A stretch of 57,303 nt of DNA from Gemmatimonadota bacterium (lineage in GTDB: Bacteria; JAAXHH01). Shown piece by piece: positions 1-57,303 of the stretch. The stretch covers positions 1-57,303 of the forward strand of contig VXWP01000033.1 of NCBI GenBank assembly GCA_009835325.1, read 5' to 3'. The position numbers were made by a program, and so were the translations under genes. The notes under the pieces are model-generated. The model was not told the DNA's origin and made no database searches. It was given only the letters and a program-made list of their open reading frames with translations. Numbering within the stretch: the first letter of the stretch is position 1; every line of letters starts with the position of its first letter.

Positions 1-1166
1 CTGCCGGCCGGCTCCATGGGCGGCAGCAGGGCGGGGTCGAATTTCCGCATCCAGCGCCGATCGATCCAGTCCTTCAGCCGCCACACCCAGGGGCCGTGGA
101 AGGAGGCGTGGCGACGGCTCGCGACGGCGTTGCGCGTCCCGGTCATGAGCAGTGCGAGCGCGGAACCCTGGGGCCTGTAGGGAACCAGGGATCGGTGCTC
201 GAGCCAGGCATGGAGGTTACGGGCCAGGACCGGTCCCTCCCGGACCGCGTAGACCCCCGATTTGGGCAGGGAACGGGAAGGAAATTCAATACAGTCACCC
301 GAGGCGAAGACGTTGTCGTAACCCATGGCCTGCAGGGAGGGCCGGACGCGGATGAACCCGGCGCCGCTGGTCTCCAGGTTTGTATCTTTCAACAGACCGG
401 GCGGCGCTCCGCCCGTTGCCCAGAGCAGGAAGTCGCAGGGCAGGGACGGATGATCCTCGAAATGGACACCCGTTTTATCCACGCCCATGACTCGATTGCC
501 GGTCAGGCAGGTGATCTCCTTTTCTTCGAGGTACCGTCCGATGATCGCGGCGACACGGGGACGGTGCCCGGTCAGCAAAGTCGTCTGCGAATCCACGAGG
601 GTGATCCGGACGGGCGCAAATTTCGCTCCCCATCTCGAGTGCATGGCGAAGGCCAGTTCCACGCCCGCCGCGCCGCCTCCCGCGATGACGATCCGTAACG
701 GGCCCCCGTCGCTCCGGTGGTTTTTCTCGAACTCGTGAACGCGCTTCAGCAGCAGGCCGAGCGGCCTCGTGGGCACGGCGTGTTCCCGCACGCCCGGGGT
801 GTCCATGCCCCTGGGGATCGAACCGACGTTGATCGAGAGGGCATCGTAGGCAAGGGGTGGTCGGCCGTCGTCGAAGTAAACCTGCTGGAGGTCCGGGTCG
901 AGGCCGGCCACCCGGGCCCGGACGAACCGGATGCCCGCCCAGTTGCAAAGCGGCCTCAATTCCATTTCCATCTCGTCGGGCCGGTACAGGCCGGCCAGGC
1001 AACCGGGCAGCATGCCGGAATAGCAGACGGTGGACTCGTCCGAGATGAGCGTGACGCGGATGCCCCCCAGGGCCTTCTTCATGGCCAGCATGCGGATCAC
1101 CTGCACGTGGGAATGGCCGCCGCCGACCAGCACGAGGTCCTTTTTGAAAGGGACGGTCTGGATCAT
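1..1166 (-). CDS. FAD-dependent pyridine nucleotide-disulfide oxidoreductase, SelD-associated type (partial)
   Basis: Reading the minus strand from an ATG at 1166 gives about 388 residues that continue past the left edge. The N-terminus has an FAD/NAD dinucleotide-binding motif LVGGGHSH and the phrase YSGMLPG. A second nucleotide-binding motif, IAGGGAAGVEL, lies near the middle, and FASGDCI follows further on. These features, and the last visible stretch ending in WVWRLKDWIDRRWM, are typical of the NADH-dehydrogenase-like module often fused to, or next to, selenide water dikinase (SelD). The SelD part, if present, would lie outside the window. The frame stays open upstream of ATG 1166 with another possible ATG near 1240, and no strong ribosome-binding site separates the two, so the exact start is uncertain. 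The family call is secure; the link to selenium metabolism is inference. Confidence 0.85.
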   Translation of the reverse strand, partial: MIQTVPFKKDLVLVGGGHSHVQVIRMLAMKKALGGIRVTLISDESTVCYSGMLPGCLAGLYRPDEMEMELRPLCNWAGIRFVRARVAGLDPDLQQVYFDDGRPPLAYDALSINVGSIPRGMDTPGVREHAVPTRPLGLLLKRVHEFEKNHRSDGGPLRIVIAGGGAAGVELAFAMHSRWGAKFAPVRITLVDSQTTLLTGHRPRVAAIIGRYLEEKEITCLTGNRVMGVDKTGVHFEDHPSLPCDFLLWATGGAPPGLLKDTNLETSGAGFIRVRPSLQAMGYDNVFASGDCIEFPSRSLPKSGVYAVREGPVLARNLHAWLEHRSLVPYRPQGSALALLMTGTRNAVASRRHASFHGPWVWRLKDWIDRRWMRKFDPALLPPMEPAG

Positions 1167-1407
1167 TAACGGAATATACTTGGCGAGACCGTGCAGCCAA
1201 AGTCCATAATGACTTGCGAGACCGTATCGACCATTGACCATGAAGATCTCGGCAGATAACCGAAAATGCCCGTTTTTCGGAGTCGATATCGAAACCTGAT
1301 CGACCTTGACACGCGCAGTAGATTATCCTGACGATGCGGCCTTCCCTTAACACGGTGAACCGTATGCGAGAGATCCTGAGAAACCTGAACTTCCAAAAGG
1401 AGTATCA

Positions 1408-1941
1408 ATGGCATTCAACATCAAAAAGCGCGGCAAGCTGACCTACTATTACCACGGCGAAAACCCGGTGCTGTCGGCCCTGGTTACGGAAGCGCAGCCG
1501 GATGGGGACATTAAGATCTACTTCGCCGGTCTCACGGGCGGCTATTCCGCCAAGGGTGTGCTGGAGCGGGATGAACTGATTTCGATGGAACCGGACCAGG
1601 AGATCCCCCTGGTCTTTCAAAGTTGGGAGAAGTGGCTGATTGACGCCGGCCTGTGCGAGTCGCTTCGGGATATCGACTTCATCGAAGTGCACGCCTTCGG
1701 GTGCCAGCCCAAGTCGCCGAATCCCCTCGTGGACCCGGTGGGTTACGCCGCCGAGCAGGATCGGCTGAAGGAAGCGTATGCCCGGGCGTATAGCAGCTTC
1801 TTCAGGGATTGTCTGCCGGACAACGGTGTGCCGTGCCGCTTTACGGTCCATCTCGTCGACGTCCCGGATAAAGCCGCGTCTTACGAGTTCTACTCAACAG
1901 CCCTGTGGCAGCGGTCGCTCCAGTCCGGTTCGTCTGATTAA
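1408..1941 (+). CDS. hypothetical protein, 177 aa
   Basis: I do not recognise this family. The start is well supported: an AAAAGGAG ribosome-binding site ends about 5 bases before ATG 1408. The protein is soluble, with no signal peptide or membrane segment. Its N-terminal third looks beta-rich and contains YYYHGENP and FAGLTGGYS; the middle is acidic and has the motif HAFGCQPKSPNP. It stands alone between the minus-strand oxidoreductase and the promoter of the RraA/sulfatase run, separated from the latter by 228 bases, so it is probably its own unit. Codon use and GC resemble the neighbours, so it is likely a real resident gene. Confidence 0.7.
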   Translation: MAFNIKKRGKLTYYYHGENPVLSALVTEAQPDGDIKIYFAGLTGGYSAKGVLERDELISMEPDQEIPLVFQSWEKWLIDAGLCESLRDIDFIEVHAFGCQPKSPNPLVDPVGYAAEQDRLKEAYARAYSSFFRDCLPDNGVPCRFTVHLVDVPDKAASYEFYSTALWQRSLQSGSSD

Positions 1942-2052
1942 CGCGTGTGGATCCGACCCGGCGTGAAAGTTGAAGTCATTCGACCGACCGGGGGCCGGCT
2001 GCCGGCTGGACACGCAGTCGATTCGCCGTGCCCGCCGGGCTCGATTACCGGC

Positions 2053-2081
2053 TTGACACCCCGTCGAATCAGGACCATATT
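2053..2081 (+). promoter_or_regulatory. sigma70-like promoter for the RraA/sulfatase run
   Basis: A perfect -35 box TTGACA lies at 2053-2058, then a 17-base spacer and the -10 CATATT at 2076-2081. Transcription would start near 2088, giving a leader of about 80 bases before ATG 2170. The leader contains a weak 6-bp hairpin, GGACCG with CGGTCT, around 2108-2125. The same -35/-10 pattern recurs before other genes in this window, which supports the call. Confidence 0.5.
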
Positions 2082-2169
2082 CACCGGGTTCATTCCACCG
2101 ATTTGACGGACCGATTTTACGGTCTGATTTCCTACCTCTTTTCAGCACGCACCCCGGAAGGAGCGATGC

Positions 2170-2904
2170 ATGCCCACGCGGTCCCCGCAGGAGACGCTGG
2201 AGGCGCTGAAACAGTTCGACACCCCTACGATCACCAACGTGGTGGCCACCTATCCCACCCATCCCCTCTGCCTCGGTCTATACAACCCGTGGGCGGTGAA
2301 CTGGTACACGGACCAATCCATTAAATGCATGTATCCCGAACTCGGGCGCACCGTGGGCTACGCCGTCACCTGCGTCTTCGGCCTGCCCGAGCCGGGTTTC
2401 AAGAACCTCTCCTTCATCGATGTCATCGACGCCCTGGACGAATCCCCCGGGCCGACGATTCTCGTGATCCGGCAGAATTTCCCCGAGGAGATCGCCGGAA
2501 AAGTGGGATTGGCGGGCGGGAACATGACGGCTTCCGCAAAGGCCGTGGGTTGCGTGGGCGTGGTTTCCAACGGACCGTCGCGGGACATACACGAGATCCG
2601 GCCGATGGAGGTCCAGTACCTGCTCAGCGGCGTCACGCCGGGCCACGGGGACCAGGCCGTGCACGCGGTGAACGTGCCCGTATCCGTGGGCGGCATGGAC
2701 GTGGCGCCGGGCGAGATCATCCACATGGACGAGAACGGCGCGTGCAAGTTTCCCGCCGACAGGATGGACGCGGTGCTCGAGAACGCCACCGCGCTGGCGG
2801 AGGAGGAAGAAGCACGCATCGATGCCTTCGAACGCGCCCGGTCGGCTGACGACGTCAAGGCGATCCTGGGCGGACACAGCTACGGCAAGAAAGAAGATGA
2901 ATAA
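2170..2904 (+). CDS. RraA family protein (dimethylmenaquinone methyltransferase-like / HMG-aldolase fold)
   Basis: The 244-residue product matches the RraA-like fold, whose members include pyruvate aldolases for 4-hydroxy-4-methyl-2-oxoglutarate and catalytically different homologues. Visible signatures are DTPTITNVV near the N-terminus, the central GGNMTASAKAVGCVG segment, and the SNGPSRD motif whose Arg-Asp pair normally contacts substrate and metal. The C-terminal VAPGEIIHMDENG corresponds to the usual PGD-IV-D-D-G motif. The start is set by GGAAGGAG 6 bases upstream of ATG 2170. The stop overlaps the next sulfatase start by one base (TAATG), so the two are translationally coupled. The family name is often mis-stated as a methyltransferase; a small-molecule lyase or decarboxylase role in the sulfatase pathway is more plausible, but the substrate is unknown. 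Confidence 0.85.
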   Translation: MPTRSPQETLEALKQFDTPTITNVVATYPTHPLCLGLYNPWAVNWYTDQSIKCMYPELGRTVGYAVTCVFGLPEPGFKNLSFIDVIDALDESPGPTILVIRQNFPEEIAGKVGLAGGNMTASAKAVGCVGVVSNGPSRDIHEIRPMEVQYLLSGVTPGHGDQAVHAVNVPVSVGGMDVAPGEIIHMDENGACKFPADRMDAVLENATALAEEEEARIDAFERARSADDVKAILGGHSYGKKEDE

Positions 2905-4385
2905 TGAAATGCGTATTCATCGTACTTGATACCGTCCGCCGGGACTACCTTTCAACTTACGGCAACGACTGGGTGCATACGCCCGCCCTGGACCGATTGG
3001 CCGAACGGGGCGTCGTTTTCGACAATCACTGGGTGGGCTCGCTGCCCTGCATGCCCGCGCGGCGGGAGTTCATGACCGGGCGGTACAATTTCATCTACCG
3101 GGGTTGGGGTCCCATCGAACCCTACGACGATACGCTGCCGGGCGAGTTGCGGAAGAACGACGTCTTCACCCACCTGCTGACCGATCATTACCACTACTTC
3201 GAACTCGGGGGCGAGAACTATCACACGGCGTTCAACACCTGGGACTTCTTCCGCGGCCAGGAGAACGACTGGTGGGCGTCCCACGTGGACCGCATGGCCC
3301 TGCCCGACTACCTGGGGCAACTCAGCCAGCAGAATTTCGGCAACCGCAAACTGCAGCAGCGCGAGGAGGACTTCTCCGGCCCGAAGACCGCGCAGGCGGC
3401 CATCGAGTGGCTGAAGACGAACCGGGCGTCCGACGACTGGTTCCTGCAGGTCGAGATCTTCGATCCCCACGAACCCTTCTACTGCACCGAGAAGTACCGG
3501 GCCATGTACGGCGACGATTACGACGGGCCTTTCTACGACTGGCCCAGCTACGACGAGGTCCACGAATCCCCCGAAGCGGTCGAACACATCCGGAAGTGCT
3601 ACGCCGGACTGCTCACGATGACGGACCACTGGGTGGGCCGGATATTCGATACGCTCGACGACCTGGGACTGTGGGACGACACGTTGGTCGTGTTCACGAC
3701 GGATCACGGGACCATGCTGGCGGAGCATGACTTCTGGATGAAGAACATCATGCCCCTGTACAACGAGATTGTCCGGATTCCGCTGATCGTGAGCCTGCCC
3801 GGCAACGAGCGGGCCGGCACGCGCACCGGAGCGCTCACGCAGACCATCGACCTGATGCCGACTTTTCTCGACTACTTCGATACCCCGCCGCCTCCCCACG
3901 TCCAGGGACGTTCCCTGCGGAAGGTGCTGGACGGCGACGGAGGCCGGAAGGACGGCATCTTCGGATATTTCGGGATGGCGATGAACATCACGGACGGAAG
4001 GTTCGTGTACATGCGCAACCCGGTCAACGAGGACGCGGGACCGCTGTATGCGTACACGGCCATGCCCACGGGCGGCTTGAACCGCTGGTATCCCAGGGAG
4101 GTGTACGACCGGGTCGAAACCGGCCGGTACTTCGGCCACACCTACAACCTACCGTTGTACAAAATCCCCACCGACGGGAAGGTCCCGCGGCACCACCCCG
4201 ACGAAGCGTCCTACGCGGGGCGGAACCAGCTGTTCGACGTCGCGGCGGACCCGGCACAGCAGCACCCTATAGAAGATCCGGCATTGGAAGCCCGGTTCAC
4301 AGAACGGATCGCCGGGCATCTGAAGGCCTGCGAGGCCATGCCCGAACAGTTCTCCCGCCTGGGCATCGACCCGCCAGGAGCGTAG
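2904..4385 (+). CDS. sulfatase (arylsulfatase/alkaline phosphatase superfamily), first of three
   Basis: This 493-residue protein opens with VFIVLDTVRRD, the metal-binding start of type I sulfatases. It carries the formylglycine site C49-M-P-A-R53 inside SLPCMPARREFMTGR, followed by the second metal motif TTDHGTMLAEHDFW. The Cys form of the motif needs conversion to formylglycine by an FGE or an anSME; an anSME gene lies downstream at 11577. There is no obvious signal peptide, so the enzyme is likely cytoplasmic, which suits intracellular breakdown of imported small sulfate esters. The start overlaps the RraA stop by one base. Substrate specificity cannot be read from the sequence. Confidence 0.93.
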   Translation: MKCVFIVLDTVRRDYLSTYGNDWVHTPALDRLAERGVVFDNHWVGSLPCMPARREFMTGRYNFIYRGWGPIEPYDDTLPGELRKNDVFTHLLTDHYHYFELGGENYHTAFNTWDFFRGQENDWWASHVDRMALPDYLGQLSQQNFGNRKLQQREEDFSGPKTAQAAIEWLKTNRASDDWFLQVEIFDPHEPFYCTEKYRAMYGDDYDGPFYDWPSYDEVHESPEAVEHIRKCYAGLLTMTDHWVGRIFDTLDDLGLWDDTLVVFTTDHGTMLAEHDFWMKNIMPLYNEIVRIPLIVSLPGNERAGTRTGALTQTIDLMPTFLDYFDTPPPPHVQGRSLRKVLDGDGGRKDGIFGYFGMAMNITDGRFVYMRNPVNEDAGPLYAYTAMPTGGLNRWYPREVYDRVETGRYFGHTYNLPLYKIPTDGKVPRHHPDEASYAGRNQLFDVAADPAQQHPIEDPALEARFTERIAGHLKACEAMPEQFSRLGIDPPGA

Positions 4386-4426
4386 GCAGGTCCATCGATC
4401 CGCTCGGAGCTTTGGATGGAAAGATC

Positions 4427-6223
4427 ATGAAGAAGACGCTAGTCCTTCGACGTTTCCCGGCGACGCTCCTGCTCGCCTTCGCGCTGATGTTCGTGAACTG
4501 CGGCGGCCAGCCTGCGCAGGACGATCCCGATGAAAGTGCTCCCGAGTTGTTCTTCGGCCAGACCGCGGAAATGAAGGAGGCGGCCCACGCCGCGCTGATG
4601 GAGCGCCTGCCCGACGACGCCGCGCCCCTGGAGTACCAGGTGTTCCGGTACATGGCCGCGGAACCCAAGAGCATGGACCAGGGCGTCTCGATCTACGTGG
4701 CGGGCGGAAGCGAGTTCCACTTCGAGCGTCTCGTCATGTTCGGACTGAACGGGGAGCTTATCCCCGGCGCGGCGCAGTCGTGGGAACCCACTGAGGACGG
4801 CAAGACCTGGACCTTTCACCTGCGCCGGGACGGCCGGTGGAGCGACGGCCGGCCCGTCACGGCCCATGATTTCGAATATACCTTCAAGCGGTTTCTCCAT
4901 CCCAACGCGGGCAACGTCTACGCCTTTCTCTATTACGACATCAAGGGCGCCCGTGCCTACAACCAGCGGGAAACGGACGACGTGAGCACTGTGGGCGTTA
5001 CGGCCCTGGACGACTACACCCTGGTCATCGAGACGGAGCAGTCCTGCGCCTTCCTGCCCCATATCACCGCCTACCTCACTTCCGCACCCGTCCCGCCCTG
5101 GCAGGTGGAGAAGTACGGGGATCAGTGGGCGCTTGCCGGCACCTGCCTGACCAACGGACCCTTCCAGCTCGAGACGTGGAAAACGGGCCAGTACATGACT
5201 TTCGGTCTGAACCCCCATTACACCGGATCCAATCCCGGTCATCTCCGCCAGATCGTCCGCATATTCAACGCCATGGTCGGATCGGCCAGCGCGGCGAACG
5301 ACATGGGACTACTGCCTTACGAGAACGACGAGATCGACGTGATCGACGTCAGCCCCATGGTCTACGGCGGCCTGCGTAACGACCCGGAGTGGAACGAACG
5401 GGCGTGGTCCTACGACCAGTTCACGACGATCTACCTGTTCTTCCGGACGCGCGAGCCCCCCTTCGACAACCTCAAGGTCCGCCAGGCCTTCGCCCACGCC
5501 ATCGACCAGGAGTCGCTGAACGAGACGATTCTCCAGGGCATGATGATCCCCGCCTACACCATGCTGCCGCTCCATTTCCCCGGCTACGTGGGTGACAAGT
5601 ACCGGGACCACCAGCGGTTCGACGTGGACCTCGCCCGGCAGCTGCTTGCCGAGGCCGGCTATCCGGAGGGCAGGGGATTCCCGCGGATGGATATATGGCT
5701 CGCCGACGCCACCCCCGCTTCCGCCATCAGCCAGGTGGCCCAGGCGATCCAGGAGATGCTCAAGGAGAACCTGAATATCCAGATCGGCATCCAGAACACC
5801 GAAGGAGCAGCGTACCGGTCGGCCATGTACAACTGGGAGTTTCCCATGAGCATCATCGGGTTCAACTACGACTTCCCCGATCCCCACAGCATGCTGGGCA
5901 TCATCTGGCGGTCCCAGCCCAGGGGCTACACGCGCCACGACTGGCTGAACCCGGAATTCGACCGGCTGATCGACGCGGCGGCCGGAGACCTGAACCACGA
6001 AGCACGCCTGGCGATGTACGACGAGGCCGAGGGGATACTCGCCTCCGAGGCCGCGGCCGTCTTCCTGTGGCATGTCAAGACCTACCAGTTGCGCAAGCCC
6101 TGGCTGAAGGGGTTCCGTGAAGACCGGTGGGGCAACTTCCCCAATTACCGGAACGCAAACACGTACTATGACCTCTACATCGGTGAAGAGGCCGTGGAAA
6201 GCGACCGACGCATTGACTATTAA
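4427..6223 (+). CDS. ABC transporter substrate-binding protein, family 5 (OppA/DppA-like) lipoprotein
   Basis: The roughly 598-residue protein has a lipoprotein-like leader: MKKTLVLRRF, a hydrophobic run, then FVNC with Cys25. The lipobox is imperfect because Asn sits at -1. The mature part has SBP_bac_5 hallmarks: a repeated account of LIPGAAQSW and the DGKTWTFHLRRDGRWSDG motif, DFEYTFKRFL, NGPFQL, and DNLKVRQAFAHAID. Such proteins bind peptides or other solutes in the periplasm and deliver them to an ABC permease. No permease or ATPase gene is in this window. A TTG at 4412 is an alternative start; ATG 4427 was chosen because it begins the typical Lys-rich leader. It sits between a sulfatase and a PhyH oxygenase, so it may capture the locus's substrate. 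Confidence 0.88.
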   Translation: MKKTLVLRRFPATLLLAFALMFVNCGGQPAQDDPDESAPELFFGQTAEMKEAAHAALMERLPDDAAPLEYQVFRYMAAEPKSMDQGVSIYVAGGSEFHFERLVMFGLNGELIPGAAQSWEPTEDGKTWTFHLRRDGRWSDGRPVTAHDFEYTFKRFLHPNAGNVYAFLYYDIKGARAYNQRETDDVSTVGVTALDDYTLVIETEQSCAFLPHITAYLTSAPVPPWQVEKYGDQWALAGTCLTNGPFQLETWKTGQYMTFGLNPHYTGSNPGHLRQIVRIFNAMVGSASAANDMGLLPYENDEIDVIDVSPMVYGGLRNDPEWNERAWSYDQFTTIYLFFRTREPPFDNLKVRQAFAHAIDQESLNETILQGMMIPAYTMLPLHFPGYVGDKYRDHQRFDVDLARQLLAEAGYPEGRGFPRMDIWLADATPASAISQVAQAIQEMLKENLNIQIGIQNTEGAAYRSAMYNWEFPMSIIGFNYDFPDPHSMLGIIWRSQPRGYTRHDWLNPEFDRLIDAAAGDLNHEARLAMYDEAEGILASEAAAVFLWHVKTYQLRKPWLKGFREDRWGNFPNYRNANTYYDLYIGEEAVESDRRIDY

Positions 6224-6270
6224 GGCGCCGGGGCGACAGGCACGCTTTGACCGAAGGATCGACTACTGAC

Positions 6271-7095
6271 ATGGAAAACGGACACCAGTACATCGAGATG
6301 ACCGATGCGCAGCGGGAACATATCGACCAGTACGGATACCTGGTTATCGAAGACGCCCTGCCTCCGGCGGTCGTCGGGGAGTTGAACGGGGCCATCGACG
6401 AAGTGTACGACCGGGCCCGGAAGGAAGGCACGCTTGGGAAAGGCGGCGATCTGAACATGCGGAACTGCATCGTGGCCCACGACGCCTTCCTGCAACTGCT
6501 GGACTGGCCGGCGACCATTCCCCTGGCCTGGGGCGCGCTCAGCTGGAACATCCAGATGATCACCTCCCACCTCATCGTACTGCCATCGGGACCGGAACCT
6601 ACCGAGGAGGCCAAGCGCGGACACGGCATGCACCGTGACGGCGGCCGGTCCTTCGTGGAAATGCAGGAACCCCATCCCCGCATCCTGCTGAAGATCGCCT
6701 ACGTGCTCAGCGACCAGACGGATCCTTCCTCCGGGGCCACTTCCCTGGTGCCCGGCAGCAACCGGATTACGGGGCAGCCGCCCAGGGACCCGGACACGGG
6801 ATGGCCCTATGGCGCCATCCAGATGAACCTGCCCGCCGGCAGCGCATTCCTGTTCGAGCAGCGCACATTCCACTGTATCGGACACAACTGGAGCGGCCAC
6901 GACCGTCGGACCATCTTCATGGGCTATGCGTACCGCTGGGTCAAGCCCATGGATTACATCCAGATGCCGAAGTCCCTCGTGGAACGCTGCTCGCCGTTGC
7001 AGAAACAGTTGATCGGCGAGGTGGGAGACGCCCTCAGCTACTACCTGCCGGAAGACGAGGACGTCCCGCTGAAGGCATTCCTCGCCGGGAAATGA
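6271..7095 (+). CDS. phytanoyl-CoA dioxygenase (PhyH) family Fe(II)/2-oxoglutarate-type oxygenase
   Basis: The 274-residue protein begins with an IDQYGYLVIEDALPP segment typical of the PhyH family. The metal-binding H121-x-D123 lies in HGMHRDGGRSF, the product-side SSGATSLVPGSNR follows, and a distal His lies in FHCIGHNWSGHDRR, with an Arg that would bind 2-oxoglutarate. Members hydroxylate CoA thioesters, small metabolites or phosphonates using Fe(II), O2 and 2-oxoglutarate. ATG 6271 is preferred; a TTG at 6247 would add 8 residues. It is 47 bases after the binding-protein gene and 9 bases before the next sulfatase, so it belongs to the same run. Its substrate is unknown; hydroxylating a carbon next to a sulfate or ether would fit the context. 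Confidence 0.88.
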   Translation: MENGHQYIEMTDAQREHIDQYGYLVIEDALPPAVVGELNGAIDEVYDRARKEGTLGKGGDLNMRNCIVAHDAFLQLLDWPATIPLAWGALSWNIQMITSHLIVLPSGPEPTEEAKRGHGMHRDGGRSFVEMQEPHPRILLKIAYVLSDQTDPSSGATSLVPGSNRITGQPPRDPDTGWPYGAIQMNLPAGSAFLFEQRTFHCIGHNWSGHDRRTIFMGYAYRWVKPMDYIQMPKSLVERCSPLQKQLIGEVGDALSYYLPEDEDVPLKAFLAGK

Positions 7096-7104
7096 TACCC
7101 GCCC

Positions 7105-8454
7105 ATGTCCAATGTCCTCCTGCTCATCTCCGACGAGCACAACCCTTTCTATTCCTCGGTCTACGGCCATCCTTTTGTTCAGACGCCAGCCATGGACCGT
7201 CTCGCGGCGAACGGGGTCGTCTACGATAGCGCCTACTGCCCGTCGCCCCTGTGCACACCCAGCCGGTCCGCCTTCATGACGGGGCGCAGAGTGCACGAGA
7301 TCCAGGCCTATTCCAACTGCATCCTCGGTGTCGAACCGGACATTCCCACCTACGGAGGCGCCTTGTCGGAACAGGGCGTATACTCCGTGCACGCGGGCAA
7401 GACACACGTCTTCGCACCGAGCGGTGAGTTGGGTTTCAGCGAGGTGCGCCTGGGCGGCAGGGAACGAGGCGCCGGCGATCCGGAAATCGGTCGTCGGCCC
7501 TTCCGGATCAGGCAGGCAGCCGCAGAACGGGCGGCCCAGTTCGGGGTAAAGGAGTCCCATCTCCGCCTCGACCTGGATCGCGTCGATGCGGCCGTGGACT
7601 GGCTGACGCATGTCGCGCCATCGCTGGGGCGACCGTGGACCCTCACGGTAAACATCATCCATCCCCATTTCCCCCATTACACCTCGCAGGAGCTGTGGGA
7701 TCTCTATTCCCAGGGCGGCGATCTGCCGGAATACGGGGTCGACGAGGATACCGCGAACCATCCCCGCGCCCGTGAAGTGCGCGAACATTTCCAAACGGAT
7801 CATTTCACCGAGGATCAGGTGCGGGGCCAGCGCCGCGGTTACCTGGCCTGCGTGACCTTCGTGGACCGGCAACTGGCGCGCCTGGTCGAGGCGCTGCAAG
7901 CAGCGGGGCTGTATGACTATACCAATGTTATCTACACGTCGGATCACGGCGAGATGCTCGGCAAGTTCGGCATGTGGTGGAAATGCTCCCTCTACGAAGA
8001 CGCAAGCCGCATTCCCTGCATCGCGGCGGGACCCGACTTCCCGCCCGGGCTGCGGGTTTCGACACCGGTGGACCTCCACGACGTCCAGGCGAGCCTCTTC
8101 GCGTCGACGGGCGCAGAACGGCCGGCAGACTGGGTGGGCCGTCCCCTGCAGCATGTGCCCGAGGACGATGATCAGCGCATGGTGTTCTCGGAATACCATG
8201 GCCATGGAGCCCGGCACAGTGCTTTCATGATCCGGAAAGGAAAATGGAAATATCTCCATCACATCGGCACGCCCCACCAGTTGTTCGATCTGGAAAGAGA
8301 TCCCGATGAACTTCGGAACGTGCATGAGGCGCACCCGGCGGTCGCTGCCGACCTGGAACGGGAACTCCGCCTAATCTGCGATCCAGAGACGGAGGACGAC
8401 CGCGCGGACCAGTTCATCGAGGCGCAGCTCGCGTCCATGGCGTCCGCCGGCTGA
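7105..8454 (+). CDS. sulfatase, choline-sulfatase-like type, second of three
   Basis: This 449-residue protein starts with NVLLLISDEHNP and has the formylglycine motif C50-T-P-S-R54 in CPSPLCTPSRSAFMTGR. The second metal site is YTSDHGEMLGKFGMWWKCSLYEDASRIP, close in layout to choline sulfatases and other small-substrate sulfatases. No signal peptide is visible. The C-terminal HHIGTPHQLFDLERDPDELRN motif is common to the family. It follows the PhyH gene by 9 bases and precedes the next gene by 46. It differs strongly in sequence from the other two sulfatases, so the three are probably not recent duplicates and may act on different esters. Confidence 0.93.
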   Translation: MSNVLLLISDEHNPFYSSVYGHPFVQTPAMDRLAANGVVYDSAYCPSPLCTPSRSAFMTGRRVHEIQAYSNCILGVEPDIPTYGGALSEQGVYSVHAGKTHVFAPSGELGFSEVRLGGRERGAGDPEIGRRPFRIRQAAAERAAQFGVKESHLRLDLDRVDAAVDWLTHVAPSLGRPWTLTVNIIHPHFPHYTSQELWDLYSQGGDLPEYGVDEDTANHPRAREVREHFQTDHFTEDQVRGQRRGYLACVTFVDRQLARLVEALQAAGLYDYTNVIYTSDHGEMLGKFGMWWKCSLYEDASRIPCIAAGPDFPPGLRVSTPVDLHDVQASLFASTGAERPADWVGRPLQHVPEDDDQRMVFSEYHGHGARHSAFMIRKGKWKYLHHIGTPHQLFDLERDPDELRNVHEAHPAVAADLERELRLICDPETEDDRADQFIEAQLASMASAG

Positions 8455-8500
8455 GTGAAGACCGCCGACAGACTGACCACCGCCCACCCAACGGAGACCG

Positions 8501-9910
8501 ATGAGCGAGAAACGACTGCTGGGCATCACCGTCCTGGCCGATTTCATCCTGAACGAAGGGGTGGAAGCCGTGCTGGACAACCTGGTGGACCGGGCGGGCG
8601 CCACGGCCGTGGCGGTGAATCCCACGGTGACCGCGCCGTCCGAGGAGGGCGTCGGTTCCTTCCAGCCGCCCAGCGACGCCGGCAGCAGTCCCCGCCTCTT
8701 CGACCGGCCGCTGTGGGGCCGACGTTCGCTTTGGGTCCGGAGTGCACCGAGTTACAAACCCCGTCTGTCGTATTATGCAGAAACCCCGTACAAGCCCCGT
8801 GAACCCAACGAACTGACGGACGCCTGCGGCGACCTGATCGAACGGTTCATCGACGCGGCGCTGGACCGTGGGCTCGAGGTCTATCTGCAGCTGAGCGGCG
8901 CGACACCGCCGGGCCTGTCGGACGAGGACCGGCCGCGAAGGCCGGACGGGGAGCTGCCGGACCGCATGGCCGACACGGGCTGCCTCGCCAGCGAGGCGAT
9001 CCGGGCTTTTATCGCCGCTTACGTGCGTGACCTGCTTGAACAGTATCCCCGCGTAACCGGCTTTCGCCCCGACTGGCCCGAGTATCCCTGTTACAAGCTG
9101 GACGAGGCCTTCCAGGACTTCAATCCCCAGGTGGCGCGGTGGGCCTCGGCCAACGGGTTCGACTTCGAAGCCATCCACCGGGACGTGCGGGCGGCCTACG
9201 TTTACCTGCACGGAAGGCTCGAAAACCGGGACCTGCTCGACCTCGGCGGCCCCGGCCGAGGCGCGGCGACGCTGGCCGCCGTATTCCGGTCCTTTCCCGG
9301 CATCGCGGAATGGCTGCGACTGAAATCCGCCTTGTCAGGCGACCTGCTGCGGCACTGGAGAACGGTCATCACGACGCACGGCGGTCCCGATAAGAAGCTA
9401 TCGGCCAACGCCTTCATGACGCCACTCACCTTGTGGACCGGCTTCGATTTCCGCGGCGCTCCGGAGACCTGCGACGCGGTGTCCCCCAAGCTGTATACCA
9501 TGCACTGGTCGGTCATGGTGGAATTCTGGGGAAAGGTGCTGCTGGAACATAATCCCGGCCTGGACGAACGGCTCCTGGTGCGTTCGCTCGCCCACCTCTT
9601 CGACCTCGGAGACGAAATCACGGCCACCCGGATCGACGATTACGGGTACCCCGATCCCGATGAGCCCCATCCTATCCCCGATGACGCCCAGCGGCGGCGC
9701 ATCGAGCAGGTCTGCGCGGAGGTGAACGGGCGCGCGCTCGTCACGCCACTCATGCACGGCTACGGCCCCCTGCATGATTTCGCCCGCCGTTTCCGGGTGG
9801 TGGCGGAGAGTCCGGCCGACGGCGTATGGATCAACCGGTACGGGTACCTGAGCGACGACAAGCTGGACGCGGTGGGGCGTATCTGGCGGCAGGCCCGTCG
9901 AGCATCTTGA
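8501..9910 (+). CDS. hypothetical protein, probable TIM-barrel, unknown function
   Basis: The 469-residue product has no signal peptide or membrane segment. Its layout suggests a TIM-barrel of glycoside-hydrolase or sugar-isomerase type: an N-terminal strand LLGITVLADF, a segment GLEVYLQLSG, and GFRPDWPEYPCYKLDEAFQDFNP, where acidic residues follow a strand end. LYTMHWSVMVEFWGKVLLEH and GVWINRYGYLSDDKLDAVG lie near the C-terminus. I cannot assign a reaction. It lies 46 bases after the second sulfatase and 69 bases before the ATG of the third, on the same strand, which argues for a role in the same pathway, for example on the desulfated product. Confidence 0.75.
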   Translation: MSEKRLLGITVLADFILNEGVEAVLDNLVDRAGATAVAVNPTVTAPSEEGVGSFQPPSDAGSSPRLFDRPLWGRRSLWVRSAPSYKPRLSYYAETPYKPREPNELTDACGDLIERFIDAALDRGLEVYLQLSGATPPGLSDEDRPRRPDGELPDRMADTGCLASEAIRAFIAAYVRDLLEQYPRVTGFRPDWPEYPCYKLDEAFQDFNPQVARWASANGFDFEAIHRDVRAAYVYLHGRLENRDLLDLGGPGRGAATLAAVFRSFPGIAEWLRLKSALSGDLLRHWRTVITTHGGPDKKLSANAFMTPLTLWTGFDFRGAPETCDAVSPKLYTMHWSVMVEFWGKVLLEHNPGLDERLLVRSLAHLFDLGDEITATRIDDYGYPDPDEPHPIPDDAQRRRIEQVCAEVNGRALVTPLMHGYGPLHDFARRFRVVAESPADGVWINRYGYLSDDKLDAVGRIWRQARRAS

Positions 9911-9979
9911 AAACGCGCCCTGGACGTGATCGGCCGGCTCCGGCGGCACATCGACGGCAGACCCGGTAGAGGAAACCCG

Positions 9980-11506
9980 ATGACCCGTCCCAACATCCTC
10001 TTCATCATGACGGACCAGCAGCGTTTCGATACGATCGCCGCGCTGGGCAACGAGCATATCTATACCCCCAACATGGACCGTCTCGTGCGGCGGGGCGTGT
10101 CCTTTACCCAGGGCTACTCGACCTGTCCTGTCTGCGTGGCGGCGCGGACGACCATCCGTACGGGATGCGATCCGCCCACGACGCGGGTATTCAGCAACGG
10201 CCGGTCCGCGCCCGTGCCCGGCCAGGCCGATACGCTCGAGGGCCGGTGCGGAGACTATCTTGCCCGTACCCTTTCGGCCGCGGGCTACCGGACCTTCGGC
10301 GTGGGGAAGTTCCACACCTTCCCGTGGAACGAGGACGTGGGTTATGCGTCCCAGCTCCACAGCGAGGAACTCTACGGCAGTGAGGAGCAGCGGCGCGGAG
10401 ACGCCTACGCGGGCTGGATCGCCCGCGAGCATCCGGATTTCGACTATATCGAAGCGCTCATGGGGGAGCGGACCGAGATGTACTACATGCCCCAGGCAAG
10501 CCCGCTGCCCGCCCACTTGACCGTGGAGTCCTGGGCCGCGGACCGCGCGATCGAGGCGCTAAGCGCGTTCGATGACCGGCCGTATTTCGGTTTCGTGTCC
10601 TTCATCGGTCCCCATCCGCCCTTCGCGCCGCCCGTGCCCTTCAACCGGATCTACGACCCCGACCGCATGCCGGGGCCCGTGTGCGGCGACCAGAACGTGG
10701 ACCACCTGGACGAGCAGATTCCCTTCATGAACCGGATCATCTGGGCCGATGAAATCAACGACGCGCTGACCCGCGTCCTCAAGGCCCGCTATTACGGAGA
10801 GATCACCTACATCGACGATTGCCTGGGCCGGATACTGGACGCCGTCGAGACCCGCGAGGACGCCGGCAACACCCTCATCTGCTTCTTCTCGGATCACGGC
10901 GACCACCTCGGGGATCATACCGCATGGCAGAAGGAGAGTTTCTTCGACGTCTCGGCGCGCGTGCCCTTCCTGGTAAGCTGGCCCGACCGCCTGCCGCGTG
11001 ACGTTCGACGAGACGACCTCGTTTGCCTGACCGACCTCTTCGGCATCGCTACCCACGCCGCCGGACAGCCTCAGGCGCGCGACGGCGTGGACGTGATTGG
11101 AGTGCTAGAAGGAACAGCCCCGCCCAGGGAGACCCTCTTCGGGTATTACGGCGAACCGGGTACGGACCGGTTCAAAATCATGGTACGAAGCGGCGATTGG
11201 AAGTATATTTACCTTGCGAACGGCGGCAGGGAGCAGCTGTTCAACACCGCCGAAGACCCGCCCGAAGTTACGAACCGGGCCACGTCCGACCGGGATGTCG
11301 CCGACGACCTGTACCGGCGGGGCGTGCAGGCTTGCGGCCATCCGGGCGCCACCGACGCTCTGGATGGCGACCGCCTGCGGTCCTTTCCCTATACGAAGTG
11401 GAAGGCCTCCCGTATCTACCAGTTCGACCGGTCGCGGGGCGTGCGGGGGTTTCCAGGTCATCCGCGCGAAGTGCTGGATCCGTGGATCCGGCACGGCCGG
11501 CAGTAG
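9980..11506 (+). CDS. sulfatase with C-x-A-x-R motif, third of three
   Basis: The 508-residue protein starts MTRPNILFIMTDQQ, the standard sulfatase opening, at ATG 9980 behind a GAGGA ribosome-binding site. Upstream in-frame starts from 9926 would add 18 unlikely residues. The activation site reads C52-V-A-A-R56 in CPVCVAARTTIRTG, so the usual Pro at the third position is Ala. Anaerobic sulfatase-maturating enzymes are known to accept C-x-A-x-R as well as C-x-P-x-R, which fits the anSME gene 70 bases downstream. The second metal motif FFSDHGDHLGDHTAWQKESFFD is intact. The enzyme is probably cytoplasmic. Its substrate is unknown. Confidence 0.92.
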   Translation: MTRPNILFIMTDQQRFDTIAALGNEHIYTPNMDRLVRRGVSFTQGYSTCPVCVAARTTIRTGCDPPTTRVFSNGRSAPVPGQADTLEGRCGDYLARTLSAAGYRTFGVGKFHTFPWNEDVGYASQLHSEELYGSEEQRRGDAYAGWIAREHPDFDYIEALMGERTEMYYMPQASPLPAHLTVESWAADRAIEALSAFDDRPYFGFVSFIGPHPPFAPPVPFNRIYDPDRMPGPVCGDQNVDHLDEQIPFMNRIIWADEINDALTRVLKARYYGEITYIDDCLGRILDAVETREDAGNTLICFFSDHGDHLGDHTAWQKESFFDVSARVPFLVSWPDRLPRDVRRDDLVCLTDLFGIATHAAGQPQARDGVDVIGVLEGTAPPRETLFGYYGEPGTDRFKIMVRSGDWKYIYLANGGREQLFNTAEDPPEVTNRATSDRDVADDLYRRGVQACGHPGATDALDGDRLRSFPYTKWKASRIYQFDRSRGVRGFPGHPREVLDPWIRHGRQ

Positions 11507-11576
11507 TCCCGGATTGGCGGCATGACGTCATGTCGCAGGTTCGTATCTGCAAGAACGAAAAGACCCAGGATTTACC

Positions 11577-12923
11577 GTGAACCCAGTCGACACAACCACC
11601 GCGGTCCCGGCATCGTCCATGCCCTCGGCCGGAGGAGATCCGGTCCCGGTCCCGGCGTTTCACGTGATGATGAAGCCCCGGGGGGCCATCTGCAACCTCG
11701 ACTGCAAGTACTGTTACTTCCTCGCCAAGGAGGATCTGTATCCCGGCAGCGGGTTCCGCATGTCCGACGATCTGCTCGAGGAATACACCAGGCAGTATAT
11801 CGAAGCCCAGCAGGTGCCGGAAGTCACTTTCGCCTGGCAGGGCGGAGAGCCCACCCTCATGGGCCTCGAGTTCTTCCAAAAGGCCGTCGAGTTCCAGAAG
11901 AAATACCAGAAACCCGACACGCGTATCTACAACTCCCTGCAGACCAACGGCACGCTCCTCGACGCGGACTGGTGCCGTTTCTTCCACGAAAACGACTTCC
12001 TGATCGGCCTGAGCCTCGACGGCCCCAAAGCGCTGCACGACGCCTACCGGGTCGACAAGGGCGGCAAGCCGACCTTCGACGCGGTGATGGGCGCGGCGGA
12101 GATGATGCAGGTCCATGAGGTCGAGTTCAACATCCTGACCACGGTGCACGCGGCCAACGCGGAACATCCAACCGAAGTCTATCGCTTCATGCGGGACGTG
12201 GTGAAGACGCGGTTCCTTCAGTTCATCCCCATCGTGGAACGGGACAACGACACCGGGTACCAGGAAGGCAACGAGGTGACGAAGCGGTCGGTGACGGGGA
12301 AGCAGTACGGCCGGTTCCTGATCCGGATTTTCGACGAATGGGTGCGCCGGGACGTGGGGAAAATGTACGTGCAGATCTTCGACGTGTCGCTCGCCGCCTG
12401 GTCCGGCCAGAGCCCGGGGCTGTGCATTTTCATGGAGACCTGCGGCGATGCACTCGCCCTGGAGCACAACGGGGACCTCTACGCCTGCGACCACTACGTC
12501 GAGCCGGACTACTTGCTGGGCAATATCACCGAGATTCCGATGATGGAGATGGTCCTGTCCGAGCAGCAACGGGCCTTCGGGCAGGCCAAGCTGGACACGC
12601 TGCCGCAGTACTGCCTGTCATGCGACGTGCGGTTCATCTGCAACGGGGGATGTCCGAAGAACCGCATCATCACGACGCCAGACGGCGAACCGGGCCTGAA
12701 CTACCTGTGCGAGGGGTACAAGGCCTTCTTCCACCACATCGACGGCCCCATGCGGTTCATGGCCAACGAACTGCGCCACAGGCGGGCTCCCGCCAACGTG
12801 ATGACGTACATCCACCGGAAGGAAGCCGAGCTCAGAAGGCAGAAGGCGTTCAAATCGGCGGGGAGAAACGACCCCTGTCCGTGCGGAAGCGGCCTCAAGT
12901 ACAAGCGGTGCCACGGCAGGTAG
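11577..12923 (+). CDS. anaerobic sulfatase-maturating radical SAM enzyme with C-terminal SEC-C motif
   Basis: This 448-residue protein would oxidise the active-site Cys of sulfatases to formylglycine using radical SAM chemistry. The [4Fe-4S] site is C39-x3-C43-x2-C46 in CNLDCKYCYF, followed by FAWQGGEPTLMG and LQTNGTLLD, typical of anSME. A SPASM domain for two further clusters is visible as GLCIFMETCG, LYACDHYVEP, YCLSCDVRFICNGGCPKN and YLCEGYKAFF. The extreme C-terminus has a SEC-C zinc motif C434-x-C436-x8-C445-H446, an unusual extra. Translation starts at GTG 11577. Three sulfatases with Cys-type motifs lie just upstream, so these are the likely clients. Substrate range and the role of the SEC-C tail are not known. 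Confidence 0.93.
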   Translation: MNPVDTTTAVPASSMPSAGGDPVPVPAFHVMMKPRGAICNLDCKYCYFLAKEDLYPGSGFRMSDDLLEEYTRQYIEAQQVPEVTFAWQGGEPTLMGLEFFQKAVEFQKKYQKPDTRIYNSLQTNGTLLDADWCRFFHENDFLIGLSLDGPKALHDAYRVDKGGKPTFDAVMGAAEMMQVHEVEFNILTTVHAANAEHPTEVYRFMRDVVKTRFLQFIPIVERDNDTGYQEGNEVTKRSVTGKQYGRFLIRIFDEWVRRDVGKMYVQIFDVSLAAWSGQSPGLCIFMETCGDALALEHNGDLYACDHYVEPDYLLGNITEIPMMEMVLSEQQRAFGQAKLDTLPQYCLSCDVRFICNGGCPKNRIITTPDGEPGLNYLCEGYKAFFHHIDGPMRFMANELRHRRAPANVMTYIHRKEAELRRQKAFKSAGRNDPCPCGSGLKYKRCHGR

Positions 12924-12992
12924 TCCGGTGACCGGTCCGTCGCGCACCGCGCCGGAAGTCCATCCTCCGCGCACCACACCGCCACTCGATCC

Positions 12993-13646
12993 TCACATAT
13001 AGTAGCCGCGTTCCACCGCGAGGGTGAGGGACAGTTCGATGTCCGAGATCGCCCTGGACATGGCCTGGCCGATGAGGTCCAGCTTGCGCACCTGATCGAT
13101 GCGATCGGAGGCCTGAGCGAGTTCCCGCGCAGACAGGATCTCTTTGAAGAGGTTGCACGCGTGGGCGAGGTTGATGATCACGACGTCGCGCGGGCTGGGA
13201 ATCATATCGCTGAACAGCACTTCCATGATGCGTAGCTTGACTTCACGCTCGGCCGTTCCATCGATGATCGGATAGCGCCGCGACCGGAATACCCACAGGA
13301 ACTGGCCTTCTTCCTTTTTCAGGATTCCCCGTTCGACGAGCCGGTCTATGGCTGTCTCCCGGATGTCTTCGGCGCGGTCGACGACGTGCTCGATCCAGTA
13401 CCGCGCCCCGTGCGTTTCGGATGACGCCGCGATATCCGCCAGCACGGGGTCGAGAAGATTGTCTCCCAGGGGTTTCGAGTCCACGAGGACCAGCTTGTCG
13501 ACATCGGTATCGATACGGTTTTCGAGAGCGAGGTCCATCAACACGCCACCGGCGAGACCGTATCGTAACAGACGATCGGGCACGCCCACGAATTTCCCGT
13601 CGTCGTCGAGCATGAGCAGCATGATCTCTTCCGCGAATCTTAACAT
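12993..13646 (-). CDS. GOLPH3/VPS74 (GPP34) family protein
   Basis: The 217-residue protein has the GPP34 pattern: IMLLMLDDDGKF, then RYGLAGGVLMDLALENRI, then a VDSKPLGDNLLDPVLADI segment, and a helical C-terminus. In eukaryotes GOLPH3 binds phosphatidylinositol 4-phosphate on Golgi membranes. Bacterial and archaeal relatives exist, mostly in actinobacteria, and their function is poorly known. The start ATG has a strong GGGGAGA site 5 bases upstream. It is transcribed alone, convergent with the maturase gene (69 bases apart) and downstream of the TonB receptor on the same strand. A membrane-lipid-linked regulatory role is only an inference from the family. Confidence 0.82.
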   Translation of the reverse strand: MLRFAEEIMLLMLDDDGKFVGVPDRLLRYGLAGGVLMDLALENRIDTDVDKLVLVDSKPLGDNLLDPVLADIAASSETHGARYWIEHVVDRAEDIRETAIDRLVERGILKKEEGQFLWVFRSRRYPIIDGTAEREVKLRIMEVLFSDMIPSPRDVVIINLAHACNLFKEILSARELAQASDRIDQVRKLDLIGQAMSRAISDIELSLTLAVERGYYM

Positions 13647-13762
13647 CGTCTCTCCCCGGTCGTTGTTCGGATTTAGTGTGTGCCGCTGGTGTCCCCGTCA
13701 TCCCTGAGAATTTGATCTGAAACCATAATAACCAGCCACTATTTATTTAACAATATGTAACT

Positions 13763-13795
13763 TTAATACGTGTCCGATTTCGTGTCCGGTGTCAA
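13763..13795 (-). promoter_or_regulatory. possible promoter/operator of the GOLPH3-like gene
   Basis: On the minus strand a perfect TTGACA (13790-13795) is followed after 21 bases by TATTAA (13763-13768). The long spacer contains two direct copies of CGGACACG separated by 4 bases. A 21-base spacer is too long for an ordinary sigma70 promoter, so this may be an activator-dependent promoter with a repeat operator, or a chance match. Confidence 0.25.
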
Positions 13796-13830
13796 GGGAA
13801 TAAAGCATCTCCAGAACCCGCGGGATCGCT

Positions 13831-16239
13831 TCAGAAATGGCGCGCAAGTTCCACGCCCCAGTAAGGCGGTTCGTTGACGAATCCGGTCAGGTTGTTGAAA
13901 TCGATGCCGCCGGTAAGCGATACGTCATCGAAGACGTTTCGGCCGACCAGGGAGATCTCCGTCCCGGTGTTCCCGAACAGATAGGAGAGGCGCACGCCGC
14001 ATTCCAGCAGCCGGTCGTCCTGGAATTCCACGGATTCGTAGAGAAAGAAGCGCACCGCGCTGCGGTAGGCCAGGTCGGCGGAGGCTACGAGAAAGGACCC
14101 GCCCGGCAGGGCCACCGGATAGCGCAGGGCCGCATCCGCGATCCATCGAGGCGCCTGGGGCAGCCCGTTGCCGTCGATCAGGACCGTACCGGGCTCCGGC
14201 CCCGGTGGATCCAGCACGGTGCACGGTGCGCCGCAGGGCTGCACGGCGAGTCGCTTGTCGTCGATGCGGGTATGATTGTAACTCAGGCCGCCCGTGACTT
14301 GTATCCCGCCCGGCCGCGCAAGGGCCACCTCCGCCTCGAAACCCCGTCCCAGGGTTCTGTCCGCGTTGACCAGCCGGTTGAAGTTGGTCTCGCCGCCTAC
14401 GGCGGTGAGTTGCTGGTTCCGCAGCCGGTAGTGGAACGCGGACAGGTCGAGGTGGAGCCGCCCGTCCCACAGGCGCATTTTGGCCCCGCCTTCGATGGAG
14501 TGTATCGTTTCCGTCCCGGCTATGGAAACCTCGTCGCCGAAGAGCAGGCGGCCCTGGATGCTGGGTGCGCGGAAACCCCGGGCGGCGCGCAGGTAGGTCT
14601 GGACCCGGGGCGACGCGGCATATCGCATGCTCAGGTCACCGCTCCAGGCGTTGTCGGTCGGACTGCGCTGGATGGGTCCGATCGTGCCGGCGCCGGTGAC
14701 CGCAGGCGCCTCGTCCCGCCACGCCGAGTAGTCTTTCGCGTCGCGGGAGAACCGGAGCCCCCCGGCGACCTCCAACGCGTCTCCCAGGTGCAGGGTGGAT
14801 GCGAGGAACGCGGCCCACGCCTCGGCCTCCTGGTGCTGCCGGGTGAATCCGTCGGAGGTCCCGCCTGAGAGCGTATCGTAGTTGTAATCCTCGATGTCCA
14901 CCGATTCGTTCAGGTAGTACAGGCCGATTTGGTAGTCCAGGGGCCGGTGTTCCTGGCTCACCAGGCGTAACTCCTGGCTGATCTGGCGCAGGAAGGGGAT
15001 GCCCCCGGAGGTTTCGGAGGGGAAGGGAATAACCCCCGGTCCGCTCGGTGGGCTGAATACGGCGCCGAAGCCGCCGTCGATATCGCCTCGTGAGAAGCTC
15101 TCCAGCCGTTCCAATCCGGTCAGGGACACGAGTTGGTGCCGGTCCATCTGGTACCGCAACTCCATGGACATGCCGTAGGCGCGCAGTTCCTGGCTGTTGC
15201 GTCCGTCGATTGCGATCCGGTCCCGGGAGAAGCCGCTCACCAGTCCGCCGCGTCCGGGTTTAATCGCGTTGGCACGGAACGCCCGCGCGGAGCCGTCAAA
15301 GTTGCGGGCATGGAGCTTGACCAGCGATTCGAAATCCGGCGACGGTTTCCAGCTCAACTGGAGGCGGCCGGCCAGTTCCCGGTATCCGGCTATGGCTTCA
15401 TTCGGACCGTCGTGTTCGTTTTCCACCCAGTCGTCCCGCCGTTGCAACAGCACCGAGAGACGCGCTGTGAGCCCGGAGGATCCGAGCGGTCCTGATACCG
15501 CTCCCTCGAAAACGGCGCTGTTGAAACGTCCGTAACCCAGGCGGCCGAAACCCCCAGGCGTTTCGGTCGGCCGCGCCGATTCAAGCTTGATGATGCCCGC
15601 CGGCGTGTTCCGGCCGAACAGGGTCCCCTGGGGGCCGCGCAATACCTCGATCCGGTCCAGGTCGAAGGCGGGATAGCCCTTCAGCATGACGTTTTCCAGT
15701 ACGATGCCGTCATAGACCACGGAAACGGGTTGCGAGGCGTTCAGGTCGAAGTCCGTATTGCCGAGTCCCCTTATGTAGATGCGCGGAAAAACCCGGCCGT
15801 AGGAGGACTCCAGCTGCAGGCTGGGCACCCGGTTCGAAAGGAATCGAAGGTCCATGCCGGAAGCGCGAAGTGCGGTGGACTTCGCTTCCTGGATAGTGGA
15901 CAGGGACAGCGGGACTTCGAAGGCTGGCTGCGCACGCTTGCGCGCCGTGACCACGACTTCCTCCATCACGATGGCGGGTTCATCGGGCGGTCTCGTGCTT
16001 TCTGTGCCTGCCTGTTCGGACTGCCCGGGAGATTCGGACGGGCTCGGTTCTGCCAGTTCATCGGACTCGGCGGACTGGGCAGGATCCTGGGGCGCCGGTC
16101 GGTTCTCCTGCGCGACTGACGCGCCGGCGGTGAAGACGAATGCCAGGCACAGAAACGTACGCAGTACAGTGGAGACGACCGCATCCGATGCAAGCGGCAG
16201 CATAGCGTTAAGGGAAGGGTACAAGATGCCGGTTTTCAT
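13831..16239 (-). CDS. TonB-dependent receptor
   Basis: The 802-residue protein has an N-terminal hydrophobic leader ending near GASVAQE and a Pro/Glu-rich linker. A TonB-box-like MEEVVVTARKR follows and then the plug domain, with the family motif RGPQGTLFGRNTPAGII and IYIRGLGN. The rest is a 22-strand-type barrel with alternating aromatic residues, ending in aromatic Phe (ELARHF) as outer-membrane barrels do. The long form resembles receptors for siderophores, B12 or complex organics; the ligand cannot be read. A second in-frame ATG is 12 codons downstream. It is divergent from an outer-membrane barrel gene at 16521 with 281 bases between them, which suggests co-regulation. Confidence 0.93.
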   Translation of the reverse strand: MKTGILYPSLNAMLPLASDAVVSTVLRTFLCLAFVFTAGASVAQENRPAPQDPAQSAESDELAEPSPSESPGQSEQAGTESTRPPDEPAIVMEEVVVTARKRAQPAFEVPLSLSTIQEAKSTALRASGMDLRFLSNRVPSLQLESSYGRVFPRIYIRGLGNTDFDLNASQPVSVVYDGIVLENVMLKGYPAFDLDRIEVLRGPQGTLFGRNTPAGIIKLESARPTETPGGFGRLGYGRFNSAVFEGAVSGPLGSSGLTARLSVLLQRRDDWVENEHDGPNEAIAGYRELAGRLQLSWKPSPDFESLVKLHARNFDGSARAFRANAIKPGRGGLVSGFSRDRIAIDGRNSQELRAYGMSMELRYQMDRHQLVSLTGLERLESFSRGDIDGGFGAVFSPPSGPGVIPFPSETSGGIPFLRQISQELRLVSQEHRPLDYQIGLYYLNESVDIEDYNYDTLSGGTSDGFTRQHQEAEAWAAFLASTLHLGDALEVAGGLRFSRDAKDYSAWRDEAPAVTGAGTIGPIQRSPTDNAWSGDLSMRYAASPRVQTYLRAARGFRAPSIQGRLLFGDEVSIAGTETIHSIEGGAKMRLWDGRLHLDLSAFHYRLRNQQLTAVGGETNFNRLVNADRTLGRGFEAEVALARPGGIQVTGGLSYNHTRIDDKRLAVQPCGAPCTVLDPPGPEPGTVLIDGNGLPQAPRWIADAALRYPVALPGGSFLVASADLAYRSAVRFFLYESVEFQDDRLLECGVRLSYLFGNTGTEISLVGRNVFDDVSLTGGIDFNNLTGFVNEPPYWGVELARHF

Positions 16240-16448
16240 CTGTCATCGCCCCGGGGTTGTACAGGTTAAACAAGGATGCACCGATGCCGGATACGGCTGC
16301 CCGGTAATCAGGCGAATCATCCGGCGCGCGCAAGGATGTCGGAATGAAAAACTGGCTGGATCGTTACGTCCTGTCAAGCCCAACGTCACCGTATGGAGAG
16401 AGGTCATACCACGCACCCTGATGATCGGGGACTTCCCTTCGAAAACGC

Positions 16449-16477
16449 TTGTTGCTAGAAGTGGACAACTCTATTTT
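16449..16477 (+). promoter_or_regulatory. candidate promoter of the outer-membrane barrel gene
   Basis: TTGTTG at 16449-16454, a 17-base spacer and TATTTT at 16472-16477 form a moderate sigma70-like promoter about 44 bases before ATG 16521. The remainder of the 281-base divergent region (16240-16520) shows no convincing operator or hairpin. Confidence 0.35.
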
Positions 16478-16520
16478 CCGGCACAACATAACCACCCCGT
16501 TACCAGGAGATCGCATAAAC

Positions 16521-17471
16521 ATGAAGACAACCCGCGCCGTACCGGCCCTTTGCATATGCATGCTGGCGTTCCTGTCTTTTCCGGCCGAATCGGCCGCACA
16601 GGACCAGGAAGACGAAAGCCGCCGGGGATTCTATTTCGGCATGCAGGCCGGCGTATCCGTGCCTGGAGAATACGAATCCACGAGAACAAACACCAGGAGC
16701 GTTCCCACCAACTGCGATCAGTGGCTTCCCGGAGAGATCCTGAACGACGGAACCCCGGTTCCTCTTCCGCTGTCCGAGTGTTCGCCGCGCCTGTTTCCCG
16801 GGAGTCCCAACGGATTCGAACTGGGAGAGGGTATCCTGGCCGGTGTCCAGGCCGGGTATGTCCTGAAGGCCCTGCGTATCGAGGTCGAGTATTTTCGCAG
16901 AGGCCAGAGCGGGGCTTTCCTTCCGCTGGTCATTCCAGGCGACGCGAAACAGGCCGAGTTCGTGGAACGCAGCGAGAAGATCAGCGATTTCCGGACGGAC
17001 AACCTCTTCGCGAATCTCTATTACGACTTCCGTGGCATGCTCTCACCCAACGCGACACCTTACCTTGGCGTGGGCGCCGGTCTGGCGCAACAGAAACTGT
17101 TCTACTCGGCAGTTTCCGTCCGAACCAACGACCGGGACAGAATGCGTCAACTGGGACGCAACAGCCATGCCGCCGGGCTGGCTTCTCTCGCCGATGCGAA
17201 GCTCTCTGACAGGATTTTCAGTTTCCAGTTACTTGCCGGCGTGGACTACGCGGTGGACGAGCGATTCTCGGCCGGCCTGAAACTGCGGTACGGCAGCGTC
17301 GGAGAGTTCCTGGATGGTGAAAACCCCTGGAGGTTGCTGCGGGGACATGAATCCACCGTGGGTCCGACTTCGGGAACCGGCTACGATATGCCCGTTCAGT
17401 ACGAGATCAAGGGAAGCCCCTCGCATTTCTGGGGGATATCCCTGGGGTTGCGGTATCGTATCGGAGGGTAG
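16521..17471 (+). CDS. outer-membrane beta-barrel protein
   Basis: The 316-residue protein has a clear signal peptide: MKTTRAVPALCICMLAF, then a small-residue region ending at ESAAQ. The mature protein begins RGFYFGMQAGVSVPG and continues with alternating hydrophobic strands (GVQAGYVLKALRIEVEYF, LFANLYYDFRG, TPYLGVGAGLAQQ). It ends WGISLGLRYRIGG, the pattern of porin-like or OmpW/OmpA-type 8- to 12-strand barrels. There is no OmpA peptidoglycan-binding domain. ATG 16521 was chosen because it starts the signal peptide and follows an AGGAG site about 11 bases upstream. It is divergent from the TonB receptor and may share its regulation. Its ligand is unknown. Confidence 0.82.
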   Translation: MKTTRAVPALCICMLAFLSFPAESAAQDQEDESRRGFYFGMQAGVSVPGEYESTRTNTRSVPTNCDQWLPGEILNDGTPVPLPLSECSPRLFPGSPNGFELGEGILAGVQAGYVLKALRIEVEYFRRGQSGAFLPLVIPGDAKQAEFVERSEKISDFRTDNLFANLYYDFRGMLSPNATPYLGVGAGLAQQKLFYSAVSVRTNDRDRMRQLGRNSHAAGLASLADAKLSDRIFSFQLLAGVDYAVDERFSAGLKLRYGSVGEFLDGENPWRLLRGHESTVGPTSGTGYDMPVQYEIKGSPSHFWGISLGLRYRIGG

Positions 17472-17529
17472 CGGCGAACGAACTCAATGTCCGGCTGGGT
17501 TGGGCAGAAGGGTCGATGCCAGGCGAACA

Positions 17530-17559
17530 CTATCCTGACGAACGCTATCCCGACGAACG
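17530..17559. repeat. 15-bp tandem duplication
   Basis: Two adjacent copies of CTATCC(T/C)GACGAACG differ at one base. They lie in the non-coding gap between the barrel gene stop (17471) and the cold-shock terminator. No function is apparent. Confidence 0.6.
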
Positions 17560-17584
17560 CTACAGTAGATTGTCAAATTCACAT

Positions 17585-17622
17585 TAAAAAACGGGCGCCG
17601 GAACAGAATGCTCCGGCACCCG
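17585..17622 (-). terminator. intrinsic terminator of the cold-shock gene
   Basis: Read on the minus strand, an 11-bp GC-rich stem (17612-17622 with 17592-17602, one G-T wobble) with a 9-base loop is followed directly by TTTTTTAA. It lies 30 bases past the cold-shock stop codon. On the plus strand the trailing T tract is weak, but the hairpin could also help end transcription of the barrel gene. Confidence 0.88.
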
Positions 17623-17651
17623 TGTCGTTTCGTCTGGGTTCGTTACCGCTT

Positions 17652-17852
17652 TTACTGCTTTACGACGTTAGCGGCCTGGAATCCCTTGGGCCCTTCCGTG
17701 ATATCGAACTCGACCGCATCACCTTCCGACAGGGACTTGAATCCCTCTCCCTGGATCGCGGAGTAGTGGACGAAGACGTCATCGCCACCATCGTGCTCGA
17801 TAAAACCATAGCCCTTGTGGTCGTTGAACCACTTTACTTTACCGACTGCCAA
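17652..17852 (-). CDS. cold-shock domain protein (CspA family)
   Basis: The 66-residue protein is a complete single cold-shock domain. RNP1 is KGYGFI, RNP2 is VFVHY, and the protein opens [13 protein letters not shown] and ends GFQAANVV. Such proteins bind single-stranded RNA or DNA and act as RNA chaperones. The start is a TTG at 17852; a GGTGGTGAG site lies about 4-12 bases upstream. The gene is monocistronic, with its own terminator downstream and a promoter about 165 bases upstream. That leaves a leader of about 155 bases, similar in size to the regulated leaders of cold-inducible csp genes. Confidence 0.95.
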
Positions 17853-18015
17853 TATTGCTCACCACCTTTCAGGCATGTATAGATACATCTACAACGAAGT
17901 CCCTGTTCGACTTTCACCCGCATATAGAAAAACGGCAGGACCGTTAGTTCTGATCCGTGCCGCATCGTCTTTTTTATAATACGATCATGCAGGAGACAGA
18001 GACAAATCCTGATAA

Positions 18016-18045
18016 ACAATAAACCGTTACTTCTGGAAAAGTCAA
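18016..18045 (-). promoter_or_regulatory. promoter of the cold-shock gene
   Basis: On the minus strand TTGACT (18040-18045), an 18-base spacer and TATTGT (18016-18021) form a good sigma70-like promoter in an AT-rich stretch. Transcription would start near 18008, leaving a leader of about 155 bases before the TTG start codon. The leader contains a GGACC-like inverted segment around 17925-17945. Confidence 0.55.
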
Positions 18046-18108
18046 CATTTTTTTATTGTCACACAGATTGTAACGACAGATCGATCACCATTCGGCTCGT
18101 CTGCCCGC

Positions 18109-19791
18109 TTAGCCATCCCCCCGCCTTACCCGCGCCTCCATCAGCAGCCAGGTATCGGGGTCGACCACGACTTCTCCCGGTGCTTCTTCCAGTTTGAAGC
18201 GAAATTCGTGCGACCGCTCACGAAGCTCGACCTGCCGGCGTTCCAGCCGGTCTCCCGCCACGAAGGCGAGGGTTACGGACAGCCTGAAAGTCTCCTGGGG
18301 CTGTGTCTGACGCAGGCGTACCGATACCTCGCCGCGCTGTTCGTCCCAGGACCAGGTCACCTCGACCACGGGATGGCCCGCACGGTAGATCCACTGGTCG
18401 AAGAACCACCCGAGATCTTCTCCGTGACGGGTTTCCATGACGGACTGGAAATCCCGGGTCAGCACGGTCTGGTCACGGAACCTGGCGTAGAAGTCCCGTA
18501 TGCCCTCGAAGAAGGCGTCGTCGCCCATCAGGCCCCTGAGCATGTGGAGCACCAGCCCGCCCTTGCTGTAGTTGTAGGCGTTCAGCAGGTCGAACAGGTC
18601 GGTTATGCCCGGATTGAAGACAGGCGCCGGCGCGCGGCGGTCCGCGTCGAAAACCCGGGACCGGCTTCGGGCCAGCATTTCGTGAAAACGCTCGTCGCCG
18701 TCGGCTTCTTCAAAGAATACAGCGCCGAAGTAGGTGGCGAACCCCTCGCTGAGCCACAAGTGGTGCCAGTCGGACTCGGTCACCGAGTCGCCGAACCATT
18801 GGTGGACGATCTCGTGGGCGACCACGGCTTCGTTCCGTCTGGTGCCCGTTATGCTATGTTCCGAGAAGAAGATGGCGCTGGCGTTCTCCATGCCGCCGAA
18901 CCGGGTGGAAGACTGCACCAGCGCGAGTTTCGCATAGGGATAGGGTCCGATCAGGTCGGTGTAGAAGGCCAGCATGTCCGTGGAACGGGCGAAATCCGTG
19001 GTTCCCGCGTCCCGGTCGCCGGGAAACAGGTAGTACGAAACGGGGATCCCCCGCCAGGATCCCGGCCGGACGATGGAAAAGCGGGCCGCTCCGACCACCA
19101 TGCAGTAGGTGGGGATGGGCGCGTCGGTCTTCCAGTGCGTCCGCTTGCGTTCCGGCGAGACGGCCGTCGTTCCCAGCAGCCGGCCGTTGGCCACGACGTC
19201 GTAGGCCGCGGGCGCCGTGACGATGAATTCGACCGTGGCCTTGTCATAGGGATGATCCACCCCGGGGAACCAGTGCCGCGCCCGGTTCGGCCAGTTGTCC
19301 GCGAAGACCGACCGGTCGCCGAACTTGTTCGGCTGAATGAACAGCCCGTCCACGGGCTCCCCGCCATACGAGACGATCACCGTGACCGTGTCGCCTGCCG
19401 CATAACTTTTCTCGAAGGTTATGTTCAGGCGGTGGTCGCTGTGCGTAAAAACCGCGTTTCTTCCGCCGACCGTGACTCGGCCCACGGTGAGCGGGCCCAG
19501 GTCGAGGGGCAGGACGTTCCGGCCGCCGGCCAGCATCTCCGCCTGGATCGTGGTCTCGCCCTGGATGGTCCGGCCGGTTTCGCCGATCTCCAACTGGATC
19601 CGGTAGTGGAGGATGTCCACGTCATCCATGCGGGGGTAGCCGTCGTTGGCCAGGGCCGCGCCGGGCGTCAGGCCCAGGACGAGCAGCAACGCCTTCGGAG
19701 TGAGGCTGCGGACGAGCAGCACAACCTTCGGAGTGAGGCCGAAGACGAGCGCCGCCGCCGCGACGGTCCACTTGCCGATCCACTTCCTCAC
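18109..19791 (-). CDS. M1 family metallo-aminopeptidase
   Basis: The 560-residue protein is a zinc aminopeptidase of the M1 family. It has the exopeptidase motif GGMEN and the zinc site H326-E327-x2-H330 with the third ligand E349 in HEIVHQWF...LWLSEGFATYF. A catalytic Tyr probably lies in NAYNYSKGG. It lacks the large C-terminal HEAT domain of PepN and resembles the shorter exported members. The start is GTG 19791, set by a perfect AAGGAGG 8 bases upstream. The leader is hydrophobic and unusually long, with an 11-residue tandem repeat built on LTPK, then ALANDG as a likely signal-peptidase site. It is divergent from the PhyH gene at 19869. Confidence 0.92.
   Translation of the reverse strand: MRKWIGKWTVAAAALVFGLTPKVVLLVRSLTPKALLLVLGLTPGAALANDGYPRMDDVDILHYRIQLEIGETGRTIQGETTIQAEMLAGGRNVLPLDLGPLTVGRVTVGGRNAVFTHSDHRLNITFEKSYAAGDTVTVIVSYGGEPVDGLFIQPNKFGDRSVFADNWPNRARHWFPGVDHPYDKATVEFIVTAPAAYDVVANGRLLGTTAVSPERKRTHWKTDAPIPTYCMVVGAARFSIVRPGSWRGIPVSYYLFPGDRDAGTTDFARSTDMLAFYTDLIGPYPYAKLALVQSSTRFGGMENASAIFFSEHSITGTRRNEAVVAHEIVHQWFGDSVTESDWHHLWLSEGFATYFGAVFFEEADGDERFHEMLARSRSRVFDADRRAPAPVFNPGITDLFDLLNAYNYSKGGLVLHMLRGLMGDDAFFEGIRDFYARFRDQTVLTRDFQSVMETRHGEDLGWFFDQWIYRAGHPVVEVTWSWDEQRGEVSVRLRQTQPQETFRLSVTLAFVAGDRLERRQVELRERSHEFRFKLEEAPGEVVVDPDTWLLMEARVRRGDG
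19670..19735. repeat. 33-bp tandem repeat inside the aminopeptidase leader
   Basis: Two 33-base units (19670-19702 and 19703-19735), plus a partial third, encode the 11-residue units LTPKVVLLVRS and LTPKALLLVLG and then LTPG. The length is a multiple of three, so the reading frame is kept and the hydrophobic leader is simply extended. Confidence 0.8.
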
Positions 19792-19804
19792 GTGGTGTTC
19801 CTCC

Positions 19805-19833
19805 TTGACACGTTCCTCGGTTCGTCCCATATA
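19805..19833 (+). promoter_or_regulatory. promoter of the second PhyH gene, overlapping an opposing promoter
   Basis: TTGACA at 19805-19810, a 17-base spacer and CATATA at 19828-19833 point toward the PhyH gene at 19869. The same hexamer read on the other strand is TATATG; with TTGGTG (19851-19856) after a 17-base spacer it would form a promoter for the aminopeptidase. The two would face each other and share one -10 box. Confidence 0.5.
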
Positions 19834-19868
19834 TTCTCCGCACAAACCCACACCAACCGACAGGATGG

Positions 19869-20654
19869 ATGGTCATGGTCCGGCTGACCGACGACGACAT
19901 CCGGTTTTTCGTACGCGAAGGCTACCTGGTCAAGCGCGGCGTCCTTGATCCCGATCTGATGGCCCGGGGCAGGGAACGCATGTGGAGCAACCTGCCGCCG
20001 CCCCTCGAGCGCGAAAAACCGGAAACCTGGATCGGTCCTTTCCCGGAGCCGGTGGACGACGGTTCGTCCCATCGCCATCAGTACATGTGGAAGTACCGCA
20101 AGCCGGGCGATGAGGACTGGATGGTTCGCCTCCTCGCCACCGATCCTTCCGTGATGGGCATGGCGGAGCAGTTGCTTGGCGAGGGCAAGCTGGTCGTACC
20201 GGACCGGATCCGCGGTATTTACTGCGTCCTGCCCGAAGGCGATGCGCCGCCCCGTCCCATGGGTTGCCACGTGGACGCCCATCCCTTTCACCTCGGCGTC
20301 GTGGGTTACATCGACGACGTGGATCCCGGAGGCGGCGGATTCACCGTCTGGCCGGGCAGCCACCGGATTTTCTACCGGGATTTCACCCGGCGCTACGTCT
20401 TCGACAAGACGCCCGAATACCTGGCCGACAAGGACGAGGTGAGCGGAATGCCCCCCATGGACTGCCACGGCAAGGCCGGCGACATCGTATACTGGCACCA
20501 CCGCATGGGCCATTCCGTCGGCCACAACCGGACCGGCCGGATCCGCCAGGCGGTCCTTTACGACTACAAGCGGGCGGACCTGGACGAGAACGCGCCTCCC
20601 GGCGACGACATGTGGGTGGACTGGCCCGGCGTCCGTGCCGTTTTGGCACCATGA
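19869..20654 (+). CDS. phytanoyl-CoA dioxygenase (PhyH) family protein, second copy
   Basis: The 261-residue protein opens LTDDDIRFFVREGYLVKRGV, typical of the family. It has the metal pair H-V-D in MGCHVDAHPFHLG, a central GGGGFTVWPGSHR, and a distal His with a 2-oxoglutarate-binding Arg in GHSVGHNRTGRIRQAV. Three in-frame or near starts (19865, 19869, 19875) lie close together behind a CAGGA site; only 19869 and 19875 are in frame. It is only distantly similar to the copy at 6271, so it likely has another substrate. Its 3' end carries a 29-bp direct repeat that spans the stop codon. Confidence 0.87.
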   Translation: MVMVRLTDDDIRFFVREGYLVKRGVLDPDLMARGRERMWSNLPPPLEREKPETWIGPFPEPVDDGSSHRHQYMWKYRKPGDEDWMVRLLATDPSVMGMAEQLLGEGKLVVPDRIRGIYCVLPEGDAPPRPMGCHVDAHPFHLGVVGYIDDVDPGGGGFTVWPGSHRIFYRDFTRRYVFDKTPEYLADKDEVSGMPPMDCHGKAGDIVYWHHRMGHSVGHNRTGRIRQAVLYDYKRADLDENAPPGDDMWVDWPGVRAVLAP

Positions 20655-20681
20655 CATGTGGGTGGACTGGCCCGGCGTCCG
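20607..20681. repeat. 29-bp exact direct repeat across the PhyH stop codon
   Basis: The segment at 20607-20635, encoding D-M-W-V-D-W-P-G-V, is repeated exactly at 20653-20681, 46 bases later. The second copy starts inside the stop codon and lies in the short convergent gap before the mtnP stop. It looks like a recent local duplication. Confidence 0.85.
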
Positions 20682-20704
20682 CCCGTTACACCTCTCCTGA
20701 TGCG

Positions 20705-21568
20705 CTACTCGTAATAACGGCCCACGATCGGCCTCAGCTTCTCCAGCGTGCCGACGGGCACCGCGCCGCGGTCGGAAACGATGGCATTGGCCAGCGCGTT
20801 GTGACAGCGGCACGTCCTGTCCAGCGGAATGGCCGGCACGACGTGGCGGATGACCTGGCGCGCGTGGTCCACGTTCGCGTGCAGGTTCTCGATGATCATG
20901 TCGACGGTCACGGAATCGTGTTCCTCGTGCCAGCAGTCGTAGTCGGTGGAACACGCGATGGCGGCGTAGCAGATCTCCGCCTCCCGGGCGAGCTTTGCCT
21001 CCGGCGCCGCCGTCATCCCGATGACCGAAAAACCCCAGCCCCGGTAGACGTTCGACTCCGCTTTGGTCGAGAACTGCGGTCCTTCCATGCAGAGATAGGT
21101 GCCGCCGTCGTGCACGGTCAGGCCCGTCGATTCGGCGCCGCGGACAAGCAGCTGGCGCAACGGTCCGCAGAACGGTTCGCCGAGGCCTACGTGCACCACG
21201 AGGCCGTCGCCGAAGAAGCTCGTCGCGCGATGCCGGGTATGGTCGTACAACTGGTCCGGTATGACGAAGTCCCGCGGCCGGATATCTTCCTGTAAGCTGC
21301 CCACGGCACTTACCGAGAGTATCCACCGGACGCCCAGCGTCTTCAGCGCGAAGATGTTCGCACGCACGTTGATTTCGGACGGCCCCAGGCGATGGCCCCG
21401 GCCGTGCCGGGCCAGGAACGCCACGCGCCGGCCCTCCAGGGTGCCGATCACGATGGCGTCGCTGGGGTCGCCGAAGGGGGTGTCGGGCCGAACCTCCTCG
21501 AGATCCGTCAGCCCCTCCATTCCGTAGAACCCAGTGCCCCCGATGACGGCGATCTGTGCTTCAGGCAT
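20705..21568 (-). CDS. mtnP: S-methyl-5'-thioadenosine phosphorylase
   Basis: The 287-residue protein belongs to the PNP/UDP phosphorylase family 2. It cleaves 5'-methylthioadenosine with phosphate to adenine and 5-methylthioribose-1-phosphate for methionine salvage. Diagnostic motifs are IAVIGGTGFYGM at the N-terminus, RHGRGHRLGPSEIN, MEGPQFSTKAES for substrate binding, and GMTAAPEAKLAREAEICYA. Length is normal for MtnP. ATG 21568 follows a GGAG site 10 bases upstream. It is transcribed alone from a promoter back-to-back with that of the nuo operon. The split between MTA phosphorylase and 6-oxopurine phosphorylase in this family is subtle, but the Ser/Thr-containing FSTKAES favours MTA. Confidence 0.92.
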   Translation of the reverse strand: MPEAQIAVIGGTGFYGMEGLTDLEEVRPDTPFGDPSDAIVIGTLEGRRVAFLARHGRGHRLGPSEINVRANIFALKTLGVRWILSVSAVGSLQEDIRPRDFVIPDQLYDHTRHRATSFFGDGLVVHVGLGEPFCGPLRQLLVRGAESTGLTVHDGGTYLCMEGPQFSTKAESNVYRGWGFSVIGMTAAPEAKLAREAEICYAAIACSTDYDCWHEEHDSVTVDMIIENLHANVDHARQVIRHVVPAIPLDRTCRCHNALANAIVSDRGAVPVGTLEKLRPIVGRYYE

Positions 21569-21641
21569 ACAGCAACGCTCCGGCTGGTTTGAGAAGTCGA
21601 TTTCAGTCCTTGCAATGCGCGTGAAATCGTACCGGAATAGA

Positions 21642-21670
21642 CATATAACGAGCCCGCCTTTTTATATCAA
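21642..21670 (-). promoter_or_regulatory. promoter of mtnP
   Basis: On the minus strand TTGATA (21665-21670), 17 bases, then TATATG (21642-21647). The 20 bases separating it from the nuo -35 box are AT-rich and could act as an UP element for both promoters. Confidence 0.5.
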
Positions 21671-21690
21671 TAAATAAAAACGATTAGTCC

Positions 21691-21718
21691 TTGACAACGC
21701 ACCCCGGCGGTTTATCTT
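21691..21718 (+). promoter_or_regulatory. promoter of the nuo operon
   Basis: TTGACA at 21691-21696, a 16-base spacer and TATCTT at 21713-21718 sit behind an AT-rich stretch. Transcription would start near 21725, about 77 bases before nuoA. No other good promoter is visible until after nuoN, so about 14 kb may depend on it. Confidence 0.5.
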
Positions 21719-21801
21719 GATCGGCGAGTTCAAGGATAGATGTACCAGGAAGCCGCGTTTCGTCGACCGATCTGTTCTGTACATCACTGAAATTCGGTTA
21801 A

Positions 21802-22152
21802 ATGTCATACCTTCCCCTGATCCTGCTCGTAGTCCTCGTACTGATCGTCGCGGCCGTAATCGTTACCCTTTCCTCTTTCATCGGCAGAAAAAAGACCAGC
21901 GCATCCAAGCTCGCCTCTTACGAATGCGGCGTTCCGCTGAAGGATTCCGCGCGGAAGAACTTCTCCGTCAAGTTCTACCTGATCGCCATCCTTTTCATCC
22001 TTTTCGACGTGGAGATCATTTACCTCTACCCATGGGCCGTCGTTTATGGTGATCTTCAGTTATACGGCGCCGCAGCCATGGGGGTGTTCTTCCTCCTGCT
22101 CGTCATCGGATTCCTGTACGAATGGAAACGGGGTGCCCTGGAATGGGATTAG
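21802..22152 (+). CDS. nuoA: NADH-quinone oxidoreductase subunit A
   Basis: The 116-residue membrane subunit of complex I has three predicted transmembrane helices (roughly residues 3-25, 58-80 and 88-108). The signature YECGVP is at 40-45 on the cytoplasmic loop and FDVE at 68-71. NuoA sits at the junction of the hydrophilic arm and the membrane arm near the quinone chamber. It is the first gene of the operon and overlaps the likely nuoB start by 10 bases. Confidence 0.97.
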
Positions 22153-22613
22153 AAGACCAGTTGCAGGAAAACGTCATGACCACCAAGGTCGACGAGATGG
22201 TGGGCTGGGCCCGGAAGAACTCGCTCTGGCCGATGCCCTTCGGCACCGCGTGCTGCGCCATCGAGCTCATGGCGACCCTGGCGTCCCGCTTCGACCTGGC
22301 TCGATTCGGGGCCGAAGCCATCCGGTTTTCACCACGGCAGTCCGACCTGCTGATCGTTTCGGGGCGGGTGTCCATCAAGATGATGCCCGTACTGAAGAAG
22401 ATCTACGACCAGATGCCGGAGCCCAAATGGGTCATCTCCATGGGGGCCTGCGCCTCCTCCGGCGGCGTATTCAATACCTACACCCTGGTGCAGGGCGTGG
22501 ACCAGTACATCCCGGTGGACGTGTATATCCCCGGCTGTCCGCCCAGGCCCGAAAACGTGATCCAGGCGTTGATGAAGATCCAGGAGAAAGTAGCCCAGGC
22601 TAAAGCGAACTGA
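22143..22613 (+). CDS. nuoB: NADH-quinone oxidoreductase subunit B
   Basis: The 156-residue subunit carries the terminal [4Fe-4S] cluster N2 that passes electrons to quinone. All four ligands are visible: C37-C38 in GTACCAIE, C103 in [10 protein letters not shown] and C132 in [12 protein letters not shown] 22143 overlaps the end of nuoA; an ATG at 22176 (MTTKVDEM) is an alternative start. The stop overlaps the pyrE start by one base (TGATG), so translation is coupled to pyrE rather than to nuoC as in most operons. Confidence 0.96.
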
Positions 22614-23254
22614 TGAACAGAAAAACCATCGCAGAGCTTCTGCTCGACATCAAAGCCGTCACTATCAACGTCGAAGCACCCTACCATTACAGTTCCGGTA
22701 TCATCTCCCCGATATATTGCGATAACAGGCTGATCATATCCTGCCTGGAAGAGCGCAAGGTGATTGTCGATACGTTTCTCGAGATCATCGACTCCCTCGA
22801 CACTGCCCCGGACGTCATCGCGGGCACGGCGACGGCCGCCATACCCTTCGCCGCGTGGGTTTCCAACCGGCTGGACCTGCCGATGGTCTACGCACGGTCG
22901 GGGCAGAAGGGATATGGCAAGGAACACCGGGTCGAGGGCACCCTGACAGCCGGCCAGAAGGTACTGTTCACCGAGGATCTGGTCACCACGGGGGGAGGCG
23001 TCCTGAAGGCCGTCGAAGACGTGATCAAGTTCGACGTGGACGTAATCGGCGTGGTCACCATATTCGAATACGGCCTGCCCGCCGCCACCGAGGGATTCGG
23101 GAAAGCCGACCTGCCGAAATGGAGCATGGCGGACTTCGTGACCGTACTGGACGTCATGAGCGAGCGGGGCGAGCTTTCGGCAGACGACCGGGAGATCGCC
23201 ATGGACTGGCAGTCGGACCCGCGCGGCTGGGGCGGCAAGATGGGGTTCGAATAA
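22613..23254 (+). CDS. pyrE: orotate phosphoribosyltransferase
   Basis: The 213-residue enzyme converts orotate and PRPP to orotidine 5'-monophosphate in pyrimidine synthesis. The PRPP-binding loop VLFTEDLVTTGGGV is intact, the flexible-loop Lys-rich segment is seen in GYGKEHRVEG, and YHYSSGIISPIYCDNR matches the orotate-side N-terminus. The gene sits between nuoB and nuoC: its start overlaps the nuoB stop by one base and its stop adjoins the nuoC start directly (23254/23255). So it is co-transcribed and probably co-translated with complex I. The insertion is unusual, yet the gene is intact. Confidence 0.95.
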   Translation: MNRKTIAELLLDIKAVTINVEAPYHYSSGIISPIYCDNRLIISCLEERKVIVDTFLEIIDSLDTAPDVIAGTATAAIPFAAWVSNRLDLPMVYARSGQKGYGKEHRVEGTLTAGQKVLFTEDLVTTGGGVLKAVEDVIKFDVDVIGVVTIFEYGLPAATEGFGKADLPKWSMADFVTVLDVMSERGELSADDREIAMDWQSDPRGWGGKMGFE

Positions 23255-23803
23255 ATGGGGTCAGCGATGGAAAACCAGGAGGAACGCGAAACCGAAGGCG
23301 TTGGCAGTCCTGAATCTGAGCCGGGCGCCGTTACGAAGCGCATCCGTGCCCGGTTCGGCGACGCGTCTGTTGGCACCGGCAACGCGGTGGGTTGCGAAAG
23401 CGTCATCGCGGAGCGGGATGCGCTCCTTCCGTTCATGACCTTCCTGAGAGACGATCCGGAACTGTCCTTCGACTATCTCGTCGACGTGACCGCCGTGGAC
23501 CGCCTGCGGCTGGACGAGGAAATCCGGTTCGCCGTGGTGTACCAGCTCTATTCCTACAAACACAACCGACGTTTCAGCGTCAGCGTGCCCGTTCCGGAAG
23601 CGGACTCCCGGATCGGTTCGGTGGTGTCCGTCTGGCCGGGCGCCAACTGGCTGGAGCGGGAAGTGTACGACATGTACGGGATCGTCTTCGAAGGCCATCC
23701 CGACCTGCGCCGGATCCTGATGCCCGATGATTTCGGTTCCTACCCCTTGAGAAAGGACTATCCCCTGCACGGCAAGGGGGAACGGGACAACTTCGTTTTC
23801 TAG
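23255..23803 (+). CDS. nuoC: NADH-quinone oxidoreductase subunit C
   Basis: The 182-residue hydrophilic-arm subunit has the family core FDYLVDVTAVD, the YQLYSYKHNRR segment and the diagnostic WLEREVYDMYGIVFEGHPDLRRILMPDDF, ending PLRKDYPL. It is not fused with NuoD, as it is in E. coli. The N-terminal 25 residues are acidic and poorly conserved; ATG 23267 is a possible alternative start. It directly follows pyrE. Confidence 0.96.
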   Translation: MGSAMENQEERETEGVGSPESEPGAVTKRIRARFGDASVGTGNAVGCESVIAERDALLPFMTFLRDDPELSFDYLVDVTAVDRLRLDEEIRFAVVYQLYSYKHNRRFSVSVPVPEADSRIGSVVSVWPGANWLEREVYDMYGIVFEGHPDLRRILMPDDFGSYPLRKDYPLHGKGERDNFVF

Positions 23804-23811
23804 CGCATATT

Positions 23812-25104
23812 GTGAACGCCGGACCACCGGAAACACGCACCGTGAATACCACGCCGATCGACAAGCTCGCAGAGACGGACCTCGAGGAAATCCGCAACGA
23901 ACGGGTGTCTTTCGAGCGTACGCCGGACATGCCGACCGAGCACATGATCCTCAATTTCGGTCCCCAGCACCCGGCGACCCACGGGACGCTGCACATGGTG
24001 CTGGAACTGGACGGAGAAAAGGTCGCGGGCGCCACGCCCCATCTCGGCTACCTGCACACCGGTTTCGAAAAACTGGGCGAGTACAGGAGCTACAACCAGT
24101 TCGTCACGCTGACCGACCGGATGAACTACCTTTCGCCCCTGTGCAACAACATCGGCTATACCCACGCGGTCGAAAAGCTGATGGACATCGAGATCACGCC
24201 GCGGTGCCGGAATGTCCGGGTCGCCCTGGCCGAACTCTCCCGCCTCGCCGACCACCTGCTGTGCATCGGCACGGCCGCTCTCGATATCGGGGCCTTCACC
24301 GCCTTCCTGTACGGGTTCCGGGCCCGGGAAGTCCTGTACGACCTGTTCGAGGCGGTTTGCGGCACGCGGCTGACCACCAGCTACACGCGTGTGGGCGGGC
24401 TCCTGCGCGACGTGCCGGAGAATTTCGCGGAAATGGCCAGGGAGTCCGTGGAAGAGACCCTGCGAGCCACCTCGGAAATCGACCGGCTCCTGACCCACAA
24501 CCGCATATGGCGCGACCGGACCGAAGGCGTGGGCGTCCTATCGGCGGAAGACGCCGTTGCCTGGGGCGCCACGGGGCCTGTCCTCAGGGCTTCCGGCGTA
24601 GACTGGGACATCCGGAAGAACGAACCCTATCTCGGTTACGAAGCCTACGATTTCGACATCCCCATCGGCCGCAACGGGGACGTGTATGACCGCTATCTCG
24701 TGCGGATGGAGGAGATCAGGCAGAGTGCGAAGATCGTTCGACAGGCCGTGGCGGACCTGCCTTCGGGACCCGTGAACGCCGACGAGGAACATGCGGTGCT
24801 GCCCGAGAAATCGGAAGTGTACGAATCCATGGAGTCCCTGATCTATCATTTCAAGATGACCATGGAAGGACACGGGCCGACACCGCCGGTGGGCGAGGTG
24901 TACGCCGCCACCGAGGCGCCGAACGGAGAACTCGGGTTCTTCATCGTCAGCGACGGCAGCCGGGAACCTTACCGGATCCGTGTGCGTCCGCCGTCATTCG
25001 TGAACTTTTCCCTATTCCCCATGTTGATCAGGGGGCATATGCTATCGGACGTGGTGGCGATACTGGGCAGCCTGAACGTCATCGCTGGAGAACTGGACCG
25101 CTAG
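23812..25104 (+). CDS. nuoD: NADH-quinone oxidoreductase subunit D
   Basis: The 430-residue 49-kDa-type subunit forms the quinone pocket with NuoB. It has NFGPQHPATHGTLH near the N-terminus, whose His residue faces quinone, then LGYLHTGFEKLGE, DRMNYLSPLCNN and the C-terminal PSFVNFSLFPMLIRGHMLSDVVAILGSLNVIAGELDR, all standard. The start is a GTG at 23812. The gap to nuoE is one base. Confidence 0.97.
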   Translation: MNAGPPETRTVNTTPIDKLAETDLEEIRNERVSFERTPDMPTEHMILNFGPQHPATHGTLHMVLELDGEKVAGATPHLGYLHTGFEKLGEYRSYNQFVTLTDRMNYLSPLCNNIGYTHAVEKLMDIEITPRCRNVRVALAELSRLADHLLCIGTAALDIGAFTAFLYGFRAREVLYDLFEAVCGTRLTTSYTRVGGLLRDVPENFAEMARESVEETLRATSEIDRLLTHNRIWRDRTEGVGVLSAEDAVAWGATGPVLRASGVDWDIRKNEPYLGYEAYDFDIPIGRNGDVYDRYLVRMEEIRQSAKIVRQAVADLPSGPVNADEEHAVLPEKSEVYESMESLIYHFKMTMEGHGPTPPVGEVYAATEAPNGELGFFIVSDGSREPYRIRVRPPSFVNFSLFPMLIRGHMLSDVVAILGSLNVIAGELDR

Positions 25105-25105
25105 A

Positions 25106-25597
25106 ATGGCGACACCGCTCGAATTCACGGACGCGGCGCGGGAACGGGCGGCGGAGATCCTGGACCGCTATCCCGCGGAGTACAGGAAGTCGGCCGTCGT
25201 ACCGCTCCTCCACCTCGCGCAGGAGGAATGGGGGTACGTCTCGCCCGAGGCCATGGCCTGCGTGGCCGGTCTGATCGGCTGCTCGCCCGTCAAGGTCGCG
25301 GAGATCGCGACGTTCTACCCCATGTTCAACAAGGAACCCGTGGGCGAACACGTGCTGGCGGTATGCCATACGCTGCCCTGCGCGCTGACCGGCTGCGGGA
25401 GCGTATTCGATCACCTCTCGGAAAAACTCGGCATCGGGCTGGGCGAGACCACGGAGGACGGCCGGTTCACGCTGAGGAAATCGGAATGCCTCGCGGCCTG
25501 CGACCGGGGCCCCGTGCTCCTGGTCAACCGGCGCCTGCACACCCACGTTACCCCCGAGAAGGTCGACGAAATCCTCGCGGAACTCGATAAGGGTTAA
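25106..25597 (+). CDS. nuoE: NADH-quinone oxidoreductase subunit E
   Basis: The 163-residue thioredoxin-like subunit carries the [2Fe-2S] cluster N1a. Ligands C87, C92, C128 and C132 are present in the C-x4-C and C-x3-C pattern (CHTLPC and ECLAAC). The helical N-terminal part with LHLAQEEWGYVSPEAM is typical. It is followed by nuoF after 4 bases. Together they make the NADH-oxidising module, so this complex uses NADH rather than ferredoxin alone. Confidence 0.97.
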   Translation: MATPLEFTDAARERAAEILDRYPAEYRKSAVVPLLHLAQEEWGYVSPEAMACVAGLIGCSPVKVAEIATFYPMFNKEPVGEHVLAVCHTLPCALTGCGSVFDHLSEKLGIGLGETTEDGRFTLRKSECLAACDRGPVLLVNRRLHTHVTPEKVDEILAELDKG

Positions 25598-25601
25598 GGT
25601 A

Positions 25602-26978
25602 ATGGCCGCACCGATCGAAATCCTGACGGCGCCCCTCCCGGCGGAAACCGATCCCGGCGACATCGACGCCTACCTGGCCGGCGGCGGTTACGGCGCGGTA
25701 CGGAAGGCGCTGAAGTCCATGAGCCAGGCCGAACTGATCGAGGAGATCAACGCCTCGGGGATAAAGGGCCGCGGCGGGGCCGGGTTCTCGACGGGCATGA
25801 AGTGGAACCTGTGCGCCGACCGGTTTCCCCGGTACCTGTGCGCCAACGCGGACGAAAGCGAACCCGGCAGCTTCAAGGACCGGCTCCTGCTGGAGTCGAA
25901 GCCCCACCAGATCATCGAAGGCATGATCATCACCAGCTACGCCCTGGGGATCAACCTGGGATACATCTACATCCGGGGCGAGTTCTTCCAGATCATCGAC
26001 CAGATGGAAGCCGCGCTGGCGGACGCCCGGAAACACGGCTTCCTCGGCGCCGATATCCTGGACACGGGCTACGACCTCGAGTTGTACGTCCATCCGGGCG
26101 CGGGAGCTTACATCTGCGGAGAAGAGACGGGCCTGATCGAATCCCTCGAGGGCAACCGGCCCTACCCCCGGCTGAAGCCGCCCTATTTCCCCGCCGCCAT
26201 CGGGCTCTGGGGCCAGCCCACGATCGTCAACAACGTGGAGACCATGGCCCAGATAACCACCATCGTCGACATGGGCGCGGAAGCCTACAAGCAAATCGGT
26301 TCGGAGGAGGATACGACCGGACCCCGGCTGTTCGGCCTGTGCGGCCACGTGAAGAAACCCGGCATCTACGAGTACGATTCCGATATTACGCTGCGGGAGC
26401 TGATCTACGACGCGGCCGGCGGCATCCGGGACGGCAACCGGCTGAAGGGTGTCATTCCGGGCGGCATCTCGGCGCCGATCCTGACGCCGGAAGAGATCGA
26501 CACGCCCATGGGCTTTGGCGCCCTGGGCAAGCTGGGATCCATGGGCGGTACCGGCGGGATCATCGTGATGGACGAGACCACCAGCATGGTGGACGCCCTG
26601 CTCAACGCATCCTCCTTCGCCGCCCACGAGTCCTGCGGCCAGTGCACGCCCTGCCGCGAGGGGGTGCCATGGATGAACGACATCCTGCGGCGTATCCGCA
26701 ATGGCCAGGGCAGGGACGAGGACCTGGACCTGCTGCTCGACATCTGCAAGCAGATCCACGGCCACACCGTCTGCGTCTTCGGCCAGGCGCCGGGCGTCTG
26801 GCCCGTGCGCACCATTCTCGTCAAGTACTGGCCCGAGTTCAGGGCCTGCATCGAACGGAAGGAACTGGTCGTCCCGCCCCTGGAGGAATCCTTTCTGCGG
26901 CCCGATCAGTATGAGCACATTCCACCCGTACCCGGCAATTTCCGGCTGAAGACCGAAGAAGCCGATGCCGCCGGATGA
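25602..26978 (+). CDS. nuoF: NADH-quinone oxidoreductase subunit F
   Basis: The 458-residue subunit binds NADH and FMN and cluster N3. The nucleotide site GRGGAGFSTGMKW, the CANADESEPGSFKDR segment and the FMN loop YICGEETGLIESLEG are all present. The N3 ligands are C345, C348 and C351 in SCGQCTPCREG, plus C391 in HTVCVFG. It overlaps no neighbour; the likely nuoG start lies 8 bases beyond the stop. Confidence 0.97.
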   Translation: MAAPIEILTAPLPAETDPGDIDAYLAGGGYGAVRKALKSMSQAELIEEINASGIKGRGGAGFSTGMKWNLCADRFPRYLCANADESEPGSFKDRLLLESKPHQIIEGMIITSYALGINLGYIYIRGEFFQIIDQMEAALADARKHGFLGADILDTGYDLELYVHPGAGAYICGEETGLIESLEGNRPYPRLKPPYFPAAIGLWGQPTIVNNVETMAQITTIVDMGAEAYKQIGSEEDTTGPRLFGLCGHVKKPGIYEYDSDITLRELIYDAAGGIRDGNRLKGVIPGGISAPILTPEEIDTPMGFGALGKLGSMGGTGGIIVMDETTSMVDALLNASSFAAHESCGQCTPCREGVPWMNDILRRIRNGQGRDEDLDLLLDICKQIHGHTVCVFGQAPGVWPVRTILVKYWPEFRACIERKELVVPPLEESFLRPDQYEHIPPVPGNFRLKTEEADAAG

Positions 26979-26985
26979 GCAGACC

Positions 26986-28596
26986 ATGGCAACCATTACC
27001 ATAGACGAAAAGCAATACACCGTGGAGGAAGGCCGCAACCTTATCGACGCGGCGGCGGACCTGGGCATCGACATCCCCCATTTCTGCTATCACCCCGGCC
27101 TGGCGCCGGACGGCAACTGCCGGATGTGCCTGACCGAGATGGAGATCCGGCCCGGGCAGTTCGGCATCGTCACCTCGTGCACGATACGGATCAAGGACGG
27201 GATGAATTTCCGGTTCAATTCCCCGGCGGTGCTGGACAACCGGAAGGGGATCATGGAGTTCCTGCTCATCAACCACCCCCTTGACTGTCCCTGGTGCGAC
27301 CAGGCGGGGGAGTGCAAGCTGCAGGACCATTCCTTCGACCACGGCCGGGGCCACAGCCGGTTCGTCGAGACCAAGCGCGTACCGCCGAAGAAAGACCTCG
27401 GACCGCACATCACGCTGTACACGACGCGCTGCATCCTGTGCCAGCGCTGCACCCGCTTTTGCGACGAGATCACCGGAACTTCGGAACTCGGCGTCGTCCA
27501 GATGGGCAGCAAGTCCGAGATCGCGACCTTCGAAGACGTTCCCCTGGACAACAAGATGTCGGCGAACGTGGCGGACATCTGTCCCGTGGGCGCCCTGGTC
27601 ACCAAGGACTTCCTCTACAAGCCCCGCATCTGGCATTACGACAAGGTGGATACCCTCTGCCCGGGATGCGCCACGGGATGCAACACCACGCTGGAAGTCA
27701 TGCACCAGAAGATCTACCGGACCAAACCTCGTTACAACGAGGCGGTAAACGGGTACTGGATGTGCGACGAAGGGCGGTTCTGCTACCACGGCTGGCAGGA
27801 CGCGGACCGGCTGACGGCGCCGCTGATGCGGGTAGACGGTGAACTCGGGCAGGCCACATGGCCCGATGCCATGGACGCGGCCGTCAGCGGCATCCGGACC
27901 GTCCTGGACGGTGAAGGGGATTCCGCCATGGGGGTGGTCGGATCGTCCATGGCGACCAACGAGGAGAACTACCTGCTGCGAAAAATGGCCGTGGAGGCCT
28001 TCGGGTCGCCGCGGACCGGCCTCGACCGCAAGCCCGATGGAGAAGCGTGGACGTCGAAAAGCGGATTCCACATCGACGCGGACAAGACGCCCAACACCCG
28101 GGGTGCCCGCGACATGCTCGGCGCCGGCTCGCTGGAGGATATCCTGCGGGGTATCGGTGACGGCTCGATCCGGGGGCTCTACGTACTGGGCGGCGACATC
28201 GGCCGGACCCTGTCGACGGCGGAGGCGGAGGCCTTCCGCAAGCTCGAATTCCTGGTGGTGCACGACGTGTATCGTTCCGACCTCGCCGAACTGGCCGACG
28301 TGGTCTTCCCCGGGGCGATTCCCTTCGAGAAGAACGGGACCATGACCAATGCGCAGGGCCGCGTACAGCGGCTGGGCCCCGCCTTCCCGCCGCCCGGCGG
28401 CGCGCGGGAGGACGGCGCGATTCTCCGGTACGTGGGACAGCGCATGGGCGTCGAACTGGGCGGGACGGACCCCGCCGGCGTCCTGGAAGAAATCGCCGGA
28501 AATGTGGAAGGATACGCGGGACTCACCTATGACCTGATCGGCGATCAGGGCGCCATGACGGGCGGCGAAGGGCCGTCCGAGGCCGCGGGAGGTTAG
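26986..28596 (+). CDS. nuoG: NADH-quinone oxidoreductase subunit G, short form with N7 cluster motif
   Basis: The 536-residue subunit has the [2Fe-2S] N1b site (CYHPGLAPDGNCRMC), the N5 and N4 sites (CPWCDQAGEC, CILCQRCTRFC and ICPVGALV), and an additional C225-x2-C228-x3-C232-x27-C260 that matches the N7 [4Fe-4S] motif known from E. coli and Thermus. It is much shorter than the E. coli form (about 900 residues): only part of the molybdopterin-oxidoreductase-like domain remains, seen in YVLGGDIGRTLS and ADVVFPGAIPFEKNGTMTNAQGRVQ. ATG 26986 begins the conserved ferredoxin-like domain; an upstream ATG at 26965 overlaps nuoF. No frameshift is evident, so the short form appears natural. Confidence 0.95.
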   Translation: MATITIDEKQYTVEEGRNLIDAAADLGIDIPHFCYHPGLAPDGNCRMCLTEMEIRPGQFGIVTSCTIRIKDGMNFRFNSPAVLDNRKGIMEFLLINHPLDCPWCDQAGECKLQDHSFDHGRGHSRFVETKRVPPKKDLGPHITLYTTRCILCQRCTRFCDEITGTSELGVVQMGSKSEIATFEDVPLDNKMSANVADICPVGALVTKDFLYKPRIWHYDKVDTLCPGCATGCNTTLEVMHQKIYRTKPRYNEAVNGYWMCDEGRFCYHGWQDADRLTAPLMRVDGELGQATWPDAMDAAVSGIRTVLDGEGDSAMGVVGSSMATNEENYLLRKMAVEAFGSPRTGLDRKPDGEAWTSKSGFHIDADKTPNTRGARDMLGAGSLEDILRGIGDGSIRGLYVLGGDIGRTLSTAEAEAFRKLEFLVVHDVYRSDLAELADVVFPGAIPFEKNGTMTNAQGRVQRLGPAFPPPGGAREDGAILRYVGQRMGVELGGTDPAGVLEEIAGNVEGYAGLTYDLIGDQGAMTGGEGPSEAAGG

Positions 28597-28600
28597 TGGA

Positions 28601-29659
28601 TTGGTCGTGGACCCCATGATCCTGGAAGGCGCCATTGCCCTGGTCAAAATCGGCATCCTGCTGGGGGTGGTGTTCACCACCGTTGCCTACCTCACCTTCA
28701 TGGAACGCCGGGTAAGCGCCCTGATCCAGGACCGGCTCGGTCCCAACCGCGTCGGTCCCATGGGTCTGCTGCAGCCGCTGGCCGACGGGATCAAGTTCAT
28801 GTGGAAGGAAGAGTTCATCCCGTCAAGTGCCGACCGGAAGCTCTTCGCCGTCGCGCCGGCCCTGATCCTCGTGCCGGCCCTGCTGATCTTCGCCGTGATC
28901 CCCATAGGCGGCGAAGTGACCATCCCCGCCTTCACCCTCTTCGGTCTGCAGATCCAGGAGACGACGACCACGCTGCAGATCATCGATCTCAACGTCGGAA
29001 TTCTGTACATCCTGGGCATGACCTCCATCGCGGTGTACGGGATCGCCCTGGGGGGATGGAGCGCCAACAACAAGTTCACCCTGCTGGGCGGGATCCGGTC
29101 GTCGGCGCAGATGATCAGCTACGAACTGTCGCTGGGCCTGTCCATCGTCGGCATCCTCATGCTCACGGGGTCGCTCCAGATGAGCAAGATCGTCGCGGCG
29201 CAGGACGGATTCCTCGACTGGTTCATCTTCCGCCAGCCGCTGGCCTTCGTCATCTTCGTCATCGCGGCCTTCGCCGAAAACAACCGCCTGCCCTTCGACC
29301 TGGTGGAGTGCGAGCAGGAACTCGTAGGCGGTTACCACACCGAATATAGCAGCATGCGTTTTTCCATGTTCATGATCTCGGAATACGCCAGCATGATCGC
29401 GGCCTCCGCCCTGATGGCAACCCTCTTCTTCGGCGGGTGGCACATGCCCTTCGAGGACCAGGTCGGCCCGGGACTGGTCACCCTGTACCAGGTGGCCGGG
29501 TTCCTGCTCAAGACGGGATTCTTCCTCTTCGTCTATATCTGGGTGAGGTGGTCGCTGCCGCGTTTCAGGTACGACCAGCTGATGGCGATCGGTTGGAAGG
29601 TGCTGCTGCCGCTGGCCCTGTTGAACGTCGTAGTCACCGGAATCTGGATGCTGGTCTGA
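28601..29659 (+). CDS. nuoH: NADH-quinone oxidoreductase subunit H
   Basis: The 352-residue membrane subunit links the quinone site to the proton-pumping arm. It has about eight transmembrane helices and the conserved loops FMERRVSALIQDRLGPNRVGP and ENNRLPFDLVECEQELVGGYHTEYS. A TTG at 28601 is the likely start, with GGAGG 8 bases upstream; GTG 28607 and ATG 28616 are alternatives. The gap to nuoG is 4 bases. Confidence 0.96.
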   Translation: MVVDPMILEGAIALVKIGILLGVVFTTVAYLTFMERRVSALIQDRLGPNRVGPMGLLQPLADGIKFMWKEEFIPSSADRKLFAVAPALILVPALLIFAVIPIGGEVTIPAFTLFGLQIQETTTTLQIIDLNVGILYILGMTSIAVYGIALGGWSANNKFTLLGGIRSSAQMISYELSLGLSIVGILMLTGSLQMSKIVAAQDGFLDWFIFRQPLAFVIFVIAAFAENNRLPFDLVECEQELVGGYHTEYSSMRFSMFMISEYASMIAASALMATLFFGGWHMPFEDQVGPGLVTLYQVAGFLLKTGFFLFVYIWVRWSLPRFRYDQLMAIGWKVLLPLALLNVVVTGIWMLV

Positions 29660-29675
29660 TTGGGGAGTGTGATCC

Positions 29676-30245
29676 ATGGCAATCATTGTTGAAGCGCGCA
29701 AGATGACCCTGGCGGAGCGGCTTTACCTTCCCGCGGTGATCAAGGGCATGCTCCTGACCCTCGCGCACCTCTTCAGGAAGAAGGTCACCATGCAGTACCC
29801 GGAGGTGCAGAAGATCCTGCCGCCCGGATACCGCGGCGCCCACCGGCTAAACAAGGACGAGCAGGACCGGGTCAAGTGCGTGGCCTGCGAGATGTGCGCC
29901 GTGGCCTGTCCCGCCGACTGCATCACCATCGAAGGCATGGAGACGGAATGGAACGACCGGGAGAAGATCCCCCGCACGTTCCAGATCGACATGCTCCGGT
30001 GCATTTTCTGCGGCATGTGCGTGGAAGCCTGTCCCGAAGACGCCATCGACATGACGGACGACATCGAACTCGTGGCCACGTCGCGGGAGGAGATGATCTG
30101 GGACCGGGAACGCCTGCTGAAGAACTACGATGAAACCAAAGATCAGGAGGGCACGCTGGGCCAGGTCCTTCGAAAGAGCCGGGAGGCCTTCACGCGCCCC
30201 CGGGGAGATCAGCTTCCCGACCCGGGTGGTCCGGGCGGTCATTGA
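29676..30245 (+). CDS. nuoI: NADH-quinone oxidoreductase subunit I
   Basis: The 189-residue subunit carries two [4Fe-4S] clusters, N6a and N6b. Ligands are C68, C71, C74, C78 in CVACEMCAVACP and C109, C112, C115, C119 in CIFCGMCVEACP. A hydrophobic N-terminal segment would anchor it at the membrane. The C-terminal 30 residues are a variable Pro/Gly-rich tail. Confidence 0.97.
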   Translation: MAIIVEARKMTLAERLYLPAVIKGMLLTLAHLFRKKVTMQYPEVQKILPPGYRGAHRLNKDEQDRVKCVACEMCAVACPADCITIEGMETEWNDREKIPRTFQIDMLRCIFCGMCVEACPEDAIDMTDDIELVATSREEMIWDRERLLKNYDETKDQEGTLGQVLRKSREAFTRPRGDQLPDPGGPGGH

Positions 30246-30274
30246 GCGGCCGGGGACCGCCCCGACGAGATGCC

Positions 30275-30790
30275 ATGGAACTCTACTTCTTTCTTTTTTT
30301 CGCCATTGTAGCCGTCGCGAGCAGCGTGGCCATGATCCTGCAGCGCAACCCGATCTACTGCGTGCTGCTGCTCATCATGGTCATGATATCCATCGCCGGC
30401 CTGTACCTGATGCTGGACGCCCAGTTCGTCGCGATCATACAGATCGTCGTGTATGCCGGCGCCATCATGGTCCTCTTCCTCTTCGTTATCATGCTGCTGA
30501 ACCTGAGCCGCGAGGAGGGCGGGGTGTTTCGCATCCAGAAACCGCTGGCCGTACTCCTGGCCGCGCTGCTGTTCCTGCCTGTGGCGGCCATGATCATGTC
30601 CTATGCGAGCGGCGGAACGACCCCTCCGGCGGATGGCGGCGGAAACGGATTCGGCGAGGTGGAACAGATCGGAACGCTGTTGTTCACGAAATACCTGCTG
30701 CCCGTGGAGATCGCGGCCGTGCTCCTGCTGATCGCCATCGTGGGCGCCGTGGTACTTACGCGCAAGGGCACCGTTTCCGTGGGCGAGTGA
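30275..30790 (+). CDS. nuoJ: NADH-quinone oxidoreductase subunit J
   Basis: The 171-residue membrane subunit has five predicted helices and the conserved IIQIVVYAGAIMVLFLFVIMLLN helix 3 containing the pi-bulge region. ATG 30275 (MELYFF) was chosen; an open extension to 30242 overlaps the nuoI stop and has no conserved residues. A Gly/Pro/Asp-rich insert lies before the last helix, near TTPPADGGG. Confidence 0.95.
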   Translation: MELYFFLFFAIVAVASSVAMILQRNPIYCVLLLIMVMISIAGLYLMLDAQFVAIIQIVVYAGAIMVLFLFVIMLLNLSREEGGVFRIQKPLAVLLAALLFLPVAAMIMSYASGGTTPPADGGGNGFGEVEQIGTLLFTKYLLPVEIAAVLLLIAIVGAVVLTRKGTVSVGE

Positions 30791-30820
30791 GGGGCTGACC
30801 GTGCCGGAGTCGACGAAGCC

Positions 30821-31123
30821 ATGATCCCTGTCACCTATTACCTGGTCCTGAGTGCCGTGCTCTTCCTGGTCGGCGCCACCGGCGTGCTGGTTCGGCGGAA
30901 CGCTATCATTGTGCTGATGGGCATCGAGTTGATGCTCAACGGGGCCAATCTCTCTTTCGTGGCCTTTGCCCGGCAGTTCGGCATGGCCGACGGCCACATC
31001 TACGTGTTTTTGGTGATAACCGTGGCGGCTGCCGAAGTGGCTATCGGCCTGGCCCTGGTGATCCTGCTGTTCCGCAACCGCGGAACGGTCAACATCGACG
31101 AGGTCCGGTCCCTGCGCTGGTAG
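30821..31123 (+). CDS. nuoK: NADH-quinone oxidoreductase subunit K
   Basis: The 100-residue membrane subunit has three helices, and the two buried Glu residues used for proton translocation are visible in [12 protein letters not shown] and [12 protein letters not shown]. Length is standard. Confidence 0.97.
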
Positions 31124-31162
31124 CGGTTTAGGCCGGCCAGCCCAGGACCCTTAGTTAACCCC

Positions 31163-33088
<1,926 letters not shown>

Positions 33089-33127
33089 CCCGGGACCGCA
33101 ACCCCGAAGGAATCGAAGGTACTGTAC

Positions 33128-34708
33128 ATGACGGAACTGCCTTTCCTGTCCCTCATCATCTGGCTGCCGGTCGTGGGCGCCGTCCTGCTCCTCTTCGTCA
33201 AAGGGGACACGGCCGCCCGGTGGGTGGGATTCGGCGTTTCGGCCCTGGTGCTCGTCCTCTTCGCGGTCTGCTTTGGCGCTTTCAAGGCGCACCTGGGCGA
33301 ACCGCAGTTCGTGGAGCGCATGCCCTGGATCGAATCCCTGGGCGTGTCCTATCACGTAGGGGCGGACGGTATCAGCATCCTCCTCGCCGGGATCACCGCG
33401 CTCATGTGGCCCCTGGCCTTGCTCGGCACCTGGACGATCGTAAGCGAGCGGATCCGGGCCTACCAGGTTTTCATGCTGCTGATGGAAACCACCCTGATGG
33501 GCGTGTTCTTCTCCCTCGACCTGTTCCTGTTCTTCCTCTTCTGGGAAGGCATGCTGATCCCCATGTACTTCCTGATCGGCATCTGGGGTTATGAAAACAG
33601 CGCGCGGGCGGCCCTGAAATTCTTCCTGTTCGCCGTCTTCGGCAGCCTGCTCATGCTGGCCGCGGTCATCACCCTGGCCTTTCTCCACCACCAGGCCCAT
33701 GACGTCCTCACCTTCGAGATGGCGGCGCTTTACCAGCTGTCCATACCGCCGGAGGTCCAGTTCTGGCTCGCCCTCGCCTTCATCGCCGCCTTCGCGGTGA
33801 AGGTGCCCATGGTGCCCTTTCACACGTGGCTGCCCGATGCCATCGTCCTCGCCGTGGTGCTCGTCAAGATGGCGGCCTACGGGTTCATACGCCTGACCCT
33901 TCCGCTGTTCCCCGATGCCCTTACCGAGCTGGCACCCCTGATGTGCGCCGTGGCGGCGGCCGGTATCGTCTACGGCGCCCTGATCGCCCTGGCGCAACGG
34001 GATATCCGGCGGATGATCGCCTATTCGACGATCAGTCACGCGGGGTTCGTCGTGCTGGGCGTATTCGCCCTGAACCAGCACGGCATACAGGGCGCGGTCG
34101 TGCACATCGTCAGCCTGGCGCTGTCCACGGGCGGACTGTTTCTGGCCGCCATGATGCTCGTCCAGCGTCGGAATACCTGGGACATGGAAGCATATGGCGG
34201 GTTGTGGCACACGATTCCGGTGTTCTCCGCTTTCCTGCTCGTGTTTACCCTGGCCTCCGTGGGCCTGCCGGGCCTGAGCAGTTTCGTCGGAGAGTTTCTC
34301 ATACTGGTCGGCGTGTTCCAGCAGAACATCCTGATCGCGGCCGTCGCGGCCACGGGGATCATCCTGGCGGCCGTCTACATGCTCAGGATGTACCGCAAGG
34401 TGGTCTTCGGCCCGTTGACTCGGGAGGAGAACCGGGGGATCAGGGACCTGTCGTTCCGGGAGACGGCCGTGCTTGCCTGCATGACGCTGTTCATTATCTG
34501 GATCGGGGTGTATCCCAATCCTTTCTTGAGGACCATGGAGGCTTCGGTGCAGAAGCTGCTGGTCCAGACCCACCGTCTCGCCGAAACGCCTCCGGCCGGG
34601 ATGGTCCCTTCGACCATCGAATCGATGGCGATGCCGGCGGATCCGGCCGGCCCGGGTGATCCGGCCGGCCTCGATGCCAACCCTGAAACCAGCCAGGATA
34701 CGCGATGA
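33128..34708 (+). CDS. nuoM: NADH-quinone oxidoreductase subunit M
   Basis: The 526-residue antiporter-like proton channel subunit has the conserved Glu in [23 protein letters not shown] and the Lys in [14 protein letters not shown], with [13 protein letters not shown] in the second half. The C-terminal 40 residues are a variable Pro/Ala/Asp-rich tail. Its stop overlaps the nuoN start by 4 bases (ATGA). Confidence 0.97.
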
Positions 34709-36171
34709 ATACGGCCCTGCCCGCCATAAACCTCTACGCCGTGTTGCCGCAGATCGTGCTCGTGTCCGCCGCGACCGTGGTCCTGATCGTCGGCCTGTTC
34801 GAACGGTTTCGCAAGGGGATCCCTTATCTTTCCCTGCTGCTCCTGGCGGTATCCGGCGTCTTTGCCGTGAACCAGCTGGGCCGGGCACCCGTCGCCTTCT
34901 CGGATACGTCGCCCATGATGGTGATGGACGACTTCAGCCTGGTGGCCACCCTGGTGTTCATCGCCGGCGCCATCTTGACCGTGTTGGTCTCCATCTCCTA
35001 TGCCGAAGCCCGTTCCATCGACCGCGGGGAGTACTATGCGCTGCTCATCTACGCCGTGTCCGGCATGAGCATGATGGCGGCGAGCACGGACCTCTTCACC
35101 TTTTTCCTGGGTCTGGAAGTTCTCTCCATTTCGCTTTACGTGCTGATCGGATTCGAACAGCGGGACGCCGGATCGAACGAAGGAGCGCTGAAGTACTTCC
35201 TGCTGGGCGCTTTCGCCAGCGGATTCATTCTTTACGGCATGGCCCTGCTCTACGGCGCGAGCGGCAGCACGGAGTACGAGGCCATCGCGCGCACGCTGGG
35301 CGAGGAGCGCGGTGACGCCGTGAATCTCCTCCTGCTCGGCGGATTGGGCCTGCTCCTGGTCGGGATCGGTTTCAAGATCTCCATGGTCCCGTTCCACGCC
35401 TGGACGCCGGACGTGTACCAGGGCGCGCCGACGCCTGTCGCGGCTTTTCTGTCCACCGGTTCCAAGGCGGCCGCCTTCGTGGTGTTGATCCGGCTGCTCG
35501 GTTCGGTTTTTCCCGGCCTTCAGATGGAGTGGATCCCGCTGATCTCGGTGCTGGCGGTCCTCACGATCGCCGTCGGCAACGTCGTGGCGCTGGTTCAGAC
35601 GAACCTGAAGAGACTGCTGGCCTACTCGAGCATCGCCCATGCCGGCTACATGCTGCTGCCGCTCATGGCCGACAGCCAGGACGGCAGTGCGAGCATCGTC
35701 TTCTACCTGATCGTGTACACGGCGATGAATCTGGGCGCCTTCGGGGTGTTGGCCGTGCTTGCCGCCCGCGGGATTCCCTGCGCGACCATGGACGACCTGG
35801 CCGGCCTGGGAAGCCGCCGTCCGCTCGTCGCCGCGGTCATGGCCGTGGTCATGTTTTCCCTGGCCGGCATACCGCCCACGGCCGGGTTCATGGCCAAGTT
35901 CTACCTCTTCAGTGCGCTGGTATACGGAGGATACGTGGAACTGGCCGTGATCGGCCTGCTATTCAGCGGCGTGTCGTTGTACTACTACCTTCGCGTCGTG
36001 GTATGGATGTACATGCGGCCCGCGGCCGAAGCGCCGGCCGAAGCCGCCGGCCACCTGTCCTACAGCGGCATGACCGCGCTTTGCCTCTCCGCCCTGGCCA
36101 TCCTGGCTGTGGGCGTTTTCCCCTCCGTATTGCTTCAACTGGCCGAGCGGGCAGTCATGACGCTGCCGTAA
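34705..36171 (+). CDS. nuoN: NADH-quinone oxidoreductase subunit N
   Basis: The 488-residue antiporter-like subunit completes the membrane arm. Diagnostic parts are [20 protein letters not shown] with the channel Glu, [29 protein letters not shown] with the channel Lys, and [15 protein letters not shown]. It is the last nuo gene; a new promoter-like sequence follows within 51 bases of the stop. Confidence 0.97.
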
Positions 36172-36221
36172 GCCTGGCCGTTCCGCCGTTTCCACCCATG
36201 GGCCGGCATCGGCGAATTGGG

Positions 36222-36250
36222 TTGACTTCCGGACGGTTTCACGCCATATA
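36222..36250 (+). promoter_or_regulatory. promoter of the polyprenyl synthase gene
   Basis: TTGACT at 36222-36227, a 17-base spacer and CATATA at 36245-36250 (or TATATT at 36247-36252 with a 19-base spacer) resemble the other promoters in the window. The putative start codon is 48 bases downstream. Confidence 0.45.
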
Positions 36251-36286
36251 TTCAGGTATTTCAGCGGGCGCCAACGCCAGCCAACC

Positions 36287-36300
36287 GGAGGGCATTCATA
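36287..36300 (+). promoter_or_regulatory. ribosome-binding site placed before an ATA codon
   Basis: GGAGGG at 36287-36292 is followed after 5 bases by ATA at 36298-36300, in frame with the conserved N-terminus of the polyprenyl synthase. There is no ATG, GTG or TTG in this frame between the upstream stop TGA (36223-36225) and GTG 36382. Confidence 0.55.
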
Positions 36301-37269
36301 GACTTCCGAACCATCAGCGCGCCGGTCCAGATCCATCTCGACCAGTTTGAGCAGAAGATCAGCGAGATCTCCCGGTCCGACGTGGAGGTCATCAACCAGA
36401 TCTGGGCCCACCTGGTTCGCACCAAGGGAAAACGGCTGAGACCCGCGCTGGTATTTCTTTCGGCCTCGGCATACGGTACGCCGTGCCGGGAGACCATGCT
36501 GGCGGCGTTCATCATCGAGCTCTGCCACACCGCGACGCTGATTCACGACGACGTGGTGGACCGCGCGACCACGCGCCGCGGTCTGCCCACACTGAATTCC
36601 AAATGGGACAACCACGTTTCGGTGCTTATGGGCGACAACGTGATCGCCAGGGTGTTGACGCTGATCGCGAAACTCGACTGTTCGCGGATCACGGCGAAGA
36701 TCGCGGCATGCGTGGAACGGCTGACCGAGGGCGAGTTGCACCAGGCCATCCGCCGGTTCAACATCCGGACGACCGAGGCGGAGTACTATCGCATCATCAG
36801 CAACAAGACGTCCTCGCTCATCGCGTGCGGGTGCGATTCCGGAGCATATCTCTCAAGCCGTTCGGCCGAGACGGCCTGCCGGTTCGGCGATTTCGGCGAG
36901 AAGCTCGGCATGGCTTTCCAGATCACCGATGACATCCTCAATTTCACGGGAGACGAAGACGTCATTGGAAAACCGAGGGGAAACGACTTCCGCGAAGGGA
37001 CGGTCACCCTGCCGTTGATCCACGCCCTCCGGAACGCTTCCACCGAAGGCAACAGGCGCGTGGAGCAGTTGATGAAGGAGGAATGGAGCGACCGCGTCTG
37101 CGACGAGATCGTCGAGTTCGTCCACGTCCACGACGGCATCCGCTACGCGAAAGGCAAGGCGCTGGCCTACGCGGAGGAAGCCAAGCGTAGCCTCCGTGAC
37201 GAGCCGGAGACCCGGGCGAAGGACGCGCTCCTGAACATGGTCGACTACGCCATAGAACGGGATCGATGA
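36298..37269 (+). CDS. polyprenyl (octaprenyl/heptaprenyl-type) diphosphate synthase
   Basis: Read from ATA 36298, the product is about 323 residues, the usual family length. It begins IDFRTISAPVQIHLDQFEQ, which aligns with the normal N-terminus of bacterial long-chain prenyl synthases. The first Asp-rich motif is intact in LIHDDVVDRATTRRG. The second reads QITDDILNFTGD, with Asn where the fifth residue is often Asp. The KPRGNDFREGTVTLPLIHAL segment is standard. The enzyme makes the isoprenoid tail of respiratory quinones from FPP and IPP, fitting its position after the nuo operon. If translation instead began at GTG 36382 the first 28 conserved residues would be lost. Confidence 0.85.
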   Translation: MDFRTISAPVQIHLDQFEQKISEISRSDVEVINQIWAHLVRTKGKRLRPALVFLSASAYGTPCRETMLAAFIIELCHTATLIHDDVVDRATTRRGLPTLNSKWDNHVSVLMGDNVIARVLTLIAKLDCSRITAKIAACVERLTEGELHQAIRRFNIRTTEAEYYRIISNKTSSLIACGCDSGAYLSSRSAETACRFGDFGEKLGMAFQITDDILNFTGDEDVIGKPRGNDFREGTVTLPLIHALRNASTEGNRRVEQLMKEEWSDRVCDEIVEFVHVHDGIRYAKGKALAYAEEAKRSLRDEPETRAKDALLNMVDYAIERDR

Positions 37270-37276
37270 TGCAGGT

Positions 37277-38152
37277 ATGGATACGATATCCGTAATCGTC
37301 ATTACCTATAACGAAGAACCGCATATCGATACCTGTCTGCAGAGCGTTTCCTGGGTGGACGAAATCGTGGTGGTGGACTGCGGAAGCACCGATCGGACGG
37401 TCGAGATCTGCAACGGCCACGAAAAGGTCCGGTTGTATCACGAAGACCGGCACGGCAGCGGACAGCAGAAGCAGCAGGCGCTGGACCGGGCGGTTTCCGA
37501 ATGGGTGTTGAACCTGGACGCGGACGAGCGGCTCAGCGAGCCGCTTGAGTTGGAGATCCGAAGCCTTCTCGCGTCACCCGCATCCTGCGACGGCTATCAT
37601 GTGCCCAGGGAGAACTACTTCCTCTCCCGGCACATCCGCCATGCGGCCGGCTGGGGAGACGACCGGCCGCTCCGGCTGTTCCGCCGGAGCAAGACGCAGG
37701 TCACCCGGACCCAGGTCCACGAGACCTTCTTCGTCGACGGGTCTACCGGCTGCCTCGATGCACCGCTGGTACACGATGCCTATACCAGCCTGTACCAGTA
37801 TATCGAGAAGCTGAACGAGTACACGTCGATCGAGGTGAGGAACCGGCTGAAAGCGCGGCCGGACCGTAAGATAACCTGGGTGCACATCGCCATCGCTCCC
37901 CTGGGCGCGTTCTGGAAGTTGTACGTGATGAAAAGAGGGTATCTGGATGGGATGCAAGGACTTCTGCTATGCCTGCTCTCATCGGTTTCGGTCATGTCCG
38001 GGTACGCGAAGACCTGGGAATACGGGATGTACAGGAAGCGGGGCGGCCGGATGTTTCCGCCCATACGAACCGAAGAGGTACGGACCCGGCAGCCGGGCTA
38101 CAACCGGCTGATCCGGGGTGGCGACGACGAATTCAACTGGAAGGACGACTGA
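37277..38152 (+). CDS. glycosyltransferase family 2 (WaaE/KdtX-like)
   Basis: The 291-residue protein has a GT-A fold opening ISVIVITYNEEPHIDTCLQSVSWVDEIVVVDCGSTDRT. It carries the metal-binding DADER in VLNLDADERL, and RLFRR with HETFFVDG further on, close to LPS-core beta-glucosyltransferases. A C-terminal hydrophobic or amphipathic part may touch the inner membrane. It is 7 bases after the polyprenyl synthase and 6 before the next gene, so it begins the envelope glycan run. Two relatives lie at 46339 and 47150. The sugar donor is unknown. Confidence 0.9.
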   Translation: MDTISVIVITYNEEPHIDTCLQSVSWVDEIVVVDCGSTDRTVEICNGHEKVRLYHEDRHGSGQQKQQALDRAVSEWVLNLDADERLSEPLELEIRSLLASPASCDGYHVPRENYFLSRHIRHAAGWGDDRPLRLFRRSKTQVTRTQVHETFFVDGSTGCLDAPLVHDAYTSLYQYIEKLNEYTSIEVRNRLKARPDRKITWVHIAIAPLGAFWKLYVMKRGYLDGMQGLLLCLLSSVSVMSGYAKTWEYGMYRKRGGRMFPPIRTEEVRTRQPGYNRLIRGGDDEFNWKDD

Positions 38153-38158
38153 CCACCG

Positions 38159-39145
38159 ATGGGCCTTAAAGACTCCCTTTACAAGACGGCTTCCCGGTAC
38201 GAGCCGGTTCAGCGGGTCCTGCGCAATGCCATTGTTGCGCGGAAACTGCGGTTTCCGGAAGTGATCAGTATCGAGGGGTCGAGTTACTGCAACGCCGACT
38301 GCATCATGTGCCCGCGTGAACTGTTGAGCCGCAAGAAGGGCAACATGTCCATGGACCTGTACCGCAAGATCATCGACGAATGCGCCGAAAACGCCCGGTA
38401 CATCCGGCTCATACAACCCTTCATGTTCGGAGAGTCCTTCATCAACAAGAAACTCGTCGACATGATCGCGTATACGAAGCAAAAGCTGCCCCGCGTGCCG
38501 GTCAGCGTAAGCACCAACGGTTCCCTCATCACACCGCAGAAGGCGCAGGAGCTCATCGATTGCGGGCTGGACAAGATCAACATCGACATCGACGGGGCGA
38601 CGGCGGAGACCTTCGAGGCGGTGCGCGTCGGGCTCGACTATGAACAGGTGGTGGAGAACGCACGGTACCTGATGGAACTGAAGCGTTCCGTCCGCAGCAA
38701 GACGCCGGAAATCACGGTAACCATCATCAACATGGCCGAGACCCAGCACGAGATCGACGCGTTCAGGGACCTCTGGAAGCCCATCGCCGACCACGTGGTA
38801 GTGCAGAGCTACACGACCTGGACGGGCAGCGTGGAAGACAAGAACGTGGGCGACCAGGCCGAGGCGTCGGCCGCCGGCGGTTTCACCTTCCCCTGCAAGC
38901 ATCCCTGGGAGGAGTTCGTCATCGCGAACGACGGCCGGGTATCCATCTGCTGTCTCGATTTCGACTTCAAGGTGGAAGTGGGCGACGTCTCGAAGCAGTC
39001 GATCAGGGAAGTCTGGAACGGTGCGCCGATCCAGGAGATCCGCCAGAAGATGATCGAGAACAGGTATGACGAACTCGAGATCTGCAGCCAGTGCAACAAC
39101 TACATCTTCCAGACGGAATGCGCCTGGCACCAGGTGTGGAAATGA
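38159..39145 (+). CDS. radical SAM protein with SPASM domain
   Basis: The 328-residue protein has the radical SAM cluster motif C-x3-C-x2-C in SYCNADCIMCPREL, followed by GESFINKKL and VSVSTNGSLITPQKA. A SPASM auxiliary-cluster region includes FPCKHPWEEFVIANDGRVSICC and LEICSQCNNYIFQTEC. Similar proteins act on peptides or on sugar/lipid intermediates; many in glycan clusters have no known reaction. It lies between two glycosyltransferases on one strand with short gaps, so a role in modifying an envelope sugar or lipid is possible, but I infer this only from position. Confidence 0.88.
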   Translation: MGLKDSLYKTASRYEPVQRVLRNAIVARKLRFPEVISIEGSSYCNADCIMCPRELLSRKKGNMSMDLYRKIIDECAENARYIRLIQPFMFGESFINKKLVDMIAYTKQKLPRVPVSVSTNGSLITPQKAQELIDCGLDKINIDIDGATAETFEAVRVGLDYEQVVENARYLMELKRSVRSKTPEITVTIINMAETQHEIDAFRDLWKPIADHVVVQSYTTWTGSVEDKNVGDQAEASAAGGFTFPCKHPWEEFVIANDGRVSICCLDFDFKVEVGDVSKQSIREVWNGAPIQEIRQKMIENRYDELEICSQCNNYIFQTECAWHQVWK

Positions 39146-39239
39146 TGCCGGAGGAAGTGATACTGGCGGACTCGCCGGGATACCCGTAATCGTCCCCGAT
39201 CCGATCCCGATCCCCGATTCCATCGATTAAAGGATTGCC

Positions 39240-40385
39240 ATGACCGGCATGGCACCCGCGCGCATCCTGCAGGTATGCTCCTCCCTGGCCTGGGGCGGTA
39301 CGGAGATGCACGTTCCGATCCTGTCGGCAAAACTTCGGGACCGCGGTCACGACGTGCGCCTGGTGCTTCATCCAAAAGGATCGATTGTCGGCGAGGCCCG
39401 TGAACGGGGCTTCACGGTGGAATCCGTCCCCATCGGTGGTTACGTGAATCCTCTTTCGACCTGCGCGCTTCGGCGCTGCATCCGCCGCTTCCGGCCCGGC
39501 GTCCTCCATCTTCACCTTTCCCGCGACCTCTGGCAGGCCGTGCCCGCCGCGCGGCTGGCAGGGTTCGGGGGACCGCTCCTGCTCACCAAGCACGTCGGTT
39601 CCTACGTAACGAAAAAGGATCCGCTTCACCGCTGGCTGTACCGGCGCGTTTCCCGCGTCATCACGGTATCGGAGACGCTGAACCGGAACGTGCGGGAGAC
39701 CTGTCCCGTCCCGCCGGACCGCGTGGTGACGGTGCATCCGGCCCTGGACCTGGAAAGATTCGATCCGGCCCGCTACGACCGGGAAGACACGAGAAGATCG
39801 CTCGGGATCACCTCCGAAGCGCGGTTGGTGGGGACCGTGGGCCGTGTGTCTCCGGGGAAGGGCTACGAGGAGTTCCTGCAGGCCGCCCGGTTGCTTCGGG
39901 ACCGCCATCCGGAGTTGCCCCTGCGGTTCGTCGTGGTGGGCGAGGCGAGCTACGGCGAGGAAGCGTACCACGACGGAATCGTTCGACATGCCCGGGAACT
40001 CGGCCTCGGTGAAACCGTGCTGTTTACGGGCTTCAGGCGTGATATTCCCGCCTTGCTGTACGCCATGGACGTTTTTATATTCCCCTCCAGAGCGGAGGGA
40101 TTCGGCGCGACGGTCATCGAGGCGATGGCCATGGGCGTGGCCTGTGTATCGACCCGGTCGGACGGCACGCTGGACACCGTGGAGGACGGCGAAACGGGCC
40201 TGGTCTTCCAGGGCGGCGACGCGGAGGGGCTTGCGCGGTCGGTCGAATCGCTGCTGATGGACGAGCGTCTGCGCGCGCGTATCGCGGAGACCGGCCGCGC
40301 ACGGGCCAGGGCACGCTTCAATCTCGACGCCATGACCGACCGGGTGGAAGCGCTCTACGCCGCCTCAATGGCCCCTCCCGCCTGA
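39240..40385 (+). CDS. glycosyltransferase family 4
   Basis: The 381-residue GT-B enzyme opens ARILQVCSSLAWGGTEMHV. Its C-terminal domain has GRVSPGKGYEEFLQAA, FTGFRRDIPALL and the nucleotide-sugar motif SRAEGFGATVIEAMAMGVACVST with the E-x7-E spacing. Such enzymes extend LPS or capsule glycans. A 94-base gap separates it from the radical SAM gene. ATG 39240 is used; ATG 39249 is an alternative. Confidence 0.9.
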   Translation: MTGMAPARILQVCSSLAWGGTEMHVPILSAKLRDRGHDVRLVLHPKGSIVGEARERGFTVESVPIGGYVNPLSTCALRRCIRRFRPGVLHLHLSRDLWQAVPAARLAGFGGPLLLTKHVGSYVTKKDPLHRWLYRRVSRVITVSETLNRNVRETCPVPPDRVVTVHPALDLERFDPARYDREDTRRSLGITSEARLVGTVGRVSPGKGYEEFLQAARLLRDRHPELPLRFVVVGEASYGEEAYHDGIVRHARELGLGETVLFTGFRRDIPALLYAMDVFIFPSRAEGFGATVIEAMAMGVACVSTRSDGTLDTVEDGETGLVFQGGDAEGLARSVESLLMDERLRARIAETGRARARARFNLDAMTDRVEALYAASMAPPA

Positions 40386-40403
40386 CCCCATAATCGACCC
40401 CCC

Positions 40404-42329
40404 ATGAATCTGTATCTCCGAGTACTTTCCTACGTAAAACCCTACTGGTACTTCATGGCCGGCGCCATGGTATGCATGGCCTTTTTTGCGCTGACCAGCA
40501 GCGCCACGGTCTGGGTGGCCCTGCCCTTTCTGCAGACCCTCTTCGGCCAGGAAACCGTCCAGACGGTTCCGGACGGGCAGTCCGGGCAGGACGGGCGGTC
40601 CGGACTGCCCGGGCAGGGCGGGCAGCTCGGCGTGGCGCAGGATTCGGCGAACCGGCTGGAACAGCGCACCGGGATGACGGGCCTGCGCGAGACCTTGAAG
40701 GAACGCACCAACGACCTGATCAGGCGGCCGACCAAGCAGGCCACCCTCGAGCGCCTCTGCCTGATCATCCTGTTCATCCTCCTGCTCAAGAACATCAGCA
40801 GTTACCTGCAGGCCTACCTGATGGCCTACGCCGAGAACGGGGTCATCAAAGATCTCAGGAACCACCTGTATATCCATCTGCACCGCCTTTCCCTGTCCTA
40901 TTTCCACCGGGAACGCACGGGGGAGCTCATCTCCCGCGTATCCTACGACGTCATGAAGATCAACGGCACGATCTCGGCCGCCTTCGGCACGCTGGTCAAG
41001 GAGCCCATGCTGGTCGTGGTCTTCCTCGCGATCCTCCTGATCCTCAGCTGGCAGTTGACGCTGGTCTCGCTGGTCTTGCTTCCCCTGAGCGTCCTCGTCA
41101 TTACCACGGTAGGCCGGCGACTTCGCCGGAGCAGCACGGCCTCCCAGGAGGCCATGGCCGACCTGACCTCGACGCTCCAGGAGACCGTGGCCGGCGTGCG
41201 GGTGGTCAAGGCCTTCAACATGGAGTCCTTCGAAATCGGCAAGTTCAAGCGGCAGACGCAACACTACTTCCGCACGTTGCTCCGCCTGACTCACATGCAC
41301 AACCTGGCCAGCCCCGTCACGGAGATCCTGGGCGGCGCGGTGGGCCTGGCGATCCTCTGGTACGGCGGGCGGCAGGTGCTGGAAGGCGGCCTGCTGGCGC
41401 CCGAGGACTTCCTGACCTTCTTCCTGGCCCTCTTTTCCATGATGAAACCGGTCAAGGAACTCGGCCAGGTGCACAACCGGATCCAGGAGGGGATCGCGGC
41501 CGCCGACCGCGTGTTTTCCGTGCTGGACACGGCCCCGGAGATCACGGACGCTCCCGGCGCGGCCCCGTTGCCCGACCTGCGGCGTGAGATCCGGCTCGAT
41601 CGCGTGACTTTCCGTTACGATACGGTCTCCGATCCCGCCCTGGAAGAGATCGACCTGGTGGTCCGATCGGGCGAGACCGTGGCGCTTGTGGGACCCAGCG
41701 GAGGCGGCAAGTCCACCCTGGTGGATCTCGTCGCGCGGTTCTACGATCCGACCGGGGGGCGCATCGAAATCGACGGGAAAGACCTGCGTACGGTCACCGT
41801 GGCCTCCCTCCGGGAGAAGATGGGGATCGTTACCCAGGACGTGATCCTCTTCAACGACACGGTCCGCAACAATATCGCCTACGGCGTGGTGGACATGCCC
41901 CTGGACCGGATTCGGTCCGCAGCGGCCGCCGCGAACGCGGACGCCTTCATCGAGCAGTTGCCCGATGGGTACGATACGTTTCTCGGGGAGCGGGGCGTGC
42001 GCCTTTCCGGGGGGCAGCGCCAGCGCATCGCCATCGCCCGGGCCATCCTGAAGGATCCCCAGATTCTCATATTCGACGAGGCCACGTCCAGCCTGGACAC
42101 CGAGTCCGAGCTGCTGGTCCAGGAGGCCATCGATCGGCTGATGAAGGGCAGGACGGCCCTGGTCATCGCCCATCGCCTGTCGACGGTGCAGAAGGCGGAC
42201 CGGGTGGTCGTGGTCGACCGCGGCCGGATCGTCCAGTCCGGCGTCCACGCGTCGCTGGTCCAGGAAGACGGCCTGTACCGGAAGCTCTACAACCTGCAGT
42301 TCCGGGACCAGGAACCGGTCGCGGATTAA
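40404..42329 (+). CDS. MsbA-like ABC transporter (lipid A/lipid-linked glycan exporter)
   Basis: The 641-residue half-transporter has an N-terminal six-helix domain and a C-terminal ATPase. Walker A is at about 430-437 (GPSGGGKS), the signature is LSGGQRQRIAIARA, Walker B is ILIFDEATSSLD, and the H-loop is IAHRL. This architecture flips lipid A-core or similar glycolipids across the inner membrane. A low-complexity Gly/Gln/Asp insert lies between the first two helices, around residues 56-80. It is embedded among glycosyltransferases, supporting an LPS role. The length is slightly above the usual 580 residues because of the insert. Confidence 0.92.
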   Translation: MNLYLRVLSYVKPYWYFMAGAMVCMAFFALTSSATVWVALPFLQTLFGQETVQTVPDGQSGQDGRSGLPGQGGQLGVAQDSANRLEQRTGMTGLRETLKERTNDLIRRPTKQATLERLCLIILFILLLKNISSYLQAYLMAYAENGVIKDLRNHLYIHLHRLSLSYFHRERTGELISRVSYDVMKINGTISAAFGTLVKEPMLVVVFLAILLILSWQLTLVSLVLLPLSVLVITTVGRRLRRSSTASQEAMADLTSTLQETVAGVRVVKAFNMESFEIGKFKRQTQHYFRTLLRLTHMHNLASPVTEILGGAVGLAILWYGGRQVLEGGLLAPEDFLTFFLALFSMMKPVKELGQVHNRIQEGIAAADRVFSVLDTAPEITDAPGAAPLPDLRREIRLDRVTFRYDTVSDPALEEIDLVVRSGETVALVGPSGGGKSTLVDLVARFYDPTGGRIEIDGKDLRTVTVASLREKMGIVTQDVILFNDTVRNNIAYGVVDMPLDRIRSAAAAANADAFIEQLPDGYDTFLGERGVRLSGGQRQRIAIARAILKDPQILIFDEATSSLDTESELLVQEAIDRLMKGRTALVIAHRLSTVQKADRVVVVDRGRIVQSGVHASLVQEDGLYRKLYNLQFRDQEPVAD

Positions 42330-42339
42330 CGGACGGCCG

Positions 42340-43485
42340 ATGATGTGGTATCCTATCGAGAAGCGACTCAAGACCCGGGTGCTCAAGTGGCTGGCCAGCC
42401 ATCCACTGGGCAATCGCCGTACGCCGCCCGGCGAGGTCGACATCGAACGCATCGGCCGGATCCTGATTATCCGGCAACACGATCAGTTCGGCGATTTCCT
42501 GCTGACCACCCCCGCGATCCACGCGCTGCGGGCGCGGTTTCCCGCCGCGCACCTCACCCTGGTGGTCCGCGCCTACCTGTACCCCGTGGCCCGAAACAAT
42601 CCGGACGTGGACGAGGTCCTGCTGTTCCACGAATCCGGTTTCCGCTGGCGGCCCCGGGACATCCGGTCTTTCGTCGATCTCATGCGGAACCCCGTCGACC
42701 TCGCCGTCGTGTTCAACACGGTTTCCCATTCCCTGTCCAGCGACCTCATCGCCTGGCTTTCGGGCGCTTCCGTGGTCATGGGACCCGAAACGCCCACCTT
42801 CGACCACCTCGACCACAATCCTTTCTACACGATCAACGTGCCCGTGAATCTCGATCCCAGGCACCAGATCCAGCGGAACCTGGACGTGGTGCGGCACGTG
42901 GGCGCCGATACGGACGACCTGTCCTACCGTTACGCCATGGCTGCGGAAGAACGGGCGACCGGCAGGGCGGTGATCGATGGCCTGGACGGAGATCCCGGGA
43001 AGCCCGGAGGCCCCGTGGTCGCCGTCCACTTCGGCACCGGGGACGCGAGGAAGCGATACCCCGTGGAGCAGCTGGCCCGTGTCTGCGATGAGTTGGCCGC
43101 CCGGCGCTCCGCCCGGATCCTGATCATCCCCGCGCCTGGAGAAGAAGGACTGCTGCGTGCGCTGCGCGAAGCGGCATCCGCTCTGTTGCACAGCGCGCCG
43201 TCCCTTTCGCTGCGGGAGGTCGCCGGCGTGATCCACGCCGCGGACCTGCTCGTATGCAACGACACCGGGGTCCTCCACCTGGCCGCCGCCGTGGAGACGC
43301 CGACCCTGTCCTTCCACGCCACCAGCGATCCGGCCTACTGGAAGCCGCCCGGCCGAAGGCACCGCGCCTTCTACGCCGCCAGTCAACGGATCGAGGAGAT
43401 CCCGCCGGACCGCGTGTGCCGCGAAATCATCGCCATGCTCGACGATTCCGGTAGCGGCGAATCGGGCGAGATCATCCGGCTCTGA
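42340..43485 (+). CDS. glycosyltransferase family 9 (heptosyltransferase-like), first copy
   Basis: The 381-residue GT-B protein opens with RILIIRQHDQFGDFLLTTPAIHALRARFP, the conserved GT9 nucleotide-sugar fold start. It has VAVHFGTGDARKRYPVEQLARV and VCNDTGVLHLAAAVETPTL for donor and acceptor contacts. GT9 enzymes usually add ADP-heptose to LPS inner core. The sequence LSFHATSDPAYWKPPG differs from the family's usual FGPTxP, so the acceptor may differ. It starts 11 bases after the exporter stop. Confidence 0.9.
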   Translation: MMWYPIEKRLKTRVLKWLASHPLGNRRTPPGEVDIERIGRILIIRQHDQFGDFLLTTPAIHALRARFPAAHLTLVVRAYLYPVARNNPDVDEVLLFHESGFRWRPRDIRSFVDLMRNPVDLAVVFNTVSHSLSSDLIAWLSGASVVMGPETPTFDHLDHNPFYTINVPVNLDPRHQIQRNLDVVRHVGADTDDLSYRYAMAAEERATGRAVIDGLDGDPGKPGGPVVAVHFGTGDARKRYPVEQLARVCDELAARRSARILIIPAPGEEGLLRALREAASALLHSAPSLSLREVAGVIHAADLLVCNDTGVLHLAAAVETPTLSFHATSDPAYWKPPGRRHRAFYAASQRIEEIPPDRVCREIIAMLDDSGSGESGEIIRL

Positions 43486-43511
43486 ACCCGGTCCGTGACG
43501 GCCTAATTCAC

Positions 43512-43540
43512 TTGACACGACCCCAGCCCGATCATACCAT
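43512..43540 (+). promoter_or_regulatory. internal promoter before the methyltransferase
   Basis: TTGACA at 43512-43517, 17 bases and TACCAT at 43535-43540. If used, transcription starts near 43547, so the methyltransferase would begin at ATG 43566 or 43587 rather than at TTG 43512 or ATG 43539. Confidence 0.4.
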
Positions 43541-43586
43541 GTTGCCCGCTCAGGCGAACGCCTCCATGGCACGGGAACGGGTGAAC

Positions 43587-44087
43587 ATGGCGACCAAACT
43601 CGATCTGGGCTGCGGACCTTTCGGGAAGCTGGAAGGGGCCGTCGGCCTGGACATCAACGATGCGGCGCACGTGGACGTCGTGCACAGCCTGGACGACTAC
43701 CCCTATCCCTTCGACGACGCACAGTTCGATCACGTCGAGATGTCACATATCCTGGAGCACATCCTCCAGCCGGCCCGGGCCATGGACGAAGTGTACCGCA
43801 TCGCGCGGCCCGGGGCTTCGATCCGCATCGTCACGCCCCATTACTCGTCGCAGCTGTCCTATGGCGACCTGACGCACTATCATCACTTCGGCTACGTGAC
43901 GATCACCCAGATGTGCCGGGACGGACGGTTTCGGATGGACGAATGCAGGCTGATCTTCAGCGACGTCTACCGGGTACTGGGCATCAGCCTGCTCGCCAAC
44001 TGGTTTCCCCGCCGATGGGAGAAGTACCTCGCGTTCATCTTCCCCGGCATGTACGTGGAGGCGAAGCTGACCGTAGTCAAGCTCTGA
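43587..44087 (+). CDS. SAM-dependent methyltransferase, class I
   Basis: The 166-residue protein begins MATKLDLGCGPFGKLEGAVGLDI, where DLGCGP is the SAM-binding motif I. It then has PFDDAQFDHVEMSHILEHI and RPGASIRIVTPHYSS, typical of small class I methyltransferases found in glycan clusters. Upstream in-frame starts at 43566, 43539 and 43512 are possible; the two earliest overlap a promoter-like element. A substrate cannot be read; methylation of a sugar or glycan terminus fits the cluster. Confidence 0.85.
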   Translation: MATKLDLGCGPFGKLEGAVGLDINDAAHVDVVHSLDDYPYPFDDAQFDHVEMSHILEHILQPARAMDEVYRIARPGASIRIVTPHYSSQLSYGDLTHYHHFGYVTITQMCRDGRFRMDECRLIFSDVYRVLGISLLANWFPRRWEKYLAFIFPGMYVEAKLTVVKL

Positions 44088-44115
44088 ACGGTTAGGGATG
44101 AACCGGAGGACCGAC

Positions 44116-44457
44116 ATGTCTGATTCGACGGATTCAGCCGGCAGCAGGGCCGCCTCGACGGATTCAGCCGGCAGGAAGGCCGCCGCGGCGCTGCGCCGCT
44201 ACTGGCGGGCGAACATACGGATCATGGCCGTGCTGCTCGGGCTGTGGGCCCTGGCCGGACTGGGGGCCGGCATCCTGTTCGCGGACGCGCTCAACGCGTA
44301 CCGCATTTCCGGCACCGGCTTTCCCCTGGGGTTCTGGTTCGCTCACCAGGGCAGCATCATCGTCTTCGTGCTGCTCATACTGGCCTACTGCCTGTACATG
44401 AACCGCCTGGACAACCGGCACCGCCGGGAACTCGAAACCACCAGGCAGGAAGGGTAG
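44116..44457 (+). CDS. DUF4212 protein, small subunit of a sodium/solute symporter
   Basis: The 113-residue protein has two predicted helices (about 38-58 and 76-94) with the family phrases YWRANIRIMAVLLGLWALAG and GFPLGFWFAHQGSIIVFV. DUF4212 proteins accompany SSS-family symporters of the VC_2705 type, and the large subunit follows 9 bases downstream. A perfect GGAGG 6 bases before ATG 44116 sets the start; ATG 44098 is possible. The N-terminus contains a tandem duplication (STDSAGxxAA twice). Confidence 0.9.
   Translation: MSDSTDSAGSRAASTDSAGRKAAAALRRYWRANIRIMAVLLGLWALAGLGAGILFADALNAYRISGTGFPLGFWFAHQGSIIVFVLLILAYCLYMNRLDNRHRRELETTRQEG
44125..44184. repeat. 30-bp tandem duplication in the DUF4212 gene
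   Basis: Two adjacent 30-base units (44125-44154 and 44155-44184) differ at two positions and encode the duplicated STDSAG segment of the cytoplasmic N-terminus. The frame is preserved. Confidence 0.85.
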
Positions 44458-44466
44458 GCGCGGGCG

Positions 44467-46320
44467 ATGTCGGTACAGGCTTGGACCTATTTCTTCGTAG
44501 CCCTCTCTTTCGGCCTCTATCTCTTTATCGCGTGGCGTACCCGGGTCCGGGACACCCGGGGCTTCTACGTCGCCGGTCGGGGCGTGCCCGCGGCGGCCAA
44601 CGGCATGGCCACGGCCGCCGACTGGATGAGCGCGGCGTCCTTCATTTCCATGGCCGGGCTGATTTCCACTATGGGATACGCCGGCGGCGTCTATCTCATG
44701 GGCTGGACGGGCGGCTACGTGCTGCTGGCGCTGCTTCTCGCACCGTACCTTCGCAAATTCGGCCACTATACCGTACCGGACTTCGTGGGAGACCGCTTCG
44801 CGTCGGACCTCGCGCGCGTGGTGGCCGTCTCGTGCGCCATTTTCATCAGCTTTACCTACGTGGCGGGGCAGATGCGCGGCGTGGGCGTCGTCTTCAGCCG
44901 GTTCCTCGAGGTGGACATCCATATCGGCGTCATCATCGGGATGGCCATTGTCTTCATCTACGCTACGCTCGGGGGAATGAAGGGCATCACGTGGACCCAG
45001 GTCGCCCAGTACTGGGTGCTCATCACCGCCTTTCTGATCCCCGCCATCGCCATCAGCATAAAGCTCACGGGAAGCCCCCTGCCGCAGGCGGGGCTCGGCA
45101 GCACGCTGGAGCCTTCGATCGCGGGCGAGACGGGCGTATACCTGCTGGAGAAGCTCAACCAGATACAGGCTGACCTGGGGTTCAGCAGCTACACGGCCAC
45201 CTTCGTGGGAGGGTGGGACAAGGTCAACGTATTCTGCGTGGCCCTCGCGCTCATGGTGGGCACGGCGGGCCTGCCCCACGTGCTCGTCCGGTTCTATACC
45301 GTCAAATCGGTCAAGGCGGCCCGGTGGAGCGCCTTCTGGGCGCTGCTCTTCATCTCCCTGCTTTACCTTACCGCGCCCGCGACCGCGGCCTTCGCGCGGT
45401 ACTACATGATCGACAGCCTGAACGGGAAGACCGCTCAGGAACTTCCGTCCTGGTTCGAGAACTGGGAGAAGACCGGCCTGATCCTGTGGATGGACGACGG
45501 AGACGGCGTCATGCGGTATTCGGCCGGAGACGACAACGAGATTTTCCGCGGCGGGTCCCTGTCGCACACGGAACTGTCCTCCATCCAGGTCGACCACCAG
45601 TCCTGGCTCGATTCGGACGGCGCCGCGGGGGCGGATGGGCGCACGGCCCTCAGGGCCCGGGGGCTTTCCGGTCCGGACCGCGACATTATCGTGTTGGCGA
45701 CGCCGGAAATGGCCGAACTGGCCAGCTGGATCATCGCGCTCGTCGCGGCCGGCGGCCTGGCGGCAGCCCTGTCCACGGCCAGCGGGCTGCTGCTCGTTAT
45801 TTCGTCCAGTGTTTCCCACGACCTGTACTACCGCGTACTGCGCCCGAACGCGAGCGAGAGCCAGCGCCTTTCCGTGGGCCGTAGCGTGATCGGCGTAGCC
45901 GTGATCGTGGCCGGTGTATTCGGTATCTACCCGCCGGGTTTCGTCAGCCAGGTGGTAGCCTTCGCCTTCGGCCTCGCCGCCGCGAGCTTCTTCCCCGCCA
46001 TCGTACTGGGCATTTTCAGCAAGCGCGTGGGTACGATACCCGCCGTGTGCGGTATCCTGGCCGGTATCGGCTTTACGGCTTTCTACATCATCGCGTGCGT
46101 GTTCTTCGGCATGGAAACCTGGACCTTCGGGCTGTTCGCCAACGGCATCAGCCCCCAGGGGATCGGGACGATCGGCATGCTGATCAACTTCGCCGTGACC
46201 CTGGGGCTCACGCCGCTATTCCCCAGGCCCGGCAAGGAAATCGAGGCCATGGTCGACTCTGTCAGGGAGCCGGAAGACGCGGGACCTGCGGTGATGATCG
46301 AATCGGCCCCGGAACATTGA
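44467..46320 (+). CDS. sodium:solute symporter, VC_2705-type (acetate/monocarboxylate-like)
   Basis: The 617-residue membrane protein of the SSS family has about 13-14 helices. Family phrases are FYVAGRGVPAAANGMATAADWMSAASFISMAGLI, RKFGHYTVPDFVGDR, and GTAGLPHVLVRFYTVKSVKAARWSA, with LAAALSTASGLLLVISSSVSHDLYYR near the second sodium site. A soluble loop of roughly 90 residues sits between helices near residues 320-410. Together with the DUF4212 partner it should import a small organic acid with sodium. It is not a glycan gene, yet it sits inside the glycan locus on the same strand. Confidence 0.93.
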   Translation: MSVQAWTYFFVALSFGLYLFIAWRTRVRDTRGFYVAGRGVPAAANGMATAADWMSAASFISMAGLISTMGYAGGVYLMGWTGGYVLLALLLAPYLRKFGHYTVPDFVGDRFASDLARVVAVSCAIFISFTYVAGQMRGVGVVFSRFLEVDIHIGVIIGMAIVFIYATLGGMKGITWTQVAQYWVLITAFLIPAIAISIKLTGSPLPQAGLGSTLEPSIAGETGVYLLEKLNQIQADLGFSSYTATFVGGWDKVNVFCVALALMVGTAGLPHVLVRFYTVKSVKAARWSAFWALLFISLLYLTAPATAAFARYYMIDSLNGKTAQELPSWFENWEKTGLILWMDDGDGVMRYSAGDDNEIFRGGSLSHTELSSIQVDHQSWLDSDGAAGADGRTALRARGLSGPDRDIIVLATPEMAELASWIIALVAAGGLAAALSTASGLLLVISSSVSHDLYYRVLRPNASESQRLSVGRSVIGVAVIVAGVFGIYPPGFVSQVVAFAFGLAAASFFPAIVLGIFSKRVGTIPAVCGILAGIGFTAFYIIACVFFGMETWTFGLFANGISPQGIGTIGMLINFAVTLGLTPLFPRPGKEIEAMVDSVREPEDAGPAVMIESAPEH

Positions 46321-46338
46321 TCCGCGGGAGCCGGCGCC

Positions 46339-47124
46339 ATGTCCCTCTCCGTCATTATCATCGCCCGGAACGAAGCTCCGCGGATCGAAGCCTGCCTGCG
46401 GAGCGCGCGGTTCGCCGACGAGATCGTGCTCGTGGATTCGGGGAGCGACGATGATACCGTCGCCATCGCGCGGGAGTACGCCGACCGTGTCGTCGAATCG
46501 GAGTGGCTGGGCTACGGACCGACCAAGCAACTGGCCCTGGAGCACGCCACGGGCGACTGGGTGCTCTGGCTGGATGCCGACGAGCGCGTTCCGCCGGAAC
46601 TGCGGGATGAAATCCTCGCCGTCGCGGCAAAGGAGGACCGCGCCGGTTACCGGATCGCGAGGAAGACGCTTTTCCTGGGACACTGGATCCGGCATTGCGG
46701 ATGGTACCCCGATTACGTGCTGCGCCTTTTCCGGCGCGGGGCCGATCCCCGGTTCACCGACGACGAGGTGCACGAGGCGCTGCGCATCCGGGGACCGGTC
46801 GGCGATCTGAAGCACCCCATGATCCACGATACCGATCCCACCCTCCACCACTACCTGGACAAGTTCAACAGCTTCACCAGTCTCGGCGCCCGCCAGCTCT
46901 ACCGGTCGGGCAGGCGTTTCCGTTTGACAGATCTGGTTTTCCGTCCGATTTTTACCCTGTTCAAAATGTACGTGTTGCGTAGAGGTTTTCTGGACGGCCT
47001 GCCGGGCCTCATCCTGTGCGGCCTTTCCGCCTGTTACGTTTTCACCAAGTACGCCAAGCTCTGGCACCTTCACCTCCGGGGCTCCGCCGACGCCGAATCG
47101 GGCGCGGGGGGCCGATCCTCCTGA
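46339..47124 (+). CDS. glycosyltransferase family 2 (WaaE-like)
   Basis: The 261-residue protein opens LSVIIIARNEAPRIEACLRSARFADEIVLVDSGS. It has the DADER motif in WLDADERVPPEL and RKTLFLGHWIRHCGWYPDYVLRLFRR, close to LPS-core glucosyltransferases. The C-terminal LRRGFLDGLPGLILCG is shared with the relatives at 37277 and 47150. It follows the symporter by 18 bases and precedes the next GT2 by 25. Confidence 0.9.
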   Translation: MSLSVIIIARNEAPRIEACLRSARFADEIVLVDSGSDDDTVAIAREYADRVVESEWLGYGPTKQLALEHATGDWVLWLDADERVPPELRDEILAVAAKEDRAGYRIARKTLFLGHWIRHCGWYPDYVLRLFRRGADPRFTDDEVHEALRIRGPVGDLKHPMIHDTDPTLHHYLDKFNSFTSLGARQLYRSGRRFRLTDLVFRPIFTLFKMYVLRRGFLDGLPGLILCGLSACYVFTKYAKLWHLHLRGSADAESGAGGRSS

Positions 47125-47149
47125 AACCGCGCATTCACCGGCGTTTCTC

Positions 47150-47938
47150 ATGCAATCGCTGTCCGTCGTCGTGATCACGTACAATGAGGAGCGCAAGCTC
47201 CGGCGCTGCCTGGACCCGGTCTCCTGGGCCGATGAGATCATCGTGGTGGACAGCGGCAGCACCGACGGCACGGTGGAAATCGCGGAATCCTGCGGAGGAC
47301 GCGTGTTTCAGCGGCCGTGGCCTGGTTTTGCCGGCCAGCGGAACTTCGGCATGGCGCAGGCCCGCGGCGACTGGATCCTCTTTCTCGACGCGGATGAATA
47401 CGTCACGGAAGGGCTCGATGCGCGGGTCCGAGACCTGCTGCGGTCCGGCGGGGATTTCGACGCGTACAAGATCCACCGCCAGGAACACTTTCTCCGGTTT
47501 CCCATCCGGCACGGAACGCTCAACCCGAGCTACCAGCCCCGACTCCTCAAAAACGGAAAGGGATACTGGACGGGAGGCGCCCACGCCCATATCGAGGTAA
47601 ACGGCCACGGCGAACTGGGGCTGATCCACGAAGATCTCTACCACGATTCGCACAACACGCTCTCCGATTTCATCGCCCGGATCGACCAGTACACCTCCGT
47701 GGACGCGGAGGAGCGGATCAAGGCGGGACAGCGCGTGGGACGGCTGCGACTGGTGTTTTCTCCCCTCGGCATGGCCTGGAAATGCTACTTCGTCAAAAAG
47801 GGATTCAGGGACGGTTTTCCCGGTCTCCTCTTCAGCCTGTGCATGGGGATCTATTCGTTCCTGAGGCTGGTAAAGGTCTGGCAGGGCGAAACCGGGGCGG
47901 AGGAGCGCACGGACGGTCCGGCAAAGCCCTCCGCGTGA
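47150..47938 (+). CDS. glycosyltransferase family 2 (WaaE-like)
   Basis: The 262-residue protein opens LSVVVITYNEERKLRRCLDPVSWADEIIVVDSGSTDGT. It has ILFLDADEYVTEGL and FRDGFPGLLFSLCMG and is related to its upstream neighbour. The order of the paralogues and their spacing suggest duplication followed by divergence to add different sugars. Donor and acceptor are unknown. Confidence 0.9.
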   Translation: MQSLSVVVITYNEERKLRRCLDPVSWADEIIVVDSGSTDGTVEIAESCGGRVFQRPWPGFAGQRNFGMAQARGDWILFLDADEYVTEGLDARVRDLLRSGGDFDAYKIHRQEHFLRFPIRHGTLNPSYQPRLLKNGKGYWTGGAHAHIEVNGHGELGLIHEDLYHDSHNTLSDFIARIDQYTSVDAEERIKAGQRVGRLRLVFSPLGMAWKCYFVKKGFRDGFPGLLFSLCMGIYSFLRLVKVWQGETGAEERTDGPAKPSA

Positions 47939-47958
47939 CGGCCGATTCGGATTGAGTC

Positions 47959-48915
47959 ATGGCACAGCGCGAACGATGCAGTATCGTGATCCCGACGTGG
48001 AATGCGGGCTATCTGGTCGAACGGTGCCTCCGTTCATTGAAAGACCACGGGGCAGCGGACCGGGCGGAGATCGTGGTGGTGGACGACGGCAGTACGGCCG
48101 ACACGGCCGTAAGGACGTGGGCGACCTGTCCGGACGCGGTCCTGGTCAGGCACGACGGGAACAGGGGGTTCGCCGCAGCCTGCAACACAGGGGTGTCGCG
48201 GGCTTCGCACGAGGTCGTGGTCCTGCTCAACAACGACGTCGTCGCCACCGGCCCCTTCCTGGATCCCCTCCTTTCCCATTTCCGTGACGATCAGGTGTTC
48301 GCCGTCAATCCCCGGGTCTACCAGGTCGGGGACGGGCGTCCCGGCGGCGGTCTCGTGCGAGGCGCCATGCACTGCGGCCTGCTGCGGCTGAGGTGGGCGG
48401 AACGCGAGTCCCTGCGAGAAGGCCGTGCACTCACCCTCTACGCCAACGGGGCCGCCATGGCGGTATCCCGGTCGAAGTACCTGGCACTGGGCGGATTCGA
48501 TACGTTGTATGCCCCGTTCTACTCGGAAGACCTGGACCTGTCCTACCGCGCGTATCAGCGGGGTTGGACGGTGCTTTACGAACCGGAAAGCCGGCTCACC
48601 CACGAACACGGCGCGACGATCGGCGCGCGGCACGACCGGGCCTTCATCGACCGCGTCAGCGCGAGAAACCGAATCCTCTTCGTGTGGCGCAACATGCGGG
48701 ACCTCAGGTGCCTGGTGTCGCATGTCTTCTGGATGATGGCTCGTTTCCTCGGCGCGGTGCTGAAGGGCGACCTGACCTTCCCGCGTGCGCTGATGGACGC
48801 GGCGCGTCTAAGGGATGCGGTAATGAAGCGGCGGCGGTCCGACCCGGCTCCAGTAGCAACCGACCGCGAGATCCTGGGGTCGACGTCCGGGTGGGCGGGC
48901 CGCGAAAAACCCTAG
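47959..48915 (+). CDS. glycosyltransferase family 2 (rhamnosyltransferase-like)
   Basis: The 318-residue protein opens CSIVIPTWNAGYLVERCLRSL. It has VVVDDGSTADT, GFAAACNTGVSRASHEVVVLLNNDVV with the metal-binding NNDV in place of DxD, and ALGGFDTLYAPFYSEDLDLSYRAYQRGW. This pattern is typical of O-antigen or exopolysaccharide GT2 enzymes and differs from the WaaE-like pair upstream. A hydrophobic segment after residue 235 may associate with membrane. Confidence 0.9.
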   Translation: MAQRERCSIVIPTWNAGYLVERCLRSLKDHGAADRAEIVVVDDGSTADTAVRTWATCPDAVLVRHDGNRGFAAACNTGVSRASHEVVVLLNNDVVATGPFLDPLLSHFRDDQVFAVNPRVYQVGDGRPGGGLVRGAMHCGLLRLRWAERESLREGRALTLYANGAAMAVSRSKYLALGGFDTLYAPFYSEDLDLSYRAYQRGWTVLYEPESRLTHEHGATIGARHDRAFIDRVSARNRILFVWRNMRDLRCLVSHVFWMMARFLGAVLKGDLTFPRALMDAARLRDAVMKRRRSDPAPVATDREILGSTSGWAGREKP

Positions 48916-48922
48916 AGGTCCT

Positions 48923-49981
48923 ATGGACGCCCCGAAGGCAAGACGAATCCTCATTTCCCGTTTGCGCTTCATCGGCGACGTGGTGCTGACCACGCCGGTG
49001 ATCAGGGCGTTGAAGCGGCATTACGGGGAAGCCGAACTCTACTACCTCGCGGAGGCGGGACCCGCGGCGGTCCTCGCCCGGAACCCTTACCTGGAAGAGG
49101 TGATCGCGCTGCCGGACGAACTCCTGCCTGGCCGGTCCGTGCTGACCCGCTGCGGGGAACAGTTGCGCTTCCTCCGTGCCCTGCGAAAGCGCCGTTTCGA
49201 CCTGGTGATCGATCTCTTCGGCAATCCGCGCAGCGCGCTGCTGACCCTGGCCACGGGCGCCCGGATGCGGGTCGGTTATGACGTACGGGGAAGGGGCGCG
49301 GCGTACAATGTCAAGATCAGGCGGTCAGATTCTCTCCGGGTAGTGGATGCCTACCTGGATGCGGTCCGCACGATCGGCGTTCCCGCGGATGACGACCGCA
49401 CCGAGGTCCACTTCTCCTCCGAAGACGCGGCGTGGGCCGATTCCTGGCTCGCTGAGCGGGGCGTGGACGGCGACCGCCCGATCGCCGCGCTGAATCCCGG
49501 CGCAAGCTGGCCGGCCAAAACGTGGAACGCGGGCCGATTCGCCGAACTGGCCCGCCGGATGATCGAAGCGCTGGACCTCCGTGTACTGGTGGTCGCGGGA
49601 CCGGGGCAGCGGGAGGCCATGGCCAGGTTGGCCGGCATGGCGGGCGACGCCTGTCCCGTCGTGGAAACCGGTTCGCTCACCCGGCTGGCCGCGTTGATCC
49701 GGAGGTGCGACCTGTTCGTTTCCAATGACTGCGGGCCGATGCATATCGCCGTGGCCGTGGGAACGCCCACGATCGGCCTTTTCGGTCCGAGCAACCCGCG
49801 GATCTGGTTTCCCTATTCACAGGCCGAAGGGCACGTCGCCCTGGAAGCCGGTGTGGACGACTGTTGCGGCCGCGATTTCTGCGTCCGGCCTGTCGCATGC
49901 ATCGAATCGATATCACCGTGCCAGGTGCTGGAGGCCGCGGAGTCCGTCCTGCGCGGGACTTCCAACCGTTCGGCGGAGTAG
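48923..49981 (+). CDS. glycosyltransferase family 9 (heptosyltransferase), second copy
   Basis: The 352-residue protein opens RRILISRLRFIGDVVLTTPVIRALKRHYG. It has FDLVIDLFGNPRSALL, AALNPGASWPAKTWNAGRFAELA and VSNDCGPMHIAVAVGTPTIGLFGPSNPR, the canonical GT9 donor site. The next gene shares the IDLFGNPRSALL motif, so the two are tandem paralogues. It starts 7 bases after the GT2 stop and ends 4 bases before the next start. Confidence 0.93.
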   Translation: MDAPKARRILISRLRFIGDVVLTTPVIRALKRHYGEAELYYLAEAGPAAVLARNPYLEEVIALPDELLPGRSVLTRCGEQLRFLRALRKRRFDLVIDLFGNPRSALLTLATGARMRVGYDVRGRGAAYNVKIRRSDSLRVVDAYLDAVRTIGVPADDDRTEVHFSSEDAAWADSWLAERGVDGDRPIAALNPGASWPAKTWNAGRFAELARRMIEALDLRVLVVAGPGQREAMARLAGMAGDACPVVETGSLTRLAALIRRCDLFVSNDCGPMHIAVAVGTPTIGLFGPSNPRIWFPYSQAEGHVALEAGVDDCCGRDFCVRPVACIESISPCQVLEAAESVLRGTSNRSAE

Positions 49982-49985
49982 GCCT

Positions 49986-51035
49986 ATGCCCGAAGATCCC
50001 AGGCGCATACTGGTCATCAAACTGCGGGCCACCGGGGACGTCGTCCTGGCGACGCCCGTCATCGAGAACCTGAAGCGGCGCTTCCCACGGGCCCGCCTCT
50101 CCTTCCTGACGGAGGAGGCTTCCGCCGACGTCCTGCGGTGGAATTCCTTGCTGGACGAGCTCATCGTGCTGCCCCTGCGCCGGTGGGGAAGCCTGGGCGT
50201 CCGTGGTTCCTGGCGCGAGCAGGTACGGTTCTATCGTAACCTGCGCCAGAGACGCTTCGATCTCGTATTCGACCTCTTCGGCAATCCCCGCAGCGCCTTG
50301 CTGACCTGGCTGACCGGGGCGCCGGACCGGGTCGGTTACGCTTTCCGGGGTCGCCGCCACGCCTACACCACCGTAGTCACGCCCTCAGGCCGGCCAGGGC
50401 ACGAGGTCCTGTTCCACCTGGAAGCTCTGGAGGCGCTGGACATCCCGGTGGCCGCCGACCGGCCGCGTGTCACCATACCCGGGACGGCCGGCGAGAAAGC
50501 AGACGGCTGGCTGCGGGAGCACGTCCCGGGCGGGCGTGTGTTGATCGGACTGAATCCGGGCGGAGGTTGGGCCATCAAGCGCTGGCCGCCGGAGTTTTTC
50601 GGCCGCCTGGCCGACGCGCTGATCGATGAATACGGCGTGGACGTGCTGATCCTGTGGGGGCCGGGCGAGGCAGGGCTCGTCGCGCGGGTAACCGGCGCCA
50701 TGCGCAACCGCCCCCTCGTGCTTCCGGAGACGACGCTCGCCGAACTCGGCGCATTCCTTAAGCGCTGCGGCCTGCTGGTCAGCAACGACAGCGCGCCGAT
50801 GCACATGGCCGCGGCGCTGAACGTTCCCACCGTCGGTATCTTCGGTCCCACCGACCCCCGCGCGCAGGGGCCCTGGGGCGACGGTCACGGCGTGGTGCGG
50901 AAGGAAAGCGTCGACTGTCTCGGCTGCAACCGGATCAAGTGTCCGATTGGCAATATATGCATGACGACGCTGGAACCCGGGGAGCTGCTGGAGAAGATAC
51001 GCGCGTATATTCCGGTCGGAATAGTCGGAACTTGA
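49986..51035 (+). CDS. glycosyltransferase family 9 (heptosyltransferase), third copy
   Basis: The 349-residue protein opens RRILVIKLRATGDVVLATPVIENLKRRFP. It has FDLVFDLFGNPRSALLTWLTG, GLNPGGGWAIKRWPPEFFGRLA and VSNDSAPMHMAAALNVPTVGIFGPTDPRAQGP, a full GT9 site. ATG 49986 is chosen because an open extension upstream lies inside the preceding gene. A Cys-rich segment DCLGCNRIKCPIGNICM near the C-terminus is typical of some LPS heptosyltransferases. It closes the glycan run, before a strong promoter. Confidence 0.93.
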   Translation: MPEDPRRILVIKLRATGDVVLATPVIENLKRRFPRARLSFLTEEASADVLRWNSLLDELIVLPLRRWGSLGVRGSWREQVRFYRNLRQRRFDLVFDLFGNPRSALLTWLTGAPDRVGYAFRGRRHAYTTVVTPSGRPGHEVLFHLEALEALDIPVAADRPRVTIPGTAGEKADGWLREHVPGGRVLIGLNPGGGWAIKRWPPEFFGRLADALIDEYGVDVLILWGPGEAGLVARVTGAMRNRPLVLPETTLAELGAFLKRCGLLVSNDSAPMHMAAALNVPTVGIFGPTDPRAQGPWGDGHGVVRKESVDCLGCNRIKCPIGNICMTTLEPGELLEKIRAYIPVGIVGT

Positions 51036-51060
51036 CACCACGCCACCCGAATGTTATATT
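51032..51060 (+). promoter_or_regulatory. promoter of the rng-rplU-rpmA run
   Basis: TTGACA at 51032-51037, exactly 17 bases, and TATATT at 51055-51060 form the best promoter in the window; the -35 box overlaps the stop codon region of the upstream gene. Transcription would start near 51067, about 54 bases before the TTG start of rng. Confidence 0.7.
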
Positions 51061-51120
51061 TAACTACTTTGGAACATTTACGTTAACCGGCGCTTAAGGG
51101 ACCATACAGAAGGTTGATAT

Positions 51121-52653
51121 TTGCGGAAAGACATCATAGTTGAGACGGCCACGCACGAAACACGCATCGCGATGCTCGAGGATAACCATCTCGTCGAGCT
51201 GCTGGTCGAACGCCCGGAACACGAGCGCGTGGTCGGGAACATCTGCAAGGGCGTAGTGACAGCGGTCATACCGAGCATTCAGGCGGCCTTTGTGGATATC
51301 GGCCTGGACAAGGCTGCCTTCCTGCAGGCATCGGACGTAACCAGTGGGGCCGACTGGATTGATTTCGATGACGACGAGAACCAGGATTCCGGATCCGGAA
51401 GGAGCAGGGACCGGGAGTACCAGATCCAGGAGATGGTCAAGGAAGGCCAGGAAATCGTCGTCCAGATCACGAAGGAGTCCATCGGCACCAAGGGACCGCG
51501 GGTCACTTCCCAGATATCCCTGCCGGGAAGGTTCCTCGTGCTGGTTCCCCATGCCAATTACGTCGGCGTTTCCCGGCGTATCGACGACTGGAGCGAAAAG
51601 CGCAGGCTGAGGGACCTGGCCAGGAAACTCAAGGACGACGACTTCGGGGTCATCGTGCGGACCGCTGCACTGGGCAAATCGGATTCCGAGTTGAAGAACG
51701 ACCTCAAGCAACTGACCAGGACATGGCGGAATATCGAGAAGGAGGTCGGGAAGACGCCGGCGCCCGCCATGATCCACAAGGACGTCGAAATGACGTCCGG
51801 GATGATACGCGACCTGTTCACGCCCGACATCGACAGCGTGATCATCGACTCGAAGGCGGTATACAAGGAGATCCTGGCCTATCTAAAGGGCGTGGCCCCC
51901 CAACTTCGCGAGCGCGTCCACATGTACGACGGGACGGCGCCGGTGTTCGACGCCTACGGGATCGAGAACGAGATCGGCAAGGCGCTCCATCGGAAGGTAT
52001 GGCTGAAGAACGGCGGCTACATCCTCATCGAACCCACCGAAGCGCTGGTGACGATCGACGTGAATTCAGGACGGTACGCGGGGTCAAGGGGACACGAGGA
52101 AACCGTGTTCCAGACCAACCTGGAAGCCTGCGCGGAGGTGGCGCGGCAGCTCAGGCTCAGGGATATCGGGGGTATCATCGTCATCGATTTCATTGACATG
52201 GAAGACCGCGGGAACCGGCGCCAGGTGCACCAGGAAATGGAGAAGGCCATGTCGCACGACCGTGCGCGGACACGCATGTCCAAGGAGATCAGCGAATTCG
52301 GGCTGATCGAGATGACCCGCCAGCGGATTCGCCCCAGCCTGCTGTTCACCTTCAGCGAGGCATGCCCGGTGTGCGACGGGACCGGCCGAATCATGTCGCG
52401 CATCACCATGGTCACCCAGATCGGCCGGTGGCTGAAGCGGGCAAAGCCCGGCCTGAGAGAACGAAAGCTCAAGCTCAAGGTGCATCCCACCGTGGCGTTG
52501 AGTCTGCATGAGAACGGACGGGAGAAACTGGTGAACCTGCAGGACGAGTACAAGATGCAACTTCAAGTCGAGGAAGACCCGTTCCTGCACGTGGAGGAAT
52601 TCCGCGTGTTTTCGGGCAAACGGGACCTGGACGTGACCGACGAGTTCAAGTAA
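51121..52653 (+). CDS. rng: ribonuclease G (Rne/Rng family endoribonuclease)
   Basis: The 510-residue protein opens with an S1-type RNA-binding domain (NICKGVVTAVIPSIQAAFVDIGLDKAAFLQ). It then has the RNase E/G catalytic domain with metal-binding D313 in TIDVNSGRYAGSRG and D356 in VIDFIDME. The Zn-link Cys pair, C415 and C418, is in CPVCDGTGR. Length matches RNase G rather than full RNase E, since no long C-terminal scaffold is present. Translation starts at TTG 51121 behind AGAAGG. RNase G processes rRNA and mRNA 5' ends; here it precedes ribosomal protein genes. Confidence 0.95.
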   Translation: MRKDIIVETATHETRIAMLEDNHLVELLVERPEHERVVGNICKGVVTAVIPSIQAAFVDIGLDKAAFLQASDVTSGADWIDFDDDENQDSGSGRSRDREYQIQEMVKEGQEIVVQITKESIGTKGPRVTSQISLPGRFLVLVPHANYVGVSRRIDDWSEKRRLRDLARKLKDDDFGVIVRTAALGKSDSELKNDLKQLTRTWRNIEKEVGKTPAPAMIHKDVEMTSGMIRDLFTPDIDSVIIDSKAVYKEILAYLKGVAPQLRERVHMYDGTAPVFDAYGIENEIGKALHRKVWLKNGGYILIEPTEALVTIDVNSGRYAGSRGHEETVFQTNLEACAEVARQLRLRDIGGIIVIDFIDMEDRGNRRQVHQEMEKAMSHDRARTRMSKEISEFGLIEMTRQRIRPSLLFTFSEACPVCDGTGRIMSRITMVTQIGRWLKRAKPGLRERKLKLKVHPTVALSLHENGREKLVNLQDEYKMQLQVEEDPFLHVEEFRVFSGKRDLDVTDEFK

Positions 52654-52682
52654 GCGGACCAAACGGACAAGGAGCGAAATAG

Positions 52683-53009
52683 ATGTACGCTGTGATCAGA
52701 TCGGGCGATCAGCAGTTCAGTGTCAACGAGGGAGATACGATCCAGGTCGAGAAGATCGCCGCCGAAGTGGGAGACGAGATCACCATCGACCAGGTGCTCC
52801 TCCTGGGCGGCGGAGAGACGCTGGTCGGCACGCCGACGGTAGCCGGGGCCACTGTGACGGCCAAAGTTACCGAGCAGGGCCGCCATCCCAAGATCGTGGT
52901 GTTCAAGATGAAACGCCGTAAGAACTACCGCCGGAAGAGAGGGCACAGGCAGCCGTATACCGCGCTCGAAATAACCAGCATCAACTACGACCCAAGCGCA
53001 TCCAACTGA
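52683..53009 (+). CDS. rplU: 50S ribosomal protein L21
   Basis: The 108-residue protein starts [18 protein letters not shown] and has [36 protein letters not shown], the rRNA-binding end of L21. It is in the usual order before rpmA, 19 bases upstream of it, and 29 bases after rng behind a GGAG site. Confidence 0.98.
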
Positions 53010-53028
53010 TCGGAAAGGATTTTCGCAG

Positions 53029-53283
53029 ATGGCCCACAAGAAAGGTGTAGGAAGTTCTCGCAACGGAAGAGACAGCAACCCCAAGTTTCTCGGCGTCAAG
53101 ACCGGAGACGGCATGCGCGTCCGGGCTGGCAACATCATCGTCCGGCAGCGGGGAACGCGGATTCTGCCCGGAGAAAACGTGGGGCGCGGCAACGACGACA
53201 CCCTCTTCGCCTTGACGGACGGCATCGTCCAGTTCCGCCGGTACGGGAAGAAGCGCACGCAGGTCCATATCGCCGACGGGTGA
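53029..53283 (+). CDS. rpmA: 50S ribosomal protein L27
   Basis: The 84-residue protein starts [24 protein letters not shown] and has [28 protein letters not shown], diagnostic for L27, which supports tRNA at the peptidyl transferase centre. The N-terminus is at the mature position, with no cleavable extension of the Firmicutes type. It is 4 bases before the phosphohexomutase gene. Confidence 0.98.
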
Positions 53284-53287
53284 TCCC

Positions 53288-55507
53288 ATGGCGATCGACG
53301 CCGACGCCGTCGTTCGGAAGGCGAAAGCCGGGATCTCCGGTTTCCTCGAAGAGCAGTTCCGCCGCGGGCTGATCGACGAAGGGCTCTACGAACAGGCCCG
53401 TCTGAACGTACTTCCGAATCTTCGCCGCTGGTTGACCGACCCTCACATCAGCCGGTTGTCCCCTCGGCTCGGTGAAGGACTGAGAAGTGCTGTCGAAGCG
53501 GCCAGATGGGACGAACTGGTCGAAGCCTACGTGGACGAGATCAAGTTCGGCACGGCGGGCATACGCGGCAAAGCCGCCATGTCGGACGAAGAACTGCTGA
53601 TCCTCGCCCGGGACGGCACGGACGCCCCCATCCTCAAGGGGCCGAATACCCTCAATAACATCGTTCTCCTGCTGAAGTCCGCGGGCGTCGCGAAGTACGC
53701 GACCGCCCATGGACTCCGGTCCATCGTCATCGGCTATGACAGCCGGGTGGCGGGCCAGGATTTCGCCCGGCTGGTATCCGGGGTGTTCCTCGCGGAGGGG
53801 CTGAAAGTCTACCTCTTCGACGAAGCCTGTCCGTACCCGGAAATGACCTTCGCCATACCTACGCTGGGTGCCGATATGGGCATCCTGATCTCGGCGAGCC
53901 ATAACGACCGTAGATACAACGGCTACAAGCTCTCCGCCGGGACGGGATCGCAGTTTTCTCCCCGGGAACGATCCGTCATCTACAACGACTACATCCGGAA
54001 AACGACCCCGGCCCAGGTCGCGCTCCTGGGCTTCGATGACGCCGGGGTCGATCCGGGGCACCCTGAAGACCCTCGTCGTGACGGAAACAGGCTCGTGTTC
54101 CTGGGCGGCGCCGCGCCGTTGGCCGGATTCGACTATCTAGGCCGTCCCCTCATAGATATCCACGGGATGTACCAGGACCAGATCCGGGGATTCATTTCCG
54201 ATGTCGCGATGATGAAGTCGTGGGCGCCCTCCATTGGAATCGGGTACTGCGCGTTTCACGGGGCCGGACGAAAGGCCGTGCCCCGGCTGCTGAGTGATTT
54301 CGGTTTCACCCGGGTGGACACGGTAACCCGCCACCGGTTGAACGAGCTCAACGGGCTCTTCCCCGCCTTTCAGGACCATCCCGAACAACAACCGGACCCG
54401 GGTGATCCCACGGCGTCCGATATCGCCGTCGACGCCTTCGTCGAACAGTACGGCGCGGATGCCATGGAAGCGCTCGAACTGATGATCGGGACCGACCCGG
54501 ACGCCGACCGGGCGGGGCTCGTGGTCAAGGTCCCCCGGGCCTGCCGGAAATACCACGACAACCGGTCCCATGTGCTGCTGTCGGCCGACGACGCATGGTC
54601 TCTGCTGCTCTGGTACCGCCTGTCGCAGGGTGCCGGGAGTACGAAGGCATTTCACCCGCGGCCGGAGGAGTCGTTCATCGTGCTTTCCCACATCACGACT
54701 GACGCACTGGTGCGGCTCGCACGGAAACACGGCGTCGGCGTCGTAAAGACCTGGGTCGGGTTCGGCTTGATCGCCAACGCGGTGGAACGGGTGTGGTCGG
54801 GCGACGACCTATCGGATCCCCGGTTCAAAGATATCGTCTATCAGACCGTGGATATGGAGGGCATGCCCCGACGCTGCAACGTGGGCTGCCTGGAGCAGAG
54901 CAACGGGTTCAGTATCCTGGGAGGACCGCCCGCCACGGCCGCGGCCATGGGAAGCAACGGCCACGTGCGTGACAAGGACGGTGTCTTCGCCGCGATCCTG
55001 CTCGCCGAAGTGGCGGCCTATGCCGCATCCCATGGGACGACGGTATACGAACTGATCGACGAACAGATTTACCTGGATCCCGATATCGGGTATTTCGCCA
55101 CCGACGTCGTTCCGGTCCCGCGTTGGGGAGAATTCAAAGGATTGGAAGGGCTGACGCGGAAGATCGGCATTCTGAGACGATGCGCGGAGCTGGGACAACG
55201 CGTGCGGGACGGCGAGTCCCTTACGCTGGACGGTCTCCCGGTGCGGTCATCGGAGACCTTCGTGGCGGGCAAGTACGCGGATGCGCACCAGTGGCCGGGA
55301 TTTCCCGACGAGGGCATTCGATTCTATTTCGACGAGGAAAGACTCAACTACCTGACCGTGCGGCCGTCGGGTACGTCGCAGTGCTTCAGGTTCCACATCC
55401 AGTTGAAAGCGGAGAACCTGTCGCGAAGCGGTCTGGCGCGGCAGAAGTACGAGACCAGGATGCGCGCCCGGAGGATCATCTACGCGATGCGCGACCTGAT
55501 CATGTAG
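53288..55507 (+). CDS. phosphoglucomutase/phosphomannomutase-family protein, large form
   Basis: The 739-residue protein is an alpha-D-phosphohexomutase. The entry motif IKFGTAGIRGK, phosphoserine loop SASHN with Ser204, metal loop D403-x-D405-x-D407 in GTDPDADRAG and phosphate-binding loop VRPSGTSQ are intact. It is longer than usual members (450-600 residues), with extra sequence around residues 225-290 and 440-470. It would interconvert hexose 1- and 6-phosphates and so feed the sugar-nucleotide supply for the upstream glycan locus; the exact sugar is unknown. Its stop lies 4 bases from the convergent PpiD-like gene, and no terminator is visible. Confidence 0.9.
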   Translation: MAIDADAVVRKAKAGISGFLEEQFRRGLIDEGLYEQARLNVLPNLRRWLTDPHISRLSPRLGEGLRSAVEAARWDELVEAYVDEIKFGTAGIRGKAAMSDEELLILARDGTDAPILKGPNTLNNIVLLLKSAGVAKYATAHGLRSIVIGYDSRVAGQDFARLVSGVFLAEGLKVYLFDEACPYPEMTFAIPTLGADMGILISASHNDRRYNGYKLSAGTGSQFSPRERSVIYNDYIRKTTPAQVALLGFDDAGVDPGHPEDPRRDGNRLVFLGGAAPLAGFDYLGRPLIDIHGMYQDQIRGFISDVAMMKSWAPSIGIGYCAFHGAGRKAVPRLLSDFGFTRVDTVTRHRLNELNGLFPAFQDHPEQQPDPGDPTASDIAVDAFVEQYGADAMEALELMIGTDPDADRAGLVVKVPRACRKYHDNRSHVLLSADDAWSLLLWYRLSQGAGSTKAFHPRPEESFIVLSHITTDALVRLARKHGVGVVKTWVGFGLIANAVERVWSGDDLSDPRFKDIVYQTVDMEGMPRRCNVGCLEQSNGFSILGGPPATAAAMGSNGHVRDKDGVFAAILLAEVAAYAASHGTTVYELIDEQIYLDPDIGYFATDVVPVPRWGEFKGLEGLTRKIGILRRCAELGQRVRDGESLTLDGLPVRSSETFVAGKYADAHQWPGFPDEGIRFYFDEERLNYLTVRPSGTSQCFRFHIQLKAENLSRSGLARQKYETRMRARRIIYAMRDLIM

Positions 55508-55511
55508 CGTG

Positions 55512-57303
55512 CTATATGGCGAAGAAATCCCTCAGGTTGTTCTCGATTACGGCGTCTTCACGCAGCCTGGTAAGCCACTCCTGGTACAGTTGATTCTGCT
55601 TCTGGATCAGCAACTGCCGTTTCAGGTTCTCCTTCACCATCTCGTAGGTCGTTTCATCAACCGGTTCCCTTTCCACCAGTTGAATCAGGTAATAACCCCG
55701 TTCCCCTTCAACCACTTCGCTGAGCTCGCCGGTCTCCGACAACTGGAAGGCCCCCTTGATGAAATTCAGATCCTGCCCGATTTGAGGGATGAAGGCCTGC
55801 TGCCGCGTTATGGGATCCGTGGTGGCGACCCGGTCCGCCATTTCACCGCTTAACGCGTCCAGGTTGACGCCGGCGAGGCCCGCCCGGACCTCTTCGCCGC
55901 GGAGCCTGGCCTGTTCCATTTTCCCGTTCCGCACGAGGATCGATCGGATGCGCAGTTCCACTTCCTCGAGGGGCAGCACGCCCGCCGGTTTTTCACCGGC
56001 GTTTTCCAGGACGTAGAAACCGCTGGTGCTCTCCAGTACCTCTCCGATTTCACCGGGTTCGGATGCGAAGGCGAAAGACGACGCGCCGACCAGGTATCCG
56101 ATGCCGGGGATGAACCCGTCGGGGCGGTCGGCGAAAAACCCGGTGGATTCGACCTGGAAGGAATCCGGCATGGCGCCGGCCGAACGGACCGCTTCCTCCA
56201 GACCACTTTCGACGGCCCGGGCCTGAAGCTGTCTCGCCTGGTCGTTCAGCGCGCTAAGGGTCTGCTGTCCGGTCATGGTCCTCAGGAGTATATGGCGCGC
56301 GCGGACCTGTTCCTCGCCGTCCCGGACCGCGGTCTCTTCCACCTTGATGATGTGCCAGCCGTACTCCGTCTTCACGGGATTCGAAATGGAACCGGGCGGC
56401 GTTTCAAAGGCGGCCGTTTCGAAGGCCGGGACCATGTCGTTTCGGCCGAAGAAGCCCAGGTTTCCTCCCTCGGAAGCGTTGGAGGTGTCCTCGGAGAAGT
56501 CCCTGGCCAGGGTTTCGAAATCGGCGCCGTCGGCAAGCTGGTCGTAAAGCTCGTCGATCTGTCGTTCGACACGCTGGGAATCGGCCACGCTCGGTTGCTT
56601 CGGAATCATGACGTAGGATAATGAAACCCGGTCGTCCTCCAGGAACGCTTCGGGATGCTCCGAATAGTACGCGGCGATATCTTCATCGGTGATCGATTCC
56701 GGTTCCACGGCCTGGTCTTCCGGATCGAACAGGAGGTATCTGGCCGTAAGCCGCTCGTTCTGGTTCACGAAGGCCTGCCGGACTTCCAGATCCGTTACGC
56801 GGGCGCCAGATACCACGCGGCTGACGAGCTTTTGCCTGGGCAGCAGCATGCGGTACTGGTCTTCGAGAAACGTCCAGCCTTCGACTGCCGGATCGTTCAG
56901 TGCCTGGAGGTACTTGGTCTGGTCGAATTCGCCGTCCGTCTGGAACATTTCCTCCTGCCTGATGTACTCCGGCGGATTCGTGCGGATCGCCTCCAGAATC
57001 TCGGCGTCGGTTACGCTGATGTCCTGCTGACCGATGCGCTGTTGGAGCAACGTGAGGTTAACCCGCCGGTCCCACACTTCGTTGATGATTTCGCGGCGAC
57101 GGAATTCGTCCACGCTGCCGCCCTGCTGCTGGCGGTCGATTTCCTGCTGGCGTTCCACTTCAAACCGCATTTCCTCGTAGGATACCGATTCTCCGTTAAT
57201 CGAACCCACGGCATTCTGCCCGCCCGGGCCCCGGCCGGTCATGTCGGCGCCCCATTCAAGGCCGATCAGTCCCCCGACCGCTATCACCAGGGTGGTGATG
57301 GCG
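55512..57303 (-). CDS. PpiD/SurA-like peptidyl-prolyl isomerase (partial at the right edge)
   Basis: About 597 residues are visible on the minus strand. The 5' end lies outside the window; the frame is open to the edge and begins in a hydrophobic segment (LVIAVGGLIGLEWG) that looks like a membrane anchor. A SurA-like N-domain follows (VGSINGESVSYEEMRFEVERQQ). Next comes a parvulin domain with DGADFETLARDFSED, GGNLGFFGRNDMVPAFETAAF and TEYGWHIIKVEE. A second, degenerate parvulin-like region comes before the C-terminal LREDAVIENNL. Such proteins fold outer-membrane proteins in the periplasm. It is convergent with the phosphohexomutase gene. Confidence 0.92.
   Translation of the reverse strand, partial: AITTLVIAVGGLIGLEWGADMTGRGPGGQNAVGSINGESVSYEEMRFEVERQQEIDRQQQGGSVDEFRRREIINEVWDRRVNLTLLQQRIGQQDISVTDAEILEAIRTNPPEYIRQEEMFQTDGEFDQTKYLQALNDPAVEGWTFLEDQYRMLLPRQKLVSRVVSGARVTDLEVRQAFVNQNERLTARYLLFDPEDQAVEPESITDEDIAAYYSEHPEAFLEDDRVSLSYVMIPKQPSVADSQRVERQIDELYDQLADGADFETLARDFSEDTSNASEGGNLGFFGRNDMVPAFETAAFETPPGSISNPVKTEYGWHIIKVEETAVRDGEEQVRARHILLRTMTGQQTLSALNDQARQLQARAVESGLEEAVRSAGAMPDSFQVESTGFFADRPDGFIPGIGYLVGASSFAFASEPGEIGEVLESTSGFYVLENAGEKPAGVLPLEEVELRIRSILVRNGKMEQARLRGEEVRAGLAGVNLDALSGEMADRVATTDPITRQQAFIPQIGQDLNFIKGAFQLSETGELSEVVEGERGYYLIQLVEREPVDETTYEMVKENLKRQLLIQKQNQLYQEWLTRLREDAVIENNLRDFFAI

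Follow-up and report, generated by a model that had tools for sequence, protein, structure and literature searches.

An operon-like block of divergent sulfatase-superfamily genes, an unnamed barrel protein and a probable genome-wide sulfatase maturase in a Latescibacterota-type bacterium

We suggest that eight genes in the window (the whole 57,303-nt stretch of DNA analysed here, which belongs to a Latescibacterota-type genome) make up an operon-like catabolic unit for a sulfate-ester (or similar) small molecule, a reading that we hold to be evenly balanced between right and wrong. The substrate we infer is probably a short glycoside, or else a sugar derivative that is sulfated or acidic. The maturase encoded at the end of the block is the only one found in its genome, and would serve far more than its neighbours.

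Results

Eight same-strand genes fill positions 2170-12923 in the operon-like order RraA-S1-SBP-PhyH-S2-barrel-S3-anSME, preceded by one further conserved gene:

1408-1941, plus strand: conserved, syntenic gene of unknown family lying upstream, 228 nt ahead of RraA
2170-2904, plus strand: RraA-like protein (PF03737)
2904-4385, plus strand: S1, sulfatase superfamily, motif CMPAR (PF00884)
4412-6223 (likely start ATG 4427), plus strand: OppA-type solute-binding lipoprotein, SBP (PF00496)
6247-7095, plus strand: PhyH-family Fe(II)/2-oxoglutarate dioxygenase (PF05721)
7105-8454, plus strand: S2, sulfatase, motif CTPSR (best PDB match 6fny)
8501-9910, plus strand: barrel protein, a glycoside-hydrolase (GH)-like TIM barrel without a named family (AlphaFold2 model)
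9926-11506 (likely start ATG 9980), plus strand: S3, probable sulfatase, motif CVAAR (PF00884)
11577-12923, plus strand: anSME radical-SAM maturase with SPASM domain and SEC-C tail (TIGR03942)

A sequence-only reading of this DNA had described a compact same-strand block with short gaps, and its coordinates and spacing are borne out: the RraA end overlaps the S1 start by 1 nt, and the gaps, computed with the likely starts 4427 and 9980, are in order -1, 41, 23, 9, 46, 69 and 70 nt. Its count of nine genes falls to eight; the ninth conserved gene, behind the 228-nt gap, matches nothing in Pfam, NCBIfam or PHROG and is 86% identical in the sister genus G013. The families that it named (RraA-like, three PF00884 proteins with Cys motifs, SBP_bac_5, PhyH and an above-cutoff anSME) are all present. 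Nei-Gojobori omega lies between 0.05 and 0.15 for every one of the eight genes against six genus members, and all eight are under purifying selection. Terminator-like matches between 1200 and 13800 are rarer than in shuffles (5 vs 8.1), the two on the plus strand falling inside S2 and S3. A plasmid-borne block was considered and dropped, PLSDB having given no near match.

S1, S2 and S3 had been called unrelated; judged by their pairwise identity of 23-28%, they are divergent homologues. All three carry the C/S-x-P/A-x-R motif, none shows a signal peptide when read by eye, and we infer that all are cytosolic. They are three of 30 sulfatase-domain matches in the genome, brought together within 8.1 kb at the block. 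The motif residue is Cys in 25 of the 28 genome sulfatases scored and Ser in none; a published PVC data set contained 5 Ser-type sulfatases among 2040 (PMC6388578). A second sulfatase locus in the same genome holds two zinc dehydrogenases, an RraA and an HpcH-type aldolase, the gene for the last abutting a sulfatase gene.

The best PDB match of S2 is the choline sulfatase BetC of Sinorhizobium meliloti (SmCS; 6fny, E 2.5e-53; also 6g5z), to which it aligns over 407 residues, ending before the C-terminal oligomerisation tail. Eight of the nine active-site residues tested have equivalents in S2 (SmCS D14, C54, N75, K102, H201, D296, H297 and K309), and Gln15 is replaced by Glu. Trp129, His145 and Glu386 have been named as choline-binding residues (PMC9063841, PMC5870055); in the pairwise alignment the pocket residues W143, H145 and E386 are replaced in S2, while W129 and Y123 fall in a gap in a low-confidence part of it. 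S2 scores 254 bits against the choline sulfatase model TIGR03417 (cutoff 433.45), and on this shortfall together with the missing pocket we reject a choline sulfatase. S2 is probably a cytosolic sulfatase related to choline sulfatase but without the choline pocket. S3 (PF00884 139 bits; best PDB match 7oz8) keeps GKFH and shares 10 of 11 scored positions with S2, differing only in the motif, where Ala replaces Pro; it is a probable sulfatase. Both S2 and S3 have GKxH (Lys113/His115-type), the metal Asp-His and the distal Lys.

S1 (PF00884 141 bits) is less easily placed. It keeps the formylglycine Cys, the metal Asp-His and the second Lys, but reads TDHYH where GKxH is expected, with Asp at the Lys113 position, as is also the case in all 11 further loci (two of these hold one gene). 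Among 4058 FGly-sulfatases this position was reported as Lys in 94% and as Asp in 87 (PMC5066984), so that the substitution weakens the sulfatase membership of S1 without excluding it. Its best PDB match is the phosphonate monoester hydrolase (PMH) 2vqr, with sulfatase-named entries scoring similarly; against NCBIfam PehA it scores 155 bits (cutoff 900), nearly equalled by an arylsulfatase model at 150 bits. The structure predicted from seven near-identical sequences is of low confidence (pLDDT 36.1). On such residues and scores, the preference of S1 for sulfate over phospho- or phosphonate esters is uncertain, and it may act on something other than sulfate.

These features invite a different reading of the whole block as a phospho- or phosphonoester unit, with S1 a phosphonate monoester hydrolase or phosphodiesterase and PhyH a phosphonate dioxygenase. 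The match to 2vqr and the loss of Lys113 point that way, as do a phosphonoacetaldehyde hydrolase gene near the anSME gene in G013 (TIGR01422 335.7 bits, cutoff 220) and the linking of two poribacterial PhyH genes to 2-aminoethylphosphonate use (PMC3909097). We nevertheless consider it improbable. The alignment of S1 with PMHs (2vqr, 2w8s; SulfAtlas S1_0) consists of three short stretches only, and the Tyr105/Thr107 pair that PMH carries at the Lys/His site (PMC4014121) is missing from S1, which has Asp-x-x-His there. The G013 phosphonatase lies on the opposite strand and has no counterpart among the window ORFs scanned, no HD-domain PhnZ-type partner was found among the block proteins scanned, and the active-site residues retained by S2 and S3 are those of sulfatases.

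The anSME (TIGR03942 495.9 bits, cutoff 349.45) has PF04055 and PF13186 matches and a CxxxCxxC motif read as CNLDCKYC. It is the sole above-cutoff TIGR03942 match in its genome, in which no FGE (PF03781) was found; across the genus, exactly one above-cutoff anSME is present in 12 of 12 genomes and an FGE-type domain in 2 of 12. Set against the count of sulfatase-domain matches, this leads us to reject a maturase dedicated to the block and makes the earlier phrase "its own maturase" misleading. Instead the anSME, as the only maturase found, probably serves some 30 sulfatases of the genome. The genome also has a haem-copper oxidase gene, which suggests aerobic respiration.

This wider role of the anSME is also what one would expect if the block were two side-by-side units, a housekeeping gene for sulfatase activation (anSME, either alone or together with S2-barrel-S3) beside a distinct transport and aldolase set (RraA-S1-SBP-PhyH), made neighbours by history and not by a shared substrate. 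Within the genus the flanks of the block are as syntenic as the block itself, so that genus-level synteny proves little for a pathway and was dropped as an argument. In G013 the two halves lie on separate contig ends, RraA-S1-SBP on C41 and S2-barrel-S3 on C48. Between or beside these pieces are remnants of PhyH, a fragment of an amidohydrolase gene and an OMP-like gene (under the Pfam cutoff), and some 4.6 kb occupied by other genes precedes the anSME. However, the same C-terminal piece of PhyH closes both contigs, in an order that matches, so that they were probably contiguous; in the window the genes are spaced as tightly as in an operon from end to end. We hold two units to be the less likely explanation. 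The random scattering in related genomes that was named at the outset as a refutation of the pathway is not seen, the G013 pieces keeping their order despite the insertions.

For the single catabolic unit that we prefer, the remaining enzymes give some chemical content. The RraA-like protein (PF03737 73.9 bits, cutoff 24.5) has weak PDB matches to 5x15, 1j3l and 3noj and holds an Arg-Asp pair (SRD), which we equate with Arg-123/Asp-124 of HMG/CHA aldolase, the essential Arg and metal Asp of that enzyme (PMC5065237). It scores 46.5 bits against the HMG/CHA equivalog TIGR02798, under the cutoff of 304.5, and is probably a class II pyruvate-type aldolase or decarboxylase. PhyH (PF05721 56.7 bits) has an HxD...H triad (H129, D131 and H209) that is unchanged in all 8 sequences compared; its closest solved relative is TlxI, weakly (E 3.9e-10), and its likeness to the 2'-O-methyl nucleoside demethylases FJS/PHYHD1, which set a precedent for removal of O-methyl groups by PhyH-type enzymes (PMC12709175), is at the family level only. 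An indispensable role of PhyH in the proposed pathway is not supported, as in G013 it is reduced to a remnant while its neighbour genes persist. The binding protein (SBP_bac_5 260 bits; best PDB match OppA 8are) begins with a hydrophobic stretch ending in Cys, lipoprotein-type by eye, and its nearest solved relatives are oligopeptide binders. No permease was found among the 23 window ORFs, within the first 30 kb, that were scanned with Pfam.

The barrel protein matches nothing in Pfam, NCBIfam or PHROG and no PDB sequence up to E 10. Described earlier as an unknown barrel, it is confidently modelled by AlphaFold2 (pLDDT 93.7) as a TIM barrel of the glycoside-hydrolase kind that no Pfam or NCBIfam family covers. 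The model resembles the C-terminal domain of PgaB (322 residues aligned, Z 27.2, rmsd 3.3) and the Cwp19 GH-like domain (291 residues, Z 24.1, rmsd 3.3). The predicted fold is GH-A-like, whereas searches of PDB sequences, Pfam and NCBIfam do not place the protein in GH153, the family of PgaB, and identity to PgaB and Cwp19 is 10-14%. D191 and E194 are invariant in 43 of 43 sequences. Matched by strand count, D191 is the acidic residue ending strand 4, as PgaB D474 and Cwp19 D196 are (PMC5933820, PMC5765458), but the strand-7 Glu is replaced by H419. Unlike those domains, the barrel protein stands alone and is apparently cytosolic.

Barrel homologues were found in one scan at 60 loci in several phyla; we took as chance the weak matches from G012 and G014, along with an additional one from G013 (E 5e-6 to 4e-4, 22-28% identity). 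Outside the taxonomic family of the host the barrel, the only one of the eight genes traced there, occurs at 51 distant loci, none of which has SBP_bac_5 or anSME within 5 kb; traced in this way through the barrel, the eight genes are not found as a set. A sulfatase lies within 5 kb of the barrel at 14 of the 51; by distance there are 3, 9, 5, 3 and 4 sulfatases at 0-1, 1-2.5, 2.5-5, 5-7.5 and 7.5-10 kb. The local excess is weak (14/24 within 3 kb, binomial p 0.037, with bins picked after a first look and loci that are not independent), and enolase-superfamily genes are no denser near the barrel. At three loci carboxylate-transporter genes accompany the sulfatases, in the order sulfatase, barrel, TctC, TctA, adjacent in Kiritimatiellia (L059) and with genes interspersed in Lentisphaera (L060) and Oceaniovalibus (L062); two loci of Caldilineaceae (L023, L028) have RraA, aldehyde dehydrogenase and barrel. 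These neighbours were called with home-made HMMs, checked in part with Pfam for L060, L062 and L023. Together the five loci give a hint that the substrate is of a sugar type and either acidic or sulfated.

Recurrence of this kind also bears on ordinary sulfur scavenging, in which the sulfatases would free sulfate from mixed esters and their neighbours would be unrelated. In putative PAUC34f bins, one of which has 102 such genes, the expansion of sulfatases has been read in terms of a sulfur source (PMC5596340). Aldolase and barrel neighbours, however, recur near sulfatases or the barrel at a few other loci, and three different formylglycine enzymes with a binding protein in one operon would rather suggest a carbon source. 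We deem scavenging very improbable.

Discussion

We propose that the OppA-type lipoprotein would capture a sulfate-ester (or similar) molecule and pass it to a permease whose gene lies elsewhere. Once in the cytosol, the molecule would lose sulfate to S2 and S3, S1 would cut a sulfate or a phospho- or phosphonate ester, and the barrel protein would cleave a glycosidic-type bond; PhyH could then oxidise a C-H bond, perhaps in an O-demethylation, and RraA would split a keto acid. The anSME would turn the active-site Cys of S1, S2 and S3 into formylglycine, while serving other sulfatases of the genome too. Both this order of reactions and co-transcription of the eight genes are presumed. The organosulfate capture and breakdown system of the sequence-only reading survives in outline, given the lipoprotein-type binding protein, the lack of sulfatase signal peptides, the PhyH triad and the RraA Arg-Asp pair, and loses its dedicated maturase.

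In a bolder version, tentative and rather unlikely, the barrel family would be a new, apparently intracellular family of glycosidases, whose members act with cytosolic sulfatases and aldolases of the RraA type on an acidic, sulfated sugar that has been imported, and the operon would also contain the sole maturase. If true, a cell that is apparently aerobic would have all of its sulfatases depend for activation on the operon of a single substrate. Sulfatase expansions in PAUC34f/Latescibacteria-type bacteria are already published, and in one study these enzymes were mostly annotated as "arylsulfatase A" or "choline-sulfatase" (PMC5596340). This locus brings together, in a set small enough to test, three formylglycine enzymes that have diverged from one another, a carbohydrate-type barrel of an unnamed family that is also met near sulfatases in a few unrelated phyla, and the maturase gene that sulfatase activity throughout the cell probably requires. 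Work on the maturase and the barrel could establish a new family of enzymes and point to a likely class of substrate.

One anSME is likewise thought to serve many sulfatases in other sulfatase-rich bacteria with a single anSME, such as Kiritimatiellales F1 and F21 and Bacteroides thetaiotaomicron (PMC6388578). F1 and F21 differ in having 20 and 11 FGE-domain genes, where none was found here, and in being strict anaerobes, whereas the present host, by its oxidase gene, is apparently aerobic. The block also resembles the sulfated-glycan PUL-type loci of marine Bacteroidetes and PVC bacteria in its several S1-family sulfatases, glycosidase-like protein, uptake protein and possible sugar-acid enzyme. 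A SusC/SusD pair is part of the PUL definition, and Pfam detected none in the ten proteins scanned from the block and its edges; the opposite strand encodes a TonB-dependent receptor at 13831-16239. In contrast to PUL-type loci, the block would rely on an OppA-type lipoprotein for uptake, its sulfatases appear cytosolic, and it carries PhyH, RraA and an embedded single anSME.

A conserved run of eight genes

The gene cluster picked out by the sequence-only reading is real: ORF and family scans recover the run of same-strand genes at 2170-12923, although these number eight and not nine.

Features of the block and its borders
1408-1941: upstream gene, 177 aa, no family match, 228 nt before the block
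2053-2081: sigma-70-like site 5' of the RraA-like gene, of a kind no commoner than in shuffles (2 found vs 2.9 expected)
2170-12923, + strand: RraA-like protein, S1, OppA-like binding protein, PhyH, S2, barrel, S3 and anSME, in that order (S1-S3, PF00884 formylglycine-type proteins)
8501-9910, + strand: the barrel, a predicted glycoside-hydrolase-like TIM barrel protein
11577-12923, + strand: anSME, a radical-SAM sulfatase maturase
12993-13646, opposite strand: GPP34-domain gene directly 3' of anSME, in all six full-length genus loci

Neighbouring genes of the block are spaced -1, 41, 23, 9, 46, 69 and 70 nt apart, assuming the likely starts 4427 and 9980. The six full-length genus loci, a set that leaves aside the contig fragments L009 and L035, carry all eight genes in order, with S3 split across two reading frames in L008. 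This synteny is weak evidence, since the flanking oxidoreductase, GPP34, TonB-receptor, OMP and M1-peptidase genes are conserved in all six as well. Purifying selection acts on all eight block genes (omega 0.05-0.15 against these loci). Loci and genomes overlap in our sets (L005/G006, L011/G013), and counts drawn from them are not independent.

The informative relative is G013, from another genus of the same family. One of its contigs (C41) ends with the upstream gene, RraA, S1, the binding protein, an amidohydrolase fragment and a C-terminal PhyH remnant; the end of another (C48) holds a PhyH remnant, an OMP-like gene, S2, the barrel and S3, with anSME some 4.6 kb further on. The shared remnant suggests that the two contigs may join there. 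PhyH is broken in G013, and the other seven block genes are 62-84% identical. Across genera, the upstream gene is conserved best among the nine (86% identity to G013), and it precedes RraA there and in each of the six full-length genus loci; its omega is 0.04-0.08 against five genus loci, and the 0.92 obtained against the very close L051 reflects an almost complete lack of synonymous change. Beside the G013 anSME lie a phosphonoacetaldehyde hydrolase (L011:8693-9520, above cutoff) and a galactonate-dehydratase-like enolase (L011:11248-12423, below cutoff).

Three divergent formylglycine-type hydrolases

The three sulfatases had been described as unrelated; they are instead divergent relatives, with identities of 27-28% (S1-S2), 23-24% (S1-S3) and 25% (S2-S3). 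Of the nine active-site residues of choline sulfatase that were tested, S2 has eight, with Glu replacing Gln15; not one of the choline-pocket residues tested is retained, in a stretch where the pairwise alignment is of low confidence. S3 is closest to 7oz8 and has the motif CVAAR. S1 retains the Cys and metal residues and carries Asp at the Lys113 site, as it does in 11/11 further loci (two of which, L121 and L122, are one G013 gene). Its best solved match is the phosphonate monoester hydrolase (PMH) 2vqr, with three sulfatase-named entries scoring nearly equally, and the PMH Tyr/Thr pair is absent from S1. The label of three sulfatases therefore needs changing: S2 and S3 are probable sulfatases, and S1 would be a formylglycine hydrolase of uncertain ester preference. 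S1 matches at E <= 1e-100 occur in 11/16 genomes of the phylum; the two genus members without one, G005 and G009, are the most fragmented assemblies of that genus. By eye, S1, S2 and S3 show no signal peptide, and the N-terminus of the binding protein is of lipoprotein type.

A probable single maturase for the cell

The maturase had been read as the locus's own. It is the sole TIGR03942 match in its genome, which has zero matches to PF03781 (FGE, another maturase type), and the formylglycine motif residue of the 28 sulfatases scored is Cys in 25, Ser in none and neither in 3 (fragments C14 and C71:105, in which the motif region is absent, were excluded). The most fitting reading of the anSME is therefore that of a general activator of sulfatases in the cell. 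A missed second maturase is possible, as the genome is rated 95% complete. Exactly one above-cutoff anSME occurs in 12/12 genus genomes, five of which have weaker, below-cutoff matches; PF03781 occurs in 2/12 genus genomes and in 4/4 genomes examined from other genera of the phylum. Genes for haem-copper oxidase subunit I and complex I indicate a capacity for aerobic respiration, so that the only maturase found in an apparently aerobic cell is of the oxygen-independent type. There is published precedent for one anSME presumed to serve many sulfatases (PMC6388578).

Sulfatase-family proteins L103 (C82), L106 (C86) and L087 (C25) carry neither formylglycine-precursor Cys nor Ser, and the first two, like S1, have Asp at the Lys113 site.

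Sulfatases and PhyH across the genome

The contig belongs to a 3.68-Mb genome in 119 contigs; its near relatives, where named, are MAGs of Candidatus Latescibacterota or "Gemmatimonadetes", and several presumably come from sponges, judging by isolate labels. PF00884 has 30 matches in the genome, several of which are fragments; the PhyH family has 108, SBP_bac_5 has 24, and 6 are RraA-like. PhyH lies within 3 kb of 12/27 sulfatase places outside the block, vs 3.7 expected at random, a count reached in none of 5000 random placements using approximate contig sizes. Close pairing of sulfatase and PhyH genes is thus general to this genome and does not set the block apart. Proximity of SBP to PhyH in this genome is not above chance (5/23 vs 3.2).

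The barrel protein and its neighbours

The barrel family is the least-known part of the block, with no match in Pfam, NCBIfam, PHROG or PDB sequences. One search of genome contigs found homologues at 60 loci, under record labels of Latescibacterota, Gemmatimonadetes, Planctomycetes, Caldilineaceae and other Chloroflexi, Actinomycetota, Spirochaetes, Kiritimatiellia, Lentisphaera and Oceaniovalibus (which we take to be an alphaproteobacterium). The AlphaFold2 model (43 sequences, pLDDT 93.7) is closest in fold to the C-terminal GH153 domain of PgaB (Z 27.2, rmsd 3.3, 322 aligned) and to Cwp19, GH164 and GH42, and the protein is predicted to be a carbohydrate-active-type barrel. By strand count, strand 4 ends in D191, at the position of PgaB D474 and Cwp19 D196, and strand 7 has His419 in place of Glu. 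E194 follows D191 at a distance of three residues, and neither of the two varies in 43/43 sequences.

Among the 51 distant loci (9/60, near relatives and L011, being excluded), a sulfatase lies within 5 kb of the barrel in 14, PhyH in 7, RraA in 2, and SBP_bac_5 or anSME in none. The 24 sulfatases found within 10 kb include 14 that are no more than 3 kb away (binomial p 0.037, with bins set after a first look and some loci near-identical). Enolase-superfamily genes occur in 3/51 and are no denser near the barrel. Two contexts recur, together in 5/51, their neighbours Pfam-confirmed in part for L060, L062 and L023 and otherwise identified by home-made HMMs. The order sulfatase, barrel, TctC, TctA is found in Kiritimatiellia L059, where the sulfatase directly adjoins the barrel, and in Lentisphaera L060 and Oceaniovalibus L062, where other genes intervene; L062 also has an altronate/galactarate dehydratase-family gene. 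In Caldilineaceae L023 and L028 the barrel is accompanied by RraA and aldehyde dehydrogenase, and enolase-superfamily genes surround the set. Upstream of another sulfatase in the block's own genome, on C107 (L086:8219-12039), stand genes for two zinc dehydrogenases, RraA, a PadR regulator and, directly abutting the sulfatase gene, an HpcH-type aldolase (one intervening gene of the locus lay outside the scan). These neighbours point tentatively to chemistry of the acidic-sugar type around barrel and sulfatases.

Relation to known systems

The pathway that had been proposed, capture and degradation of a sulfated small molecule, is plausible in outline with a putative substrate, and its dedicated maturase is not borne out. 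Part of the setting is already published: sulfatase expansions are described for the host group (PMC7081726, PMC5596340) and a PhyH expansion for Poribacteria (PMC3909097). The PhyH expansion seen here resembles the latter and shows an excess close to sulfatases.
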